Assembly (NCBI GenBank): GCA_033816765.1
Contig: CM066287.1
Coordinates: 1,736,001 to 1,800,000 of the forward strand
Direction of reading: 5' to 3'
Source of the DNA: Nothopassalora personata
Taxonomy: Eukaryota; Ascomycota; Dothideomycetes; Mycosphaerellales; Mycosphaerellaceae
Length of the DNA stretch: 64,000 nucleotides
The notes beneath the pieces were generated by a model, which saw only the letters and a program-made list of their open reading frames with translations, was not told where the DNA came from and made no database searches. Below, piece after piece: positions 1 to 64,000 of the stretch; the first letter of the stretch is position 1, and every line of letters starts with the position of its first letter. The position numbers and the translations under genes were made by a program.

Positions 1-508
1 CGTCGGGCGATGGACTCATGAGCCATCTTCATCGAAACTTCCCACCTGTGTTTCAACAGGCAACGCTCCTTCAGCACATCTCTCGTATGATCTCCAAAGC
101 TGATTCTATACGCTCTTTTTTCACTCGTGAATGCTCTTGGTTCTCCTCTTCAGTTGTTCTTTACACCCCAACAAGTGGTATCATGCTCTTCTGCTTGCAA
201 CCCCGTAGCTTGTGAGTTTTGGCAGTCTCATTGCCACTGCACATGCTTCCTCTATCGACTCTTGATCTCTCATATCACAATGTGCCCTTGCAGACACGTG
301 CCAATGTTGATGCATGTGCAAGGAAGAAGTGAAGTCAGCCCGCGAACTGCTGAAGCTGGCAGCCCCCTGTCGGCGATCGGCGCCAGTCCCTTTTGCCAGG
401 GTCCCTCGCATGTGCACACGAATCCAACAACAGCAGAGCAGCAATTGCTTCCTTCTCATAACTTCTACCACCACCGCAGAGCATACGTGTCGTCGCGACT
501 TCAACAAC
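1..508. other. upstream region of EMP24
   Basis: No supported gene. The open frames here overlap each other on both strands and lack family features. The stretch just before 509 should hold the EMP24 promoter and 5' UTR. Confidence 0.5.
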
Positions 509-1228
509 ATGGCCTTCTCCGCTCTCTTCCTCTCCCTGCTGTCCTTCTTCGCCTTCAGCCATGCGCACAACATCCAGCTCCGAGCACACTCGCGAGAATG
601 TTTCCATGAAGACCTGCACAAGGACGACAAGATGACCGTGACGTTCCAAGTCGGCGACAGAGAGTTTGGTGGAAGTGGCAACTTGGACATCGACTTCTGG
701 ATCACGTCACCCTCCGGCAACAACATCGTCGATCAACGAACCGTCAGCTCTGGCGACCACTCTTTCGACGCTCGAGAAGATGGCAGATACGCATACTGCT
801 TCAGCAACGAGCATTGGTCAGCCAACACGAAAGAGGTCAGCTTCAACGTACACGGTATTGTCTACGTGCCGGAGAGCGAGGCCCCGCAAGACCCGTTGGA
901 GAAAGAGAGTGCGTGCCAGAGCATACCGGCACATCTACTGGACAAACAGCTAACAATCGCAGTTCGCATCATGTCGGAACACATAGCACAAGTCAGGGAC
1001 GAGCAGTCATACATGGTGCTCCGGGAACGCAATCACCGCAACACTGCCGAGAGCACCAACGCTCGTGTAAAGTGGTGGAGCATTTTCCAGCTTGGTGTCC
1101 TGATTGGAGAGGGCGTGTTCCAGGTGTGGTGGTTGAAGCGTTTCTTCGAGGTCAAGTCGCCCGGTCAATCTTTCTTCCACAAAGGTGCGCTTGGCTAACT
1201 CGCTGGACAGGTGAAGCATGTAGTATAG
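509..1228 (+). CDS. EMP24: p24 family cargo receptor, Emp24/TMED2 type
   Basis: Type I membrane protein of COPII/COPI vesicles that selects cargo, such as GPI-anchored proteins, between ER and Golgi. Seen: a signal peptide from the ATG at 509 (MAFSALFLSLLSFFAFSHA), a GOLD domain with the two usual cysteines (ECF and YCFSN), a p24-beta-like 'NLDIDFWITSP' segment, a coiled-coil stretch, one membrane helix (WWSIFQLGVLIGEGVF) and a short cytosolic tail. The unspliced frame stops at 1198. A 60-bp intron at 1151-1210 (donor GTCAAG, branch GCTAAC, acceptor GACAG) instead gives the tail FFEVKHVV, which matches the FF plus C-terminal VV signal of TMED2, so I prefer the spliced 219-residue form. The second exon is only 18 nt. 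The donor is not the common GTRNGT, so intron retention is possible. Confidence 0.85.
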
Positions 1229-2460
1229 AAGCACACGGATCGGTACGAGCGGACGTCGGCGATCAAATGCCACGAACATCAAACCTTGCTTTTGCGGCAA
1301 AGAGCAATCCGTACGAAGTTGCAAAGCTGCATGCTATAGAAGACGTCGATTTGGTACAGAGTGCCACGGACACCAAGTCGCGGTCAGTAGCAAGGATCAA
1401 AAGTTGATGGCCATCTCCTGTTGACATGCATTTCACGCCATAGTAAGTAGAGGCATGCCAAAGGTTAGATGTGGGTCCTAGGTTAATACACTATGGCCAG
1501 GACTCGGTAGTGGTTATGTCGTCTGATCTGGCTCGCCTTTCAGCCCCCCTGAACCGGGAGCAGCTCATGGTACAGATTTGTCCACAGCAGACACTAAACG
1601 AATATCCCTCAGCACTCAATCTTGACTTTGCATGTGCTCAAGTTCGCGTGGCTGACTGAGCAGCTAGTGCGCCGCCGTGACCGGAGTCAGTACTGCTGAG
1701 GCCACCACACCTGCTCAGGTTCCAACCTTGAGCAGTCCTGGTTTTACTGCCCCAGGTTGGAGCTTTAGACGATATTGCTTGTTGTTCACAGGGCTAATCT
1801 CGACCCATGGGGGAAAGTGCAGACCCTCAGCGCGGCTGGTAGCTGTCGCGCTCATCATTGCAGGCGTCATGCTCAGCTTTCATATTGCTTCCCATGCTTC
1901 CAAATTCCGGGCACGCATGGCGGCCATCAAGCTCGATGCTCGCTGCTCAACGCTTAATGCTCAATGATTTAGGATTGTAACGAGCCAATCTTCAACTGCT
2001 CAGCGGAAGGGACTGAGTTATCGCCGCTTTTCTCTTGCTCAGCAGGACCGAGCACTCGTCACATTCGCCAACGTTGCCATTTTTGCTCTTCTTGCGCATA
2101 GAGGCTGAGGTAGTCATCCTAAAGCTCTTTTATCACACTGCACTCAAGTGTTCCGCTGCTTGATTGGCTGAGGAAGAGGTGGCGCGTTGCTGCGAAGAAT
2201 AATCTGATTAGGCAGACGAAGCTGCGTAGCGGTCGACAGCTGTGTATGATCCCGCCCGTCATGTCGGATGTGGCACAACTGCCGGGATACATCATCTGCA
2301 CGAGGAATCGCGAAATGTGCGCTTCAAATGCTGTCTTTCTGCTGCCATGGCACCATTCATCGTCCATCTTTCCGCTGTACTCTACATCTATGCGAATTTT
2401 ATCTATGCTTAGGTCGTCTCGTCATCACACTCTATACTCTATAAACCCTCATATCAATGC
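1229..2460. other. intergenic between convergent genes
   Basis: About 1.2 kb between the 3' ends of EMP24 and the mechanosensitive channel gene. Only short, unconvincing frames are present and no RNA gene or repeat is recognised. Confidence 0.5.
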
Positions 2461-5400
2461 TCAATGCATGCGCCTCATCTCAAAAGCCTCCGTCTGACTA
2501 CGACCTATAGGCCGGTGTCCCGCCGGCACATCCGGCACATCTCCAAGCGCTCCACTGCCACTGACATGGGATGGCAGCGTCTGAGAGCCCTGTGGACGAA
2601 TATTGCTTTCATCTGTGTTCAGACGGAAAGCTGCTGGCGACACCATTCCAGACCGAGGATCAATCCTGCCCGGCGTGTTGCCACCTGCTGTTCGGGCCTG
2701 TTCTTCAGGTATGTCCGCCATACCATTTTCCATAGTTGACTCTGCGCCTGGCTGATGGCGACCAAAGAACCTGTTGCGATGTATTGAGCCGGAAGTCCTG
2801 GTCCGACTTGTATCTGTCGTCGCGCGCCGGGCAATGTTGCCTGGAGCCAGGAAGTGGTCACGACCTGTTGAGTGCGCTGTGCGAGATGCGTCGACACTAG
2901 CACGCGCTCGCTCGCGCTCTACCGAGGCGCGAGAACGTTCTCGCTCCTGCGCGTCCTCAATGATCTGCATCCTGGCCCGGTTTGGATCTCTGTCCTCGTA
3001 TACATCACCAGACATGTCGCCATCATAGGCTTGCTGACTCATGCCGAGACTGAAATCGACACGCTTCGTCATCTGAGCCAGTGACTCGCCGCGAGATCGA
3101 CCGCCCTTCAGAATGGAGACGCTGCGGAAGCGAGATTGGGATGGCATCTGCGAGCCGGCAGGCTCTTCGCGGCCTTCCTCGGGAGCCACGAAGGGTGGGT
3201 CCTGCATAGCTTCGCTCTGAGACACTCCCATAGGATGATCCGGAGTGCCGCCGTGTCCAGCTCCAGCGCTGGCCATGTGAGGAACCTGCGACAAGTACAT
3301 TGGGAAGCTTTCCCGCATTCCAGGGAAGCGCATGTATGGTCCTTCAATGCCAAGCTCTTGCATCGTGACCATCATGGCGCAGATGAACTTGTTGCGCCGC
3401 GCGAGTCGAAGCCCTTCGTTTTGCCAGTTGGATTTGTAGAAGAAGACCACGTTGAGGTTCATCGAGTGGACCTCAACAATGTCGCGAAGCTCGGTCAGGA
3501 TGTTTCCTTGATACTCGCGCTTCTCAGACTTGACGAATTCGAGGAGCTTGGTTCGAAGACCATCAATTTGCTCGAGGGTGGTACCGAACTTGATGGTAAT
3601 GCTGACCGCTTCGGCTAACCCTCCAGATCGGCGTTGATTGAGAATGAAGAGGGTGTTGAGGTAGCTATTTGGCGCCTGGACAATGTGACCTTCCATCTTC
3701 TTGAACTCGGTGTACAGCAAGCTGATTTCCTTCACGAAGTAGTCGTCTCCTCGAAGCAGTGATCCAGTGTTACCATAGATTCCGACACGGTCGCCGACAT
3801 CGAATGGATGCTTGACGAAAACGAAGATCACAGATTGTAGGAACTCTTGTGCAGTGGCGCTGAAGAGCCATGACAAGGCCAGAACAGCAGATCCAGCAGA
3901 AGTCAGTACACCAGCGGCAGATGTCGAGATGAGCGAGATGAATACGAGGATGACGACCACGGCAACGATGAACATGAAAACGTCGTCCAGCTTTCCAACA
4001 ACAGAGTCCAGGTCCTTTAGCGAGGCGGTGATGGATTTTCGTTCGCGGCCAATCTCAACACAGACAGCCTCCAATTCCTCCATGGAGATGTCGCCATTCA
4101 TATCCTTGTCGAACATAGTAAACGCGGCATTGGCTTCATCGTCGTTCTCGAAGGCGGATCGAAGATCATCAGACATAACTGTCTCTGTCTCTTCCTGTGC
4201 AAAAGTGCGATACAGACGTCGGGCAAGCACTTGAGACCCGCTATTCGAGCTCAAAAGCGTCAGCACGACCTGAGTAGGATGCGTACTCTTGACCACAGCC
4301 TTGCCAGTGAAATCTCCAGCAACTTTGCCTGCAACATCACCAAACCGTTTAACCCCCTGCTTGCCTATCTTCGCAGCCTCCGTCAAAACTTGACCAGGAG
4401 TTCGAGCGCCAGATCCAGGCTCTGCTTGGTGCTGTTCAAATTCAGAGTCTTCCATTGCGATCTTGGCCTTGGAGAAGGTGTAGAGCTTCGTCAACGATGC
4501 GATCTGGAACTTGTTGATCTCGATCCTATCGGCGTAAGTCCTCAAGTGAAAGCTGATTGCGATCAGTTGTATGATGATCTTCTCGACAAAATTCAGTATG
4601 GCGCCGACAAAAATTGAAACTAGTACTTTGTTCATAGTGCCCATCCAGGGCGCGGTGTAGCCTTTGGGATGATCTCTCTGGTGGTGCGTCATAGTCGGCA
4701 GGAAAGATATCTCGATGGCCAGCCACCAAAAGAAAAGCGTCGCTGGCAGCTCCAATTGTTTGCCCATGTCTCGCCACTTTTTGCTGTTGTTCGTAAAGAA
4801 GCCAGACACCAGGCCGATTGGTACCGGGAGACATTTCGCAAGGATACGGCCTGCCCAAAGCGAAAGCCAGACAATCTCAAGCCAGATCATGAACCAGACC
4901 AGATAGACGCCTCCAACCACAGAGCGATCAAACTTAAGCGCTCCGACCAGCAGTGGTATGAGAAGGATCAGGGTCAACGGAGCTATATATGTTGCCCATC
5001 GAATGAACACATTCGACTGGTGAACCTTCTTGAGGAATTTGCCAAGCCCTGATGCTGGGCTCTCCACGGGCTTGTAGACCTTGTTCTTCTCATGCACTGG
5101 ATTTGTGGCAACATCAAACTCGTCGAGATGATCGTCCCGTTTCCGTGACCTCGATCGATAGGTTCCGTCCTCCTTCTTGCTGCGTTCTCTCGAAAGTCCT
5201 TCTTCCTCTTCTACACGTGATACCTGTCTCTCAATCTTGAGCAGCGCAAGATCGTCATCCAAACGGTGCGCTTGCTCGCGGGTGATCGATGGCGAGTGGA
5301 ATTGTCGTAGTGGGTCGCCAGGTTCGTACTCAGTCTGAACCGTTAGATGGCTTCCGGCCCGTGGTCGTGTGGTCGGGTGCACCTTTTCTCGCTCGGTGTC

Positions 5401-5619
5401 GTCAGATCGACGAGGCTGAGACTCATCGTTCTCTCCAACCACGGTACCATCCTCGTCAGAAGACTTGTCATGGCTTCCATGTCGGTGTGCATTATGATTA
5501 ACGTTGTATGATGGCAGGGATGGTCTGTCCAGACTCCCTCTGCCTTGTCCAGGATTGCTCATGTTGTACGATGGTTGAACGAGTGTCGGCTCCGGCCGCT
5601 CGTCCACAGGTGTAGTCAT
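2461..5619 (-). CDS. EF-hand mechanosensitive ion channel, MscS family (Msy1/Msy2-like)
   Basis: Predicted stretch-activated channel of fungal internal (ER) membranes, releasing ions such as Ca2+ on hypo-osmotic swelling. That role is known from fission yeast Msy1/Msy2 and inferred here. 1052 residues in one exon. Residues 1-190 are charged and disordered. Hydrophobic helices lie at about 205-230, 237-262, 292-310 and 330-358. An EF-hand with loop DKDMNGDISMEE follows at about 504-515. The MscS pore region is at about 545-610, ending in 'HPFDVGDRVGIYG', followed by the beta domain. The tail after about 760 is disordered and Arg/Ser-rich. The frame is open nine codons further upstream but without an ATG, so the ATG at 5619 (MTTPVDERPEP) is chosen. 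Confidence 0.9.
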   Translation of the reverse strand: MTTPVDERPEPTLVQPSYNMSNPGQGRGSLDRPSLPSYNVNHNAHRHGSHDKSSDEDGTVVGENDESQPRRSDDTEREKVHPTTRPRAGSHLTVQTEYEPGDPLRQFHSPSITREQAHRLDDDLALLKIERQVSRVEEEEGLSRERSKKEDGTYRSRSRKRDDHLDEFDVATNPVHEKNKVYKPVESPASGLGKFLKKVHQSNVFIRWATYIAPLTLILLIPLLVGALKFDRSVVGGVYLVWFMIWLEIVWLSLWAGRILAKCLPVPIGLVSGFFTNNSKKWRDMGKQLELPATLFFWWLAIEISFLPTMTHHQRDHPKGYTAPWMGTMNKVLVSIFVGAILNFVEKIIIQLIAISFHLRTYADRIEINKFQIASLTKLYTFSKAKIAMEDSEFEQHQAEPGSGARTPGQVLTEAAKIGKQGVKRFGDVAGKVAGDFTGKAVVKSTHPTQVVLTLLSSNSGSQVLARRLYRTFAQEETETVMSDDLRSAFENDDEANAAFTMFDKDMNGDISMEELEAVCVEIGRERKSITASLKDLDSVVGKLDDVFMFIVAVVVILVFISLISTSAAGVLTSAGSAVLALSWLFSATAQEFLQSVIFVFVKHPFDVGDRVGIYGNTGSLLRGDDYFVKEISLLYTEFKKMEGHIVQAPNSYLNTLFILNQRRSGGLAEAVSITIKFGTTLEQIDGLRTKLLEFVKSEKREYQGNILTELRDIVEVHSMNLNVVFFYKSNWQNEGLRLARRNKFICAMMVTMQELGIEGPYMRFPGMRESFPMYLSQVPHMASAGAGHGGTPDHPMGVSQSEAMQDPPFVAPEEGREEPAGSQMPSQSRFRSVSILKGGRSRGESLAQMTKRVDFSLGMSQQAYDGDMSGDVYEDRDPNRARMQIIEDAQERERSRASVERERARASVDASRTAHSTGRDHFLAPGNIARRATTDTSRTRTSGSIHRNRFFGRHQPGAESTMENGMADIPEEQARTAGGNTPGRIDPRSGMVSPAAFRLNTDESNIRPQGSQTLPSHVSGSGALGDVPDVPAGHRPIGRSQTEAFEMRRMH

Positions 5620-5735
5620 GCTGTAGAGGAGTAGCGTTTCCAGCAAACGAGTGAAGTGGAAAGCTCAAGGATAGATGTAGAAGTGCTCAAAGTGGTGGCG
5701 AGCCGCGTCGTACTACAAGAACTTCCAGCACTTGG

Positions 5736-5770
5736 TTGTCCCTTGTCCCTTGTCCCTTGTCCCTTGTCCC
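5736..5770. repeat. heptamer tandem repeat (TTGTCCC)x5
   Basis: Five perfect tandem copies of TTGTCCC, about 120 bp upstream of the channel start codon, probably in its 5' UTR or promoter. A likely length-polymorphic locus. Confidence 0.9.
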
Positions 5771-8598
5771 TGTGTGAGGCGAACGTGTGGAACCTGGCGT
5801 GATGACTGTCGCACCCGATCGAAAAGATAAGGTTCACTGTTGAAGACGCAAACAGAGCCGCCGAAAAAGCTTCATCCTGAGGAAGGCGGTGGTGGAGCTG
5901 GCGTGGAGAATGGGGTCCAAGAATCCGAGTACCTGGGAACGAGTGTGGTGATGCAAAAGGTGTGGGTGGAGTAGAGGGGAGAGGGACGCGGGGTTGTGCG
6001 TATAAAGAGTATTTTATCGACGGCCGATGTAGCTGCCGTACACGAAGCACAGAGGGAAGCATGCACTCAGCACTGACGCAGGGGCGCCCGCTTGGATATG
6101 CACACCGTCACACGCAGTGCGCTGTGTGATAAATAGAGAAAAGCGATGGGGAAGCCAAACGTGCCAAGTCGGCGGCGTGTAGCGAATGAAGCTGTCGATA
6201 TGTCGGCTGTGCTCTTTGACCGTTGTTCGTTCTTGGCGATGGTGCTGTTCCTCTATAGACTTGTTCGTCGTGCTGTAGTTCTAGCGTTGGTCGTCACAAC
6301 ACTCAAGCTGCCCTGCGTCTGATTGTCATTCTCATTCTCATCAACTCTGTGCCTGAGTCGGGTGTTTGTTCCTTGAAGCTTGATGACAAGACTTCCGATA
6401 AAGGGTCATCGTGCATGCGAAGTGGGACCTTCTTGAACGCCACTGACGATCGACACGAGGCGTGCACGCAGTACGGCCTCATTGGCAGAAAACATTTTCA
6501 CATGCTGCCAGCCGATCACGATCCTGAATATGAAACGCACACACTAGAACCATGTAGCTCCACTTCTTCTCCACACCAATAGCACATGTACGTGCGCAAG
6601 CGATCGCATGCTGACATGTATACAGTAGCAATCGACTGGAAAGTAGCAACGAGATGGAGCGCTGTCGACGGCAATGGACTTCGTGCTGATCAACAGCCCT
6701 CGCAACTTTATGCACACGATCTCATCACAATGCAGCAAGTACCCTGCTTACGAGGAGTCGTTCCGCATGAAGGACAGAACTCCATTGATGGCAGTAATTA
6801 CACCTATAGCATCAAGACCTTCAGTCGTCAACCTCTGCTCTAAAAGCACTTGGCTGCCAAACAGATGGCTCCTTGCGTCAAGAACCGCGATGCATATAAG
6901 CTTAAATCAATGGCATTGGTATCGAGGACGAGTCATCTTCTACGGACGGCGCAGGCTCGTCGTCAATGCATCGAACGAGGACCATACTCACGCAGTACCG
7001 TATGCTCACGCAAGCATTCAGGCTGAACTGCTCAATCTGGACAAGCTTCGACAACTGTCTCAGCTGAGTGACATCTCGAGCCCTGGCTACGTGGAGACGG
7101 CGCTCTGAGGATACAGATCTGCCACGCCGGGCAGTTCGCATTGTCTGGAAAGTAGACATCTTGGACAAGATGCTTCTGACCGACGCCTAGGTGGAACGAA
7201 GAGCCGAGTCCTGCACTCACGAGCGTGGTTCGAACCCAAGCACCCAGAGTCTTGGTGGAAGTAGTTCTTCACACATAGACTAACCAGCGACGATCTCACC
7301 CCGCGCAAGTGTTGCCTTCTGACGGTCCCTCTCAACGCTCGAGATTTTCTCGCAGTACTGCTCGCCAGAACCTAAGGATCTGGAGCCTTTGCCTGCATCT
7401 CAATATCGCCTACACGACAATGCACCAGGAGCAAAAAGAGAATGACAGCCAGGTCTTGGCCGAAAAGCTCCCTTTCCACAGACGAAGTCACCAACCCCTA
7501 CGACATACCGCACTTGTTCTCCCCGACCTCCACCCACCACCACACCTCACTCACATGACAACCCCAAGGCAACATTACCCCCCCCCCCCCATCCATCACC
7601 CACAGGCCTCCCAACCCACGGACACTACTGGAAGTCCTCAACTTACCGTGCCGCTCCGAGCCGATTCCCCCACAAAGGCCCTCCCCCGATCTCATTTAGC
7701 AATCTCGTGAGCGACATACGTGCAGTAGTACTGTACACAACCCACGCCAAGCGGGAACATCCGACAAGAATATCACGCATGACCGCGCTTTCCCATTCGC
7801 CCAAGCCACCTCAGAGCTAGAAGACGTCCGCATGGAGTTCTCACGCCGCTCCGCGCAATGTCGTTCTCGACTTGCGATTCGTTATCCGCTTCAGACAGGA
7901 TCGCAGGCCGTGAATGCCGCACTGGTCGGCATCTCAGCACAAAAGGCTCGGGTCATGTCGATCCGAAAGGTCACCCCGGTAGCAAGGTCTACTGTATGCT
8001 TGTGTGTGCCAACTCGGCAAGAACGGACATGATGAATCGAAGGCTCAAACGCGGACGCTAGTGGATGGCTGCAGCATCGCCCTCTACAAGTGCCACAAGC
8101 CTGCAGGGCGCTTCTCATTGGCTGCCGTCATCACTACGAACATGAGAATAATTCTCTTACTAACATAATGCCAATGTCTTTGCATTCTCAAACCTCTCTC
8201 TCTCTCTCTTTCTCTCGGTCTGTTCCATTCATGCATGCAAGCCATACCTACACCCTCCTAGCATGATCTCATAGCATAGCGTGGGAGAGGGAATCTCTAA
8301 TCCAATACTCCATAAAACAAAAATGCTCCGCTCGATGCCATGATCAATTAGTCAACCCGATGCTTCGAAAGATTTCCTTCGACATGTGTTCGCTTCGCTT
8401 CGCTCCTAGCAAAGCACCAAAAGAAAGAAGCTGCTGATCTGCCAGTCAATACGGCGCTGATGAGTGCAAGATCTGCGTCCACTTCCTACGCCATTAATTA
8501 CGCCTCTTGGATCCTTCCTTCCTTCGGAGGAGTCCCCGTGGTCCAGGGTGGTATCGATGCCGATGTTGAACAAACAGAAAAAGGATATCTGTAATCGT
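5771..8598. other. long intergenic region, no gene supported
   Basis: About 2.8 kb between the channel promoter and the 3' end of GRR1. Frames up to 144 codons occur but none has a recognisable domain or splice structure. A run of 13 C lies at 7578-7590 and a CT-rich tract at about 8190-8215. Confidence 0.5.
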
Positions 8599-10708
8599 CT
8601 AGTCCCTGTCCATAATTTCGCTTCCCTCGCCAAATGCTTCGTCTCCGTCGACCTCGTCAAGAATAGTAGCGCCCATCATGCCAGTAACATGCTGAGCGCC
8701 ACCGCCATGAAGCATAATCGGCGCGTGCCCTCCGACCCACGTGGCACTTCCCGGCGCCGGAAGACTCTGACTGAGATTCGAAGGTCCTGCGCCTACTTGG
8801 CTTCCATGCAGTGAGAAGTTGACAGCAGAGCTGGGTCCATGTATGATAGGTGTGTGGCCTTGCTGGTAGTTGCCGTGGACGTTCACGCTGACTACCGGAG
8901 TATTACTGCCATCGGAGTCTGGGTTGTGGTCATCAATGTCGACATCGATAAGGTCGCTGTCATCTACGACAGATGGCGTGACAGAGCCAGCTGCCGCTGC
9001 GTGCGCCTTCTGCTCGTTCAAGAACTCGCGCAGCCGCGCCACACCAGTACCGGAGAAGACGCAGAAGACATCGCGCTGGTGCTCGTTAAATTCCGGCGGA
9101 GCTTCTCGACAGAAGGCAAGAAGCTCGTCGCGCAGGAATGCTTGCACACCCGTCAAGCTCAGATGTGTAAGTTTCGGACAACTGTTGAGGAGAATGTGGA
9201 TACCCTGAGAATATGTTAGCATCATTTGCACAAGATGTGTGTGTGAATGAACTTACGTCGAGTGTCAGAAGTGTGCAATAACTCAAATGAACTCTCTCCA
9301 GTACGCTGACACCATTGACCTTCCGACCGTGCTTGACATCGCCAACGGCCAGGCTGTAGATGCTCCTGTCAGTGATGCCAGCACACTTGACCAGCCCAAT
9401 CCGCTTCAGCTTGGGTAAGCCAGCTAGTTTCATGATGCTGGAGTCTGTCAAGTTGCTACAACACGCCAAGTCGATGTAGCGGATGCGATTGCATGCCTTG
9501 GCCAGTGCTTCCACTGAGACATCGGTAATCCGCGCACAGTGTCCGAGGTGGATGTAGTGGAGGTTCTTGCCGAGCTTCGTTATGGCCATGACAGCACGAT
9601 CGGTGATCTGTCTGCACTTGGCTAGGATGAGATTGCGAAGTCGAGGACATGTCTGGATGATCTTCTCAACTCCTTGGTCTCCGAGCTCGTTGCAATCTGT
9701 GAGGTCCAGAATCCGGAGCGAGTCGAAGGTCACTGGCATATCCGGGTCCCCAGGAAGGTCCAAGAAGGCGGAGTCGTTGATGCGAGAACAGTGAGCGAGT
9801 CGCATTTCTCGCAAGTGCTGGCAGGACATCAACAGAATGGTGATGGAAGGGCTCTCGATGTTCTGCAGCCCGTAGAAGTCCACTTCCAGGAGATGTGTGC
9901 TGTGGTTGGCGACGGTCATGATGGAGTTGTCGGTCAGTTGTACGCAGTTGTTGAACTTTAGCCGCTTGAGATGCCGACAGTTTCTCGCGATAGCCACGAT
10001 AGAGTTGTCAGTGAGCTTCTTACACCCAGTGACGTTCAAGCCTTGCAGTCGCAGGCAGTTGTCGGCTACTGTGATCATCGTCTTGTCTGTGAGCTGGTCC
10101 AGACCAGTAACGTCCAGAGCAAGCAGACTCCTGTTCCCGTCGACCAGCGGCTGCAGACTCGCGTCCGTGAGCTTGCAGCAATTCGTCAACGTCAGTCGCT
10201 CGATCCGCTTGCAATCTCTCATGCCTTCCAGAGTGCCGTCGCTGACATTGGCACCCAAGGTGGACATATTCAGCCGCTTCACGAGCTCCTGATATGCAAA
10301 GAACTTGTTGCCCTTCCGTATGCTCCGCACCACGCTCTGTATGCAGTCCCACTTGCTCATATGTGGACGATGCCACAGCAAGCCCACGCTATTCCGCGCC
10401 CAATCTTTTGACACCAGCATGCACATCTGCAGATCTCGCGGCGACGTCAGGCGGGAGAAGATGCTGATGAGGAGCTCGGCGGGCAGCCGGTGGACGGGCG
10501 AGACTCGACATCGCTCTTCGTATTCGCGGCGCATGGCCTCCGTCTGTGAGAGCTCCGGTGAGAGGTCGGCTCCCAGCGAGGACTGCGAGTCGTTGGCCTG
10601 CAGCATAAACGAGTCATTGTCGTCGTCGACGCCGCGTTCGGGGGATGTGCTGGAGGAGCTCGAGCTCGATGCGCTGGACATGCGCTGAAGCCGCCTTGCG
10701 CGCGCCAT
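8599..10708 (-). CDS. GRR1: SCF ubiquitin ligase F-box/LRR protein Grr1 (GrrA)
   Basis: Substrate receptor of an SCF E3 ubiquitin ligase. Orthologues control G1 cyclin turnover and nutrient signalling in yeast and fruiting-body meiosis in Aspergillus. Two exons, 10708-9257 and 9204-8599, are joined over a 52-bp intron (GTAAGT donor, GCTAAC branch, CAG acceptor), giving 685 residues. Residues 1-60 are Ser/acidic-rich. The F-box is at about 73-115 ('VHRLPAELLISIFSRL'). Then come about 12 cysteine-containing leucine-rich repeats of the 'LxxLxLxxCxxITDxSI' kind to about 500. The last conserved block ('HLSLTGVQAFLRDELLAFC') is in exon 2, which supports the join. The C-terminal tail is acidic and low-complexity. 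A GT-repeat tract lies upstream at about 10829-10850. Confidence 0.93.
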
Positions 10709-11524
10709 TGCGGTGAAGCCAGACAGAAGCTTGGTGTGGTCGGGTCGCGTAGGCCGTGACGGCTACGGAAGTCGAGTTCGCGGCGCCGTCGCCGTCGCAG
10801 GAGGTGAAGGTGCTCCAACTTCTTATCGGCTTGTGTGTGTGTGTGTTTGTGGGTGTTTCGCGCAGGTGACGTAGGTGCAGAGTCGCCAAGGTCCGCCAGA
10901 AGTAAAGCAAGTGGACGAAGTGGATGTCTCGGGTGGATCGGTGAGTATTGACGACTGCGGCCGATGTGGTTGACTCTGTCAAGTACACGGCAGCGACTCG
11001 TCACAGGACCGCGTCACTGTCCGGCAAGCGAAGCTCTGCGAGCTGTTCCAGAGGCTGTGAGGGATTCTGTAGCATTCACTTGGCCATCAGGCTGTTCCGC
11101 CAGCGAATCGTCGTTGCGAGCGTTCACGTGCCCCGAGTTCGTCTTCGAGGGACTGAATGTGCATACGGGCGTCGTTGTTTCTGCATCTGCATCTGCTCGA
11201 CTCCGTCGTCAGACTGCAATCGCGAAGTGGGCTGGGTCGGCAGCGGACACTCCCGTGCCGACGTTGAGACGAGGCTGGAAAATCGCTGCACGGCGGCAAA
11301 CATCGGTCATCATCCTGGCAGCCATACAGATTTCACCGACACGCTTAGACTGTAGCTTGGACGTTGAGACATACTGTTGTTTGAGTACTGCTGTCAGGGT
11401 TTGTATCATGTATCATCTTGTTTCACGCGCAGGCACCATGTAGGCTATCTAATCATACCAACCATTTCCGGCTCCTCCGCCAGTCCTAGGTCAGTTCTCC
11501 ATTTCCTTCAGAACCAACACTCCC
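10709..11524. other. intergenic, GRR1 promoter side
   Basis: About 0.8 kb between the GRR1 start and the 3' end of the GH5 gene. It contains a short (GT)n tract near 10830-10850 and no supported gene. Confidence 0.5.
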
Positions 11525-13102
11525 TCACACTCCAGCGGCTTGATAGAAATCGCGAACACCTTGCCGCAACCCCTGCTCATACTCCCACACAAATTTCCCA
11601 GCCTGCCCACTTTCCCTCAATCGCTTCAACACCCACATATCAAGCATACCAATCTTGTCCGCACCGGAAAGGTTCTGCTGACTGCGCGTACCGAAAAACA
11701 CCATCGCATCGCTGAACCCAACATCCCACCCTTGCACGAAACGATCATGCTCATACTCACCAGGATGGGTCGAGTCCCAATATTGGCAATGCGAGCCCCA
11801 CGAATTGCCTCGAAGATGATCTCGCTGAGATTGTGCCTGGTCGATGCGTTGCTGGAGATCATGTATCTGAAGGGTGAGTGAGGTCGGCGGAGTGATGGCG
11901 TGCTGCTCCGTCATTTGTTTGAAGCCCCATTCGCCGCCGGGCATCCAGTCCATCTTGTAGGTCCAGAAGTAGCTGCCTCCTGCTCGTTGCTGATACCGTT
12001 GAGACTCGGCATGGCCGAAGTTGCGGACGAGCTGGTCTTTGGGATCGCCTCCACCTTTGGCCCATGAGGCGTCTCCGAGAACGCAGCTGTACTCGCCGAC
12101 TACAGCCTGGGAGGCGCCTCGATCAACGACGCTGCCATCTTTGAGCTCATTTTCGTGCAGCTTGCTTCCGACCTCGCATGTGATCTGCTGGGGTGATTTC
12201 TGCTGGTCGCCGTCGGAGAAGCACCAGTATAGATGAGTGTCGATGACCACAGGGTTGGCATGTCTGTGTGCCATTGTGTTCTTCTGCTGTATCCAGCCAG
12301 CGCAGCGTGTAAGGTCCCACCCATCGGAGATATAGATAGGCATGGTACAATCGATGGTCGACAGCTCTTTCAACACATCACGATACCACTCATACATGCC
12401 ATTGGCATCCCACTCCGCCTCATTGACGATCTGAATACCGGACACCGTAGGCATATCGTGGACTTGCTGAGCAATGAAACAGAGGCATCGGATAGCCAGG
12501 CTTTTGCTCTTACGCGAATGCCAGAATTCCGCCTTGCCACTATTCGTGCCAGAATGATCCCCTCCGTTAGCTCCACCCGGCAGAGCATGGAGATCAATCA
12601 GCACCCCGATCCCTCTCGAGCCGCAGCGCTGGACCAAGTCCTTGACAGCTTGCCATGCATGCTGATACACAGCTCCCACAGCTTGGAAAGGTGTGCCTTC
12701 GCAGTACGCAGGACCCAAGGTGAAGTATCCAATTGGAAGGCGGATCGCATTGCACTTTGCAACATCGCGAAGCCAATTGAGATCCGCATCGGTTGTATAC
12801 TCACGCCAGTGTCGTTCGAAGCGCTCGCGGGCTTTGTCAATGCCTTCCATCTTTACCCATCCTTCTACTGATGTCAATTCGCTTGAGCCAGGGAAACTTT
12901 CGTGATGCATGCAGCTGGTAAGCCATCGTTCCTGTACAAAGATTGATCCCAGGTTAGTACCATGATGATACCTGTATCTTGTCACGTCGGCAAGTGTCGG
13001 GGGCTGTATTGTTGACGGTGCTTCGGCTGCTTGGCTGTGCGATGATGTGTGAGGGTCGCTGTTGTCTAGGGCGGCTTTTGCTTTGTTGAGAAACTTCTTC
13101 AT
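11525..13102 (-). CDS. glycoside hydrolase family 5 protein, intracellular exo-beta-1,3-glucanase-like
   Basis: 525 residues in one exon. The fold order matches fungal GH5 glucan 1,3-beta-glucosidases: 'GTNLGSIFVQERWL' near 48-61, 'IRLPIGYFTLGP' near 120-131, the acid/base Glu in 'QIVNEAEW' (E228) and the nucleophile Glu in 'QAVVGEYSC' (E337). The usual 'NEP' is 'NEA', as in the yeast YBR056W subgroup. There is no signal peptide: the N-terminus (MKKFLNKAKAALDNSD) is amphipathic and polar, so a cytosolic or peripheral location is inferred. The substrate is not proven by sequence. Confidence 0.85.
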   Translation of the reverse strand: MKKFLNKAKAALDNSDPHTSSHSQAAEAPSTIQPPTLADVTRYRYHHGTNLGSIFVQERWLTSCMHHESFPGSSELTSVEGWVKMEGIDKARERFERHWREYTTDADLNWLRDVAKCNAIRLPIGYFTLGPAYCEGTPFQAVGAVYQHAWQAVKDLVQRCGSRGIGVLIDLHALPGGANGGDHSGTNSGKAEFWHSRKSKSLAIRCLCFIAQQVHDMPTVSGIQIVNEAEWDANGMYEWYRDVLKELSTIDCTMPIYISDGWDLTRCAGWIQQKNTMAHRHANPVVIDTHLYWCFSDGDQQKSPQQITCEVGSKLHENELKDGSVVDRGASQAVVGEYSCVLGDASWAKGGGDPKDQLVRNFGHAESQRYQQRAGGSYFWTYKMDWMPGGEWGFKQMTEQHAITPPTSLTLQIHDLQQRIDQAQSQRDHLRGNSWGSHCQYWDSTHPGEYEHDRFVQGWDVGFSDAMVFFGTRSQQNLSGADKIGMLDMWVLKRLRESGQAGKFVWEYEQGLRQGVRDFYQAAGV

Positions 13103-13548
13103 TCTGGCTCGGGGTTCAAAACGTGAGTTTGTAGTGAAATGCGCAAAGTGATGGAGACACAGGCAGATAGTATTGGTGAGGATGTCAGAGCAGGATGTTC
13201 GCTTTGAACGTGGAGCATGGGAGTGACGCAGGCTGCGTCATCCTGGGAAAGCACCAGTCCATGGCGAAGCTGAGACAAACGGCTCACGCGACCATCGTTC
13301 TTGCAGCGACACGTTGGCGGCTTAGAGCTTGCAGTTTGCTCCTGCCTTGATGAATTGATGAAAAGAGTTGACGGAACGAGCAAAGCCAAACAAAGATAGT
13401 GGGGGAACTCTTCACGTGATCGATCGTTCGTTCGTAAACTATTCTTTAGTCTTGCTTCAATATATCAGCGCACCTGGGTATCTCCGCCATGATAAACTCC
13501 ATAGCTGATTGCTGTCACACCTTACATCTGTTGAGATTACCTTTTTGC
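13103..13548. other. intergenic, GH5 promoter and membrane-gene 3' end
   Basis: About 0.45 kb between the GH5 start codon and the stop codon of the membrane protein gene, both on the minus strand. No further gene seen. Confidence 0.5.
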
Positions 13549-14716
13549 TTACTCATTGCCAACCCAGGCGAAGGCGAGACCGGTCAAGCCAGCAGCGGCC
13601 GCCCATACAGCAGACCATCCGAGAGCCCCAACCAGTTCCGTGCCCTCGATCGTGAAGTAAGTACGGACAAAGGTGTTCAGGAATGAGCATGCAGCGAGGA
13701 TTGCGGTGCGCTTTACCAAGATTTCTGCTCGGCGGGTGAACTCCTTGCCACGGAGACCTGGAATGCTGTTGCGAACGGTCTCCCCGAGCGTAGCCGTCTC
13801 TCCGTCGAAGCGGCGAGCCTTTGGTGCTACTTCCCTGTCGGTGAGGCCAGGTGTGCCGTGAGACCCAATGGCTGGCACGAAGATGAATTGCGTTGCCGCA
13901 TAGCCCAGTGGCGCGAACAGGCCCACCAGAACCCAGATCGCAGTGCTGTGCGCCTTCTCAAGGCTCCTCACGCCATCGAAGTGGAGAACGATGTATACTG
14001 GAAGCCAGGTGATGAAGCTGCCATAGACCACCACCGAGTATATCGACGATCCGAAAGCGGCGACGAACCATTGATTGATCGTGTCTTGAGCAACGCGTTG
14101 GTTGTCGGTTTTGGGAACAGTCGTGTCATGGCCACGGTTGAGGGTTCGGAAGGCCCAGAAGGGAATGGCAATGGTGAGAACATCGATGGCGAGTGGGATG
14201 ATGGTCGCGAAGAAGTCGATGCCGTAGAAAGTGTTTAGAAGAAAGTAGTGGGGCACGTTGTTCAGCAGCGTCAAGTAAGCAAGATCCATATCTGCGCAAC
14301 GAGTCAGCGGCGGTCAGAGGGAGGATGTAGCTTTGAGGGGACATGTACTCACAGTCGTAGCATGCGTACCATGCAATGCTAAGCTCAGCAAGCTTCCACA
14401 GGATCATCGCGCCGATGTGCCAAGCCGACGTCAGGTCGCGGCTGACGGCCGCCAGCTCTGGTCCGGCCCAGGGAGACAGCAGCGAGTATGAGAATGAGCT
14501 GAGGCTGAAGCTCGTCAGCACGACGAGTGGGAGTCGCAATGCTGATGGGATTTTCTGTGCTTGCGCGCGCACCGCGCCGCCTGCTGGAGCCATGACCGTT
14601 TGCGTGTTCGGATCGCGTATGGGGGCACCGTTGATGTCTGCGAATCTGCGCGTCTTCGTGTCAGCGCGATGTTGGTCGTTCGGTTGTACAGCGAGAATCG
14701 GCCCGTGAGATGCCAT
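13549..14716 (-). CDS. polytopic membrane protein of unknown function
   Basis: I do not recognise the family. Exons 14716-14353 and 14291-13549 are joined by a 61-bp intron (GTGAGT donor, GCGCAG acceptor) to give 368 residues. Seven or eight hydrophobic segments are visible, for example LPLVVLTSFSLSSFSYSLL, HIGAMILWKLAELSIAWY, IIPLAIDVLTIAIPFW, FITWLPVYIVLHF and GALGWSAVWAAAAGLTGLAF. The first 60 residues are polar. The ATG at 14716 (MASHGPILAV) is chosen; the frame stays open upstream to about 14803 without a better ATG, so an extra 5' exon is possible. Confidence 0.65.
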
Positions 14717-15644
14717 GTACTGTAGCGTGCGGCGCGTGTTGTTGTTTTCGCGGGCCACAGCATGCCAAACGCGAAAGCCACGGCCCGTGCGGACTCGCTG
14801 CAAGAGACAACGTCATCTTCCATGGCTCTGCATCTCCTCTCCGAAGATCTAATTCACTTATAGCGAACTTACGACATGTAGGTATGCCCGACCGCAAATC
14901 ACCTAAATTTCCAGACCTGAGCCAATCTATGCATGCCTTGGAACACACAACCGAAGTATGGTTGGTGCGGCGTTCTACGATCAGTAGGCCCACTTCACTA
15001 CGCTGGCAAATGGTAGGCGAGCCTTATGGACATCCCAAAGACAGCCTGGTGCCAGAAAGTCAGTGCGAGCATTGGGCGTAGGAACCACATTTCCGGCCTG
15101 TACCACAATCGCGCACAGAACCCGTGCGAGATTGAGAATGAATTTGATGGCCTCCTTGAAGCAGACTCCGGAGACGACCAGTATCTTTCCTGCTAGGGAG
15201 CACACAGAACACTTCAGCATACGAACGAAGTGTTAGATCCCCATATCCAGATTTTATTACAAAGGCCTGAGCCCGGCATGCAGAGTGAGTGGACCAATCC
15301 TTCCCATAATGAGCGGACCGCTATTGCATCCAGCCCTACGAAGCCACGCCATTGATCGAGAGATAAGTCCGGTATTTGGAACGTAGCTGATCCTCCAGAT
15401 CCGGTCTGAGATGACGACTTTTTGGTGGGCAGCATACATGACTTGCTGACCTACCTGTTGGCCGGCAGCCTGCATTAACAATGATCTAGCGAAATAGCTG
15501 CGAATCGACTGCCATCGCGCCGTCCATGTTACTTGATATTAGCGAGGACTTGCGGAAATTGTGCGGATTGCACTCATGGTTGATGATAGATGTATCAAAG
15601 CCAATACCACCACATGAGCATCAACTCTCTAAATCGTACGAGAG
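14717..15644. other. intergenic, no gene supported
   Basis: About 0.9 kb between the membrane protein gene and the decayed methyltransferase. No RNA gene, repeat or convincing frame seen. Confidence 0.45.
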
Positions 15645-16554
15645 TCATTTGACCTTCAAAGCTTGCAATGTGTAACTCAATGGCATGTTATCCTTGCCCT
15701 GCTTAAGCTCCCACTCGCCTGCTACAGTCAGCACAGCATCGCTCGACGTGGTACTCGGTGCATACCAAAAGGCCCTGTCTGAGCCATCTGCCGCAGCAGC
15801 GCACAGTAAGAAACACTCTTATACTCTCCAAGCCCTGTAATCACCATCCCCGCATCCATCACAGCCTGCACAATCTCTCCCATACCATGATTCTACTCGG
15901 CAGTTTTAGTGTTCTTGAAGATATGATCGGCACCCACATACATCCTTCCAGCGTCAAACTCCATCGGCATCTCCAATTCAACGTGATCGCATCGTCGATG
16001 GCCCATAACATGGGATGTCCCTCCCGAATGAAGAGCCTTCCACCAGGCTTTAGCAGTTCTGAAACGACTTTCGCCCATTGTTTGATATCTGGCAACCAGC
16101 ACAGCGCACCAATTCCGGCGTACACCAGGTCATATGATCCTGCATGGAGCTGCGTGAACGCGTGATACACATTCGCCTCCACGAAGGATAGCTTGTTGCC
16201 TCCAGCTGCATGATCTGCGAAATGCCGGGCTTGCTTCAATGCCTCGGGCGAGAAGTCCAGGCCGGTCACTTTTGAGGCTCCCAATCGTGCATTGGAGGTG
16301 CACGATGTCGAGGTTGGTAATGTTGCCTAGAAGGAGTTTGTTGAACTGGACTACTTCGTAGATGAAGTTGGATCCGAGGAGTTGGCGCTGGTAGCAGTGG
16401 CAGGGAGAATTCGCGTGCTGGACCGGTCAGTACTGGACTGGAGGGCTGGGGATGGTTTGAGATGCCTGTGATGCTCTTTCGTACCAGTTTGCTGGACAAA
16501 GGTAAACCAGCGTAGGTGTATAGCCACGAACAGGTCCTGAGAGCTGTGCGACAT
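15645..16554 (-). pseudogene. decayed class I SAM-dependent methyltransferase
   Basis: The middle frame (16284-15859) reads as a methyltransferase with 'GASKVTGLDFSPEALKQAR', 'YAGIGALCWLPDIKQWA' and 'LLKPGGRLFIREGHPML'. Upstream, another frame carries 'FNKLLLGNITNLDIVHLQC', the start of motif I; the expected glycine-rich link to 'GASKVTG' is missing with a frame change. Downstream, a third frame carries 'FDAGRMYVGADHIF', then an in-frame TAG just before 'NHGMGEIVQAVMDAG', then an intact-looking 47-bp intron (15765-15719) and the conserved end 'GEWELKQGK...PLSYTLQALK', stopping at 15645. At least one deletion, one further frameshift and one nonsense change separate these pieces. The 5' end is uncertain. 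Confidence 0.75.
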
Positions 16555-17461
16555 TTCAACAGCTAGGTTTCAAGCGACGTTCGCAATTCGTGTGCTAGAG
16601 ACACCGCACGCAATGTGAGGCAGGTACATAACATCGTGTCAGAGCAACATGGTCCGACATTCTCTGGCACTGGGAAGTTGTACTATGTTACTTTTTTGTG
16701 AGCACCATGGCTGCAGCTCGTCCTAGTGATGTGGATGCTCTGCCGCCCCGATGCCTACATCACGCCGGTATTAACTTCTCGCCGTGAATAGGACAGCGGG
16801 CTCAAGTCCGAGCCCAACAAGCTTCCCGTTTGCACAGATATTGAAGACGTGATAGCAGATGTCAATGGCGTGGTGTCCGTCGTTATCGATGTCGAAAGAG
16901 ACGAAGACATCACTTCACTTTTTGCACGTGCTCTCTCCGCATTTTATCCAGATCGCAGAATTATTTACAGTTCACGCTCCTGCGCTACGTTTCACAAATC
17001 TATGGAGTACCAACCGTCAGGGACGAGGTGCATTATTGGTGCCTCCGACGATCGACGCCGCACCTCGGACAGGTATGCAAACACTACCAAGAAACCTCCT
17101 GACACCTCATCGCGGAGACTTGACATAAACCATCTCTTGCATCTTCACTATATTCCCGTTTACCACGGTCGATGCGACTGCGGGGCGCAGCACGGTCATT
17201 CAAACAGCAAAGCCCATAATTACACCAACTGCGGGAGGCTGGGCCAGGCGCGTGTGTAGCAGACACTCGAAAGCTGTGCGCGCGTGCAGGAGTAAGAGAC
17301 AAGCAGGAAGCTGAGGACAGGACACAGTGAACTATCGCAAGCTTCTTGGGAACGAATCTGAGATTCGTTGTTGCTTGCGACCATTTCTGCGACTCGAATA
17401 CGTTCACGCGAAGACATACGAGACCACGACCAAGCGCCGCCATACGAACGACACACTCACA
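16555..17461. other. intergenic upstream of fibroin-3-related gene
   Basis: About 0.9 kb holding only short frames. The segment just before 17462 should contain the promoter and 5' UTR of the next gene. Confidence 0.5.
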
Positions 17462-18610
17462 ATGCCGAGCATACTATTGCAGCGCGATGTTGGATCTTCG
17501 CTCGCTAGTGTCAAGCATACATTCTCGGGCTGGGACAGTTGCATGAGCAAGGCATATTGCAAGTGGCCTGTAGTGATAGCCATAATCATAGGATCCTTGA
17601 TCATCCTATCACTAGTGTGGTGTTGCGCCAGGTGCCTTTGTTGCGGTGCTGAGTGCTGTTGCGGCTGCCTTTCATGCTGCAATGCGTGCTGCCCCTCCCC
17701 AAGAGGAGGGAGATCTAGCAAAAATGATGGGTACCAGCAAGCGCCCCCAACACCCTACCAAAACCAGTACCATCAGCCTCCGCCTCCTATGTATGCCAGT
17801 GGAGCAGCAGGATACAGGAGCGCGGCTGTTCCGCAGACAGCAACCTTTGATACGCCTTCGAAAGGCGCAAAGTACAATGGGGATGCACTGCCAGCGATGC
17901 CAAGCTGGGACAATGCAACGAGCAGGAAAGTAGAGCTGCCTTACGAGGATGTTGAGATGGAGAAGTTCGATCAGCGAGGGGCAAGTCCCAATGCAGGATC
18001 GCAGATGCTATACCAGAACCCAGACCCAGCGTACGCTGGACAGCAAGACAGTCTGCTTCCCAAGCAGGAGACAGGATGGGCCTACAACCGAGGTAGCACG
18101 CCTAATGTGTCGGCGGCTCACTCCGGCGATATTGGTACCATGACCGCTGCAGCGCAGCCGTACAATGACTACCAACAGCAGCGGCAGCTCTCGCCCTCTC
18201 CTTATGGATCACAGAATCAGAGTCGTGGACCGACTCCGCCTTCATCGTACTACGACAAAGGTCGTGGACCGACTTCACCTTCTGCATACAGCTCGCAGAA
18301 CCAGGTTCGTGGACCAGCCGGACCTGTTCCATACTCGCCTGCGCTGCGGAATGCAGTCTCACCGGATGAGACCTTTCACACAGCAACCGGCGATTCGAAC
18401 ATGAATTACTTCGGAAGCGGTCAGCGAGGAGGCGTTGGCTATGAGGCGAGCATACCTCCCAGCTACCACACCAGCGCGCCTAACGAAGTCGTCTCTCCCA
18501 TGACAGCCGTTAGTCCACAGGCCAGTTATCCCGGACAACAGCAATACCAGGCATATGGAGGGTCGAATGCTGGGAGGCAAGCCGCTCCAGGTTCATGGAG
18601 GGAAGTTTAG
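17462..18610 (+). CDS. fibroin-3-related fungal membrane protein
   Basis: Member of a Pezizomycotina family usually annotated as fibroin-3 related; molecular role unknown. 382 residues, single exon. Visible: a conserved N-terminus (MPSILLQRDVGSS), a membrane helix at about 36-53 (PVVIAIIIGSLIILSLVW), and directly after it a cluster of 13 cysteines in 25 residues, a likely palmitoylation site. The rest is a long Pro/Gln/Tyr/Ser-rich tail with imperfect 'QNQ.RGP.PPSSYY' repeats at about 260-300. The open frame extends 45 codons upstream, but the ATG at 17462 in context CACAATG starts the family-conserved sequence. Confidence 0.85.
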   Translation: MPSILLQRDVGSSLASVKHTFSGWDSCMSKAYCKWPVVIAIIIGSLIILSLVWCCARCLCCGAECCCGCLSCCNACCPSPRGGRSSKNDGYQQAPPTPYQNQYHQPPPPMYASGAAGYRSAAVPQTATFDTPSKGAKYNGDALPAMPSWDNATSRKVELPYEDVEMEKFDQRGASPNAGSQMLYQNPDPAYAGQQDSLLPKQETGWAYNRGSTPNVSAAHSGDIGTMTAAAQPYNDYQQQRQLSPSPYGSQNQSRGPTPPSSYYDKGRGPTSPSAYSSQNQVRGPAGPVPYSPALRNAVSPDETFHTATGDSNMNYFGSGQRGGVGYEASIPPSYHTSAPNEVVSPMTAVSPQASYPGQQQYQAYGGSNAGRQAAPGSWREV

Positions 18611-19408
18611 GTTTTGAAAATACGCATCCGCGTGCGCCACCCCGCAGGCGGTGTCGTGTCCACGCAGAGACGATGCAGAGCTTCAGATCGCACGTCGAGA
18701 CTATTGGTCTTGACATGCGAAAATCTAGCACATGTACGCTGAATGTCTCACATGCGAGTGTTTCTTTTTCATGCAATGCAAAGGCGTCGCCACTTCCCGG
18801 GTGGTCATTTTCGGAATTCGGCACGATTCCGTAGTCTGACTGGACATGAGATGTGAGAAATTTGCACTCGTCCTTGTTCTCTCGCAGATCAAAGATGGAG
18901 CAAGGTGAGAATCTGGATGACATGTTCAGCAGCTGGTGGAGCGGTTGAACAGAATCTTCCTGACAGATCAAACTCGCGTGTGTCTTGCGGACATCGATTG
19001 GATCCAAGGTATGAGAAATTAGCATTGGTGCCTGTCGTGTCTCAGGCGAGTGGCAAACTGTCTCCATGGATGACTCGCTTGGAGCTGAAAATGACACGTT
19101 AGGCAATTTGAGAACATTGTTTCGATTCCACTTTCATAGACGATATGAATCTTCGCAGAGCCGCAACGGTGACGTAGTAACGCAGCTGTCTTCGCCATGG
19201 AAGCGCCGTTGCTAGACCAGGTTCCATAGTGGAGTCGGCGGACACGAGGCGAGCAGCGTGTTCGAGATCGCGGCAGCGAGATGGCCTTGTTCACAGGACA
19301 AACAAGCAACCGAGGTGAATAGCTACAGTATAGCATTGGAGTCGGTCCGTTTGAGGTCGCGTGGCAGGCAGGGCTGGCCGATGCGGGGAGCGCTTTTCTT
19401 GGGCTTAA
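18611..19408. other. intergenic between fibroin-3-related gene and glucokinase leader
   Basis: About 0.8 kb. No supported gene; presumably the 3' UTR of the upstream gene and the glucokinase promoter. Confidence 0.45.
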
Positions 19409-20011
19409 CCTCCAAAAGTTGTACTACCACCACCACCACCACCACGCACGTTCAGCCGTGAATCGCACGACACATCGATTGGTATAGAGCTGCTCCACCC
19501 TTCTCCGCGACTCTCCGAATTTGCTCCAGGCGCTTGCTGTCACTGCCACGCCACACCACACCTCTCTGCTGTTTGTTCTGCTTCTTCCTCACGATCCACC
19601 CAAACATCAGCCATCCTGGCACGGCGCAGACAACACCGCTCCTACAGCCTCCCGACCCAGCCCAAAGAGGCCACCCTCGCCCGCCTTAAACGCGCCAGAA
19701 ACGTCCCGGACCTCAAGGAACAGGACGAAGAGCTCCCCTTCCTACGCGACCTTCGAGGAAGCAAGTCGGTCTACAGCAGACTTCGACATCGAGCTGCCGA
19801 GCCCACCGCTCTCGGCGCTCTCGTCGTCCTACTACTGCTAGTCCTCGCGCAGTTCATCCTACCGGTCTACAGGTCGCTGCCCTCTCTGCAATCCCGCTAC
19901 CCACCGCTACCACCACCGTCCTGCCCGTCGCCGAACCCATTTGTCTCAGAACTGTACTGCCGAGCTCCACCGCACGTTCCCGGAAGCTTGTACCACCAGA
20001 ATCCGCGCAGT
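19409..20011 (+). other. C-rich leader in frame with glucokinase, no ATG
   Basis: 201 codons immediately upstream of the glucokinase ATG are open in the same frame but contain no ATG. From about 19613 the translation looks protein-like: a basic start, an acidic segment 'LKEQDEELPFLRDLRG', and a hydrophobic stretch 'LGALVVLLLLVLAQFILP'. It may be a long 5' UTR, an upstream exon joined from elsewhere, or a non-AUG extension. The region is poor in stops in more than one frame because it is C-rich, so the open frame alone is weak evidence. Confidence 0.4.
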
Positions 20012-21686
20012 ATGGCATTAGCTCAAGCAGCAGAGCGGGTAGCCGCCGAGTTCGAGTACCCCAAGGAAGATGTGAACCGTGGCGTCAAAGAGTTCATCCG
20101 CCAAATGGACGAAGGTCTGGGCAAGACTGGTGCGACCATGTCCCAGATCCCGACCTATGTCACGGCTGTGCCAAATGGAACGGAAGAGGGACTGTATATG
20201 GCTGTCGATCTCGGAGGCACCAACTTCCGAGTGTGTTCCATTCAGCTGCATGGCAACAGCACGTTCAGCTTGACGCAGAGCAAGGTTGCCATCCCGAAGG
20301 ATCTTATGGTTGCCAAGACGAGCCATGAGCTGTTTGCGTTCTTGGCGAAGCAGATTGAGCTCTTTCTGAAGACGCACCATGGGGAGCACTACCAAGGGCG
20401 CAAGGAGAAGAAGAAGTCGTTCATGAGCGAGCGGGATGAGGAGGTCTTCAGCTTGGGTTTCACGTTCAGCTTTCCGGTGCAGCAGTCTGGTATCAATAAG
20501 GGCACACTCATCAGGTGGACTAAGGGCTTTGACATTCACGATACTGTTGGAAAGGATGTCTGTGCGCTGCTGCAGCAGGAGATCGATGCACTCGGCCTAC
20601 CTGTGAGAGTCGCAGCTTTGGTGAACGACACTGTTGGCACGCTCATGGCAAGATCATACACATCGCCTGGTAAGACTGGCACACTTCTTGGCGCGATCTT
20701 CGGCACAGGAACGAACGGCGCGTACGTTGAGAAGCTGGACAAGGTCACGAAGCTCAACAAGCTGGGAGCTGAAGCTGGTGATGTGGACAGGACAACTGGT
20801 GAGATGGTCATCAACACTGAGTGGGGCAGCTTTGACAACCAGCTGTCTGTTCTTCCCAATACACCATATGATCGCGACCTTGACCGGGAGAGTGTCAATC
20901 CTGGCATCCAGATGTTCGAAAAGCGCGTGTCAGGTATGTTCTTGGGGGAGATCTTGCGAAGGTCTCTGCTCAGCCTGTTGAACGACAAGGCTGTTCCTCT
21001 CTTCACGGACGAGCACAGCAACCAGAACGATGTCCACAGCACAACGAATGTGGACAAGGATTCGCCTCTGTACAGACAGTGGGGTATTGACACGTCTTTC
21101 CTGTCCATCACCTCTGGAGACAATTCGGCCGGCCTGAAGGTGACACGCCAGACTCTTGACAAGGAATACGGCGTTACTGCCGCCTCCTCAGAAGACGCCG
21201 AAGCAGTGCGCCTTATCGCCAGCGCAATCGGCAAGCGTGCCGCTAGGCTTTCAGCTGTTGCTATCGCTGCAGTCGTGATCGCCACTGACAAGCTCAAGAA
21301 GCCGACTGACATTCCCACTACCAACAACGCTTCTCTAGAGGTGAACGAAGATGACATTGTCGACATTGGTGTCGACGGTAGCTTAGTGGAGTTCTATCCG
21401 AGATTTGAGGAGTACATTCGTGAAGCGCTCAGAGAAATCCCAGAGATTGGACCAGAGGGCGAGAAGAAGATCCGAATTGGTATCGCGAAGGATGGTAGTG
21501 GTGTGGGTGCGGCGCTGATCGCGCTTGTGGCGGATAAGGCAATGAAGGGTAAGTCATCTCGATCCTGCTCGTGAGAGAAATTCTTGCTGACGTCGTGTAG
21601 TATCAGCACCAAGCTCATCATCTAGCGGCGGTTTCTTGTCAAGCTTGATTGCTAGTATCAACAGAAGCATTCGGTACCGTGTGTAG
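20012..21686 (+). CDS. glkA: glucokinase
   Basis: Phosphorylates glucose to glucose-6-phosphate with ATP in the cytosol, the entry step of glycolysis. Seen: phosphate-1 loop 'AVDLGGTNFRV', sugar-binding 'LGFTFSFPVQQ', 'TKGF', catalytic region 'ALVNDTVGTLMA', phosphate-2 'GAIFGTGTNGAYVE', 'INTEWGSFDN' and the C-terminal adenosine segment 'IGIAKDGSGVGAALIALVADKAMK'. Exon 1 runs 20012-21548; a 52-bp intron (21549-21600, GTAAGT donor, GCTGAC branch, GTGTAG acceptor) leads to a short last exon ending at 21686 (Ser-rich, ending SIRYRV), giving 540 residues. The 'TQSKVAIPKDLM' segment fits fungal glucokinase better than hexokinase. The ATG at 20012 (MALAQAAERVAAEF) starts family-like sequence. Confidence 0.92.
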
Positions 21687-22878
21687 AGCAACAGGGTTTC
21701 ACTTGCATAGGATTCGGAACCAAACACAGCGCAACGGAGGAGTTTATGTGGTAATATGATGTATTTAAGTGGCACTTTTGCACATAGCACTGGCGCTCAT
21801 AGGCGCAGGAAATCGCCGACTTCGAAATCAGCCCTTTGGGGTCTTTCACTATGGTTGGCCAACGCAGGATATGGAAGCAGCAATTCTCGGAGCCGTACTT
21901 GGGCACTCCATTCCAGGTGCAATAGTTTAAGATTCGTTGTGATCGGTTGACAGCGTGCACCCACACGGACAGAGGACCAAAATCTCGCGCATTTGGCGGG
22001 ACCTCGAGATTGCAAAATGTGGTACTTTTGCACCAAGTATGGGTGCGTTTATGGCACGTGGAATTGAACGATCCATCTTGGGTCGCTGATTGCTGCTCGT
22101 GTGATGAGGCAAAGGTGGCACTGGGTGGGCAGTCAGTTGCCTTGGTTGGCGAGTCGCAAATGTATGCCGAAGCGAGCGATGAGGATGCATCACGGCACTC
22201 TACCGATGCTAGAAGCAGGCCTCAATCGCTGGTCATGCACCGCATCCGTCAACATCGGGATACCAAGACCGCTTCTGCGTTCATCATCGATCTCAGCAAA
22301 GTTCAGGATCATGACGACCTGTGAGCAAGAAGCCAGCGGCAGCTAGAATCGAGTCGCTTCTCCGCTGTTTGCAGATGCTGTAGGTATCAGGCTGAAAGGT
22401 GAGCTGAGAACAACCGCTCATGCGGGAAAGTCCCGGCATTGGTCTACCAATTTACGGGGCCTGCATCCACCGCACAGCGGCAGCTCGTGCCTAGCTTTAT
22501 GGGATGATGTCAAGAAGGCAATCACATGCAGTCACAGTTTTGACGAGCTAGCTCGCTGGCCTCGTCCCCGGAGAAACCTCACTTGCATGAGGCTGCGTTA
22601 CGGGAGCCGAACCGATGCTCACCTATGCAGGTTGTCCAGGGCCGAGCGGCGTTTCACCATCCTGAATGAAGTCCCTTACTCCATCGGATGTAGCAACGTA
22701 CAACTCACGGCGGTCATCGTTCACATACAAGATGTGTCGGCGGCACCTGTCGTTGTAGGCTGTGCTTCATTGCGCTGCTGCTCCTTTTATACATCATTGA
22801 GCATGGATCGACAGATAATTTGCGAAGTCAACCCAAGTCTTACCCCCACCAAGGACGATTATCGTCCAGACAACTTCG
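21687..22878. other. intergenic, no gene supported
   Basis: About 1.2 kb after glucokinase. Frames of 80-125 codons occur on both strands but none resembles a protein family. Confidence 0.45.
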
Positions 22879-23851
22879 ATGCCGGATGACCTCTTCATCG
22901 ACCAAGAGAACCCACGTTGGAACGATGGGTTGCACCTTTTCGCGCTGAACTTGCTGCCGGACCTGCCCTCTGTTAGTGTCATTGACGTTGGGCTCGATCA
23001 TAACCTAGGACGTAGCTGGCAGTTATACGCACAGACTCAACATGATGAATTCTCGAGTCTGTTCGAACACGACGCTACTCTTAATCCATGGTGGACGGGA
23101 ACCACGTCAAGGTATACTCTTCACGACAAAACTCTGGGTCACGCATCTGTGGACAGTGTATTGGGGTCCACACTGGCCAAGCTTCCGGCTCAACCTCAAT
23201 CAGAGACTACAGTCGCAGAGTAACAGCTTCAATTGATGCTCCTAGAGTCAGCACGGTTGCGACGAGACGAATCTTTCAAGGAACCAGAGCTTACATCACC
23301 ACCATGTCTTCCTACACTAACAGCGATGGAACTTTCTCGCACCCAGACAGCACATGAGCCGCCTATACTTGACATGCACTGCCTCCGCCAACAGTCCCGT
23401 TGCCGCCTCTACCAGAGGGGACCATGAGGCTTTCTGCCGCGAATAGAGCCGAGCCAGAACCACTAGCACAATACGCAGAAGCGCGATCACGACGCCGCTC
23501 AACTGCCAGCTCAACAACTCGAGGCCACCGATCGAAAGGGGCTTGTGCCTGCAAGGAATGCGGAGAGGTCTTTGATCTTCTACATCACCTGAGAAACCAC
23601 TCTCGGAAGCCTATACTGGACAAGGACATACTATATGGATGTCGGGACTGTGGTCATCGATCTTATACCCTGAGGACCCGAAGAGGCATCAGTTGCGCAA
23701 GCATTTTCGATCGGACGAGAGCATACTGGCGGGCGGCACGATCCAGTCCCGTACCGCGGCGGAGACGATGAAGGACACATCGAGGGAGAGAATCATATCC
23801 AGGGCCTTCCAAGAAACGGGGGAGGATCAGCACAACCGACGAAGCATGTGA
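22879..23851 (+). pseudogene. decayed C2H2 zinc-finger gene
   Basis: A plausible start at 22879 (MPDDLFIDQENP) opens a 114-codon frame ending in TAA at 23223. A second frame then continues with a Ser/Thr-rich linker, interrupted by two TGA stops around 23357 and 23369, and reaches 'CKECGEVFDLLHHLRNHSRK', a C2H2 finger whose last His is replaced by Pro. The next finger starts in that frame (YGCRDCGHRS) and finishes in another ('YPEDPKRHQLRKHF' from about 23665). Both TGA codons could come from CGA by C-to-T change. The first part could be a separate exon; the finger part is clearly broken. Confidence 0.6.
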
Positions 23852-24416
23852 AGACCTACACACCGATTATGCCCAAAGCACCGTCACGGGATCCAGCGTC
23901 TCTGCAGTCCACTCGATATCATGGAACGACAACACTGTGGGTCGGGCGACGTCAATAGCAAAAGCTAAAGGATGCATTCGGAGACCGTAGCGTGCGTAAG
24001 CGAGCGTGTTGTCCAAGTTGTCTCACTGGGTCTATGGCAGCCAGATTCACCTGTTTCGTTGAAAAAGGGGGAAATGTAAGCTCGTGGCTGGCCCCGATGG
24101 AACCTAAGGACAAGAGGCAGCAATTGCTGCACCACATCCGGTGCCGCGCCTGTATGGTCTTTCGCGCGCGCACCGCGCACAAATAGAGACGACATTCGAC
24201 GCATGTGTGAAACCTTGTGACGTGTTATTCAATGCCGGCCCAATCCGGTCGCCGCTCGGGCCGGCCCATTTGGTATAGAATATTAATATGGTTTCCAAGT
24301 TGAAGCGAGGAGGTCCGTGCCCGCACATGCGGCTATACAGACTATCGACGTTTTTTCTCTTCCTTTGTAGATCACCGAAAACAACAACACATCTTGCACC
24401 AAACATCAAGTTCCCA
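23852..24416. other. intergenic left of the duplicated segment
   Basis: About 0.57 kb with no supported gene. The duplicated block begins at its right edge. Confidence 0.45.
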
Positions 24417-24455
24417 TTCTTGTGCAGAGCTAGCGCAGGCTCCGGTCAATTTCCA

Positions 24456-24950
24456 CTACGGGTCTATTGTTGGTGAGCTTTGGCACTGGGGCAAGGAGAA
24501 ATCTTCGCAGTGCTGATGTGGAGGTGGAGCAATCTTTGGAACCGGGCATGGTCCCGCGCCATTTCCAGGACAGTCGGGATTCGTTGGTTTCTCATGGTCT
24601 TTGTAGCCGAAGTTTTTGTTCGTCTGGGAACCGTCTTTGTTCGTCGGGAGAACGTCTTTGTTCAACGGGGCAACGTTTTTGCTCGTCAGGAGAACGTCTT
24701 CGTGCTTTGGGGGATTGTCTTTGTGCGTCAAGAGAACGTCTTTGTTCGGCCGGATAGCTTCTTTGTTCGTCGGGACAATGTCTTTGTTCGGCGGGGCAGC
24801 GTCTTTATTCGTCTGGCCAGCGACGTCGTCTGTCTGGCTCCGAGCAGTCAATCCCTGCCTCGTAGGAGGTTGACTAGCATCGAGGATCGATCCGATAGGA
24901 AGAGCACTTGTAGTTGCTGCAAGAATGATAATAGGGAAAAGGAACTTCAT
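24456..24950 (-). CDS. small secreted heptad-repeat protein, paralogue A
   Basis: Unrecognised family; a secreted, effector-like protein is inferred from architecture only. 164 residues, single coding exon. Signal peptide MKFLFPIIILAATTSA, then a short conserved part (LPIGSILDAS), then about nine tandem copies of a seven-residue unit of type x-N-K-D-x-x-P at about 45-110 (a 21-bp minisatellite in DNA), then a C-terminal domain with four cysteines spaced C-x7-C-x12-C-x7-C. The paralogue at 27323-27883 shares signal peptide, repeat period and Cys spacing. A 50-bp intron lies in the 5' UTR. Confidence 0.7.
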   Translation of the reverse strand: MKFLFPIIILAATTSALPIGSILDASQPPTRQGLTARSQTDDVAGQTNKDAAPPNKDIVPTNKEAIRPNKDVLLTHKDNPPKHEDVLLTSKNVAPLNKDVLPTNKDGSQTNKNFGYKDHEKPTNPDCPGNGAGPCPVPKIAPPPHQHCEDFSLPQCQSSPTIDP

Positions 24951-24964
24951 TGCGCCGGTAGCCT

Positions 24965-25014
24965 CTATAGATGTCAGATCGCACTAAGAAACTGGTGTAA
25001 TCGTCAATGCTTAC
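24965..25014 (-). other. predicted 5' UTR intron of paralogue A
   Basis: Donor GTAAGC, branch-like TCTGAC, acceptor CTATAG, followed by a 14-nt stretch leading to the ATG. The same arrangement occurs in paralogue B, so it is conserved across the duplication. Confidence 0.6.
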
Positions 25015-26023
25015 AAAGGTTGAGACCGCTAAAGGAGAGTATAGGGATCCTGTTAATCACTAGATTGTTGCTCTGTAGTTCTGCCTCTTCGTAAGAGTAT
25101 GTGAAACGGCGTTCATTATATATTGACTGTAGTATCCGAGACCGAAGTTGCAATTTCATAAACATTATTGTTGCTAGCATAGTGCTAGTTAGCTTCTACA
25201 GAAAGTAATTATTAAGCTATACTCCAGAGAGAAGTAGACTTGCCCCTTCACCTAGTTGTATACCTTAGACTTTTAAGACAAGTAGTAAAGAAGATTAAAA
25301 GGCAACCTACGTACTACAGGCCTGAGCAATAATTATACAACCCCTGTCCTTTTACTATCCCCTATTACAGTCTGTCTTCACGTCCCATCGTTACCTACTA
25401 GATTTTACTCCTTCGATTCGCTAATCTGGCTCCATTATTAATCGCCAACCACGATTCTTTAAGGTTTAAGGTTAAGCAATTCTGTAACTCTAAGGGCTCC
25501 AACACAGTTGGTGGTTGTTGACAGGCTTCGTTGGTTTCTCCAGTTGGTGGGACCAGGATTGTGGTAGGTAACGAGCGGACGTGAAAAGAGACTGTAGGAA
25601 GGATGTTATACTGCTTAGCGTAGCTCACTACCTAGTCTGGCCTCCATTGTTGTTGGTTACTGCTTCGTAGCGCTGTCGTATAGACTGCCAGATGTGCGAG
25701 ATATTACTGCTTATTAGCTAGGCCTATTGACAACACCTTCCGAGAAGACACTGTAGCAAGCTAATTAGGGATAGCGTAAATGCAGGGGGTTTTACAATTA
25801 TTGCTTCCAAGGTTGGGGCTGTAGTCTATCTAGGATCTAGGATCTATAGAGAAGATTGCTAAGCAAAACCTACTGTAGCAACAGCATTAGGGGAAGGACC
25901 TACTAAAGTTGGTATTCTGCAAGGCAGAAGACGATAGAGCTTCGAAAAGTCTATAGGCAGCTCACGATTTCGTCCGAATAAGCAATTAATTGCTATCAAA
26001 TGGGGAACTCCACTTATTGTACA

Positions 26024-26127
26024 GTGCATGTGTGTGTTAATTGTGTGCGGCCTACGAAGGAAGAAAGACTGCTATATAACCAGCTTGGCACGGGCACGGT
26101 CCAATGACCCATTCACTTCAAGTTACC
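26024..26127. repeat. direct repeat copy 1 (promoter-like)
   Basis: About 100 bp repeated at 26821-26910: 'GTGCATGTGTGT', 'CTACGAAGGAAGAAAGA', 'GCTATATAAC', 'CACGGGCACGG', 'ATGACCCATTCACTTCAAG' in the same order. It contains a TATA-like CTATATAAC. It might be an LTR remnant or a terminal repeat of a small non-autonomous element. Confidence 0.75.
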
Positions 26128-26229
26128 CTCTCGTGCTTGTCACCTGCTATCGCACGTAAGGTACTGTTCATTCATTCAATTTGGCTGCCGAACCCCCTGC
26201 TTTCTGCAGTTGGTGTTGTTTGTAGTTCA

Positions 26230-26405
26230 TTTATCAACCATGCTTCTTAGGCGTTGTTGTGTGTTTTTGATGCACTTGCCTCAACCCTGCTTCTCAGGTG
26301 TTGCTCTTAACCATGCTTTTCAGGCATTGTTCTCAACGCTGCTTCTTAGGCGTTCTTGTGTGTTTCAAGTGCATTTGCCTTAACCCTGTTTTCAGGCGTT
26401 GTAGG
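26230..26405. repeat. degenerate minisatellite, unit about TGCTTCTTAGGCGTTG
   Basis: Five or more imperfect copies of '(AC)CCTGCTTCTTAGGCGTTG' with variants TTCTCAGGTGTTG and TTTTCAGGCATTG; one more copy is near 26726. Non-coding. Confidence 0.7.
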
Positions 26406-26412
26406 TCTTTAG

Positions 26413-26437
26413 GTGTGTGTGTGTGTGTGTGTGTGTG
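26413..26437. repeat. (GT)n microsatellite
   Basis: About 12 GT units, continuing as G/T-rich sequence (GGGTGTGTGGGTGG and similar) to about 26500. Confidence 0.9.
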
Positions 26438-26820
26438 GGTGTGTGGGTGGATGTGGGTATGGGTGTAGGTGTTGGTTGTAGATATAGGTGTGGGTGTATT
26501 CAGAACTGCTATTCGCCGTTCTCGTTCTGGCCGTATAGGTTGTTGAAGGCCTCTGTTATTGCGAAGTCAGCTTGTTAAGGTGTAGCAGCTAGACTGGCTT
26601 GCATATGATCGTGCTCTTGCTGCTGCTTGGTAATGGCCATGTTCGCTGGCGACTCGAGTGGCGTCGCGTATTTTCGGATGGGTGAAGTTTGTATGTGCGT
26701 CGCCCTCCCCCCATCCCCCACCCCTGCTTCTTAGGTGTTGGGTGATTGTAGCGGCAGGAAGCCTATGAGGAACGGAGGTCGTGCGGAAGTGCGTGAGGGC
26801 TCACAACCACTTGATGTATG

Positions 26821-26910
26821 GTGCATGTGTGTCTACGAAGGAAGAAAGATCGCTATATAACTAGCTTGTGCACGGGCACGGACCTATGACCCATTCACTT
26901 CAAGTATACC
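26821..26910. repeat. direct repeat copy 2 (promoter-like)
   Basis: Second copy of the repeat at 26024-26127, about 800 bp away, with small indels. It ends 'CACTTCAAGTATACC', reminiscent of 'CATTTTAAGTATACACC' in the LTRs at the right end of the window. Confidence 0.75.
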
Positions 26911-27322
26911 TGCCCCCTAGCCCTCCGCTGCACTTAGGTCCTCCCAGGCGATCCTCCCTCCCTTCGGGGCCCCCTCCTACCGTAGGCGCTTCCCAAGTTT
27001 GCTTCGGCTATAGGAAACATAGATGCTATTAGCCCTCCTCGGGCGGGCAAGCAAAGTTTGGATGATTGGCTGATTTGATCGTTGTACTCTGTCGCATGAA
27101 AGCCGCTATCACTAAGCGCCTGATCAATCACTCATAAAGTGACCTGTAACGCCTTTCCTTCATCATACCGCGCGTATTGAACAAAACGAGCGCCATGCCT
27201 ACCTCGTCCAGTATCAGCTAAGAATTGGATCTGCCCCTAGGCGAAATCGTGAGCTACCTATAGACTTTACGGGAGATATTGGGATGGTCTGTATTCTTGT
27301 GCAGAGTTAGCGGAGGCTCCGG

Positions 27323-27883
27323 TCAAGTTCCACCACTAGAAGTTCCACCGCCAGAATCTTTCTCTTTGCAGTGGGGCTTGGTGTATTCTCCGCAGTTCTG
27401 ATGTGCACCATTTCCATTCTTTGGAGGCATGCATGATCTATATCCTGCCTGGCCTGTAGGACAATTGACGGTGGGCCCAACGCGGTTTGAGTTCCTCCCA
27501 GTGCGACTCTCGTTAACGGCATAGTCCATCATGCCAACGTTATTGATCGTCTGGCTACCGTCATTGTTTTTCTGGCCAGCGTCATTGTTCGTCTTTCTAG
27601 CGTCCTTGTTGTTCGTCTTGCCAGCGTCCTTGATTGTCTGGCTACCGTCATCGTTTTTCTGGCCAGCATCATTGTTCGTCTTGCTCTTGCTAGCGTCATT
27701 GTTCGTCTCGCCAGCGTCATTGTCTTTCAGGGCAGCGCCATTGCCTAGATAACTAGCGTCATTGTCTGTCTGGGTCCGAGGAGTAAATCCCTTAGGAGGT
27801 CCACTAGCATCAAGGACCGATCCGACCGGAAGAGCAGTTATTGAAGTTGCTGCAATGAAGATAACGGCAAGTAGAAGCCTCAT
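27323..27883 (-). CDS. small secreted heptad-repeat protein, paralogue B
   Basis: 186 residues from the ATG at 27883; the open frame runs 15 codons further up through a non-ATG start. Signal peptide MRLLLAVIFIAATSITA, conserved 'LPVGSVLDASGPP', then seven-residue repeats of type T-N-N-D-A-G-x with K-N-D-D-G-S-Q variants at about 55-110, then a tail with cysteines C-x9-C-x12-C-x7-C and a Gly/Ser-rich end. Compared with paralogue A the repeats have become Asn/Asp-rich instead of Lys/Pro-rich while the period stays at seven. Function unknown. Confidence 0.7.
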   Translation of the reverse strand: MRLLLAVIFIAATSITALPVGSVLDASGPPKGFTPRTQTDNDASYLGNGAALKDNDAGETNNDASKSKTNNDAGQKNDDGSQTIKDAGKTNNKDARKTNNDAGQKNNDGSQTINNVGMMDYAVNESRTGRNSNRVGPTVNCPTGQAGYRSCMPPKNGNGAHQNCGEYTKPHCKEKDSGGGTSSGGT

Positions 27884-27897
27884 TGCGCCGGCAGCCT

Positions 27898-27943
27898 CTA
27901 CAGGTGTTAGACTAAGAAACAGATGCAATCGGTTGATGCTTAC
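27898..27943 (-). other. predicted 5' UTR intron of paralogue B
   Basis: Donor GTAAGC, branch TCTAAC, acceptor CTGTAG, at the same relative position as in paralogue A. Confidence 0.6.
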
Positions 27944-28380
27944 AAAGGCTCGATTGTTGCTAAAATGCCTGAAGGACAGTATAGGACTTCTTGTAATCGT
28001 GATCTCTAGATTGCTGCTCTGGATTTCTAGCTCTTCGTTAGAGTAAGTGAGAGGACATTATATATTGACTGTAGCATCCGAGACCGGAATTGCATTTTTG
28101 TGAACATCATTTGATTTTGCTTGCATAGTCCCCGTAAGGAGTAATTGTTAAGCTATGCTCCTGAGAGAAGCTGACATGTCCCCTTTTCTACCTATATACT
28201 CAAATCTTTGAAAGACACGTAGTGAAGAGGAACAGGAAGCAATCTATACAACTTCATCTAGGATAGCTTCAGGGAGATTGCTAGGCAGAACCTAGGAATA
28301 GGAATAGGGGAAGCTTCTATTAGCGTTAGTATACTACAGTACTGTACAAGGCAGAAGAGCATAGAGCTTACGTTTGCGGG

Positions 28381-28842
28381 ACTGCTGTCGGGTACCGTGG
28401 CCGACAGCTGTCAGGGGCATCGGGGCCAAGAACCCATGGTGAGGCCAATTTCGGAAGTTACCGGTTTCTTGGGTATCTTGTCACCACTTGTACTCCTGAT
28501 GATGAGATACTTCCCATCTAGAGAAGGGGCTCGAGCAGGGACGTCAAGCGCAATATGTGGCACCACACCGGATATGCATTTTGATCGCAGGAGCCGCTCG
28601 CTATTCGTCTGTCGTGCACCCGCAAGGATGGGATAGGATCATGCGACAGGGTCGCGGACTAAACCCAGCAGCTAGACAAGGCTGGCAACCAGCATCTTCC
28701 ATTGGTGAAAGAGGCTTGCCATCTGTCCTTCCCAATCACTCAGATGAAGCCTTCGTTGACACGGCCGCAGTCGATATCGAACACGACGCCCTCTCTCCAA
28801 ATGAATCATGTCACAGACTGAATAATTGGAGACATCATAGAG
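28381..28842. other. intergenic upstream of glycosyltransferase
   Basis: About 0.46 kb beyond the duplication. Presumed promoter of the plus-strand glycosyltransferase; no other gene is seen. Confidence 0.5.
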
Positions 28843-30222
28843 ATGCAGTTGTTGAACACTGCTTCTCCTCTGCCTCGAAAGGCAGTTGCTGCCGTCGGTG
28901 CTGCAATCTTTCTCGGCATCTTATTCTTTTATGGCACTCCTGATACCTCAAGCGTCGACCGAATCCTTTCGTCAGCATCAGAACTATACCATGGCCGACC
29001 TCCAACCTCAAAGATTGAAGAACTACCCTGTCGACAGCTGCCCGGCGCAGAAGATGTGGCAGTCATCATGAAGACCGGCTCTACCGAATTCCAGGACAAG
29101 TTCCTGGTCCACATCAACACCACGCTGAAGTGCTATCCTCACTTCTTGGTCTTCTCAGATTATGGAGAGACCTACGAGGGCATTGAGATCATCGATGCCC
29201 TGGAATCGATCGACGACAACATTAAGCAACAAAATCCCGAGTTCGACCTCTGGCGTCGCCTCCAGGACGGCGGTCGCTCAGTGCTCCGCCCAGAGGAACT
29301 CAGTGGTCCTGTAAGCGCTTCTCATGCCAGCAAGTTCGGCAACCTTGGCAATGCGGGCTGGAAGCTAGACAAATGGAAATTCCTCCCTATGGCCAGCAGA
29401 ACTTTGCACGAGTTGCCTGACCGAAAGTGGTACCTCTTCGTAGAGGTCGACACCATCATCTTCTGGCAAACGTTGCTGAATTACCTTCAAACGCTCAATG
29501 CGAGTGATCCGATATATCTGGGGAGTATCATCGCCATGGGGACGACATACTTCGCTCATGGAGGGACTGGATTCGTCTTGTCTCATTCCGCCCTCAAGAT
29601 GCTGGTGGACAGCTACCGAGCCGACCGATCTGGATGGCTGCAATACGTCGGAGATATCCCGTTTGGCGATGCCGCGGTTGGTGCTGTGCTAGAGAAGGCC
29701 GGAGCGCACTTCATCAGTGCCAGAGCAATCTTTCAAGGTGAAGAGGTGGGCAACGTGCCGTATGAGAACAATGACTGGTGGTGTATTCCGACCGTTTCCT
29801 ATCATCACCTTTCGCCTTTCGTTGTGGGGGAGATGTGGCGGTTTGAGCAAGAATGGATTGCCGGTACTGAAGGGAATGTGTCGAGGATTCTACGGCACCA
29901 AGACGTCTTCGATCAGTATATCCTTCCTCGTATCGTGAGCCCCCCTGCGTCAGAGAAATCGGATTGGAACAACAACGCTGCTATAGATCAAGGACCGGTG
30001 GAAAATCTGGATGACTGTCGTGCCATTTGCCTACAGCACAACGAATGCCTGCAGTACATGCTTGATGACGAAAAGCGATGCAAGACAAGCGACGTGCCGC
30101 GCTTAGGCGAGCTCTGGAAGGGAGATTCTTCTGGTTGGCTTGTGGATAGAGTCCAGAGCTGGCGCGGGAGCAAGAGCACGTGTTCCGGCGAAATAGAGTG
30201 GGTCGCCGACAGGATACGCTGA
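28843..30222 (+). CDS. Fringe/GT31-like glycosyltransferase with PAN/apple-like domain
   Basis: Predicted Golgi type II membrane glycosyltransferase; acceptor and sugar unknown. 459 residues, single exon. Visible: a membrane anchor at about 14-31 (AVAAVGAAIFLGILFFYG), a luminal stem, a catalytic domain with 'VAVIMKTGSTEF' at the start, an acidic metal-binding-like motif 'FVEVDTIIFW', the donor-site region 'AHGGTGFVLSHSAL' and 'FGDAAVGAVL', and at the C-terminus a cysteine-containing segment (DDCRAICLQHNECLQY) typical of PAN/apple modules found on fungal members. Start chosen at 28843 (MQLLNTASPLPRK), which leaves a short cytosolic tail before the anchor. Confidence 0.8.
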   Translation: MQLLNTASPLPRKAVAAVGAAIFLGILFFYGTPDTSSVDRILSSASELYHGRPPTSKIEELPCRQLPGAEDVAVIMKTGSTEFQDKFLVHINTTLKCYPHFLVFSDYGETYEGIEIIDALESIDDNIKQQNPEFDLWRRLQDGGRSVLRPEELSGPVSASHASKFGNLGNAGWKLDKWKFLPMASRTLHELPDRKWYLFVEVDTIIFWQTLLNYLQTLNASDPIYLGSIIAMGTTYFAHGGTGFVLSHSALKMLVDSYRADRSGWLQYVGDIPFGDAAVGAVLEKAGAHFISARAIFQGEEVGNVPYENNDWWCIPTVSYHHLSPFVVGEMWRFEQEWIAGTEGNVSRILRHQDVFDQYILPRIVSPPASEKSDWNNNAAIDQGPVENLDDCRAICLQHNECLQYMLDDEKRCKTSDVPRLGELWKGDSSGWLVDRVQSWRGSKSTCSGEIEWVADRIR

Positions 30223-31118
30223 GTGCCGCCGGGCTTGCTGAGGTGCAATGACTGCACATGTTCGCCGTACGCTCCAGGACGTCAACGGGTCCCTGCATCC
30301 ACGACAGGACAGGCGACTTGCTTCAAGCGACGCGGTCCTCTTGCCCAGTCCGGGGATTCTTGGATGACCAGACACTGAGTGTGGACATTTTCCTGGTTGG
30401 TCTTCTGATCACGAGGTCTGGAGCCGGATTGCCAACAAGACACCAAGACACGCCATCTATGAGATGAGCAACGCAGCGACCAGTGATTCTGCGCTTGTTG
30501 TTCCAAATCTGACTGTGGGAGACCAGCATGCCTGACCTGAGAAGGCAATGAGGAAGGCAATCGAGCTGTAAGTGCTTGCCTATAGAGCTAGATCGTCTCG
30601 AGACCGGGACATGCTACATGTATTGCAGGAGATACAAGCGTATAGCAACGGGAGACTATTGCGAAATACATGAGCCATTTCCGATGTTCATCTAGTTACC
30701 AACTTACGTACTTAAAACTGTACCCCCAAAATTTCGTCTTTTGTCTATCATCGAATCTAAATGTGGCGTGACCAGTTCCTGTCGGGCTGTATACCGCTTC
30801 TCCAGTATTCGGGCGCATGCTGTTTCGTTGAAGCTCAGAAGCGAACCTTCCACAGGTGTCATCTTCTCGTGAGCTTCCTGATGCCGTCGCAGGTTTATTG
30901 GGACCGGCACGTCTATGCCGTCTTCTGCTATAGCCCCATGGCTACTCAACTCAGGCCAGGCTTTATCGATGCTAAGACCATATCAATTGCCGGACAGCCC
31001 CGTATTGGGCGTCCGCGATCATCGCGAGCACAACCTCGGTCCAAGATGGATCTGCCGCAACAGACTTCCAATCGTTGTTGCAGAGGTGTTTCCTCTATCC
31101 CCCGTACCCGCTTGCACT
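30223..31118. other. intergenic between convergent genes
   Basis: About 0.9 kb. No supported gene; short frames only. Confidence 0.5.
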
Positions 31119-31597
31119 TCATCCTCCTCCCTCTAGCGTAGCAATCTGCTTCGCCAACTCCGCAAAGAAAGGCTTTCCATTTGCCATGGCATTCGGCTTG
31201 GTTCCCCACGGAGCTGCGCTATTCCTGCCACCTTGCGTGTCCTGCGGTTTGTATGTCGGAGGCACGTATTGCTGAGCAGCGTAGGTATGGATCTCGGCCA
31301 GGTTGAAGCCGTTCACCGGCTTGTGTGGCTCCTCCAGTGGTGGGCCATTGCTGCTAGTCGCTGCGTTGACCGGTGCTCTTTGCTGCCAGACGTTGGCGGG
31401 TGGGTGCTTGGTGTCGACCTTCGGCGGCTGAGAGGAGTTCTGTCGCGACGGCGAAGCATTATTGGAGCGGTTCTGCGGTGTACGGGCGGCGGAGTGGGAA
31501 TTGCGCTTGCCCCATACGCTGGTGAGCATGTTAGATGGGTGGGGAATGTGGAATCTGGCGGGATGAATGGATGCACTCACCCTTGTGGAGCTGACAT
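31119..31597 (-). CDS. small basic low-complexity protein, unknown function
   Basis: Family not recognised. Exon 1 is only 17 nt (31597-31581, MSAPQ plus part of Gly), followed by a 62-bp intron (GTGAGT donor, ATCTAAC branch, CCAG acceptor) and exon 2 at 31518-31119; total 138 residues. The sequence is rich in Asn, Gln, Pro and Ser, with 'GVWGKRNSHSAARTPQNR', 'PANVWQQRAP' and 'APWGTKPNAMANGKPF' and a short helical end (FFAELAKQIATLEGG). Without the intron the frame has no convincing start. Possibly an RNA-associated protein, but this is a guess from composition. Confidence 0.6.
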
Positions 31598-32559
31598 GGT
31601 GGTTCAGGGTGTGATGGGATGACGATGCCTGACTGTGACGTTGTTGTCGATGTTGTCCATACACCTTTCACACGTGAGTGCCGTGACGGTGGTGGGTGGG
31701 GGAGTGCTGCACGGGCTCATGCACCAGACCAGAAGCTGGAGATGGCGTGGCAGGGTTTCTTCTACCACGACGCCGTCCTCCCCTTCTTTTCTTTCTCCAT
31801 CACCACCCATCGTGCATCGTCACACTCTTCACCTCCCTGTTCATTCACCCACAAAACGGCATGCTACTCTCTGCAACCCCAGACGCCACCACAGCCACCA
31901 CGAGTCGTCGATCGCCGCTTCTGCAGGTTGATGCAAACACCCAAGACTCGCTGATCCGTCATACAAAGCTTGTCGAATCAAAAGCTACTGAGAGCACCTC
32001 GTGCTCCTGCAGTCCCGCACTACACTCAATCGGCGCTGCACAAACTCTCGGCCAAGCTCCTGCTTGAGGAAGGTCGTCGGCAGGTACAGCTGGTTTGCCT
32101 TTGAATTCAGATACCTCGACACTGTTCTCCTTACGGATCCCCGCGGCCAGCCTATTGTTGGCTTGGATGGTGGCATTCGTGGTCGCGCTGATGTTCAAGG
32201 TCAAGCTTCCAAGTGGTTCGAGGCCACTTGTTGCATAGTGTAATCAAGACTGGAATGATGGCATGACTGTACATACCATATGATATATACATAAGATAGA
32301 AGCATCAAAGTTCACGGTTTTTACAAGGTTGCCTAACAGATCGATGCCGCCCCGGTCTCGTTCCATCAGCATCGCTGTATAACAGTGCTCCAGCTAACAC
32401 TTCGGCTATGCTCATGAGATATTTGATAATTTTACCATCCTGTGTACCGAGCTTGGAAATATCATGTGAAAGAGCATACTTTTGATAAAAGCCTCGGAAC
32501 ACCCCACAACCCAACCCCCTCCACTTGCGCCGCACTTTCGACCGTTGAACCACTTGACA
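31598..32559. other. divergent promoter region
   Basis: About 0.96 kb between the divergent small gene and the lipase gene. A minus-strand frame around 32246-31959 is open and somewhat protein-like but has no ATG and no recognised domain. Confidence 0.5.
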
Positions 32560-33525
32560 ATGGCTGCCTCCACCTCCATCCACGAACACTACACAACCCA
32601 CGAAGACTCCCTCCTCACTCCCGACGGCCACGAGCTCTACACCAAATCATGGCTTCCCACCCAGCCAGCCAAAGCCCGCCTAGTCTTCATCCACGGCTTC
32701 AGTGACCACTGCAACTTCTACGGCGTCCTCTTCCCTGAACTCGCAAAACACGCCATCGCCACATATTCCTTCGACCAGCGAGGATGGGGACGAAGTGTCC
32801 ACTCGCCAGCCCAGAAAGGTCTGACAGGTGGGACAACAACGGTGATGGATGACATAACGCACTTCATACGAAACTTGCCTGCAGGAGAGGAAGGACGGGC
32901 CACGCCGTTGTTTCTAATGGGGCATTCGATGGGCGGTGGGGAAGTCTTGTATTATGCTGCAAAGGGCGATAAGGATGTGAAGGGTAGGATTCGAGGATAC
33001 TTGGGCGAGGCACCTTTCATTGCGCTGAACACGAGGCCAAACGTCGTGGTCTCGACGCTCGGTCGTCTGGCGGGAAAAGTGCTGCCGCATAAGCAGTTAC
33101 TGCAGAAACTGGATGCAAGGAAAATCTGTCGTGATCCGGACGTATGTCGCGAATGGGAGGCAGATCCTCTAAACCACGATACCGGGACTTTGGAGGGTCT
33201 GGCGGGCATGCTGGATCGTGCGGCGGAGTTGGAGGAGGGGAAGGCGAGGATTGAGGAGAGCTGTGGGGAGGGAGGGAGGGCGAGGATTTGGGTTGGGTTT
33301 GGGACGGGGGATCATATTGTGAGTGAGAGTGTTTGTAGGAAGTGGTTTGAGGGTTTGCAGCTGGAGGATAAGGAGTATAGAGTATATGAGGGGTGGTATC
33401 ATAAGTTGCATGCCGAGCCTGGAGAGGATAAGTTTACATTTGCGGGTGATGTTGCGAAGTGGATTTTGGAGAGGAGTGGACCTTTGGAGGGAGTGGGTGG
33501 TTTGGTTGAAAGGCCGAAGCTGTGA
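32560..33525 (+). CDS. monoacylglycerol lipase (Yju3-like serine hydrolase)
   Basis: Alpha/beta hydrolase that releases fatty acid and glycerol from monoacylglycerols at lipid droplets or membranes (family knowledge). 321 residues from the ATG at 32560 (context GACAATGG). Seen: oxyanion region 'VFIHGFSDHC' (42-51), 'SFDQRGWGRS', nucleophile elbow 'GHSMGGG' with Ser123, acid Asp251 in 'GTGDHIVS', and the catalytic His motif 'YHKLHAEP' (about 280-287). The family length is about 300-320. Codon usage becomes strongly G-ending in the last third, but the frame is intact. Confidence 0.88.
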   Translation: MAASTSIHEHYTTHEDSLLTPDGHELYTKSWLPTQPAKARLVFIHGFSDHCNFYGVLFPELAKHAIATYSFDQRGWGRSVHSPAQKGLTGGTTTVMDDITHFIRNLPAGEEGRATPLFLMGHSMGGGEVLYYAAKGDKDVKGRIRGYLGEAPFIALNTRPNVVVSTLGRLAGKVLPHKQLLQKLDARKICRDPDVCREWEADPLNHDTGTLEGLAGMLDRAAELEEGKARIEESCGEGGRARIWVGFGTGDHIVSESVCRKWFEGLQLEDKEYRVYEGWYHKLHAEPGEDKFTFAGDVAKWILERSGPLEGVGGLVERPKL

Positions 33526-33848
33526 GGTGGATTCAAGACGAATGATGTGCCCGAGTCTTCTTGGTATAATCGGTTCTGCGAAGTAAACGGCCATGGCTTC
33601 TCGGCGTGGAACTCGACAAGCTGCATAGAATGCACAGACCGATGCAGGCTCTTGCGTCTGTCTGTTGTTCACTGCCTCGCAGAGTGATGCATGTATGAAT
33701 CAAGAGCGACAACGCTCGCGCCCACGCGACCTCCCCCGCTCGCTCGAGAAGCGAACATTCCTTATCTCAACGCCCCGTGGGACCAATTGGTATATGAAGA
33801 CCACCACCCACCGTTCGGACGAGCACGATGAGAACACGCAAAAATAAT
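33526..33848. other. intergenic, lipase 3' side and tRNA terminator
   Basis: About 0.32 kb. Just after the tRNA 3' end (minus strand) lies ATTATTTTTG, whose T5 run is a good Pol III terminator. Confidence 0.6.
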
Positions 33849-33951
33849 GGACGCACGGCGAATCGAACGCCGGACCACCTCTAGTTTGGATAGCCATGTT
33901 GTCGGAGACAAGACATGCTAAAGAGGTATTATACCACTAAACCATGCGCCC
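33849..33951 (-). tRNA. tRNA-Ala(AGC) with 32-nt intron
   Basis: Cloverleaf by hand: acceptor GGGCGCA/TGCGTCC including the G3-U70 wobble pair that identifies alanine tRNAs; D arm with A-box-like TGGTTTAGTGGT; anticodon stem CCTCT/AGAGG; loop TT-AGC-A; T arm CGGCG-TTCGATT-CGCCG. Position 73 is A. A 32-nt intron follows position 37 in the canonical place; it can fold with TTGTC/GACAA and CATG/CATG pairs. Anticodon identity depends on the intron borders, but G3-U70 and A73 agree with Ala. Confidence 0.85.
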
Positions 33952-34980
33952 AAGATATGCCATTTGCACAAGATATGCCATTTGCATGGGAGAGAAGCGA
34001 AGCTACTAATACATATAGCCGAAATTTTTGGCAGGGTGAGGACAACCCGCAGGAATCGTGTCTGTGCGACATTCACTCAGAGATGACAATTTGAGGTAAC
34101 CAATAGACCGTCCTCAGTCTCATTCACGGGCAATTTGCCATCTGCCCCGGGCTTGGTTAGAGAATACACAAAGGCGTGCGCCGATCGATGGTCTGTCTGC
34201 CTTTCAGAAAGTGGAAAGGAAAGGGTTGATCAAAATTTGGCCAAATACGTGCCGAGCTTAACGAGAAGAGTCTTGGCATTAGAACTAGATCTACCAGCGG
34301 ACAAGCATATTTCTTCGCAATTCACAAGAGACAACTGCTCCAGAATTGTGTTACGGCTGATATGGGCAGCTGTCGTGACCCCTGCTGACTGCAACATCTG
34401 TCATGCTCGCACGGAGTGAATCAGCGACCTTGCCACCGTCGTGACACTCGGCTCGCGCATCGAGGCCCTCGAGTCTGACAAAGTCCAAACCACTGAGGCA
34501 ATACTACTTCAGTGGGCTATACTCCGGATTCAATGACTTTTGCACCATGCCTCTTTCATATCGGAGTTGCAAACTCACAATAGGGCAGCACCATGTCCTT
34601 TTGCACCGCAGGACACACACTGCCCTACATCGGTATGCAACCCACAGGATGCCGAACTTCGCAAATGTCAGCGACTTGCATTGTGGAGCAACGACTGGCG
34701 ACAAGAATGGAACATCCACTCAGCTCGGGCTGAGAAGGAGAGAATGCTAGCCTAGCGATGATTGAAAGACTTGTTCGTGCCCAGCAATAATCTGAGAGTC
34801 AAAGAGTCTGATATCTCCTCGCCTTGTCGTTACATCATGATCCAAAAACATCGCTTGCCAAGATCTCCCCAAAATCAGTCAGGTCATGCCGACATAATCT
34901 CATGTGGTATCATGTAGTAAAACTTCCTCCAGCAGAAGTACAAATACAGGCCCAGCTCGCTACAGCATGGTACCATGATC
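33952..34980. other. intergenic, no gene supported
   Basis: About 1 kb between tRNA-Ala and the 3' end of the C2H2 gene. No repeat or RNA gene seen. The sequence 'AAGATATGCCATTTGCA' occurs twice in tandem at about 33952-33986, just upstream of the tRNA. Confidence 0.5.
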
Positions 34981-37233
34981 CTACGACATGAGTCGCTCAA
35001 GTTCATCATCGTCATCCTGGAGCCATGGACCCTTCTCTTCCTCAGTGGCATTGAGGAAACCCTCCGCCCTGCGGAGAGTCTGGACGTCGAGGTCGGTGAC
35101 CCAAGCTCGCTCGTCGCCAGGGAGCGGGATGCGGACTTCGTGGTCGGCATCGAGCATCATGTCGTCTTTCATCAATCGGCGCTGGCCGTCGTAGACGCAG
35201 ATGACACGCTTCCGCATCCTCATCTGGTCTGGGGCGGCGCCCCAAGAAAGAGGGTAGTTCTTTCTCCGCTTGGAGCCCTTGCCCGCGATGCCGGCTAACG
35301 GAACGCCGTTCTTGGAGTATGTCATGCCCTTCTTGGTGGGCTTGCTGATGGCACCGTTGGCCGCGATACGAGAAGCGTTCTTGCCAGTCTTCTTGGACTT
35401 TCTGCTGCCATATGTACTGTCGTTGGCGTCATCCTCATCAGCATCCTCGTCATCGTCGACATCCTCTTCGTCGAAAGAGGTAGGGCCGTCGAGGTTGGTT
35501 GGAAGCATATGCTTCTCAAGTGTTTCCTGGACGTCCTTGTCTTCCGAGATCTGGGTGAGCAACCTCTCGTTGACTGCTTCGCTTGGGTCGGCCTGCTGAA
35601 CCACGCGAAGAACACAGTCGTCAAGATGCTCGTAGAAGTCTTGCGCACTAGCAAAGGTGTTGCCGCAAGTAGAGCACATGCCGGACACCTCGCGGGATGT
35701 GTTGAATGGCTTTTTGGATGCTTGTGACGGGCTCTTTCTCCTTGCGTTCGGTGGTGTCTGCTCCACGCCGTGCACTGAAGTCAAGTGTCGCTTGAAAACA
35801 TCAGCTCGATTGAAGCTCTTCTCTGCGGCACTGCCACTGCCAGGACAGAACCCGCAAACCATCGTGCCTTTGTAGTGCGTCAGGGTGTGTCGGTTCTTGT
35901 CGTACTTGCGAGCGAAGCCCTTTGTGTGGTACTCGCAGGTCGGGATTGGGCACTTCTCTGGACGCTCATTCTGGTGTGTGAGCATGTGTGCCTTGAGATC
36001 CTTGACGTGTCTGCCACATGTTGCGATAGGGCACAGGCCCTTATTCGAGTCTTCCGACGAATGCGAGTTCTGGCTGCGTCGCGAATGTATCGAAGAGATC
36101 GACTGTCGTCGCGATCCTTGATGCTGCTGAGGGTATGGTTGCCATGACTGCTGGCGAACATATGGAGAGGCAGATGCTTGCGGCTTCACACTCTGTGACC
36201 TGGGGCTGTGAATGGAGGTCCTGGGCGAGGAGATTGCAGGATATGGGAGGTTCTGCTGCTGTAATTCTGAAAATTGTGAGCCGGTATATTGGGGAGGTGG
36301 GGAGTAAGGCTGGATAAGGGAGGGATCTGCTTGGAAATATGGTCAGCAGGGCTGCTTGCAGTTCGTGGAAGAAGAGACAAGAGGAGAAAACGGACAAGAA
36401 GACTGAAGAGGAGGTACGAAATAGCCGCTGGACTGAGAAAAGAAAGGAGACTGTGTTGCTGAGGGTAGGACAGACGACCTGCGTCCGCTTTTCACACGCT
36501 CGAGTACTGGCGATGTCGCCGATGCTGGTGTTGTAGGACAACGAAAGATTTGGTCGCCTGGACTGGAAGCTTCCGGACTGCCCCTTCTTGAGGGTTGCAG
36601 AGACAGACCAGCTGCCAATTGCTCCCAGGTGACTGATGGCGTTCCGCTTGACCACTCTTCTTGAGCGATGTATGTGGCATTGGCGTAACGTGGAACTTCC
36701 TGCACCAACTGACAAGAAGAAATAGTAGTAAACTCACCAATTCCTTTGTCGGTAGCCGGAATAGTTTCGAAGTCGAAGCTGTTTGTTGCGTATAAGCTGT
36801 CGGATTGCTGAACAATGCCTGGGTACATGTTCTGTTGCTGATTCCAGTCGCTGGACTGTGGATGCGCTGAAGGTGAACCCATTGTTGAAGAGATGGTGCT
36901 CTGGACCGAGGCGCCTGAGTCAGATACTGCTGGGTTATAGTCGAATGAGTGCGATGCAGAGTTCGCTGGGGAGTGGTGGGCGCTGGGAGCTTGCAGGTGC
37001 GCCTTCGCTTGTTGTACAGGACTATCGTTGAAATCGTTGAACTGATCGGGAAAAGGCGCGTAGCTGTACTGGCTTTGGTATGAGTCGAAGGTTGTAGCGT
37101 TGAGATATGTCGGGTCCGCGTATGTTGATGTGGGAAGGTAGGAATGATCTTGGTTCCACTGTTCTGAGTAGGGGTACAAGGTGAAGTCGTTGGCGGCCAT
37201 AGTGTTCACTGGTTGCTCTGCAAAAGTGGCCAT
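34981..37233 (-). CDS. C2H2 zinc-finger transcription factor
   Basis: Predicted nuclear DNA-binding protein, targets unknown. Exon 1, 37233-36396, encodes a Gln/Ser/Tyr/Pro-rich activation-like region from MATFAEQPVNTMAANDF. Exon 2, 36326-34981, carries three fingers near its start ('CPIATCGRHVKDLKAHMLTH', 'CPIPTCEYHTKG...NRHTLTH', 'CGFCPG...FKRHLTSVH'), a later 'CSTCGNTFASAQDFYEHLDDC', an acidic run (EEDVDDDEDADEDDAND) and a basic segment (GSKRRKNYPL). The join uses acceptor CCAAGCAG with branch GCTGAC at 36327; the donor (36395, GTCCGT) is my best in-frame choice and weak. Total about 727 residues. A polypyrimidine-CAG stretch near 36710 is read through in frame and could be another small intron. 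Confidence 0.75.
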
Positions 37234-40200
37234 GCCGGAAGCCAAGAGCACCCAGTCGAAGCAAGGTTGATCTTGCCAACAGGGTCACTACTGAGAAGCT
37301 GCTTCACTGTTAGGATTGTTCGATCAAGTGGCCAAAGGAGGCATTGTTGTTACAATATGAAGTACTAACCTTGAAAGACACTCTGATCCTGCTTGCTTGG
37401 TAATGGGGAACGATGATGGCTTGGGAAGTCGACGGCGTGGGGTTCTGCTGGTGCCTGAAGCAAGCCAGTAAAGTCGAGGCCAGCCTTATGCAACGGTGAG
37501 ACGACGTGAAGCTGTTGTCGTGTATGTAGTTCTCAGGCACTGCTGACTATATAGGAGCTCGAATTAGATGTGCATCGGGGCGGAGTAGGAGGCTTTGTAT
37601 CAAGATATCGTGACGGCCCCAGATGAGTGATGCGCAGCACGAGCCACGCGTGCCGGACGGACCCTTGTCTGCCTTACGGGCGTGCGAGGAGGATGCACTT
37701 TCTGTTAGGTGTACCTTTTACCTCCGCTTAGGGCCCCTGCATGGCACGGGCGATCCGTAAGTCGCAGAGCCAGACGACCGTGCCACCCTGCTACCGCTAG
37801 AATCCTCGCCGGTCCGCCAGTCGTAGTACCCGAGTAGCAAAGTACCTGCTGGCGTTGCGGCATGCAAGACGGTGAGCCGAGGATTTCTGACTCCACCAAG
37901 AATGCACAAAGCCGTCAAACCTCACCTACCAATGCTCCTCCCCCGGCCAGTATGCCAGAAACGCGCAGCCAGTGTCCCGAAAGTTCATAGAGATGGCTCA
38001 AGCGAACCTTGTGCGATGCCACATCGAGCGTGTGTAAGCGCATAGGGCTTGATCAGACGTGCGATGTGCAACGAGCTCGACCCACAAAACAAGGAAGGCT
38101 ACCCACGCTATCGGAGGCCTGTGCAATTGATGATTGGCTGGAGCCCGGCAGTCCCGTCGTCTGCAAGTGGTACTGTACCCATCGTACGTGCGCCAGACGT
38201 GGCAGAGCGGTCTAAGAAGCTCGCCGGGATTCCGATTTTGGCGCAATTTATGCACCACAATGCACCGCTATCGCTGAAGAGGGCATACTCTAACGCTGCG
38301 AGGAAAGAGGCCATGAAACAGCTTCATGCCTCCCATGCTTTAGGTATGCTAAGCGAGGCGAAGCACCTGTTTTTCACCGCGCCCTCTGCGGTGGACTCTA
38401 ATGTCATGCCGGTGAAGACTTCATTTCTGTGCATTGTTTGTATGCCCGCCATCGCGATGCGGGCTTCACCAGGTCAATCAATGCAAGTTTCGCAATTCGG
38501 CCTCTGCTTCGCGGTCTGCATTGCTGGCTCTCTGGCAGGTGCCAGGTCCAAGCGAGACTTGCGACCGAGCGCCGGTCAGGAAACATCTGATGACTGCCCA
38601 ATCGTACAGCGAGTCTGCTTTTCCCAGCATCCAAGAAGATTGTCATGTAAGTGGATCGAGCAGGATTCCTCGAGGATTGCGGGTAGGGCGACCTCTGGTG
38701 AGCTTCGTGCTCCTGGTCCTGTTCGCAATCGCAGCATCCACCATGCAGCACGGAGCATTAAAGATATTGATTGCATGATAGAGGCGCTGGCTTAGGCTGG
38801 CGGAGAGGTATGCTTATTGGTAGACACGACATGCATCATTCATCGCTGACGAGTTTCATGCTCTCTTTCGCACGACCGTTGGATGTTGGGTACCAAACCG
38901 TGACCATAACGCTAGGCCAGGACGTGTTCTGAGTAATGAAGGGGATGGGGGCCAAATCCTGCTCTGCGGGTCGGGAAGGATGTCCACGATGCCGATCAAA
39001 CCTGTTGCATTTGACTGAATACTCAACCCTAAGAGGCAGATAGTATGTATGCTCTGTCTTCATTCGACGAGGCTTGATCGATAGTCAAGCGTGTGATTAC
39101 TACTGGCCGAACAGGCGAAGTTGTGCTGGCGTGTACCTTGACAGTCAGCGACGAAGCCACATTGGCAGTTTGACGCCCTAGTCAGTGTGGAAAGGCGGGT
39201 GCCACGAGGAGTCCTTCCATTCGAAGCTTGTTTGGTGTGGCTGATGCTGGGACCCTTGCTCCTCGGTCACTCCGGTCTTCTGACCGCAGCTAGAGGCCGC
39301 CCCGCGCCTCGAGCCGCAGTGGCCGCCTGGAAAGAGAAAGACATATGATCCAAGGTACTGCCGCTTTGTCTTGACAACTCCAAGCACCAGCATCTCCACA
39401 TAGTGGGACGTCGACACGATCTTCTCTTTCCGGTCGTGCCGATGTGCGTTCCCGCAAAAGCCAATCGTTCGCGTGGGCATGCTACAGTAGTCGTACTAGC
39501 TGACCAACACGACGACGAGCACAGAACGATGATCAGTCCGATTACTGGTCTCAGACGTAGGCCTCTCGGGGCGTCAACATTGTGATAAATTGTCGTAAGC
39601 CACGGCCGGAACCAACGCAGTCTTCGGGCCGCATGTTCTTTGATATCGCAACAGAGTTTGTGTACGACTTGACCCTGAGAACATTGCAACGCAGATCGTC
39701 AACCGGGGCCTCCATGACATGGAGCATGCTTGCTCGCAGGGTGTTGGAAGCACGCGATGGGCCGACTGAGATTTGGCTTGCCGTAAGCTCGGCATAACAT
39801 CTGCCCAGCGACATGGTATCTTTCACTCGGTCAGCCACCAACATACTCGTCGCGACATGTTGCAACAATTGTCCCGACGAGTGCTGCTTCATCTCTCACA
39901 TGATGCAGCCGAGTCACACCATCTAAATTCAACGTGGTCCAGTCAAAGCAGCAAACGCGCAACACCTCACATAGATCTCCACGGGCCATGCTCTTCAGCG
40001 TGCGTCTTCCCCCATCTCCGGTTGTTCCAAACCAGAAGCCATGAATACATCATCATGTGCACGTGGCTAGACAGCTGTGTCAGACGGCATGTATCATGTC
40101 GCCGCGTGCCGCTAGTCCCTCTCCAGGTCGGAAGCGGCTTTAACATGAGGCCATCGTAATGGTGGCATCGCGAAGAGGAAGAAAGAGGAGATTTGCTTGG

Positions 40201-41733
40201 CCACCTTCGCTTCACCAGCATGTCTCATTATGCGAGTCGTGGTAGTGCAGGCGGCTATCTATTCTTCGCACCATACTATATGTCTCAGTAGCATTCCTTC
40301 ACACAAACGAGACTCTGGAGCCTCTTTCGCTCCCGGGCAGCTAAAACGGGCCCGAAATCGAAGATGGCCGCTCGGCTTTGAGAGGGTTGCGGTTTAGAGC
40401 AAAGATCACCTTTACTTCAACCTGGACGTGGGTCACGTTCGCGCCAAGGGCGAAGCGAAGCCAGCAAACTGAGTCGGGCGGTACCCTGCCGGTGCGGCAT
40501 TCCTCCCGAGCTCCCAACGACAGGGCACATTTTCCCAAATAGGGGCCGAGCTACTGCGACATCTTCACCGGTCGTGGACATGGGATAGAGGTGGAGACCT
40601 ACAGATGAACTTCATTCACTTCAAGCCACCAACTTGCCAGCGCATATCATGCGCTATGTTTGACACGGCACCAGTCCGGCACTCGTTTCTTGCAGCATTG
40701 CAACGGTGGATGAGACGGGTGACTGTACTTTTCCTCTTCTCAAAGACACGCGCGACAGCACTGTCAAAGAACGGTAACAGACTCCCCACTAGCACCGATG
40801 ATGTGCGGTTTCAACAGACTCCAGACAAAGACACCGTGCGGCACTCGCAACGGGAAGGATCACATCAAAACCGCGTGCCCTCGCAGTCTCGGGCAAGATC
40901 CAAGTGAATCCTGCCGGCCGCAGGCAGGCAGAGCAGGCTCGGGACTAATGCACGTCCGCCGACATTCTCTCTATGCTCTGCATGCACGACAGCACATTCC
41001 ATGCTTCGAGACAGTACCTATCTTTCACGCGCCATGGAGCAAGCCCTAACCGCATCTCTCATCTTATGTCACCCTGTGCAGGTTCTTGCACGAACTAGCA
41101 CCACCGTCCATCTTGGTCACAGGATGACTTGGCAACTGCGACTGCCGCGGGGGCTGTTCGACAAACGCCATGTCAGCTCCTTCGATCCTTTGGCAGGAGG
41201 TCGGTAAACGATACAGTCGAATGAGTAGCGGCCATGATTGTTCCGGAGTAGTTGTACTGTAGCGACAACGAACGGCCGCAATGGAAGACCTTCCCCCGTC
41301 GGAAAAGCACGCATACTGGATGCGGAGCAACTAGTATCAGTAAGAAAGTATTGTGCGAATACATGGCATCTCACCTGCCATCGAAATCACAGCACTATTT
41401 CTCCGATACATCTCGCATCTGCGCCGACGAACGCCACTGACCAGATGAGAGTAATATACTCCGATGAAACCCTGGTAGCCGTGACATCGCCTGATACCTC
41501 TTGTGTTGCTGCACTAGCAATACAACTATGCTCTTCATGCCCATCGGCTATAACATGCTGTCTGCAGTAGCATCGACGTTTGAGATGTACAATCGACAAG
41601 ATGTCGAAACCATGCCAGCATGAAATGGTCTCGGGAAGCTATCATGCAAAAGCTAAAGCCTCGACTTCGAGGAAACCTGTATCCCGCTCTATGCGGTTCT
41701 GTGAAGCTGCCGTACTATGCAATTCACCCTTAT
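37234..41733. other. 4.5-kb region without a supported gene
   Basis: The C2H2 promoter lies at the left. Frames of up to 248 codons occur (38049-38795, starting at TTG) but show no domain, signal peptide or splice logic. Base composition is ordinary, so this is not obviously a RIP-damaged transposon; lineage-specific genes or unannotated UTRs could be hidden here. Confidence 0.45.
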
Positions 41734-43212
41734 TCAGATCTTTACCTTCAACTTCAAACCTCCCGTCATTACCCTCACCACGCCGAAAATAGCAGAAGCC
41801 GCCAGACAAGTGACACCGGCATAGATCCAGGTACCAGTCCAGTTCACGTTTGTCCCGTTACCCAGAACCCCACCTCCTCCAGGTCCACCAGCAAGCACAC
41901 CCAAGCTGATAATGCCGAATCCCATGCCAATCCTAGCCCCAACTTTACTCTTGTCCCTAGTGAGCGCGACAAAGAGCACCGGCGGCAGAGCAATGAAGAT
42001 CCCAGAGAAGAATCCAGCCAGCAGCGCCTCAACGATGAGGCCTCCAGCATTCTTAACCGCTATCATGCAAAGAAGCACAATACCAACACATGCTGCGCCG
42101 GGAACAATGACATTAGTGGGTCCGATCTTATCCGCTAGGATGTTCGGGATTGTACGCCCGAAGACCGAGCCTGAGTTGAGGATGGGCACGAGGTAGAATG
42201 ATAGGCTCGTGTCTGTGTATCCAGTCTCCTCCCCGTAGAAGGAGGTGTAGAAGAAGGCGACGAAGAGTCCCACGAAGCCGATGAGACAGCCGATTGTGAA
42301 AGTTATGTAGGGGATGTCGGTGAAGGCAGTCCAGTCGATGAGAGATCTGGGCTTGGCAGGCTTGACTCGCTGCTTCATGACGACGATGGGGATGAGCAGA
42401 GTAGCGAGAGCTGTGAAGCCTAGGATCCGCACCGTCCATCCGAAGCCAACTTGGTCGATGAGGCGGTAGAACATGATCGGGTAGATAATACCTGTCCACA
42501 AAGCATCAGCAATCTCCCCCCCCCCCCATCAAGCCGCGATCATTCGAGCACTCACCTCCCATCGAACTCCCACTCGCCGCCATCCCAACCGCCATCCCAA
42601 TCTTACTACTGAAATACGTCGGCAAAATCGCCACCGACGGCACAAAAAGACATCCACCCCCAATCCCAATCACAAACCCCTGCGCCAGCAAACACTGCCA
42701 GAACTCCCCACACAGGCTGAGCATCATATGGCCCAACACGATCAGAAACCCTCCCACCAGAAGCAACTCCCTGAAGTAGCCGCGATCATAGATAGGACCG
42801 ACGAAAGCGCCAACGACAAGGACCAGGAGGGCTTGGATGGCGCCGATCCAGGAGATGGAGGAACTGGATTCGACGTAGAGTTGTCCCGATTCGTAGTAGG
42901 TCTGGTAGACGCCGAACGTGTTGAGGATGCCCCAGGTGTTGAAGAAGCTGTTTTCGGTGTTAACGCGTACTTTGGGGAATATCATATGTGAGTCCTCACA
43001 GCATCCACGACCCCAAGACCTGAAGCCACGCTAATGCACCGCCATTTGGCGGCGGCCCTCCAGGAGGACCCTGTGGTGCGGAAGGAAGCGGCTGTTGCTG
43101 TGAAGGCGCATCTTGCGAAGGAGGTCCGGATTTCTCGTGATCACTCTTCGCAATCAGATCGTCGTTCGCGATGGAAGTCGTCGCTTTCTCTTCGTCGGAG
43201 GGCCAGTCCGAG

Positions 43213-43243
<31 letters not shown>

Positions 43244-43286
43244 GCTCGACGGCATGAGTTTGGTGGTTAGGCTCCGCGGCCGACAT
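41734..43286 (-). CDS. MFS transporter, monocarboxylate (MCH) type
   Basis: Twelve-helix plasma-membrane or vacuolar transporter; substrate (monocarboxylate, riboflavin or similar) not predictable. Three exons, 43286-43000, 42947-42556 and 42491-41734, with introns of 52 bp (GTGAGG, TTAAC branch, AACAG) and 64 bp (GTGAGT, GACAG), give 478 residues. The cytosolic N-terminus has a poly-Gln run encoded by a CAA repeat and a Pro-rich segment. Helix 1 begins 'LAWLQVLGSWMLFFNTWGI', matching MCH proteins; also seen are 'GIGGGCLFVPSVAILPTYF' and 'KIGMAVGMAASGSSMGGIIYP', whose last part crosses intron 2. Intron 2 contains a run of 12 G on the coding strand. Confidence 0.85.
43214..43243. repeat. (GTT)10 microsatellite coding poly-Gln
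   Basis: Perfect trinucleotide repeat inside exon 1 of the MFS gene; on the minus strand it is CAA repeated, read as Gln. A likely polymorphic coding repeat. Confidence 0.95.
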
Positions 43287-43679
43287 GGTGGAGTGGCTAC
43301 GGTGTCTGGGGCGCCAAGCGGCCAAGCATTCGGGGTCGAGGTTGTTTTGGTTCGTCGTCCCGGTCTTCTTCCTGACATTCAAGACACGATACTGTACTTG
43401 ATAATTCTCTGTGGATGCGACTTCAGGGGGGACGAGGTGCTCCCCGAAGTAGATTACTGTCGCACAGAGGATTATAAGGACCAGCGTTCGCTCTTGTCGG
43501 GTTTAGCAGCAAGGTAGGGGCGAGTATTTACCTCAGCAGGCTCAGACTCGCTGCTAGCATTGCGCGGGGAGTGCGGGCACTGGGGATGGGGCCAATCACA
43601 GCGACCCGACGCTAATTCGCGCAGCGAGCGAGTCCGAGACCACATGGGGCTGTTTTGGTGTACGGAGACAACAATATCC
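43287..43679. other. promoter side of MFS gene
   Basis: About 0.4 kb of normal composition; no gene seen. Confidence 0.5.
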
Positions 43680-44170
43680 TCTTCGAAGGTGTATATCCCT
43701 ATCGTAACGTTAATAGATCTATCGCTATAAACAATACGGCATTTGAGAGCGTACGTTCGGCGCTTCTATCTAATTTGACACTAGTATCGTCTACCCATTA
43801 GGACGACCTACGATTCCTATCCGCGCGACACCTTTACGACGAATTTGCGACGCGTTGCTGGTAAAGAATGCGACGAATATACCTTTTTCGAAGAAACAAC
43901 ACAAGAAACATCGTTTTTCGAGATATAGAAGCTGGGCGCATTAAGAGATAGTGTAAAAGAAGGATATACGATATATAGATAATAGATAATACGGGTATAT
44001 AAGTCTCTACGATATATTAGATCGTGCTGTACAAAGTCGATTTTTGTCTATAAGGCTGTACTTGGGTACAAACGGGGATATGTATACGCGTATAGACTAC
44101 GTGTATACGTATAATACGGTCGGCGCTATTATTCAAATCTGCAACAACTACGTACGTGTCGTTGTTGTCT
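43680..44170. other. AT-rich island rich in TpA and poor in CpA, probable RIP relic
   Basis: The composition changes abruptly: many TA and CG dinucleotides, few CA/TG, stops in all frames, repeated 'GTATACG/CGTATA' words. This is the pattern expected of RIP-mutated repeat DNA; the parent element is not recognisable. Confidence 0.55.
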
Positions 44171-44863
44171 CGTAACTAGAAGAGTCTGAGCTCGCTTGAG
44201 GTAGAACTAAGCGAGTATCACGTTTCATCCCTCTCCAATGACCTTTTCCCTCAACATCACAAGAGCGGCGCGATGACTTGTCGTGGTACGAAGGAGACAA
44301 TGCTACAATGAACAACGCTTGAAGTCCATGCGGTGCCCCCAACGGAGCTCGAAAAGCTGGTATTTACCAGCATGAAGGACAAGCTCGCGGATTGTTCAAA
44401 GCCGAAAGCGCGAGCGGATGATCGTCATTGACGAATATCATCATTGAGTGTTCTATGGACGCTTGACATCATCTGAGCAGGACACGAGCACTGCAGCCTT
44501 TGATTCATCGTACGATCCGTCGAAGCAGCAACCCAACTCGGCCGAGATTTCTCGATATGTCCGCGTTCTGCGCTCTGTCGCACGGGCAGAAACGAATGCG
44601 AAAGCCGGCACGTAGGATTCTGACCACCAGCGGTCAATAGATGCGGCACTATGCCAATACGGCAGGACCTGTAGCGACGCGGGCCAAGCAGGCCTCAATG
44701 GCCTGCGATGACTTCTCGAGCAGTCAATATGCTCGATAACCAATGTGCTGAATAATTCGCTGCTGTAGTATCTCATGTGAAAGCTAAGTCCGTCTTTGGG
44801 CCTGCTGCATCCAGCAATTTCCAAGCCATTGCACACCAACTTGCTTGCTTTCGCTTGTACTCA
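44171..44863. other. intergenic at the POB3 3' side
   Basis: About 0.7 kb. Short frames only; nothing recognised. Confidence 0.45.
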
Positions 44864-46649
44864 TTATCCCGTCTTCGCCTTCTTCTTCGGCCTCTCGACC
44901 TTCTCTGCTGTGTCGCTCCCACTGCCTGCAGCTCCATCGGCATCATCCATCTCCGCATCGCTGTCATCCCCTGAACTCTTCGCATCCGAGTCGTATTCCT
45001 CTGCCACGTCACTCTCGCTGTCTGCCGCGAAGTCCTCATCTGCCTCCTCACTGTCCTCGTCTGCGCTGCCACGGTCTTGCATGACAACTTCCTCATCGCT
45101 ACTAGCGAGGTCGGGGTCGTCCGCGAGCGCTGCGGCAAGCATACCTCCGTCGCCATCCATCTCGTTCTTGGTCTTGATGTTCTTGATCTTCAAGAACGAC
45201 TCGAGTGGCTGCTGCTCCTCACGGTTGATGTTGGAGAATTGATGCTCGCCCGCACCGTTCTTGAGCGTCACGCTAATGTCGAATGTGCGGCTGGCACTAA
45301 CAGCTCCGCCCACGCGGCTCATCGTTACGCTTGCGATGTGATCGAAAGAGATGTATGTTGCTGGCTTCGGCACGAAGAGGAAAGCTCGATCCAGGCAGAA
45401 GAGGTGGCCTTCATTTGCCTTGATACTGCACTTGACGCCAGACATTTGGTGATGTGATGTGAAGTCGGATGATGGTTGTATGAGACGCTTTCCAGTGAGT
45501 CCGTGGAAGATCTTGCCAATCACTCTGCCGACTGGCTCCTCGTACATGGGAAGGAGCTTGCCGTTGTACTTCTCCTGCAAGACTTCGGGCGTCATGTTGA
45601 GCTCGATCTTAACCTCCTCATCCTTCTTAAATTGCATGACCAGGAACGGATATCTAGTCTGTCCTTGTCGAAGAGGTGGGTCAAGTCCTATGCAGAGCAG
45701 CTGGTGCATGTCGTCCGGCTTGGGTAGTATGAAGAAGCGCTTGGCGCTCTCGTATGAAATCTTGTAGTCGTATGTCTTTCCGCGAAGTCGGAAGGAGTTC
45801 TCGTAGAGATCGATGTCGAATCGTCCACGAGGCGTCAGATGCAGCACATCTTGGAAGGTGGCAAAAGTATCGCCGGCCACTTCTCCTATCTCTGCCTTGT
45901 TCATGAGCGTCTCGTAGAACAAGTTGGCCGCGTTCTGCTCTTCGTCTTCCTCGCCGTCTGCCTTCTCTCCATCTTCGCCCTCCTCGCCTCTGTGAACCTT
46001 CTCTGTGCCTGGTATGTAGAAGCGCATCTCCGTCAGCTGGTCAACTGCGCCTCCCATCTTCCTGCCTTTCGACCTCGCACCACCAAGCGACCCATTTGTG
46101 CCTGTCTCTTCACCATTCTCCGGTAATGAGAATTCCACTGCGACCTCGTTCTTGCCGGCCAAATTTGTATTCGAAATCTCAGTGTAGGGGATCTCGAAGG
46201 CGGGTTGATTTCGCACGTTGAAGACCAGCTCATTTCTGCCCAGCTCGTTCTTACCCCAGTTCCAGCCGCGCAGAGCGTGCTCCTTGTGTTCGAGCGCTGC
46301 GCCGTACCAGACCTTGAAGCATTTCGCAATCGTGTCAAAGTCCTGTTCCTGATCAGCTCGTCACCTACGCAGGTCTCTAGCTCGTTATACCCACGTCCTC
46401 TTTGAAGCCGTCGAGCTGTACGACACCTTCGTTCCGAGCGTAGATCTTGAGCTCGTGTCCTCGTGCTGCTCTGCTCCATTGCGCGCTTTGTAGGTCTGAT
46501 TTGTCGAGTGTGAAGGTCTGTCCGCCGGAAGCTGGCTTCCAGCCAAGACCCGACTCAGCGAGCCTACACTTCCCGGGCTGCTTCGAGAGGTTGAGATAGA
46601 TATTGTCGAAGGACTCCCTGACGTCGCCGTTAGCTGCCTTGGGCGCCAT
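44864..46649 (-). CDS. POB3: FACT complex subunit Pob3 (SSRP1-like)
   Basis: Histone chaperone subunit that works with Spt16 in the FACT complex to reorganise nucleosomes during transcription and replication. Exons 46649-46395 and 46342-44864 are joined by a 52-bp intron (GTGGGT donor, AACAG acceptor), giving 577 residues. Order: N-terminal PH-like domain ('GKCRLAESGLGWKP'), structure-specific recognition domain with 'NELGRNELVFNVRNQPAFE' and 'TPRGRFDIDLYENSFRLRGK', a Rtt106-like PH domain ('CSIKANEGHLFCLDRAFLFV', 'ISFDHIASVTMSRVGG'), and a long acidic tail ending in a basic KKKAKTG. There is no HMG box, as in yeast Pob3. The ATG at 46649 (MAPKAANGDV) is clear. Confidence 0.93.
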
Positions 46650-47897
46650 GCTGGAGGAAGAGCGGTGGTGATGGTGGTGTTGTGGTGGATGCAAAGTGGG
46701 TGTCGGGTGGAGCTGGTCTTGAGGGAAAGTGGTACTCACATATTTCAAGGAAGTACTTCAAAGGAGATCTTGTAAACAGCGGCGTTTGCCACGTGCTACA
46801 AGTGACTGCTGCCTCGCGCGTCTCTTCTCCAGTGAACCGGATGGCAGCAGTGTAGCTTGTACTTGTACTGTGCTACAGTACGTGCGGGCTGGTCGGAGGT
46901 GAAGCTCGTGGAAATAAGTTGCGCCGCTGTGTGACTGATAGCAAAGGGGAAGATGTCGAGAGGAAGTCTGCGGATGAAGCGAAAACGATGGACTTACAAA
47001 TGCTAAATGTCTCGAGGTCACGACGCGCGCAATGGTCGCGTTTTCTGGATGTGGGTCGTGCTCTCTTGCAGCGGAAGTGGCTCCGAAACGTCCATCTACA
47101 CCTACCTGTTGGCAAGCATTTATGGTATAGCCACTATGCCTGCCATCTCAAAGTGCAGACATTCGTCGAACACTGGAATCCAAATCCTACTGCTTGACTG
47201 GCTCCTTTCACCCCAACAGCCTTCCACTGGCGCACCTTACCGGTCGCCATTCTGGTCGAAAGTGTCGCAGTAGAAGAACCCTGGCCTCACGTTCATCGAG
47301 AACGTCTGCGTCACGGCCAGAAGCGTGTGAATCCGTGCACAATGCCCGCCGCAGAGCTGATTGCAACACCTCTTCTCGAAACTGCATGCGCTAGGTGCAT
47401 TTCACTGCATCATCACGGTGGCGCTCGAGCTGTGGCGAGCTTGGCGTCGACAAGCTGGATGTTCTCGCAGGTGAAGTCATCCGCACCGGCCAATACGAGC
47501 GAGCGGCAGGAGGGTAAACACAGCCAAACGCAACAGGAATTGGAGCGGCGACATGCTCACATTGCCTGTTCTGCTGTGACTTGGTCTTGGTTTTAATATT
47601 TCTGAACATGCAGACAATGGCAGCTCGAGGTACTGAGATGCCACAGAAGTAGTACCGAATTCACTGAGGTACATTAATGGCCAGGCACAAAAAGCGAGAA
47701 GCGCCAGATCAAGTGGTACGTGCGAAGCGGGGCGTTGGCTTACATGTGAAAGTGTTTGCCAGGTAGACATACTCTATCGAGCCTGGCACCTTTACCTTGC
47801 GGTACACTCCATATCATCTGCGCCTGTGAGGAAGGACCATCGCAATAACCCACTCTTCAATATCGTGCGTCCTGGTCTGTGCAGCTTTTACCCCTTC
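46650..47897. other. intergenic, POB3 promoter
   Basis: About 1.25 kb. The part next to 46650 is the POB3 promoter; no other gene is supported. Confidence 0.5.
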
Positions 47898-48731
47898 TTA
47901 CCCTTCAACCCCATCTTGCTGTGCGGCTGACGCTCTCGTGGCCCTCCGAGTGCACTTTCTGGCCCCTGAGGACCCACCAGCATCCTCCGACGTGGCCTTC
48001 CTTTTGTTTCCCTTACCTGACTTCGCGCCCTTTGCCTCGTCTTGCTTGCTGCGCGCCTTGATCAAGTGAATCTGCGAGTCGAGGTACTTCTGAAGCTCTG
48101 GTGCCTCGCCTCTCAGCTTGAACGAACCGACAGATGCCGCGAGCTCAGCAAAGTCCTTCATGCCTGGTATCTGGGCGAATTTCTTGAAGGGTGTCTTGCG
48201 ACCCATTTTCTGCCGATTTGTCGGCGCCATGGGCAGCCACATCTCGTCGTAGGTCTTGATCTCTAGCTTCTTGAGTTGCTTGATGGACCTCAGCGCCTTC
48301 ACAGTCTCGGGAAACTTGCCGAAAGAATCTGCGTTGGAGTGGTAGCGGTGATGACCGTCCAGGTCAATGCTCAGGTCGTTCAGATGCTTCAGTCGGGATG
48401 GATGCATTCGTCGAACCAAAGCCGTTAACTTCTCGAAGGACTTCACGTGCAGAAAATTGAGCTGATAGAAGTAAGGCAGAGCTTCCCCGTGGACTTGCTT
48501 GCAGACCGACAGTAGGGACAAGATCTCTTGAATTGGCGGTAGCTTGCAAATGTCCCACCTGCCACGCTTCTCGCCCCACCAGTCCTTGGCATAGCTGTTG
48601 TCATCGTCGTGCTGGACGAGCATGGTAAGACGACCGAATATGGCGTTATCAATGGATAGTCTTTGCCCTTCTGCGTAGCGGAAGACAAGCTCGTAGATGT
48701 GGTTTCGAAGCTCAGCTGGGAGACGTAGGAA
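47898..48731 (-). CDS. 2EXR/F-box-like fungal protein, 5' end unresolved
   Basis: The frame carries 'FLRLPAELRNHIYELVFRY', the opening motif of the large fungal family of F-box-like/2EXR proteins, followed by 'LLSVCKQVHGEALPYFYQL', a leucine-rich alpha region and a very basic C-terminus (KGNKRKATSEDAGG...RKCTRRATRAS) that may be a nuclear signal. The frame is open upstream of 48731 to about 48950 without an ATG; the first in-frame ATG (48623) falls after the motif. Either a 5' exon is missed or the start has been lost. Role unknown; many relatives occur in large lineage-specific expansions. Confidence 0.6.
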   Translation of the reverse strand, partial: FLRLPAELRNHIYELVFRYAEGQRLSIDNAIFGRLTMLVQHDDDNSYAKDWWGEKRGRWDICKLPPIQEILSLLSVCKQVHGEALPYFYQLNFLHVKSFEKLTALVRRMHPSRLKHLNDLSIDLDGHHRYHSNADSFGKFPETVKALRSIKQLKKLEIKTYDEMWLPMAPTNRQKMGRKTPFKKFAQIPGMKDFAELAASVGSFKLRGEAPELQKYLDSQIHLIKARSKQDEAKGAKSGKGNKRKATSEDAGGSSGARKCTRRATRASAAQQDGVEG

Positions 48732-49953
48732 AGGAAATGTGCCTTTTTGTTTCTCGTAACGATCTCGAATTTCGAGATAGTCTGTACCCGTTGCAAGTGT
48801 CCGCCGGCTGTGACCATCTATTCTGCAATTCGCCGTCTCGCACGCAGGTCCATGAAGTATCTCATATGCTGCTGTCGACCTGGCTCGTCGATCGAAAGAC
48901 GAGGTGTAGTTCCCCGGACGCTGCAGGGAGGTGAAGTGACGAAGCGACGCTCAATTCGAGGTCACTGGTGCTTCGAGGCTGAGTTATGCTTACACATAGG
49001 AACGCCCTAGGCAGTAAGAAGCAATGCTCGGTAGAGCTAGTTCTACTAGGCGCCGTGCCAAGCATCCGAATACCGCGAACTAGAAGTTTTCCTCTCCTCG
49101 CACAGCCCACAGTCGTTGTCTCGCGGGATTGGAAGACCAGCGTGGGAACAACAAGCATGCGAACGTTGCAGACAGCGTTGAAGAGTGCCGTCAAGGTACC
49201 CAGCGAACGTCTACATGTTTCAATCTCAGTGCTGAGGGGAACCTGCCGTCCAGCATCGAGTATCGCGGCTAATCCACTACGGTGGCACAAGTGGATGGCC
49301 TCAGGATTGGGACGCGAATAACTTTGCGTTGGGAGGCAAAAACGAGCAGCTACTAATCGCCATCTGATTTGGCGTGACTAACGTTGAACACACTCGTGAG
49401 CCGAACCTCGTGGCGAATGAACCGAGCATTGTGAAAAGGATCGACCTTTTAAAATCTTCGGTGGCACCTCTCTCTTTGCCGGTGCAGCCTTCCTTTGAAT
49501 TCCGACATAATTGCCAGACTCAGATCTGTCTCAGCACATCGCAGGGCCTCCGGTACATGTATTCGCCATCTAACGAGAGCAGTAATTAGCTGGGTACTAT
49601 ATTCGATCCACATCCCAACATCACGCTTCCAGCCTGTGCAAGTGAGGAGCACTTGGTAATCGTATTTCGCCATAGCATCGACAATTTGACCCAAAGCAAC
49701 TACACGACCCGAACGACGCGAGTGCCCAAAGCGACATCCACAAAGCTTGAAGAATTTGAGGACATCCATGCCCACGGACGATATCTATTCCCACAGGCGA
49801 CAAATCCCAAAGCGACTACCCATAAGCAGCATCTCTCGACAAAGCTATTCACACAATAGCTGAAGCCTAACGCAACACACCAAACGGTCAACTCACGACG
49901 ACGACAGCAAAATTCCTAGACTGTGACGCCGAGGTCCATACGCAGCAGCGACC
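48732..49953. other. divergent intergenic region
   Basis: About 1.2 kb between the 2EXR-like gene and the plus-strand MFS gene. It probably includes the unresolved 5' exon of the former and both promoters. Confidence 0.45.
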
Positions 49954-51785
49954 ATGCCTTCTATGCTAAAGTTCTTAAATCCCTTTGCAAAGCACGATGC
50001 CTCCGAATTCGAGGGTGTACTGATTCCGCTTGAACAGTGAGTTATCTCAAGAAAAGCATCGAAGTAATGCTAACCACCAAACCACAGAGCTGAGCGCCAC
50101 CATTCAGTAGCACAAGGGAATGCTCGCAGATCAAGCGCAGGCAGTAGTACGGTCAAGGACGACGAGGAGAAGGGCGACCTTACACCCCCACCATACGAAA
50201 ATCAAACAGCACCGGATGGCACACGAAAACTCACGCTGGAAAGCCTCCGAGCGGAGATCGAACATGATCTCGCTGCTGGCGGGACCAACACGACTTACGA
50301 TATCAAATCGAAAGTTGTCAACAAAGCCATCCAGGATATCGGCATGGGAGCTTACCAATGGCAACTCTTCACTCTGGCTGGCTTCGGTTGGTTCGCTGAT
50401 AACCTATGGCTCCAAGGAGTTGCCCTCACCCTTCCTAGCTTGAGCACCGAGTTCGGCGTGGACAGTAACACCGTTCGATACACGACTCTGAGTCTGTTCC
50501 TGGGTCTCTGCATCGGAGCTTCTTTCTGGGGTGTTGCCTCAGACATCATCGGTCGCCGACTGGCTTTCAACTTCACGCTCTTCCTCGCTGGAGCCTTCGG
50601 CCTCGCTGCAGGTGGCGGGCCAAACTGGATCGGGACTTGCGCACTCTACGCCTGCGTCGGACTTGGAGTTGGAGGTAACCTACCAGTGGATGGCGCGCTA
50701 TTCTTAGAGTTCCTGCCTTTTGCAAGTGGCAACCTCCTCACCTTGCTATCGGTCTGGTGGCCCGTTGGACAGCTGGTTAGCTCCCTGATTGCCTGGGGCT
50801 TCATTCCAAACTACCCAACTCACTGGGGATGGCGATACTTCGTGCTCACCATCGGCGCAATCACCTTTGTCATGTTCCTCTGCCGGTTCTTCCTCTTCCA
50901 CCTCTTCGAATCGCCAAAGTTCCTGCTTTCCCGCGGTCGCCAAGCTGAGGCTGTCGCCGTCGTGCACGGTATCGCTTACTTCAACGGCTCAAAGACGTGG
51001 CTAACAGAGGATGTTCTCAACGCTATCGGCGGCCACCCTGAGGACTCTCCAGAGCAAGAGAAGCTCAGCGTGACCGAAATCATCAAACGACAACTAGGCA
51101 AGTTCGGACCTGAGCGCATTGCACCACTCTTCAGTGGATGGCGTCTAGGCCTAAACACAGCCCTTCTCTGGTTCATTTGGACCACGATCGGTAAGTACAT
51201 ACATCTTTGCACCAAAATCAACCTCTTTCCAAATTTCCACGCTAATGCACACCAGGCATGGGATATCCCCTCTTCAACGCCTTCCTCCCCCAATACCTCT
51301 CCACCGCCGGCGGCCAATCCGTCTCCGAGAACACAACCTACCGCGACTACGCCATAACCTCCGTCGTCGGCGTCCCCGGCAGCATCCTCGCCTGCCACAC
51401 CGTCAACATCAAATACATCGGCCGCAAAGGAACCATGGCAATCGCCACTCTCCTCTCCGGCATCTTCCTAATCCTCTTCACCCGCGGTACCACCTCAGGC
51501 TACCAGCTCGCCATGAGCTCTCTCGAAGCTTTCTTCCAGAATATCATGTATGGTGTCCTGTACGCTTACACTCCGGAAGTCTTCCCGGCGCCGAATCGAG
51601 GTACGGGGACGGGGATTTCGAGTACGTTGAATAGACTTGCTGGGCTGTGTGCGCCCATTGTTGCGGTAAATGCTGGTGCGCTTGATCCCAAGGCGCCGAT
51701 TTACGCGAGTGCTGGGTTGTTTTTTGCGGCTTTCTTGGCGATGCTTGCGTTGCCGATTGAGACGAGGGGGAGGCAGACTTTGTAA
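49954..51785 (+). CDS. MFS transporter (sugar/organic anion-like)
   Basis: Twelve-helix major facilitator with a long cytosolic N-terminus; substrate not predictable. Exons 49954-50036, 50088-51190 and 51256-51785; introns of 51 bp (GTGAGT, GCTAAC branch, CACAG) and 65 bp (GTAAGT, GCTAATG branch, CCAG); 571 residues. Signature loop 2-3 'GVASDIIGRRLAFNFTLF', helix 4 'GLGVGGNLPVDGALFLEFLP', 'WGWRYFVLTIGAITF' and C-terminal 'YAYTPEVFPAPNRGTGTGIS' match the SV2/SLC22-like MFS group found in fungi. The first exon (MPSMLKFLNPFAKHDASEF) is supported by clean splice signals and frame. Confidence 0.88.
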
Positions 51786-52169
51786 AGCATACTCCTGCAT
51801 AGGATTCGTTGGCATGGTCTGGGGTTCTGGAAGTAAATGTCGGTTCTCCTTGGAGCGACGCGCACGAGCATGAGCTTGAGCAAGATAACCCCTATTCGTT
51901 GACGAGTATATATAGCATGTCAAATTGAGATGAATAACAAGTCACTACACCAGAGCCGCCAGTGGTAGAAGTCAGTCAATCATTCAAGTCGGTGTGCCCT
52001 TTTCTCCTCTCCTCAACAGCTTGCACGACACAGTGAGACACCAGATGCAGACTTTCTGAATTAACTAGGTGCCCTCCATCTATGCATGGCCCGCCTCTTC
52101 CATCTTAAGCTTCGAGCGAACGTGCCCAGGGTCATATTAGCATTATCGTTACCATCCAGGTCTCTCGCC
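51786..52169. other. intergenic between convergent genes
   Basis: About 0.38 kb of 3' flanks; nothing else seen. Confidence 0.5.
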
Positions 52170-54338
52170 TCACCTGATCGTCGTCCTCCTCAACAGCGTA
52201 GGTGACAACTCATCCTCCAAAATACTCCCACCTCCCAGCCGTCCCCGATCAACTTTCTCCCTTCCTTGTTCACTCCCGTCAGGCCAAATTTCATGAAACT
52301 TGATACTCGCATCACTCGTCGCAACAACCAAACATCCCTCCTCTCTAGTCCGCCTCGTCTGGCCAGACATCGGCGTACTTACTCGTTGGGTCCGATGTTC
52401 AGGCCCACCATGAGGACCACCCGGATACGCCACAGCAGACAGCGCACGCTCCTCTCCCCACCAAGGGATCCCAACTACTCTGCGACAGCTCGGCCATGCA
52501 AAGACCGCTACACGGTATGGATGTTCTGGCTGTGCGAAGCCGAACGTCACGGCAATTTCTTGCTTCATCTCCGACCAGACGAGGGAGGTGACTTGAGCGT
52601 AGCAATCGATCGTGGCGAGAGTGGCTCCAGAGACTGCGTGGAAGAAATGGATGCAGCGATCGTTGCTTCCGCCGCCAGCAGCGACGAGACTTGATTGCCA
52701 AGGCGCGAAAGCGATCGCTTTGACTGCCGCGTTGAGAGTGAACAGGTGCTTCTCTTGACCAGGCATGACGGCCAGTACGCTATTTTGGACCAGTCGTGCA
52801 GAACCACCTGGTGCCCTATTGCGGACAGTCACAGTAGAGACCGCAGTGCCTGACCTTGGGGTCCTGAGCAGTTTTCGGCTTTCGTAGAGGAAAATTTGGT
52901 TGTCGTTGCTACCGGTAGCAAAGTACTCGCCGTCAGCGCTCCAAGCCATGCCGCAGATCTGTTGGGTATGACATTCAAGCCGTGCTAGTAGAGTCATGCT
53001 GCCTTGCCAGTCGAACAAGTCGATGTCACTTTGTGCTGGCCACTCGATGGAGTAGTGGTAGACGTGGCCGACCTTATCGCCCACGAGGAGCTCCTCGGTA
53101 TTGACCAGCATGCCTGGCTCTCGCACTGAAGGACGTTTCACAGGATTTGGCCGAAAGCATACGCAAGACACCGGCGCTGGCTGTTCGCTGCTGAATCGAG
53201 GGTTGAGATCCATCGGACTCCAAAGCGTGATTTGGCTATCACCACGCCCTATGGCTAGGATGGCACTTCCGCCTGCCGCAGAACTGAATGACAAGGAAGT
53301 CACATGTGCTCCCAAGGGGGATGTCAAAGAGTCGGGTATGTGCGTAGGAGTAGTTCCCCGATTCTCCGACCACAAATAGACGTGCTGACCCAGACCGACT
53401 GCAAGGCATTGCATGGTATGAGAGTACGCAAGCAATGAGCAGTAGAAGTCGTCTCGGAGCTGTGGAGCATCTAGGACTCGGAATGGTATGTTGGGAACTT
53501 CTTTTACTTTGCGTGGGTTCGATCTTGCTGAAGACGAAGGGGGGTCCCTCTCCCAAGCATTGTTGCTCCAGAAAGTCCTTCCCCGTCCAATATCGCTACA
53601 TGAACGTCGAGGCGTTGAGGAGGGCGAGGCAGAAGACGATGGAGGCGTAGTGAACATCCGTGCGGTCTGCTCTACTTCCATCGCTACTGCCAGGCGCTCA
53701 CCATGCTGTATCTCATCCTCGCTTGGTGTTTGACGATGAAGAAATCCAGCCGTGTAGTGTGGAGCGCTAGTACCACTGGTCACTCTGCCGCCTCTGCCAT
53801 CTGTGACACTGGCGACTCCTTCGGTCACGATTATGCCACCAACAGACCAAACTGCTCCAGCACTGACCGCACGTGGGCTTGTAGGTCTTGCTTCTGGCAC
53901 TAATGTAGCAGCTCTGGACGACAGCCCAGCTCCGGTGGGAAATCGCCTAAGCGTCGCGAACTGCTCTGCCATTCTAGCTGTGCGTGATGAAGCGGGTCCA
54001 AAGGGGTCTGTACAGTGCGGGAAAGCTGGGGATGTGCTCGGGGCTCCATGTTTAGGTTTCTTCGCCGATCTGCGCAGAAGTAGTGCCTCCTTCGTTGGGG
54101 TTCCGCTACGGGCAGGAATAAAACGATCTGGAGTTTCAATTGTGTCCGCCACAACACGTCGTTGACGATGAGGTGGACTTCGCTCAGTATGGCCGAGGAA
54201 TTTGCTGGGCAGCCGCTGCGGCGAAAGTGGCGTCGTTGGACTGCAGGTGCGTGGGAAAGGATACGCAGTGTATGGATCTTGTGCGTTGCATGCTCTTACC
54301 AATGGCGTGGCATCTTCCGCACAGTCACTGGAGCCCAT
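52170..54338 (-). CDS. Cdc20/Cdh1-family APC/C activator, AMA1-like
   Basis: Predicted WD40 activator that brings substrates to the anaphase-promoting complex; closest in layout to the meiotic activator Ama1 (inference). Seen: C-box 'DRFIPAR' at 54128-54108, a long disordered linker, 'IPFRVLDAPQLRDDFYCSLL' before the propeller, WD repeats ('GMAWSADGEYFATGSNDNQI', 'AIAFAPWQSSLVAAGGG', 'VTSLVWSEMKQEIAV') and the C-terminal Ile-Arg tail that docks on APC/C. The start is uncertain: the frame is open far upstream, through the neighbouring gene, with ATGs at 54338 (good context, 722 residues) and 54818. A 175-bp phase-compatible intron (GTATGA to CATCTAG) could also fuse it with the upstream gene. 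Confidence 0.75.
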   Translation of the reverse strand: MGSSDCAEDATPLVRACNAQDPYTAYPFPRTCSPTTPLSPQRLPSKFLGHTERSPPHRQRRVVADTIETPDRFIPARSGTPTKEALLLRRSAKKPKHGAPSTSPAFPHCTDPFGPASSRTARMAEQFATLRRFPTGAGLSSRAATLVPEARPTSPRAVSAGAVWSVGGIIVTEGVASVTDGRGGRVTSGTSAPHYTAGFLHRQTPSEDEIQHGERLAVAMEVEQTARMFTTPPSSSASPSSTPRRSCSDIGRGRTFWSNNAWERDPPSSSARSNPRKVKEVPNIPFRVLDAPQLRDDFYCSLLAYSHTMQCLAVGLGQHVYLWSENRGTTPTHIPDSLTSPLGAHVTSLSFSSAAGGSAILAIGRGDSQITLWSPMDLNPRFSSEQPAPVSCVCFRPNPVKRPSVREPGMLVNTEELLVGDKVGHVYHYSIEWPAQSDIDLFDWQGSMTLLARLECHTQQICGMAWSADGEYFATGSNDNQIFLYESRKLLRTPRSGTAVSTVTVRNRAPGGSARLVQNSVLAVMPGQEKHLFTLNAAVKAIAFAPWQSSLVAAGGGSNDRCIHFFHAVSGATLATIDCYAQVTSLVWSEMKQEIAVTFGFAQPEHPYRVAVFAWPSCRRVVGIPWWGEERALSAVAYPGGPHGGPEHRTQRVSTPMSGQTRRTREEGCLVVATSDASIKFHEIWPDGSEQGREKVDRGRLGGGSILEDELSPTLLRRTTIR

Positions 54339-54684
54339 CGCATTGTCGTTGTCCTCAACAGGATCCGTCAAATCCACACGAGGGTGCGGCGTTCGTGACC
54401 TAAACCCATGCCCGACGTCGTCTTCAGCATTACGCTCCCAAATTGTAGTCGCCAAGAGTGCAACTCCGTGGTCCTTAGCTTGGTGATCTATAGACCCGTC
54501 TAATTGCACGAAGTCAAGACCAAGCGCCGGAAGCGTGTGCGGAAATGGACGTGCTGTACACGGAGAATATGCGCCTCTCACGGGTGATGAACATTGACTA
54601 GTAAGAGGTGTGTCACAGCCGTCCTCACTACTGCGCCAAGCGGGCTGACTAGATGTAGATGAGGATGGACTATGGCCAGACTCT

Positions 54685-56168
54685 TCATATGGACGCTGCC
54701 CTGCGAACGCTGCTGGTAGGATCTGCTCGCAGAAATGATCTGGAGCGCTCGCCACTCTCGAACTGGGTGGTTCGGAGCAGGTCTGAAGGCTGTCTCCGCA
54801 CGCTGTGCCGTTCGTCATACTTCGACTTGAGGTCTCTTGGCAGGGGTTTGGCGACGGAATTATCAGTGATGTCAGACCCGACAGCAGCGCGCTTCGACCG
54901 CCGTTCCGCAACAAGTGGCTGCTTTCCTGCGCGCTTTGGAGACTTCCTCTGGTGGATGGGGGACTTTTCGACGGCTGCAGCCTTGGAAGACCTTCGTGTC
55001 TTTGTGCTTCGTGTCTTTGGGAGGGGCTGAAATGTCGAATCATCTGAGCTCGCAAGCTTCCTTCTACTTCGTCTACGCTCTGGCAATGCCCTGGCATGAC
55101 GCTCGCCGCTTGATCTACCGGAGTTGTCTCCCATGCTTCTTGGTCGACCTCGCTGTGGTTCTTCGAAGCTGATAACCGAAGGGTTGAACACTGGTTCCCA
55201 CACGGTTCTTTTGACCCATCTTGCTGGTGTTCTAGTGTAACCGTAGTTCTTTCCAGGTTGATAGAAGAGCTTCTCGACTTGCGTGAAGCTGTATGGAGAA
55301 GCGACTGAGTTGAGTGTGCTGTGAGATGCCTTGCACTTGCACGTTTTGCAGTGTCCTCGTCGTTGCAATTCTTTTTCGTGGTCCTCGGCGGAGTGCAAGC
55401 CGTAAGGATGGTTGGCGACACTACGACGCCGTGCGACACTCCTACTGGCTGGAGGATCCTGCTCAGAGGTGGGACCCTGCTCGACTCCGACCTGCGTGGT
55501 CTTTCGAAGCCGATTTGTCGTCCAAGATCTCCACATCCGGCTGATGCTTCTGACCACTCGGTTGTTCTTGAGCTTGTGCGGGTCCTTAAGCAACTTGACA
55601 CTGTCCATTGTGCTTTTCTTGCGGCTGAGTTGTCGCCCGGGGTTTCGAGGGGGACTCGGGCCATCTCGGGAGGTCGTTGAATCGATAATGGAGGGTGCCT
55701 CATCATCTCGGCCGTCTGATGTTCCATTGTGGTACTCTGCAGCGGCTCCTTTCGCGGGTCTCCCAGGCTCGAGCGGGCGCCTCTCTCCTGGGATGCACTC
55801 AACGCTGAGTGATTTAGCTCTTTTGGGACCAAGTCGAAGGGGCTTCCCCCCTGGCTGCAACCACACCCCGTTGTCGTAGGTAATTTGGGCACCGCCAAAG
55901 TCTCGCACCCTCGGTTCGGAGTCGCCGAGCATGATGGGCAAGAAGGTGAGTGATGACGATGGCGAATGCTCGATCCAGCTGAGATGATCGGCGACGTCGT
56001 CCTCCCAGGTGCGTCCGTGACACTAGCACCAGAACGCGTTCCTTGAGCAGGCGTCGTTGTGACCGCAGTACTCACAGCGTGCGATGTGTGCGCAGACGTC
56101 ACAGCTGACGAGCATCGAACGTGCTCCTGATTTGAATCATCAGCAGGATCGCTGCTTAAGTCGGACAT
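54685..56168 (-). CDS. basic Ser/Arg-rich protein, unknown function
   Basis: Not recognised. Exon 1 (56168-56076, MSDLSSDPADDSNQEH) and exon 2 (56022-54685) are joined by a 53-bp intron (GTGAGT donor, TAG acceptor), giving 476 residues. After the intron the frame reads 'TWEDDVADHLSWIEHSPSS' and 'FGGAQITYDNGVWLQPGG', then a Cys-containing 'GHCKTCKCKASH', 'YSFTQVEKLFYQPGKNYGY' and a long basic tail. If the intron is ignored, the first exon runs into a different frame that stays open to 52170. The spliced reading looks much more protein-like. It is co-directional with, and close to, the AMA1-like gene; whether the two are one gene is open. Confidence 0.6.
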
Positions 56169-56610
56169 GCTCCAAGGCGGTGGCCAAAGACATCGACGAG
56201 GGACAGTGTTTTTTTTTTCAACGTTGCATCTGAATATAAATACTTGAGAGTGAGATCTGGTACGCGTGCAGCGCTCCGGTCTTTGGTCCAGACTTGAGGA
56301 CACTTCAAGATGACATGGTGTCGGCCGTGGGTAGTCCAGATCTAGGGCCGGCGCGGGGAGACTGGCAATGTCAGTATCGCTGCTGGTTAGTATGATACTG
56401 TATCCAACCCGTGCCGCTGCACAAAGGTGATCAAAAGCTTCACAGCATGGCGAAGCAGTGAAGTAGGAACGAGAACGTGACGCCCGCGTTCTTTCTCCAT
56501 ACTGAATTGAATGTTGCTGCTGCCTTTGAAGTCATCACCCGACTTCCCTTTGCTGCCATCAACATCGACACAGCCGACGAACTGACGGCCACAGCGTCTG
56601 AATCGTGGCG
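56169..56610. promoter_or_regulatory. short divergent promoter between the Ser/Arg-rich gene and BET4
   Basis: 442 bp between start codons on opposite strands, so both promoters must lie here. It contains AATATAAATA at about 56232-56241 (RC TATTTATATT), a TATA-like element about 65 bp upstream of the minus-strand ATG, and a run of T near 56206-56216. Confidence 0.5.
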
Positions 56611-57871
56611 ATGGCGAGTGTGAGTGCTCGATGGAGGAATGGAAGGAGGTGAGGGGAGGTGTTGTCGGAGAGGGAAAGCTGACTCTTTGGCGACAGCACG
56701 GAGTTCCCCGCGTGTCTGGCGCAACGCTCGACAAGAGCGAACAGGCAAAGGAGAAGGAGCGCAAGCAGATCGAGCAATACAAGAGTCTCGAGCGTCAGGT
56801 GGCTGACAAGGTATTGCTCTTCCATACACTGCGGCATCATTGTGTCATGTGTCCATCCATATTGACAACGTTCAGCTCAGAGCACAAGACTACTCCTCCA
56901 CCACCCTCCAGCTCACCTCGTCGCTCCTCGCTCAGAACCCCGAATACTACACAATATGGAACCATCGCCGCGTCATCCTCCAAGACGTCTTCGCCAAAGA
57001 GCTCGCCAACCCTTCCATCCAGGTTGAACCCAAAGACGCCGAGGCCGCCCAAAAGGCCGCCCTCACCATCCCCCAACGCGAGATCCTCCTCCTGATCGAA
57101 GAGGACCTCCAGTTCCTCATACCACTCCTTAAGCAATATCCCAAATGCTACTGGATCTGGAACCACCGCCGTTGGCTCCTCGCCTCCGCCACAACTTACA
57201 TCCCACCTCGCGCCGCTCTCCAACTATGGCAGGGCGAGCTCGGCCTCGTGAGTAAGATGCTCTCGCTTGACAGCCGGAACTTTCATGGCTGGGGGTACAG
57301 AAGGGAAGTTGTGGAACAGATAGAGGTGCTAGGGGAGAAGAGCATGGTTGAGCTGGAATTTGAGTACACTACCAAGATGATCAAGAGCAACTTGAGCAAT
57401 TTCAGCGCGTGGCATAATCGGGGACAACTTATGCCGAGACTGCTCGATGAGAGGAGTACAAGTGACGACGAGAGGAAGGAACTGCTGGACGCCGAGTTTG
57501 AGCTCATTACAGAAGCACTCTATACCGACCCGTACGACCAGAGCTTGTGGTTCTACCATCAATTCCTGATGTCGACGTTTGATGAGAGGAATCCCAAGGC
57601 GCCGGTCATACTCGCCAGTGTCGGCAATGCGGAGCGATTGGACTATCTGGAGCGGGAAATCGATAGCGTCAGGGAGATGTTGGATGGGGCGGAGGATTGC
57701 AAGTATATCTACCAGGCGCTGCTGGAGTACTCAAGCAGGTACTCAGAGGCCGAGGGAGGGAATAAGAAGGTCACGACGACGGAGATGAAGGGCTGGCTGG
57801 ACGAGTTGAAGAAGATTGATCCGCTGCGAGAGGGAAGGTGGGAGGATCTGGCGAGAAAGTTAAAGCTGTGA
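56611..57871 (+). CDS. BET4: Rab geranylgeranyltransferase alpha subunit
   Basis: Alpha subunit of type II protein geranylgeranyltransferase, which lipidates Rab GTPases with Bet2 and the Rab escort protein. Exon 1 is just 9 nt (56611-56619, Met-Ala-Ser); a 77-bp intron (GTGAGT, GCTGAC branch, GACAG) leads to 56697 and gives MASHGVPRV, the usual family N-terminus; a second intron at 56811-56875 (GTATTG, TTGACA branch, TTCAG) precedes exon 3. Total 372 residues. Five PFTA repeats are visible: 'NPEYYTIWNHRR', 'YPKCYWIWNHRRWLL', 'DSRNFHGWGYRR', 'NLSNFSAWHNRG' and 'DPYDQSLWFYHQF'. The C-terminal 'LKKIDPLREGRWEDLA' is also typical. Confidence 0.92.
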
Positions 57872-58055
57872 GACACGGAACTCCGTCAACGATACGATGA
57901 CACGTGTACTGCCTCCAATATCGAGCCTCGCATACACATTCTTTTAATGATTTCTGGGCTGGACACCCGAAGACGTAGCACGTGGGACTTTGTGCTTTTC
58001 TAGTGGTTGAGCTGTAAAATGCGTTCTATATATACTTATATCCTCTGGCTCAAGC

Positions 58056-58174
58056 ACATACGGCCATAGGAGAATGAGAATAGCGCATCCCGTCCGCTCT
58101 GCGAAACTCAAGCATTCTACCGCGAGACTAGTAGTATAGTGGGTGACCATATGCGAATCCCTCGTGCTGTATGT
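58056..58174 (+). rRNA. 5S ribosomal RNA
   Basis: 119 nt with the conserved words ACATACGGCCATAGG at the start, 'CATCCCGTCCGCTCTGCG' (loops B/C), 'GTAGTATAGTGGGTGACCAT' and 'GCGAATCCC', and a 3' end GTATGT pairing with the 5' ACATAC. A T4 run follows as Pol III terminator. Dispersed single 5S genes away from the rDNA are usual in filamentous ascomycetes. Confidence 0.9.
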
Positions 58175-58921
58175 TTTGGATCGCCTTTTGCTGCTCGGCA
58201 GGTACTCAGATGGAGGATCGAGGGTGAAGGAAGTCTTCGTTTTTTGGCAGTCGAAAGGCTGCGAGTCGAACTAGCGTCTCAGCTGCAAAGACGATAATAC
58301 TCTCGTCCCCACAATGGCTGCCTAGCACGATTAAGCCATTTGTCGACCCCTTGCGCTTGAATATCAGGCAGACCAAAACACCGGTACTGTAGCCTGCCAG
58401 TGTCGAGTCGTTCATCAAAATTTTGTGCCTCAGCTTCAGTCATTAGCATTGAGCTTATTCGCTTGGCTGCCTGCACATCCATGTTACAAATTAGGCAAAT
58501 GTGGACCTGCCAACCAGTAACAGGGCATGTAAGACTCTAAGCCAGTGTTGTCAAAAAAGGAGTAATAGTAAGAGTTATAGTAATTACTACTTGCTAATGG
58601 TAATTACTATTTACTATAGTAATACCTATTACTATAGCCTTAGGGAAAGTCTTACTATTACTATTCACTATTACTATTTTACTATAATAGTAATTACTAC
58701 TTACTATAGTAGTAGTAATACTTAGACATAGGCTTACGTAATAAGATTTAGGTTATCTAGGGATTATATATATATTTAATATTACTATTAGACTATTAAC
58801 TAGTATTCTATATCCCACTTGTTATTATCTCGTTCTAGGGCTAGTCTTAAAAGAGAAATGAGTTAAGTCACGTGGCGGTATTATTCTTTAGAGAGGCTAA
58901 AGCAAGCTAAGCGAAGATGAA
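58175..58921. other. spacer between 5S rRNA and the transposon
   Basis: The left part has a short minus-strand frame (58482-58279) that reads somewhat like protein but matches nothing I know. The right part is low-complexity and AT-rich. Confidence 0.5.
58545..58735. repeat. low-complexity TTACTA/TAGTAA repeat
   Basis: Irregular repetition of AGTAATTACTATTTACTATAG-like words, able to pair with itself. It adjoins the transposon cluster. Confidence 0.8.
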
Positions 58922-59228
58922 TGATAGGAATAAGAGTTGTATTCCAATTAGTAAGATAGTAACATGAGTTAAACGCATTAGAACTATAAGGGTTTCTAGC
59001 GTTCCTAAATATAAAGGAGATAGAGCGTTTGCTCTCCGTGCTCTCTATGCTCTCTATGCTCTCTCGAGATTACCGAGATTAACGAGATTAAGGAGATTAC
59101 TTTAGTTGCTCTCTTGGTTCCTTAGTTTTATTCCTGCGGGTAAGAGAGCACTTCTCGGGCGGAAGCGCCTACCAATTGTGGAGGTCTGATTGGTTAGCTT
59201 CCTTTAGCCCTAGATTAGAACCGTAACA
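58922..59228 (-). repeat. degraded 3' LTR of the old element
   Basis: Read on the minus strand it starts TGTTACGG at 59228, exactly as the young LTRs do, directly after a purine-rich GGGGGATGG tract. CTCTCT/GAGAGA words in the middle match the young LTR by eye. The distal edge near 58922 (TGATAGGAA versus TGTTAGGAA) is approximate. Confidence 0.65.
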
Positions 59229-59303
59229 CCATCCCCCTTTTAGCCTAGCTCTGTCCTAGAGCTTTATAAGTCATGTTGTACTTCCTTTTCGTGTCTCGCA
59301 ACG

Positions 59304-59870
59304 ATGTCTTCTTCCTTCTAATCCAAATCTACCGCTCGCCGTAAGAAGAAAGCCTAGTAGATCTTTCGTAACGGCGATACCGCGATGCGTCCGTGTGATT
59401 CTTATTAAAAGGAGGGCCGTGTGTGCAAGGTGCATATCTTATCTAGTTGCTGTTCCGAGTGCTAGTAGCGGAATCTAAAGAGTTGCAATACGAGGGTAAC
59501 CGAGGGCGAGTAGAAGCGCTTATCGCTTTAGCGGAAGAAATTGTTGTAGGAACTAGATACCGCGAAGAGGATTCTTAGTAAAAGGCAGGATGCCTTAATA
59601 GAAGCGTATATAAAGGAAATACGCCTTCGTAAGCAATTGGATGCGGTTGATTAGAAGGTTACGGAGGGTCGTTCGTTAGAAGATCGGTTGTTACTAGACG
59701 AGGATCTAGGGGCGCAGGAGTACGCTATAGTAGACGCGGATCCTAGTGCTCCTAATCTGTCCTTATCTCCTTAGACCTAGAGTGCTGTCGAAGGTCTTCC
59801 GGACGACTTCTAGCTTTCTCCTTCTAGCGAGACGGTGCCGTCGGTAGCTTAGCCGTCTCCTTCGTAAGGG
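59304..59870 (+). pseudogene. relic of the antisense Zn2Cys6-like ORF of the old element
   Basis: Aligned by eye with the intact ORF at 62674-62057: the same upstream 'CTCGCAACGATGTCTTC', a six-cysteine cluster with spacing C-x2-C-x6-C-x8-C-x2-C-x7-C (second Cys now Tyr, TGT to TAT) and a charged helical segment containing 'IRLRKQLDAVD'. About ten in-frame stops (TAG/TAA) fit Gln and Trp codons hit by RIP. It lies downstream of pol in the opposite orientation. Confidence 0.7.
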
Positions 59871-59907
59871 TATTTATTTATAAGTTGTGTCCCTGTTCTT
59901 ATTAATC

Positions 59908-59981
59908 GGCTGGGTAGCTTAGTAGTAGAGCGCAAGCTGTCTATACTCTTAAGGTCGTAGGTTCGATTCCTACTCTAGTCG
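59908..59981 (+). tRNA. tRNA-like sequence inside the old element (probable pseudo-tRNA)
   Basis: Good A box (TAGCTTAGTAGTAGAGCGC) and B box (GGTTCGATTCC), T arm GTAGG-TTCGATT-CCTAC, and an acceptor GGCTGGG/TCTAGTC with several G-U pairs. The anticodon arm (CAAGCTGTCTATACTCTTAAGG) does not fold cleanly; CTCTTAA resembles a Lys(CTT) loop. Probably a RIP-damaged tRNA or tRNA-derived segment between pol and the antisense ORF. Confidence 0.45.
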
Positions 59982-60012
59982 TCCGTTTACTTAAAAGTTA
60001 CTATGTCTTATG

Positions 60013-60590
60013 GTGTGGTTACTTCTAAGCAAGCGCCGTTTTAATACTCCCGAATCTTCTACTAACAGTTTCGTAGGTTTTCTTTTAGTTCCTAGGTATT
60101 TTCTAATTTGTCGTATCCCTTCTATTTAATAAGGTATCGCTGACCCTTTTTATCTAGGATTTTTTTGACTTTAAATTCGTTTTCTACTTCCGGCTCGAAA
60201 TAGAAGCTCTCTTAGTAAGGTGTTCTAGCGTCTGCGGGTTCTAGCTTAGAGATATAGAAGACTAGGTGGATTTTTGCGTTAGGTGGTAGTCGTAGTCGAT
60301 AGTTAACTAGTCCTACGACTTTGTCGATTAAAAATGGTCCGACCTTAAAGTAATCTAGTTTCTTAGTCTATCTTCTTGTTCTTAAGTTTTTTGTAAGGAG
60401 ATAGACCTTATCCCCCTTTTTTAGTAGAGGTGCTATTTTTCTCGTGTTCTACCGTTATTAAGACAGTTTTCGTTGTACATCTTCGATCGCCTTACGTGTT
60501 TCTTTATGCACTTCCTTAAGAGTATCCGTCGTCACGATTGCTCTCTCGGCCTGTAGATAGGATCTAGGTGTTCCGAATAGGTTAGGATCT
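60013..60590 (-). pseudogene. integrase C-terminus and chromodomain relic
   Basis: Minus-strand frame with 'FKVGPFLIDKVVGLVNYRL' (integrase GPF/Y-like region), 'IHLVFYISKLEPA', then a chromodomain at about 60175-60067 ('ILDKKGQRYLIK' then TAG in place of Trp, 'KGYDKLENT' then TAG in place of Trp). These are the two aromatic-cage Trp positions of the motif. A chromodomain at this position marks a chromovirus. Confidence 0.8.
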
Positions 60591-60919
60591 TGTTACGGTT
60601 TGATTCGTGGAGAACCCACAACCACTCGTTAGGCAAACGAGAGCAAGGAAACCTATGGGACGAGATCGCTCTCTGAGCTCTAGGGTGATCTCTGAGGGAG
60701 CAGAGAGAGCAGGACAGATCAACTGATCGGACTGATCAAGTCGCGCCAAGACATGGCACTATATAGACGACGCTCTTTTGCAAGTAGATAGGAGCTTCGT
60801 GCTCAACTCATTTTAAGTATACACCATATACTGTTTGGAACCACTACCTTCATAACTGATTGAGACATCCCTGCAAAGATCCAAGCCCGAGTTGTGATAA
60901 CGTACAGCGGTTCCTAACA
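60591..60919 (+). repeat. 5' LTR
   Basis: Terminal inverted TGTTA/TAACA; same length and, on reading, same sequence as 62752-63080. Contains a TATA box at 60760-60765 and GTGCTCAA at 60799-60806. Confidence 0.95.
60760..60765 (+). promoter_or_regulatory. LTR TATA box
   Basis: CACTATATAGACG within the 5' LTR. Transcription would be expected to start 30-40 nt further on, close to 60799. Confidence 0.65.
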
Positions 60920-60922
60920 ACT

Positions 60923-60930
60923 TTGAGCAC
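60923..60930 (+). promoter_or_regulatory. candidate self-priming primer-binding site
   Basis: TTGAGCAC, starting 4 nt after the 5' LTR, is the exact complement of GTGCTCAA at 60799-60806 near the expected RNA 5' end. No TGG of an ordinary tRNA primer site follows the LTR. Tf1-type fungal elements prime from their own RNA 5' end in this way. Confidence 0.45.
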
Positions 60931-60951
60931 CACCACCAGGGCCCTTTGCAT

Positions 60952-61944
60952 ATGTCTGGGAGAGACGCTACCCGGAGTCCGTCACGACAACAGCCACAGT
61001 CAACTGGCATCACGGAACGAATGAGCGAAATGTCGATTACAGGAAGCAGCAAGAACAACAACACTCCTATGGGTATGCTGAACCCATTGGACCACCACCG
61101 TGCACCTAAGGTGTCTACGCCGGAGACGTTCGACGGGACCAAGGACAAACTGGAGGCTTTTCAACTGCAGGTTCAGTTGTACCTTCACTTCAACGCACAC
61201 CAGTTTCAAGGCGAGGCCTCTAAGGTCTTGTACGCCGCATCCTTCCTACGAGGAAAAGCAGCTAGAGGATTCCGACCATACCTCAAGGACTGGCTACACA
61301 ACCAGGGCGAGGGAGAAACACCGAAGACGGAAACTCGAAAAATTTTCCACGACTACGACGAGTTTGAGACGAAACTCGATGATCTATACGGGATACCAAA
61401 TGAGGAGGTATACGCCGACCGACATATCCGACAACTTCGACAGACTACTTCTGTAGCGCTGTACGCCTCAGAATTCCAAGGATATGCCGCCGACCTGGAA
61501 TGGAACGACGCAGCTTTGCGATCGCAGTTCTACCTCGGGCTGAAAGACAACGTCAAAGCCGAACTATCCCGAAACGCCAGCGTCGTTACGCTAGGGGCGA
61601 TGATCAAGGCAGCAAAGGAGATCGACGAAAGGCTCCAGGAGTTGAGGTACGACCGACACGTACAGCCTGGATACCAGAGACCCGCCGCGGGCGGAAGAGG
61701 GGGCTTCAAGGCCAGAAGTCAGGACCCTAATGGTTACGGAGACCCAATGGAATTGGACGTAACGGAACGTAGGACAGGAAGGGGGCTGAAGAGCAAAGGT
61801 TCCACCTGCTACGTATGTGGCGAGCAAGGCCATTATGCAAGGAACTGCAAGAAAAAGAACATAGTTAGCCGCGAGTTCAACGCAATGATTCGCGAAGAGA
61901 ATGCATACCAGGAATGCGAGAGCTTTCTCTCGAAATCTGCCTAG
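60952..61944 (+). CDS. gag: retrotransposon Gag with CCHC zinc knuckle
   Basis: 330-residue structural protein of the virus-like particle. Capsid-like core with 'ETFDGTKDKLEAFQLQVQLY' and 'FLRGKAARGFRPYLKDW', then 'YASEFQGYAADLEWND' and 'SQFYLGLKDNVKAEL', typical of Retrotrans_gag. Basic Gly/Arg-rich linker, then one C-x2-C-x4-H-x4-C knuckle 'CYVCGEQGHYARNC' near the C-terminus. Start at the ATG at 60952 (MSGRDATRS), 33 nt after the LTR. The frame ends in TAG at 61942 with no pol frame following, so a Gag-Pol fusion is not possible here. Confidence 0.92.
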   Translation: MSGRDATRSPSRQQPQSTGITERMSEMSITGSSKNNNTPMGMLNPLDHHRAPKVSTPETFDGTKDKLEAFQLQVQLYLHFNAHQFQGEASKVLYAASFLRGKAARGFRPYLKDWLHNQGEGETPKTETRKIFHDYDEFETKLDDLYGIPNEEVYADRHIRQLRQTTSVALYASEFQGYAADLEWNDAALRSQFYLGLKDNVKAELSRNASVVTLGAMIKAAKEIDERLQELRYDRHVQPGYQRPAAGGRGGFKARSQDPNGYGDPMELDVTERRTGRGLKSKGSTCYVCGEQGHYARNCKKKNIVSREFNAMIREENAYQECESFLSKSA

Positions 61945-62056
61945 CAGAAACAACCTGAGGACAGCAAGGCATCAAACAGCGGCTTCTTGATTTGATGACC
62001 TAAGGAAAAGAAGTCAACACAACGACACGGAACAAATGACTACTGGGTAACACGAC

Positions 62057-62674
62057 TTACGAAGATTGAGATGCCAAGACGGGAGGAAAGAGAAAATCCA
62101 AGGGATCGTCCAGCGGGACGTCCGACAGAGAACTCCAGTCTTGAGGAGGCATCTCGAGAATGCCATGGAAAGGGAAAGGAGGTTCAGGGACCTCTACACC
62201 GGACGGAACAGAGAAGGGGAGATCGACAGGAGGGTCGTCCAGCTCGAGTTCGTCGAGGGCCTTCCCGGTCGCATCATCGGTACGACGCTCAGCAAGACGA
62301 AGCTGTTTCCGTACACGAACTTTCTTCATGCGCTTCTCAGTAAGACGCTGGAGAAGCTCAATCTCCTCCTCTTCTAAGGATTCCAAGTCGCGACGAAGCT
62401 GTTCCCGGACGGAGCGAAGTTTTTCCCATTGGGGGAAGGCCAGAGAAACGTCGCAAGTCTTGCGGTTGTGTCTAACGCACTCGGAGCACTTCGAGGACCT
62501 CGGACCAACGATGCAGGCAGGACGACTGCCATCAGCCAAAGGTTTCAGGGAACGACAATAGGAGCAGGGAGCCATTTCGTAACCGTTCTCTTCAATATCT
62601 TCAACAAGGCGCTTGCGACGAAGGGTTGATTTTGCTTGAGAAGGACCAATGGTGATAGATGAAAGAGAAGTCAT
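62057..62674 (-). CDS. antisense Zn2Cys6-like coiled-coil protein of the retrotransposon
   Basis: 205 residues, encoded against the direction of gag. Residues 1-30 are basic. A six-cysteine cluster at 37-74 has spacing C-x2-C-x13-C-x8-C-x2-C-x7-C ('APCSYCRS', 'SKCSECVRHNRKTCDV'), like a fungal Zn(II)2Cys6 cluster with a longer first loop. A strongly charged helix, probably a coiled coil, lies at about 83-130 ('LRRDLESLEEEEIELLQRL'). The tail is acidic and Pro-rich. The ATG at 62674 is 77 nt inside the 3' LTR edge, so a promoter reading outward-in from the 3' LTR is likely. The relic homologue in the old element shows this is a family feature. Function unknown; DNA or RNA binding is inferred. 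Confidence 0.75.
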   Translation of the reverse strand: MTSLSSITIGPSQAKSTLRRKRLVEDIEENGYEMAPCSYCRSLKPLADGSRPACIVGPRSSKCSECVRHNRKTCDVSLAFPQWEKLRSVREQLRRDLESLEEEEIELLQRLTEKRMKKVRVRKQLRLAERRTDDATGKALDELELDDPPVDLPFSVPSGVEVPEPPFPFHGILEMPPQDWSSLSDVPLDDPLDFLFPPVLASQSS

Positions 62675-62738
62675 CGTTGCATGACAGGATTGACGAAGAA
62701 AACGCCGGACCCTATAAGCTTCGGGACGAAGCTAGGCT

Positions 62739-62751
62739 AGAAGGGGGATGG
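62739..62751 (+). promoter_or_regulatory. polypurine tract
   Basis: AGAAGGGGGATGG directly before the 3' LTR, the expected plus-strand priming site. A near copy is found at the equivalent place in the old element. Confidence 0.8.
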
Positions 62752-63080
62752 TGTTACGGTTTGATTCGTGGAGAACCCACAACCACTCGTTAGGCAAACG
62801 AGAGCAAGGAAACCTATGGGACGAGATCGCTCTCTGAGCTCTAGGGTGATCTCTGAGGGAGCAGAGAGAGCAGGACAGATCAACTGATCGGACTGATCAA
62901 GTCGCGCCAAGACATGGCACTATATAGACGACGCTCTTTTGCAAGTAGATAGGAGCTTCGTGCTCAACTCATTTTAAGTATACACCATATACTGTTTGGA
63001 ACCACTACCTTCATAACTGATTGAGACATCCCTGCAAAGATCCAAGCCCGAGTTGTGATAACGTACAGCGGTTCCTAACA
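62752..63080 (+). repeat. 3' LTR
   Basis: 329 bp, apparently identical to the 5' LTR; followed by the GATCT target duplication. Confidence 0.95.
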
Positions 63081-64000
63081 GATCTTTACTAAAGTTCGCA
63101 TAAAATGGCGTCGTTGAAGTTGTCTCCGATTTGTGGTTGTTTAGTGCAATCTGCGCTATTAGCAGCAATGAAACCTAGTTGTCTTATGTATAGTTAATGT
63201 AGTGTCGTAGGTATTGTTCTAGCGTTTAATTCATCCTTTCGGTTTGTCCGTCTGTCTCCGGATAATATGCTATTAACAGCTTATGTTTAATTCCGATCGT
63301 TCCTATAAGCGTCTTCTAGTAGTTTAATGTGAATAGCTTGTCTCTATCCGTTATAAACGCTTAAGGGAATCCGTAGTATCGGATAAGTCTATCTAGTACG
63401 AGGTATCCGAGCTACTCTACATTGTACGTTTCTAATGTAGGAATAAAGTGTGCGTATTTCGTAAGTCTATCAACTATGACTAGTATTATGTCGTATAGTT
63501 GTTTCGTAACTTAATCTCTTAACGGTGGGAGTTTCGTAATAAAGTCTATTATAACTTCGTCCTATGGTTTCGTCGGTAGTGTCCTAAACTGTAGGTGACC
63601 GTATTTTGCATGTCTCGCAGCCTTGTTTCGTTAGCAGTGTACGCATTGTTTAATGTAGCGTAACACCTTAAGTCTCATCTATAGAAATAAGAAACTGCGC
63701 TATATTAGGTCTATAGTTTTTAAAGTTCTAGGGTGTCTATAAGTTGGTCCGTCGTAATGTTGTTAAATGCATTCTTCTTCTCGATCCTTCGGTACTTAGT
63801 ATTTCCCTTGCGATATAGGGAACTGTTCGTCCTTGTTGCCTAGTATCCGTACGATGTTGTTGAATTCTCTCGTGTTTGTACTAAGACTTCCGTCGGGGTT
63901 TGTCTTTAATATCTTGTGTTGCACTAGTTCTTTTCCTTCTATATAGTCGCTTCTTCGGCTTAGCGCGTCGGCGCGGCTATTCTCTCTTCCTAGAGTATAT
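63081..64000 (-). pseudogene. integrase core relic of the old Ty3 element
   Basis: Minus-strand fragments in order: a DDE-core segment 'ITDRDKLFT' followed by 'LIGTIGIKHKLLIAYYPE', 'TDGQTERMN' (His before the Pro replaced by Tyr), and 'LLIAQIALNNHKSETTSTTP' at about 63168-63105. They are interrupted by stops of RIP type. The young element was inserted just after this last segment. Confidence 0.8.

Follow-up and report, generated by a model that had tools for sequence, protein, structure and literature searches.

A gag-only LTR retrotransposon family of Nothopassalora personata pairs a near-uniform gag module with diverse antisense gene and U3 modules

Background

A 64,000-nt stretch of the Nothopassalora personata genome (hereafter the window; contig CM066287.1 of assembly GCA_033816765.1, positions 1,736,001 to 1,800,000) contains an LTR retrotransposon in which gag faces a convergent open reading frame on the opposite strand. 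A sequence-only reading of the locus took this antisense gene to stand in place of pol, and suggested that both proteins, or both loci in cis, matter for movement. The locus raises the question of what kind of element this is, how it might move and what the antisense gene contributes.

Results

Structure of the window copy

As had been read from the letters, the two LTRs (329 bp each, starting with TGTTACGG and ending with CCTAACA) showed no differences, and the GATCT duplication, the intact 330-aa Gag and the intact antisense gene of 205 codons were all borne out (Table 1). The Gag reading frame, counted from its ATG, matched the Pfam families Retrotrans_gag (8.3e-11) and zinc knuckle (6.9e-6), and no Pfam family reached the cut-off for the antisense protein. 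Sequence and open reading frames agreed that pol is absent between the LTRs of this copy (locus L040 in our table of LTRs and target duplications), which has none of the RT and chromodomain-bearing integrase that an autonomous Ty3/gypsy chromovirus has of its own. With an LTR pair and duplication, an open gag and no pol, the element is a gag-only, non-autonomous, TR-GAG-like LTR retrotransposon. An Rfam search of loci L023, L024 and L035 gave no match, and a promoter and terminator scan, the models of which are bacterial and not built for fungi, gave nothing useful.

Table 1. Features of the window copy and of the DNA that it interrupts (positions in the window; L077 is a pol-bearing element of the same genome)
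Feature	Position	Strand	Remarks
Interrupted pol, remaining part	60044..60592	-	L077 Pol residues 968-1150; tblastn 80% identity
Target site duplication GATCT, left	60586-60590	.	
5' LTR	60591..60919	+	329 bp; same sequence as 62752-63080
Upstream U3, version-specific (5' copy)	60591..60755	+	46-72% identity to three other versions
Core promoter (inferred) with R and U5, common part	60756..60919	+	97-99% identity to T2, T3, T4
TATA box	60759-60766	+	Sequence
RNA 5' end, putative; complementary to primer site	60799..60806	+	8-nt match; self-priming reading
Primer binding site, putative	60923..60930	+	Complement of 60799-60806
gag (330 aa) with capsid domain and CCHC knuckle	60952..61944	+	Pfam
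Antisense gene (205 aa) with cluster of six cysteines at residues 37-74, long helix at 80-146 and acidic tail	62057..62674	-	
Perfect 7-bp palindrome	62717..62733	.	Between antisense start and 3' LTR
Polypurine tract, abuts 3' LTR	62743..62751	+	Sequence; comparable run in other versions; function inferred
3' LTR	62752..63080	+	329 bp; its U3 directly upstream of antisense gene
Interrupted target, RIP-mutated chromovirus pol	63070..63999	-	L077 Pol residues 664-975; tblastn 83% identity
Target site duplication GATCT, right	63081-63085	.	

A recent multi-copy family in RIP-mutated DNA

The genome contained at least 121 gag copies of ≥98% identity (121 scored among 1050 candidates), 119 of them with no internal stop, and the leader, the junction of LTR and primer site, was found at 185 places versus none for a reversed-pattern control, so the element is not a single copy without relatives. 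Target duplications matched in 37 of 40 locus rows, or 36 of 39 distinct loci since L016 and L042 are one place; because dispersed copies have their own target duplications, chance and an origin of the LTR pair by assembly duplication are excluded. Differences in gag amounted to 0–15 of 993 bases in 39 of the 40 rows, the remaining row being frameshifted, and nearly all measured copies had identical or almost identical LTRs together with duplications. Tandem arrays with LTRs in common occur in the family, and at L017 and L021 the two LTRs inside matching target duplications are of different variants, with 29 and 28 ungapped differences, respectively.

The earlier proposal of recent activity free of RIP damage was supported by a composite RIP index of -0.15 for the window element, with values of +0.79 in the left 3 kb of its flanks and +0.95 in the right flank. 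The index was positive in 47 of 48 flank stretches from 24 loci, a set that leaves out six gag loci (L055–L059 and L068) and has slightly displaced boundaries for L048, L051, L061 and L067. The window element is inserted in RIP-mutated DNA, namely a chromovirus pol. The alignment of the right-hand part of this pol extends a few bases into the LTR.

Pol-bearing relatives

The antisense gene does not stand in place of pol: pol-bearing chromovirus relatives in the genome also carry a homologous antisense gene. Of the 150 listed RT places, 66 had it on the other strand, 2.1–2.4 kb downstream. In L077, the only pol-bearing element read, it lies between pol and the 3' LTR; the Pol of this element has RT, RNase H and integrase domains and a chromodomain (9.1e-16), and the pre-LTR palindrome and LTR start are in common with the window element.

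None of the 121 gag copies had any of the 150 RTs listed (among 1916 candidates) within 8 kb downstream; 100 of the 185 leader places were listed and compared with 108 RTs, and none of these had one either. Compared with a single Gag from each of the pol families D, G, E and F, taken from partly incomplete stretches, the window Gag showed 37–38% identity; to 25 of 27 database homologues it was 48–81% identical. Eight loci of pol group A, where the RT-centred stretches may end before gag, gave no tblastn match to Gag, and a search for pol in the RIP-mutated loci L023–L037 gave no match. Among the listed RTs, gag copies and leader places, no autonomous partner sharing this Gag or primer site turned up.

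Two modules with different histories

Versions T2, T3 and T4 were 97–99% identical to the window copy (version T1) from the TATA box through U5, 100% in the leader and 99% in gag, versus 49–59% in the antisense region and 46–72% in the upstream U3. Identity changed in sharp steps, with breaks at the end of gag and at the TATA box in all three comparisons, and every U3 read differed from the others. Genome-wide, 119 of the 121 gag copies were each paired with a single antisense version out of about 12, at a distance characteristic of that version. These data show the element to be made of two modules: the TATA box, R-U5, primer site and gag form the mobility module, and the antisense gene, palindrome, polypurine tract and upstream U3 the regulatory one. 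The near-uniformity of the former and the presence of about 12 diverged versions of the latter therefore point to recombination between elements. In an old, RIP-mutated T1-type copy, L024, 104 of 990 gag positions and 13 of 618 antisense-gene positions showed transversions; for reverse transitions, this excess of gag over the antisense gene was absent. The L024 comparison also yields some figures that speak against exchange.

The antisense gene and its protein

With pN/pS of 0.345, 0.377, 0.395 and 0.422 in the four closest pairs of antisense versions, the antisense gene is conserved, protein-coding and under purifying selection, in line with its earlier interpretation as a gene; pS was 0.63–0.74 even between the closest versions, synonymous sites being near saturation. 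The reading frame adjoined the 3' LTR region in 119 of 121 gag copies, and 112 of these 119 linked copies had in it neither stops nor the shared deletion described next, within the stretch matched. L051 and L056 have one deletion of the antisense C-terminal part in common, with identical LTRs and differing target duplications, and L049, L055 and L062 are separate insertions with premature stops in the antisense gene; these copies have moved, which weakens the suggestion that both loci in cis matter.

Six cysteines were invariant across 12 antisense sequences, and the two antisense clades proved homologous (probability 97.8%, E 7.9e-13). The canonical Zn2Cys6 spacing, CX2CX6CX5-12CX2CX6-8C, was present in six of the nine versions read, T1, T2 and L077 falling outside with a longer first loop, and a looser cysteine expression, written after viewing the sequences, fitted all nine. 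The Pfam family Zn_clus was reached by T11 just at the cut-off (21.0 bits), the window protein, T2, T3, T4, T8, T9, T10 and L077 scoring below it. The first eight Foldseek matches of the T8 model were Zn2Cys6 proteins, as were 16 of 17 VIA rows, counting 6gys, which we take to be one. The entry 6gys, found among the Foldseek matches, is a Zn2Cys6 kinetochore complex. Whole-model fold searches with the window protein gave no significant and no Zn2Cys6 match, a result compatible with a Zn2Cys6 fold, and sequence searches of the PDB using T3, A1 and A2 returned coiled-coil and assorted matches and no Zn2Cys6 protein.

On sequence evidence, with support from models, all antisense proteins read have a Zn2Cys6-like cysteine cluster, a long predicted coiled-coil helix and an acidic tail, an architecture resembling that of Gal4-type regulators. 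The antisense protein may thus be a regulator of U3; when checked for co-evolution, U3 distances and antisense protein distances were uncorrelated.

Priming site and pre-LTR palindrome

Tf1-type elements, which are autonomous in the case of Tf1 itself, self-prime through complementarity between the RNA 5' end and the primer site. The window copy, which differs in being non-autonomous, has such complementarity at the sequence level: 8 nt, starting 33 bases past the TATA box, equalled by 13 of 5000 shuffled leaders in that stretch (picked after the match was seen) and by 238 of 5000 when the whole LTR was allowed. A two-sided pair change between RNA 5' end and primer site was present in L077, and the window element is putatively self-primed. 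Elsewhere, the L077 LTR has an unrelated 9-nt match.

A stem was found 15–18 bases upstream of the 3' LTR in all nine versions, clearly beating shuffles in five but not in four; the palindrome of the window copy had one match in the window, with 0 expected.

Discussion

Our preferred model, which we hold to be somewhat more probable than its negation, is that of a gag-only satellite of chromoviruses, self-primed, in which a mobility module recombines with regulator and promoter cassettes. The gag-only lineage would live off Ty3/gypsy elements with a chromodomain that reside in the same genome, supplying its own Gag and having its RNA packaged with chromovirus Gag-Pol. Its own folded RNA 5' end would prime reverse transcription, as in Tf1, and the chromodomain integrase of the partner would direct integration into RIP-mutated heterochromatin. 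Template switching between co-packaged RNAs would fuse the R-U5-gag of one to the antisense-U3 cassette of another, and the antisense protein, expressed from a promoter near the palindrome or from the 3' U3, would act as a Gal4-like trans regulator, most likely an activator, of the co-inherited U3. More tentatively, and with rather less confidence than in the model as a whole, the population may reassort like a two-segment virus, with a single coat and packaging module common to all and exchangeable cassettes numbering at least a dozen, every one of which would couple a self-encoded Zn2Cys6 regulator to its own U3 promoter.

Rather than template switching, module exchange might involve DNA recombination or gene conversion among resident copies, or between one of these and cDNA, and leave the other parts of the model as they are. 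The unlike LTR variants of L017 and L021 and the tandem arrays would fit such a route, which we nevertheless regard as fairly unlikely, since nearly all other copies have the (near-)identical LTRs and duplications expected of reverse-transcribed recombinants, the breaks recur at the gag end and TATA box in all three comparisons, and Onsen recombinants are described as arising in transposition bursts in Arabidopsis (PMC5668417). Similarly low, and still appreciable, is the probability that the antisense protein works elsewhere than on U3, be it on host chromatin and silencing, in the particle or at the integration site. The uncorrelated distances, the spread of copies with shortened antisense genes and the match to 6gys would agree with this, and the Gal4-type architecture, the joint travel of antisense gene and U3, and the DNA-binding regulatory role likewise proposed for Retand antisense genes (PMC11963269, in part) argue against it.

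Alternatively, the element might simply derive from a single autonomous chromovirus by internal deletion, with the antisense frame as a passenger. This origin would account for the part order in common with pol-bearing elements, antisense gene included, and for the palindrome and LTR start of L077; it is made improbable by a Gag closer to most database homologues than to the four pol families sampled by one copy each, and by purifying selection on an antisense gene that is mostly free of stops and of the deletion seen in L051 and L056. That the antisense-U3 part simply evolves much faster than gag within one lineage is very improbable, for all the strong U3 variation of other retrotransposons such as Tnt1 (PMC1838419, in part), given the sharp identity steps, the antisense pS set against the few gag differences, and the transversions of L024, which are higher in gag (reverse transitions do not show this).

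The satellite model has partial parallels. TR-GAG elements of plants have LTRs and gag without pol, as does the window family, which differs in being fungal, in keeping a conserved antisense gene and in having one gag common to many subfamilies; the parallel drawn earlier is therefore a fair structural analogue that leaves the antisense gene and module exchange unexplained. Boty elements with an antisense gene, brtn, were reportedly described by Zhao et al. in 2011. In the sections available of later papers, brtn is an additional gene of Boty of Botrytis cinerea placed between pol and the 3' LTR (PMC8365987, PMC7264820). Compared by description only, Boty is likewise a fungal LTR element with an extra antisense gene, and the gag-only form and cassette exchange of the window family go unmentioned for it in those sections. 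HBZ, an unrelated bZIP protein of retroviral origin, offers an analogy for how a 3' antisense regulator would work. It is an antisense-encoded regulatory nuclear protein from the 3' end of an LTR element, HTLV-1 (PMC11963269, in part).

According to partial texts, Retand and other plant elements likewise have an antisense gene before the 3' LTR with a proposed DNA-binding or regulatory role, and some are non-autonomous, the differences being a plant host and another protein domain, TRP28 (PMC11963269, PMC7264820); of the plant antisense-gene elements, 10 of 63 clusters are without typical domains, and none is described there as gag-only. What antisense genes of LTR retrotransposons do is given as unknown in the same excerpts. 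Excerpts on the Tnt1 superfamily describe a conserved body with very diverse U3, called modular evolution (PMC1838419); there U3 varies in pol-bearing elements, whereas here it is accompanied by a regulator-like antisense gene. Members of the Onsen family recombine during transposition, as far as the available text goes (PMC5668417), an exchange within one family, unlike the joining of very distant cassettes to one gag seen here. A search of the open literature, which leaves most subscription papers outside, found no description of gag-only fungal elements with exchanged antisense-U3 cassettes. The element is of an already known kind (Boty brtn, Retand, TR-GAG and Tnt1 U3 modules provide the context), and the modularity is the new aspect.

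One genome holds about a dozen natural antisense versions, each with its own U3 on a nearly constant gag background, and a direct test of promoter specificity is therefore possible. If each antisense protein did act on its own promoter and on no other, such self-encoded, promoter-specific regulators would account for the antisense genes as well as for the variability of U3, and retroelement reassortment could be modelled on gag-only satellites. Should the two-segment reading be true, the fittest gag could spread to every promoter type, each of which would keep its own switch.

The element and its insertion site

The sequence-only reading of 60591–63080 as a gag-only LTR retrotransposon was borne out: two identical 329-bp LTRs, a GATCT duplication, gag and an antisense open reading frame (ORF) were all recovered. 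The element was found to interrupt the pol of a minus-strand chromovirus that is older and RIP-mutated. The composite RIP index of the element was −0.15 versus +0.79 and +0.95 in the flanks. A RIP-mutated relic of an antisense gene nearby may belong to the interrupted chromovirus. Elsewhere in the window, positions 24001–28000 displayed lower GC (0.486) and a higher RIP index (−0.09) than the gene-rich blocks around them.

Coordinates of the window element's features and of the interrupted chromovirus
Feature	Window position	Strand	Details
gag	60952–61944		330 aa; Retrotrans_gag 8.3e-11; CCHC knuckle 6.9e-6
Antisense ORF	62057–62674		205 aa; no Pfam family at cut-off
Perfect palindrome	62717–62733		Just before polypurine tract; place kept, sequence differs between two antisense clades
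Interrupted pol, residues 664–975	63999–63070	minus	
Interrupted pol, residues 968–1150	60592–60044	minus	
Antisense-gene relic	59310–59696 (C1:1795310-1795696)		38% to protein of antisense version T3; internal stops

Copies in the source genome

The source genome comprises 40 contigs totalling 54.5 Mb. It contained at least 121 copies of gag with protein identity of ≥ 98% (121 scored among 1050 candidates), 119 of them free of internal stops. The LTR–primer site junction occurred at 185 places (≤ 3 mismatches) versus none for a reversed-pattern control. Forty locus rows were measured, corresponding to 39 distinct places (L016 and L042 being one); L010, L011, L014, L015 and L022 were omitted as repeats of copies already measured. 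Matching target duplications were present in 37 rows, and 28 of the 40 combined them with identical LTRs. The three mismatches were L045 and L046, neighbours forming one tandem pair, and the truncated copy L059. In 39 of 40 rows, gag had 0–15 differences from the window copy over its 993 bases; L019 was frameshifted.

The insertion sites of gag-only elements are RIP-mutated: the RIP index was positive in 47 of 48 flank stretches (24 loci; the sole exception was a tandem neighbour), the comparison level being −0.5 to −0.93 in 13 of the window's 16 4-kb blocks.

A tandem array at G000:C12:1356314-1367583 consists of six directly repeated gag copies placed exactly 2056 bp apart; every copy has a T8 antisense gene, and adjacent units have common LTRs. 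Shorter arrays were seen on C5, C7, C8 and C11.

Two modules and the antisense versions

Alignment of versions T2, T3 and T4 to the window copy (T1) gave identities of 97–99% between the TATA box and the end of U5, 100% for the leader and 99% for gag, versus 49–59% in the antisense region and 46–72% in the upstream U3; roughly half of the positions also match when unrelated sequences are aligned. This step at the TATA box means that the core promoter, the start of the RNA and the primer site travel with gag, and that upstream promoter and antisense gene travel together. By coordinates, 119 of the 121 gag copies were linked, at version-specific distances, to one of approximately 12 antisense versions (T3, 30; T8, 23; T1, 13; T12, 13; T5, 11; T10, 7; T2, 6; T9, 5; T4, 3 plus 3 with a deletion; T6, 2; T11, 2; T7, 1), and two had none. 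Eight versions (T1–T4, T8–T11) were read base by base; for T5, T6, T7 and T12 the information comes from search places and identities only.

All U3s read differed from one another. A repeated 7-mer was more frequent than in any of 1000 shuffles in the U3 of T2, T3, T10 and the pol-bearing chromovirus relative L077, was matched in 19–24 of 1000 shuffles for T4, T8 and T11, and showed no excess over shuffles in T1 and T9 (799 and 787 of 1000). The 3′ LTR of L080 (T10) has a U3 consisting largely of an 8-base repeat array, with one 7-mer present 18 times; a similar array with a different unit occupies the T2 U3.

A stem 15–18 bases ahead of the LTR was present in 9 of 9 versions, reading AGCTTCG/CGAAGCT in T1, T3, T4 and L077 (shorter in T2) and GATCG/CGATC or GATCAAT/ATTGATC in the other antisense clade. 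Taken singly, it was clearly better than shuffles in five versions (1–7 of 500) and not in four (83–149 of 500). Its constant place and changed sequence suggest that the RNA is structured at the polypurine tract or that a dimeric protein uses the stem as its site.

Relation to pol-bearing elements

None of the 121 gag copies had any of 150 listed reverse transcriptases (RTs; 1916 candidates) within 8 kb downstream on the same strand; given this proportion of candidates, an autonomous relative with window-type Gag may exist. Among 100 leader places listed (185 in total), none had any of 108 listed RTs and 13 had no listed gag start within 60 bp; an antisense version lay downstream of nine of these 13, with none listed for four. 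At least 66 of the 150 listed RT places had an antisense homologue 2.1–2.4 kb downstream on the opposite strand, and 84 had none among the matches listed. L077 is ordered gag, pol, antisense gene, polypurine tract and 3′ LTR, its Pol having RT, RNase H, H2C2 and chromo (9.1e-16) domains and an integrase core slightly below cut-off.

The window Gag was compared with a single Gag from each of four pol families and was just 37–38% identical to them. Of its 27 database homologues (one named from Hortaea werneckii), 25 had 48–81% identity and 23 were 252–356 aa long, under a length filter of 0.55–1.75× query that placed gag-pol fusions outside the search. We infer a gag lineage long separate, rather than one produced by recent deletion of one of these pol-bearing elements.

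Probable exchange between elements

Synonymous sites of the antisense genes are near saturation (pS 0.63–0.74 in the closest version pairs), and near-identical gag beside such genes is hard to explain without recombination. Transversions in L024, a T1-type gag-only copy that is old and RIP-mutated, point to recombination in part (gag 104/990 vs antisense 13/618). However, its transitions opposite to the RIP direction (47/990 vs 48/618), all its non-RIP differences (15.3% vs 9.9%) and its 3′ U3 (22 transversions in 164 sites) count against exchange. L024 alone of its group has a whole gag, the 14 others having its antisense part without its gag.

Across the 15 loci L023–L037 (ends of C9 and small contigs C20–C40), a RIP-mutated T1-like antisense/LTR stretch of ~ 2.28 kb is ≥ 99.6% identical, some loci being paired at a distance of 14,804 bp. 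These loci represent a large repeat unit whose duplication followed RIP; Rfam gave no match in three scanned loci of the group.

In L017 and L021, two LTRs of unlike variants (29 and 28 ungapped differences) lie within matching target duplications, and recombination with resident copies may therefore also occur.

Proposed mechanism and known systems

Self-priming, for which Tf1 is the comparison system, is supported by an 8-nt complementarity to the primer site beginning 33 bases past the TATA box and by a two-sided change in L077. Lacking pol and lying in RIP-mutated targets, the gag-only element would use a helper chromodomain Pol. Judging by protein architecture and linkage, the antisense protein would regulate U3. 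Two results weaken this proposal: U3 distances showed no correlation with antisense-protein distances, and among the 119 linked copies the antisense gene carries a deletion in three and a stop in four. Such copies require that the protein act in trans or be dispensable. The antisense gene is shortened in the T4 copies L051, L056 and G000:C3:1885544-1886985; L051 and L056 have a common deletion and different target duplications.

Published sources describe antisense genes ahead of the 3′ LTR in Boty and several plant families (PMC7264820, PMC8365987), proposed DNA binding and regulation for those of Retand (PMC11963269), U3 modules in Tnt1 (PMC1838419) and recombination in Onsen (PMC5668417). 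Within the literature searched, what is new is a gag-only fungal lineage with an antisense gene before the 3′ LTR, the Zn2Cys6-like identity of that gene's product, and the joint exchange of antisense gene and U3, as a single cassette, among elements whose gag is nearly uniform.
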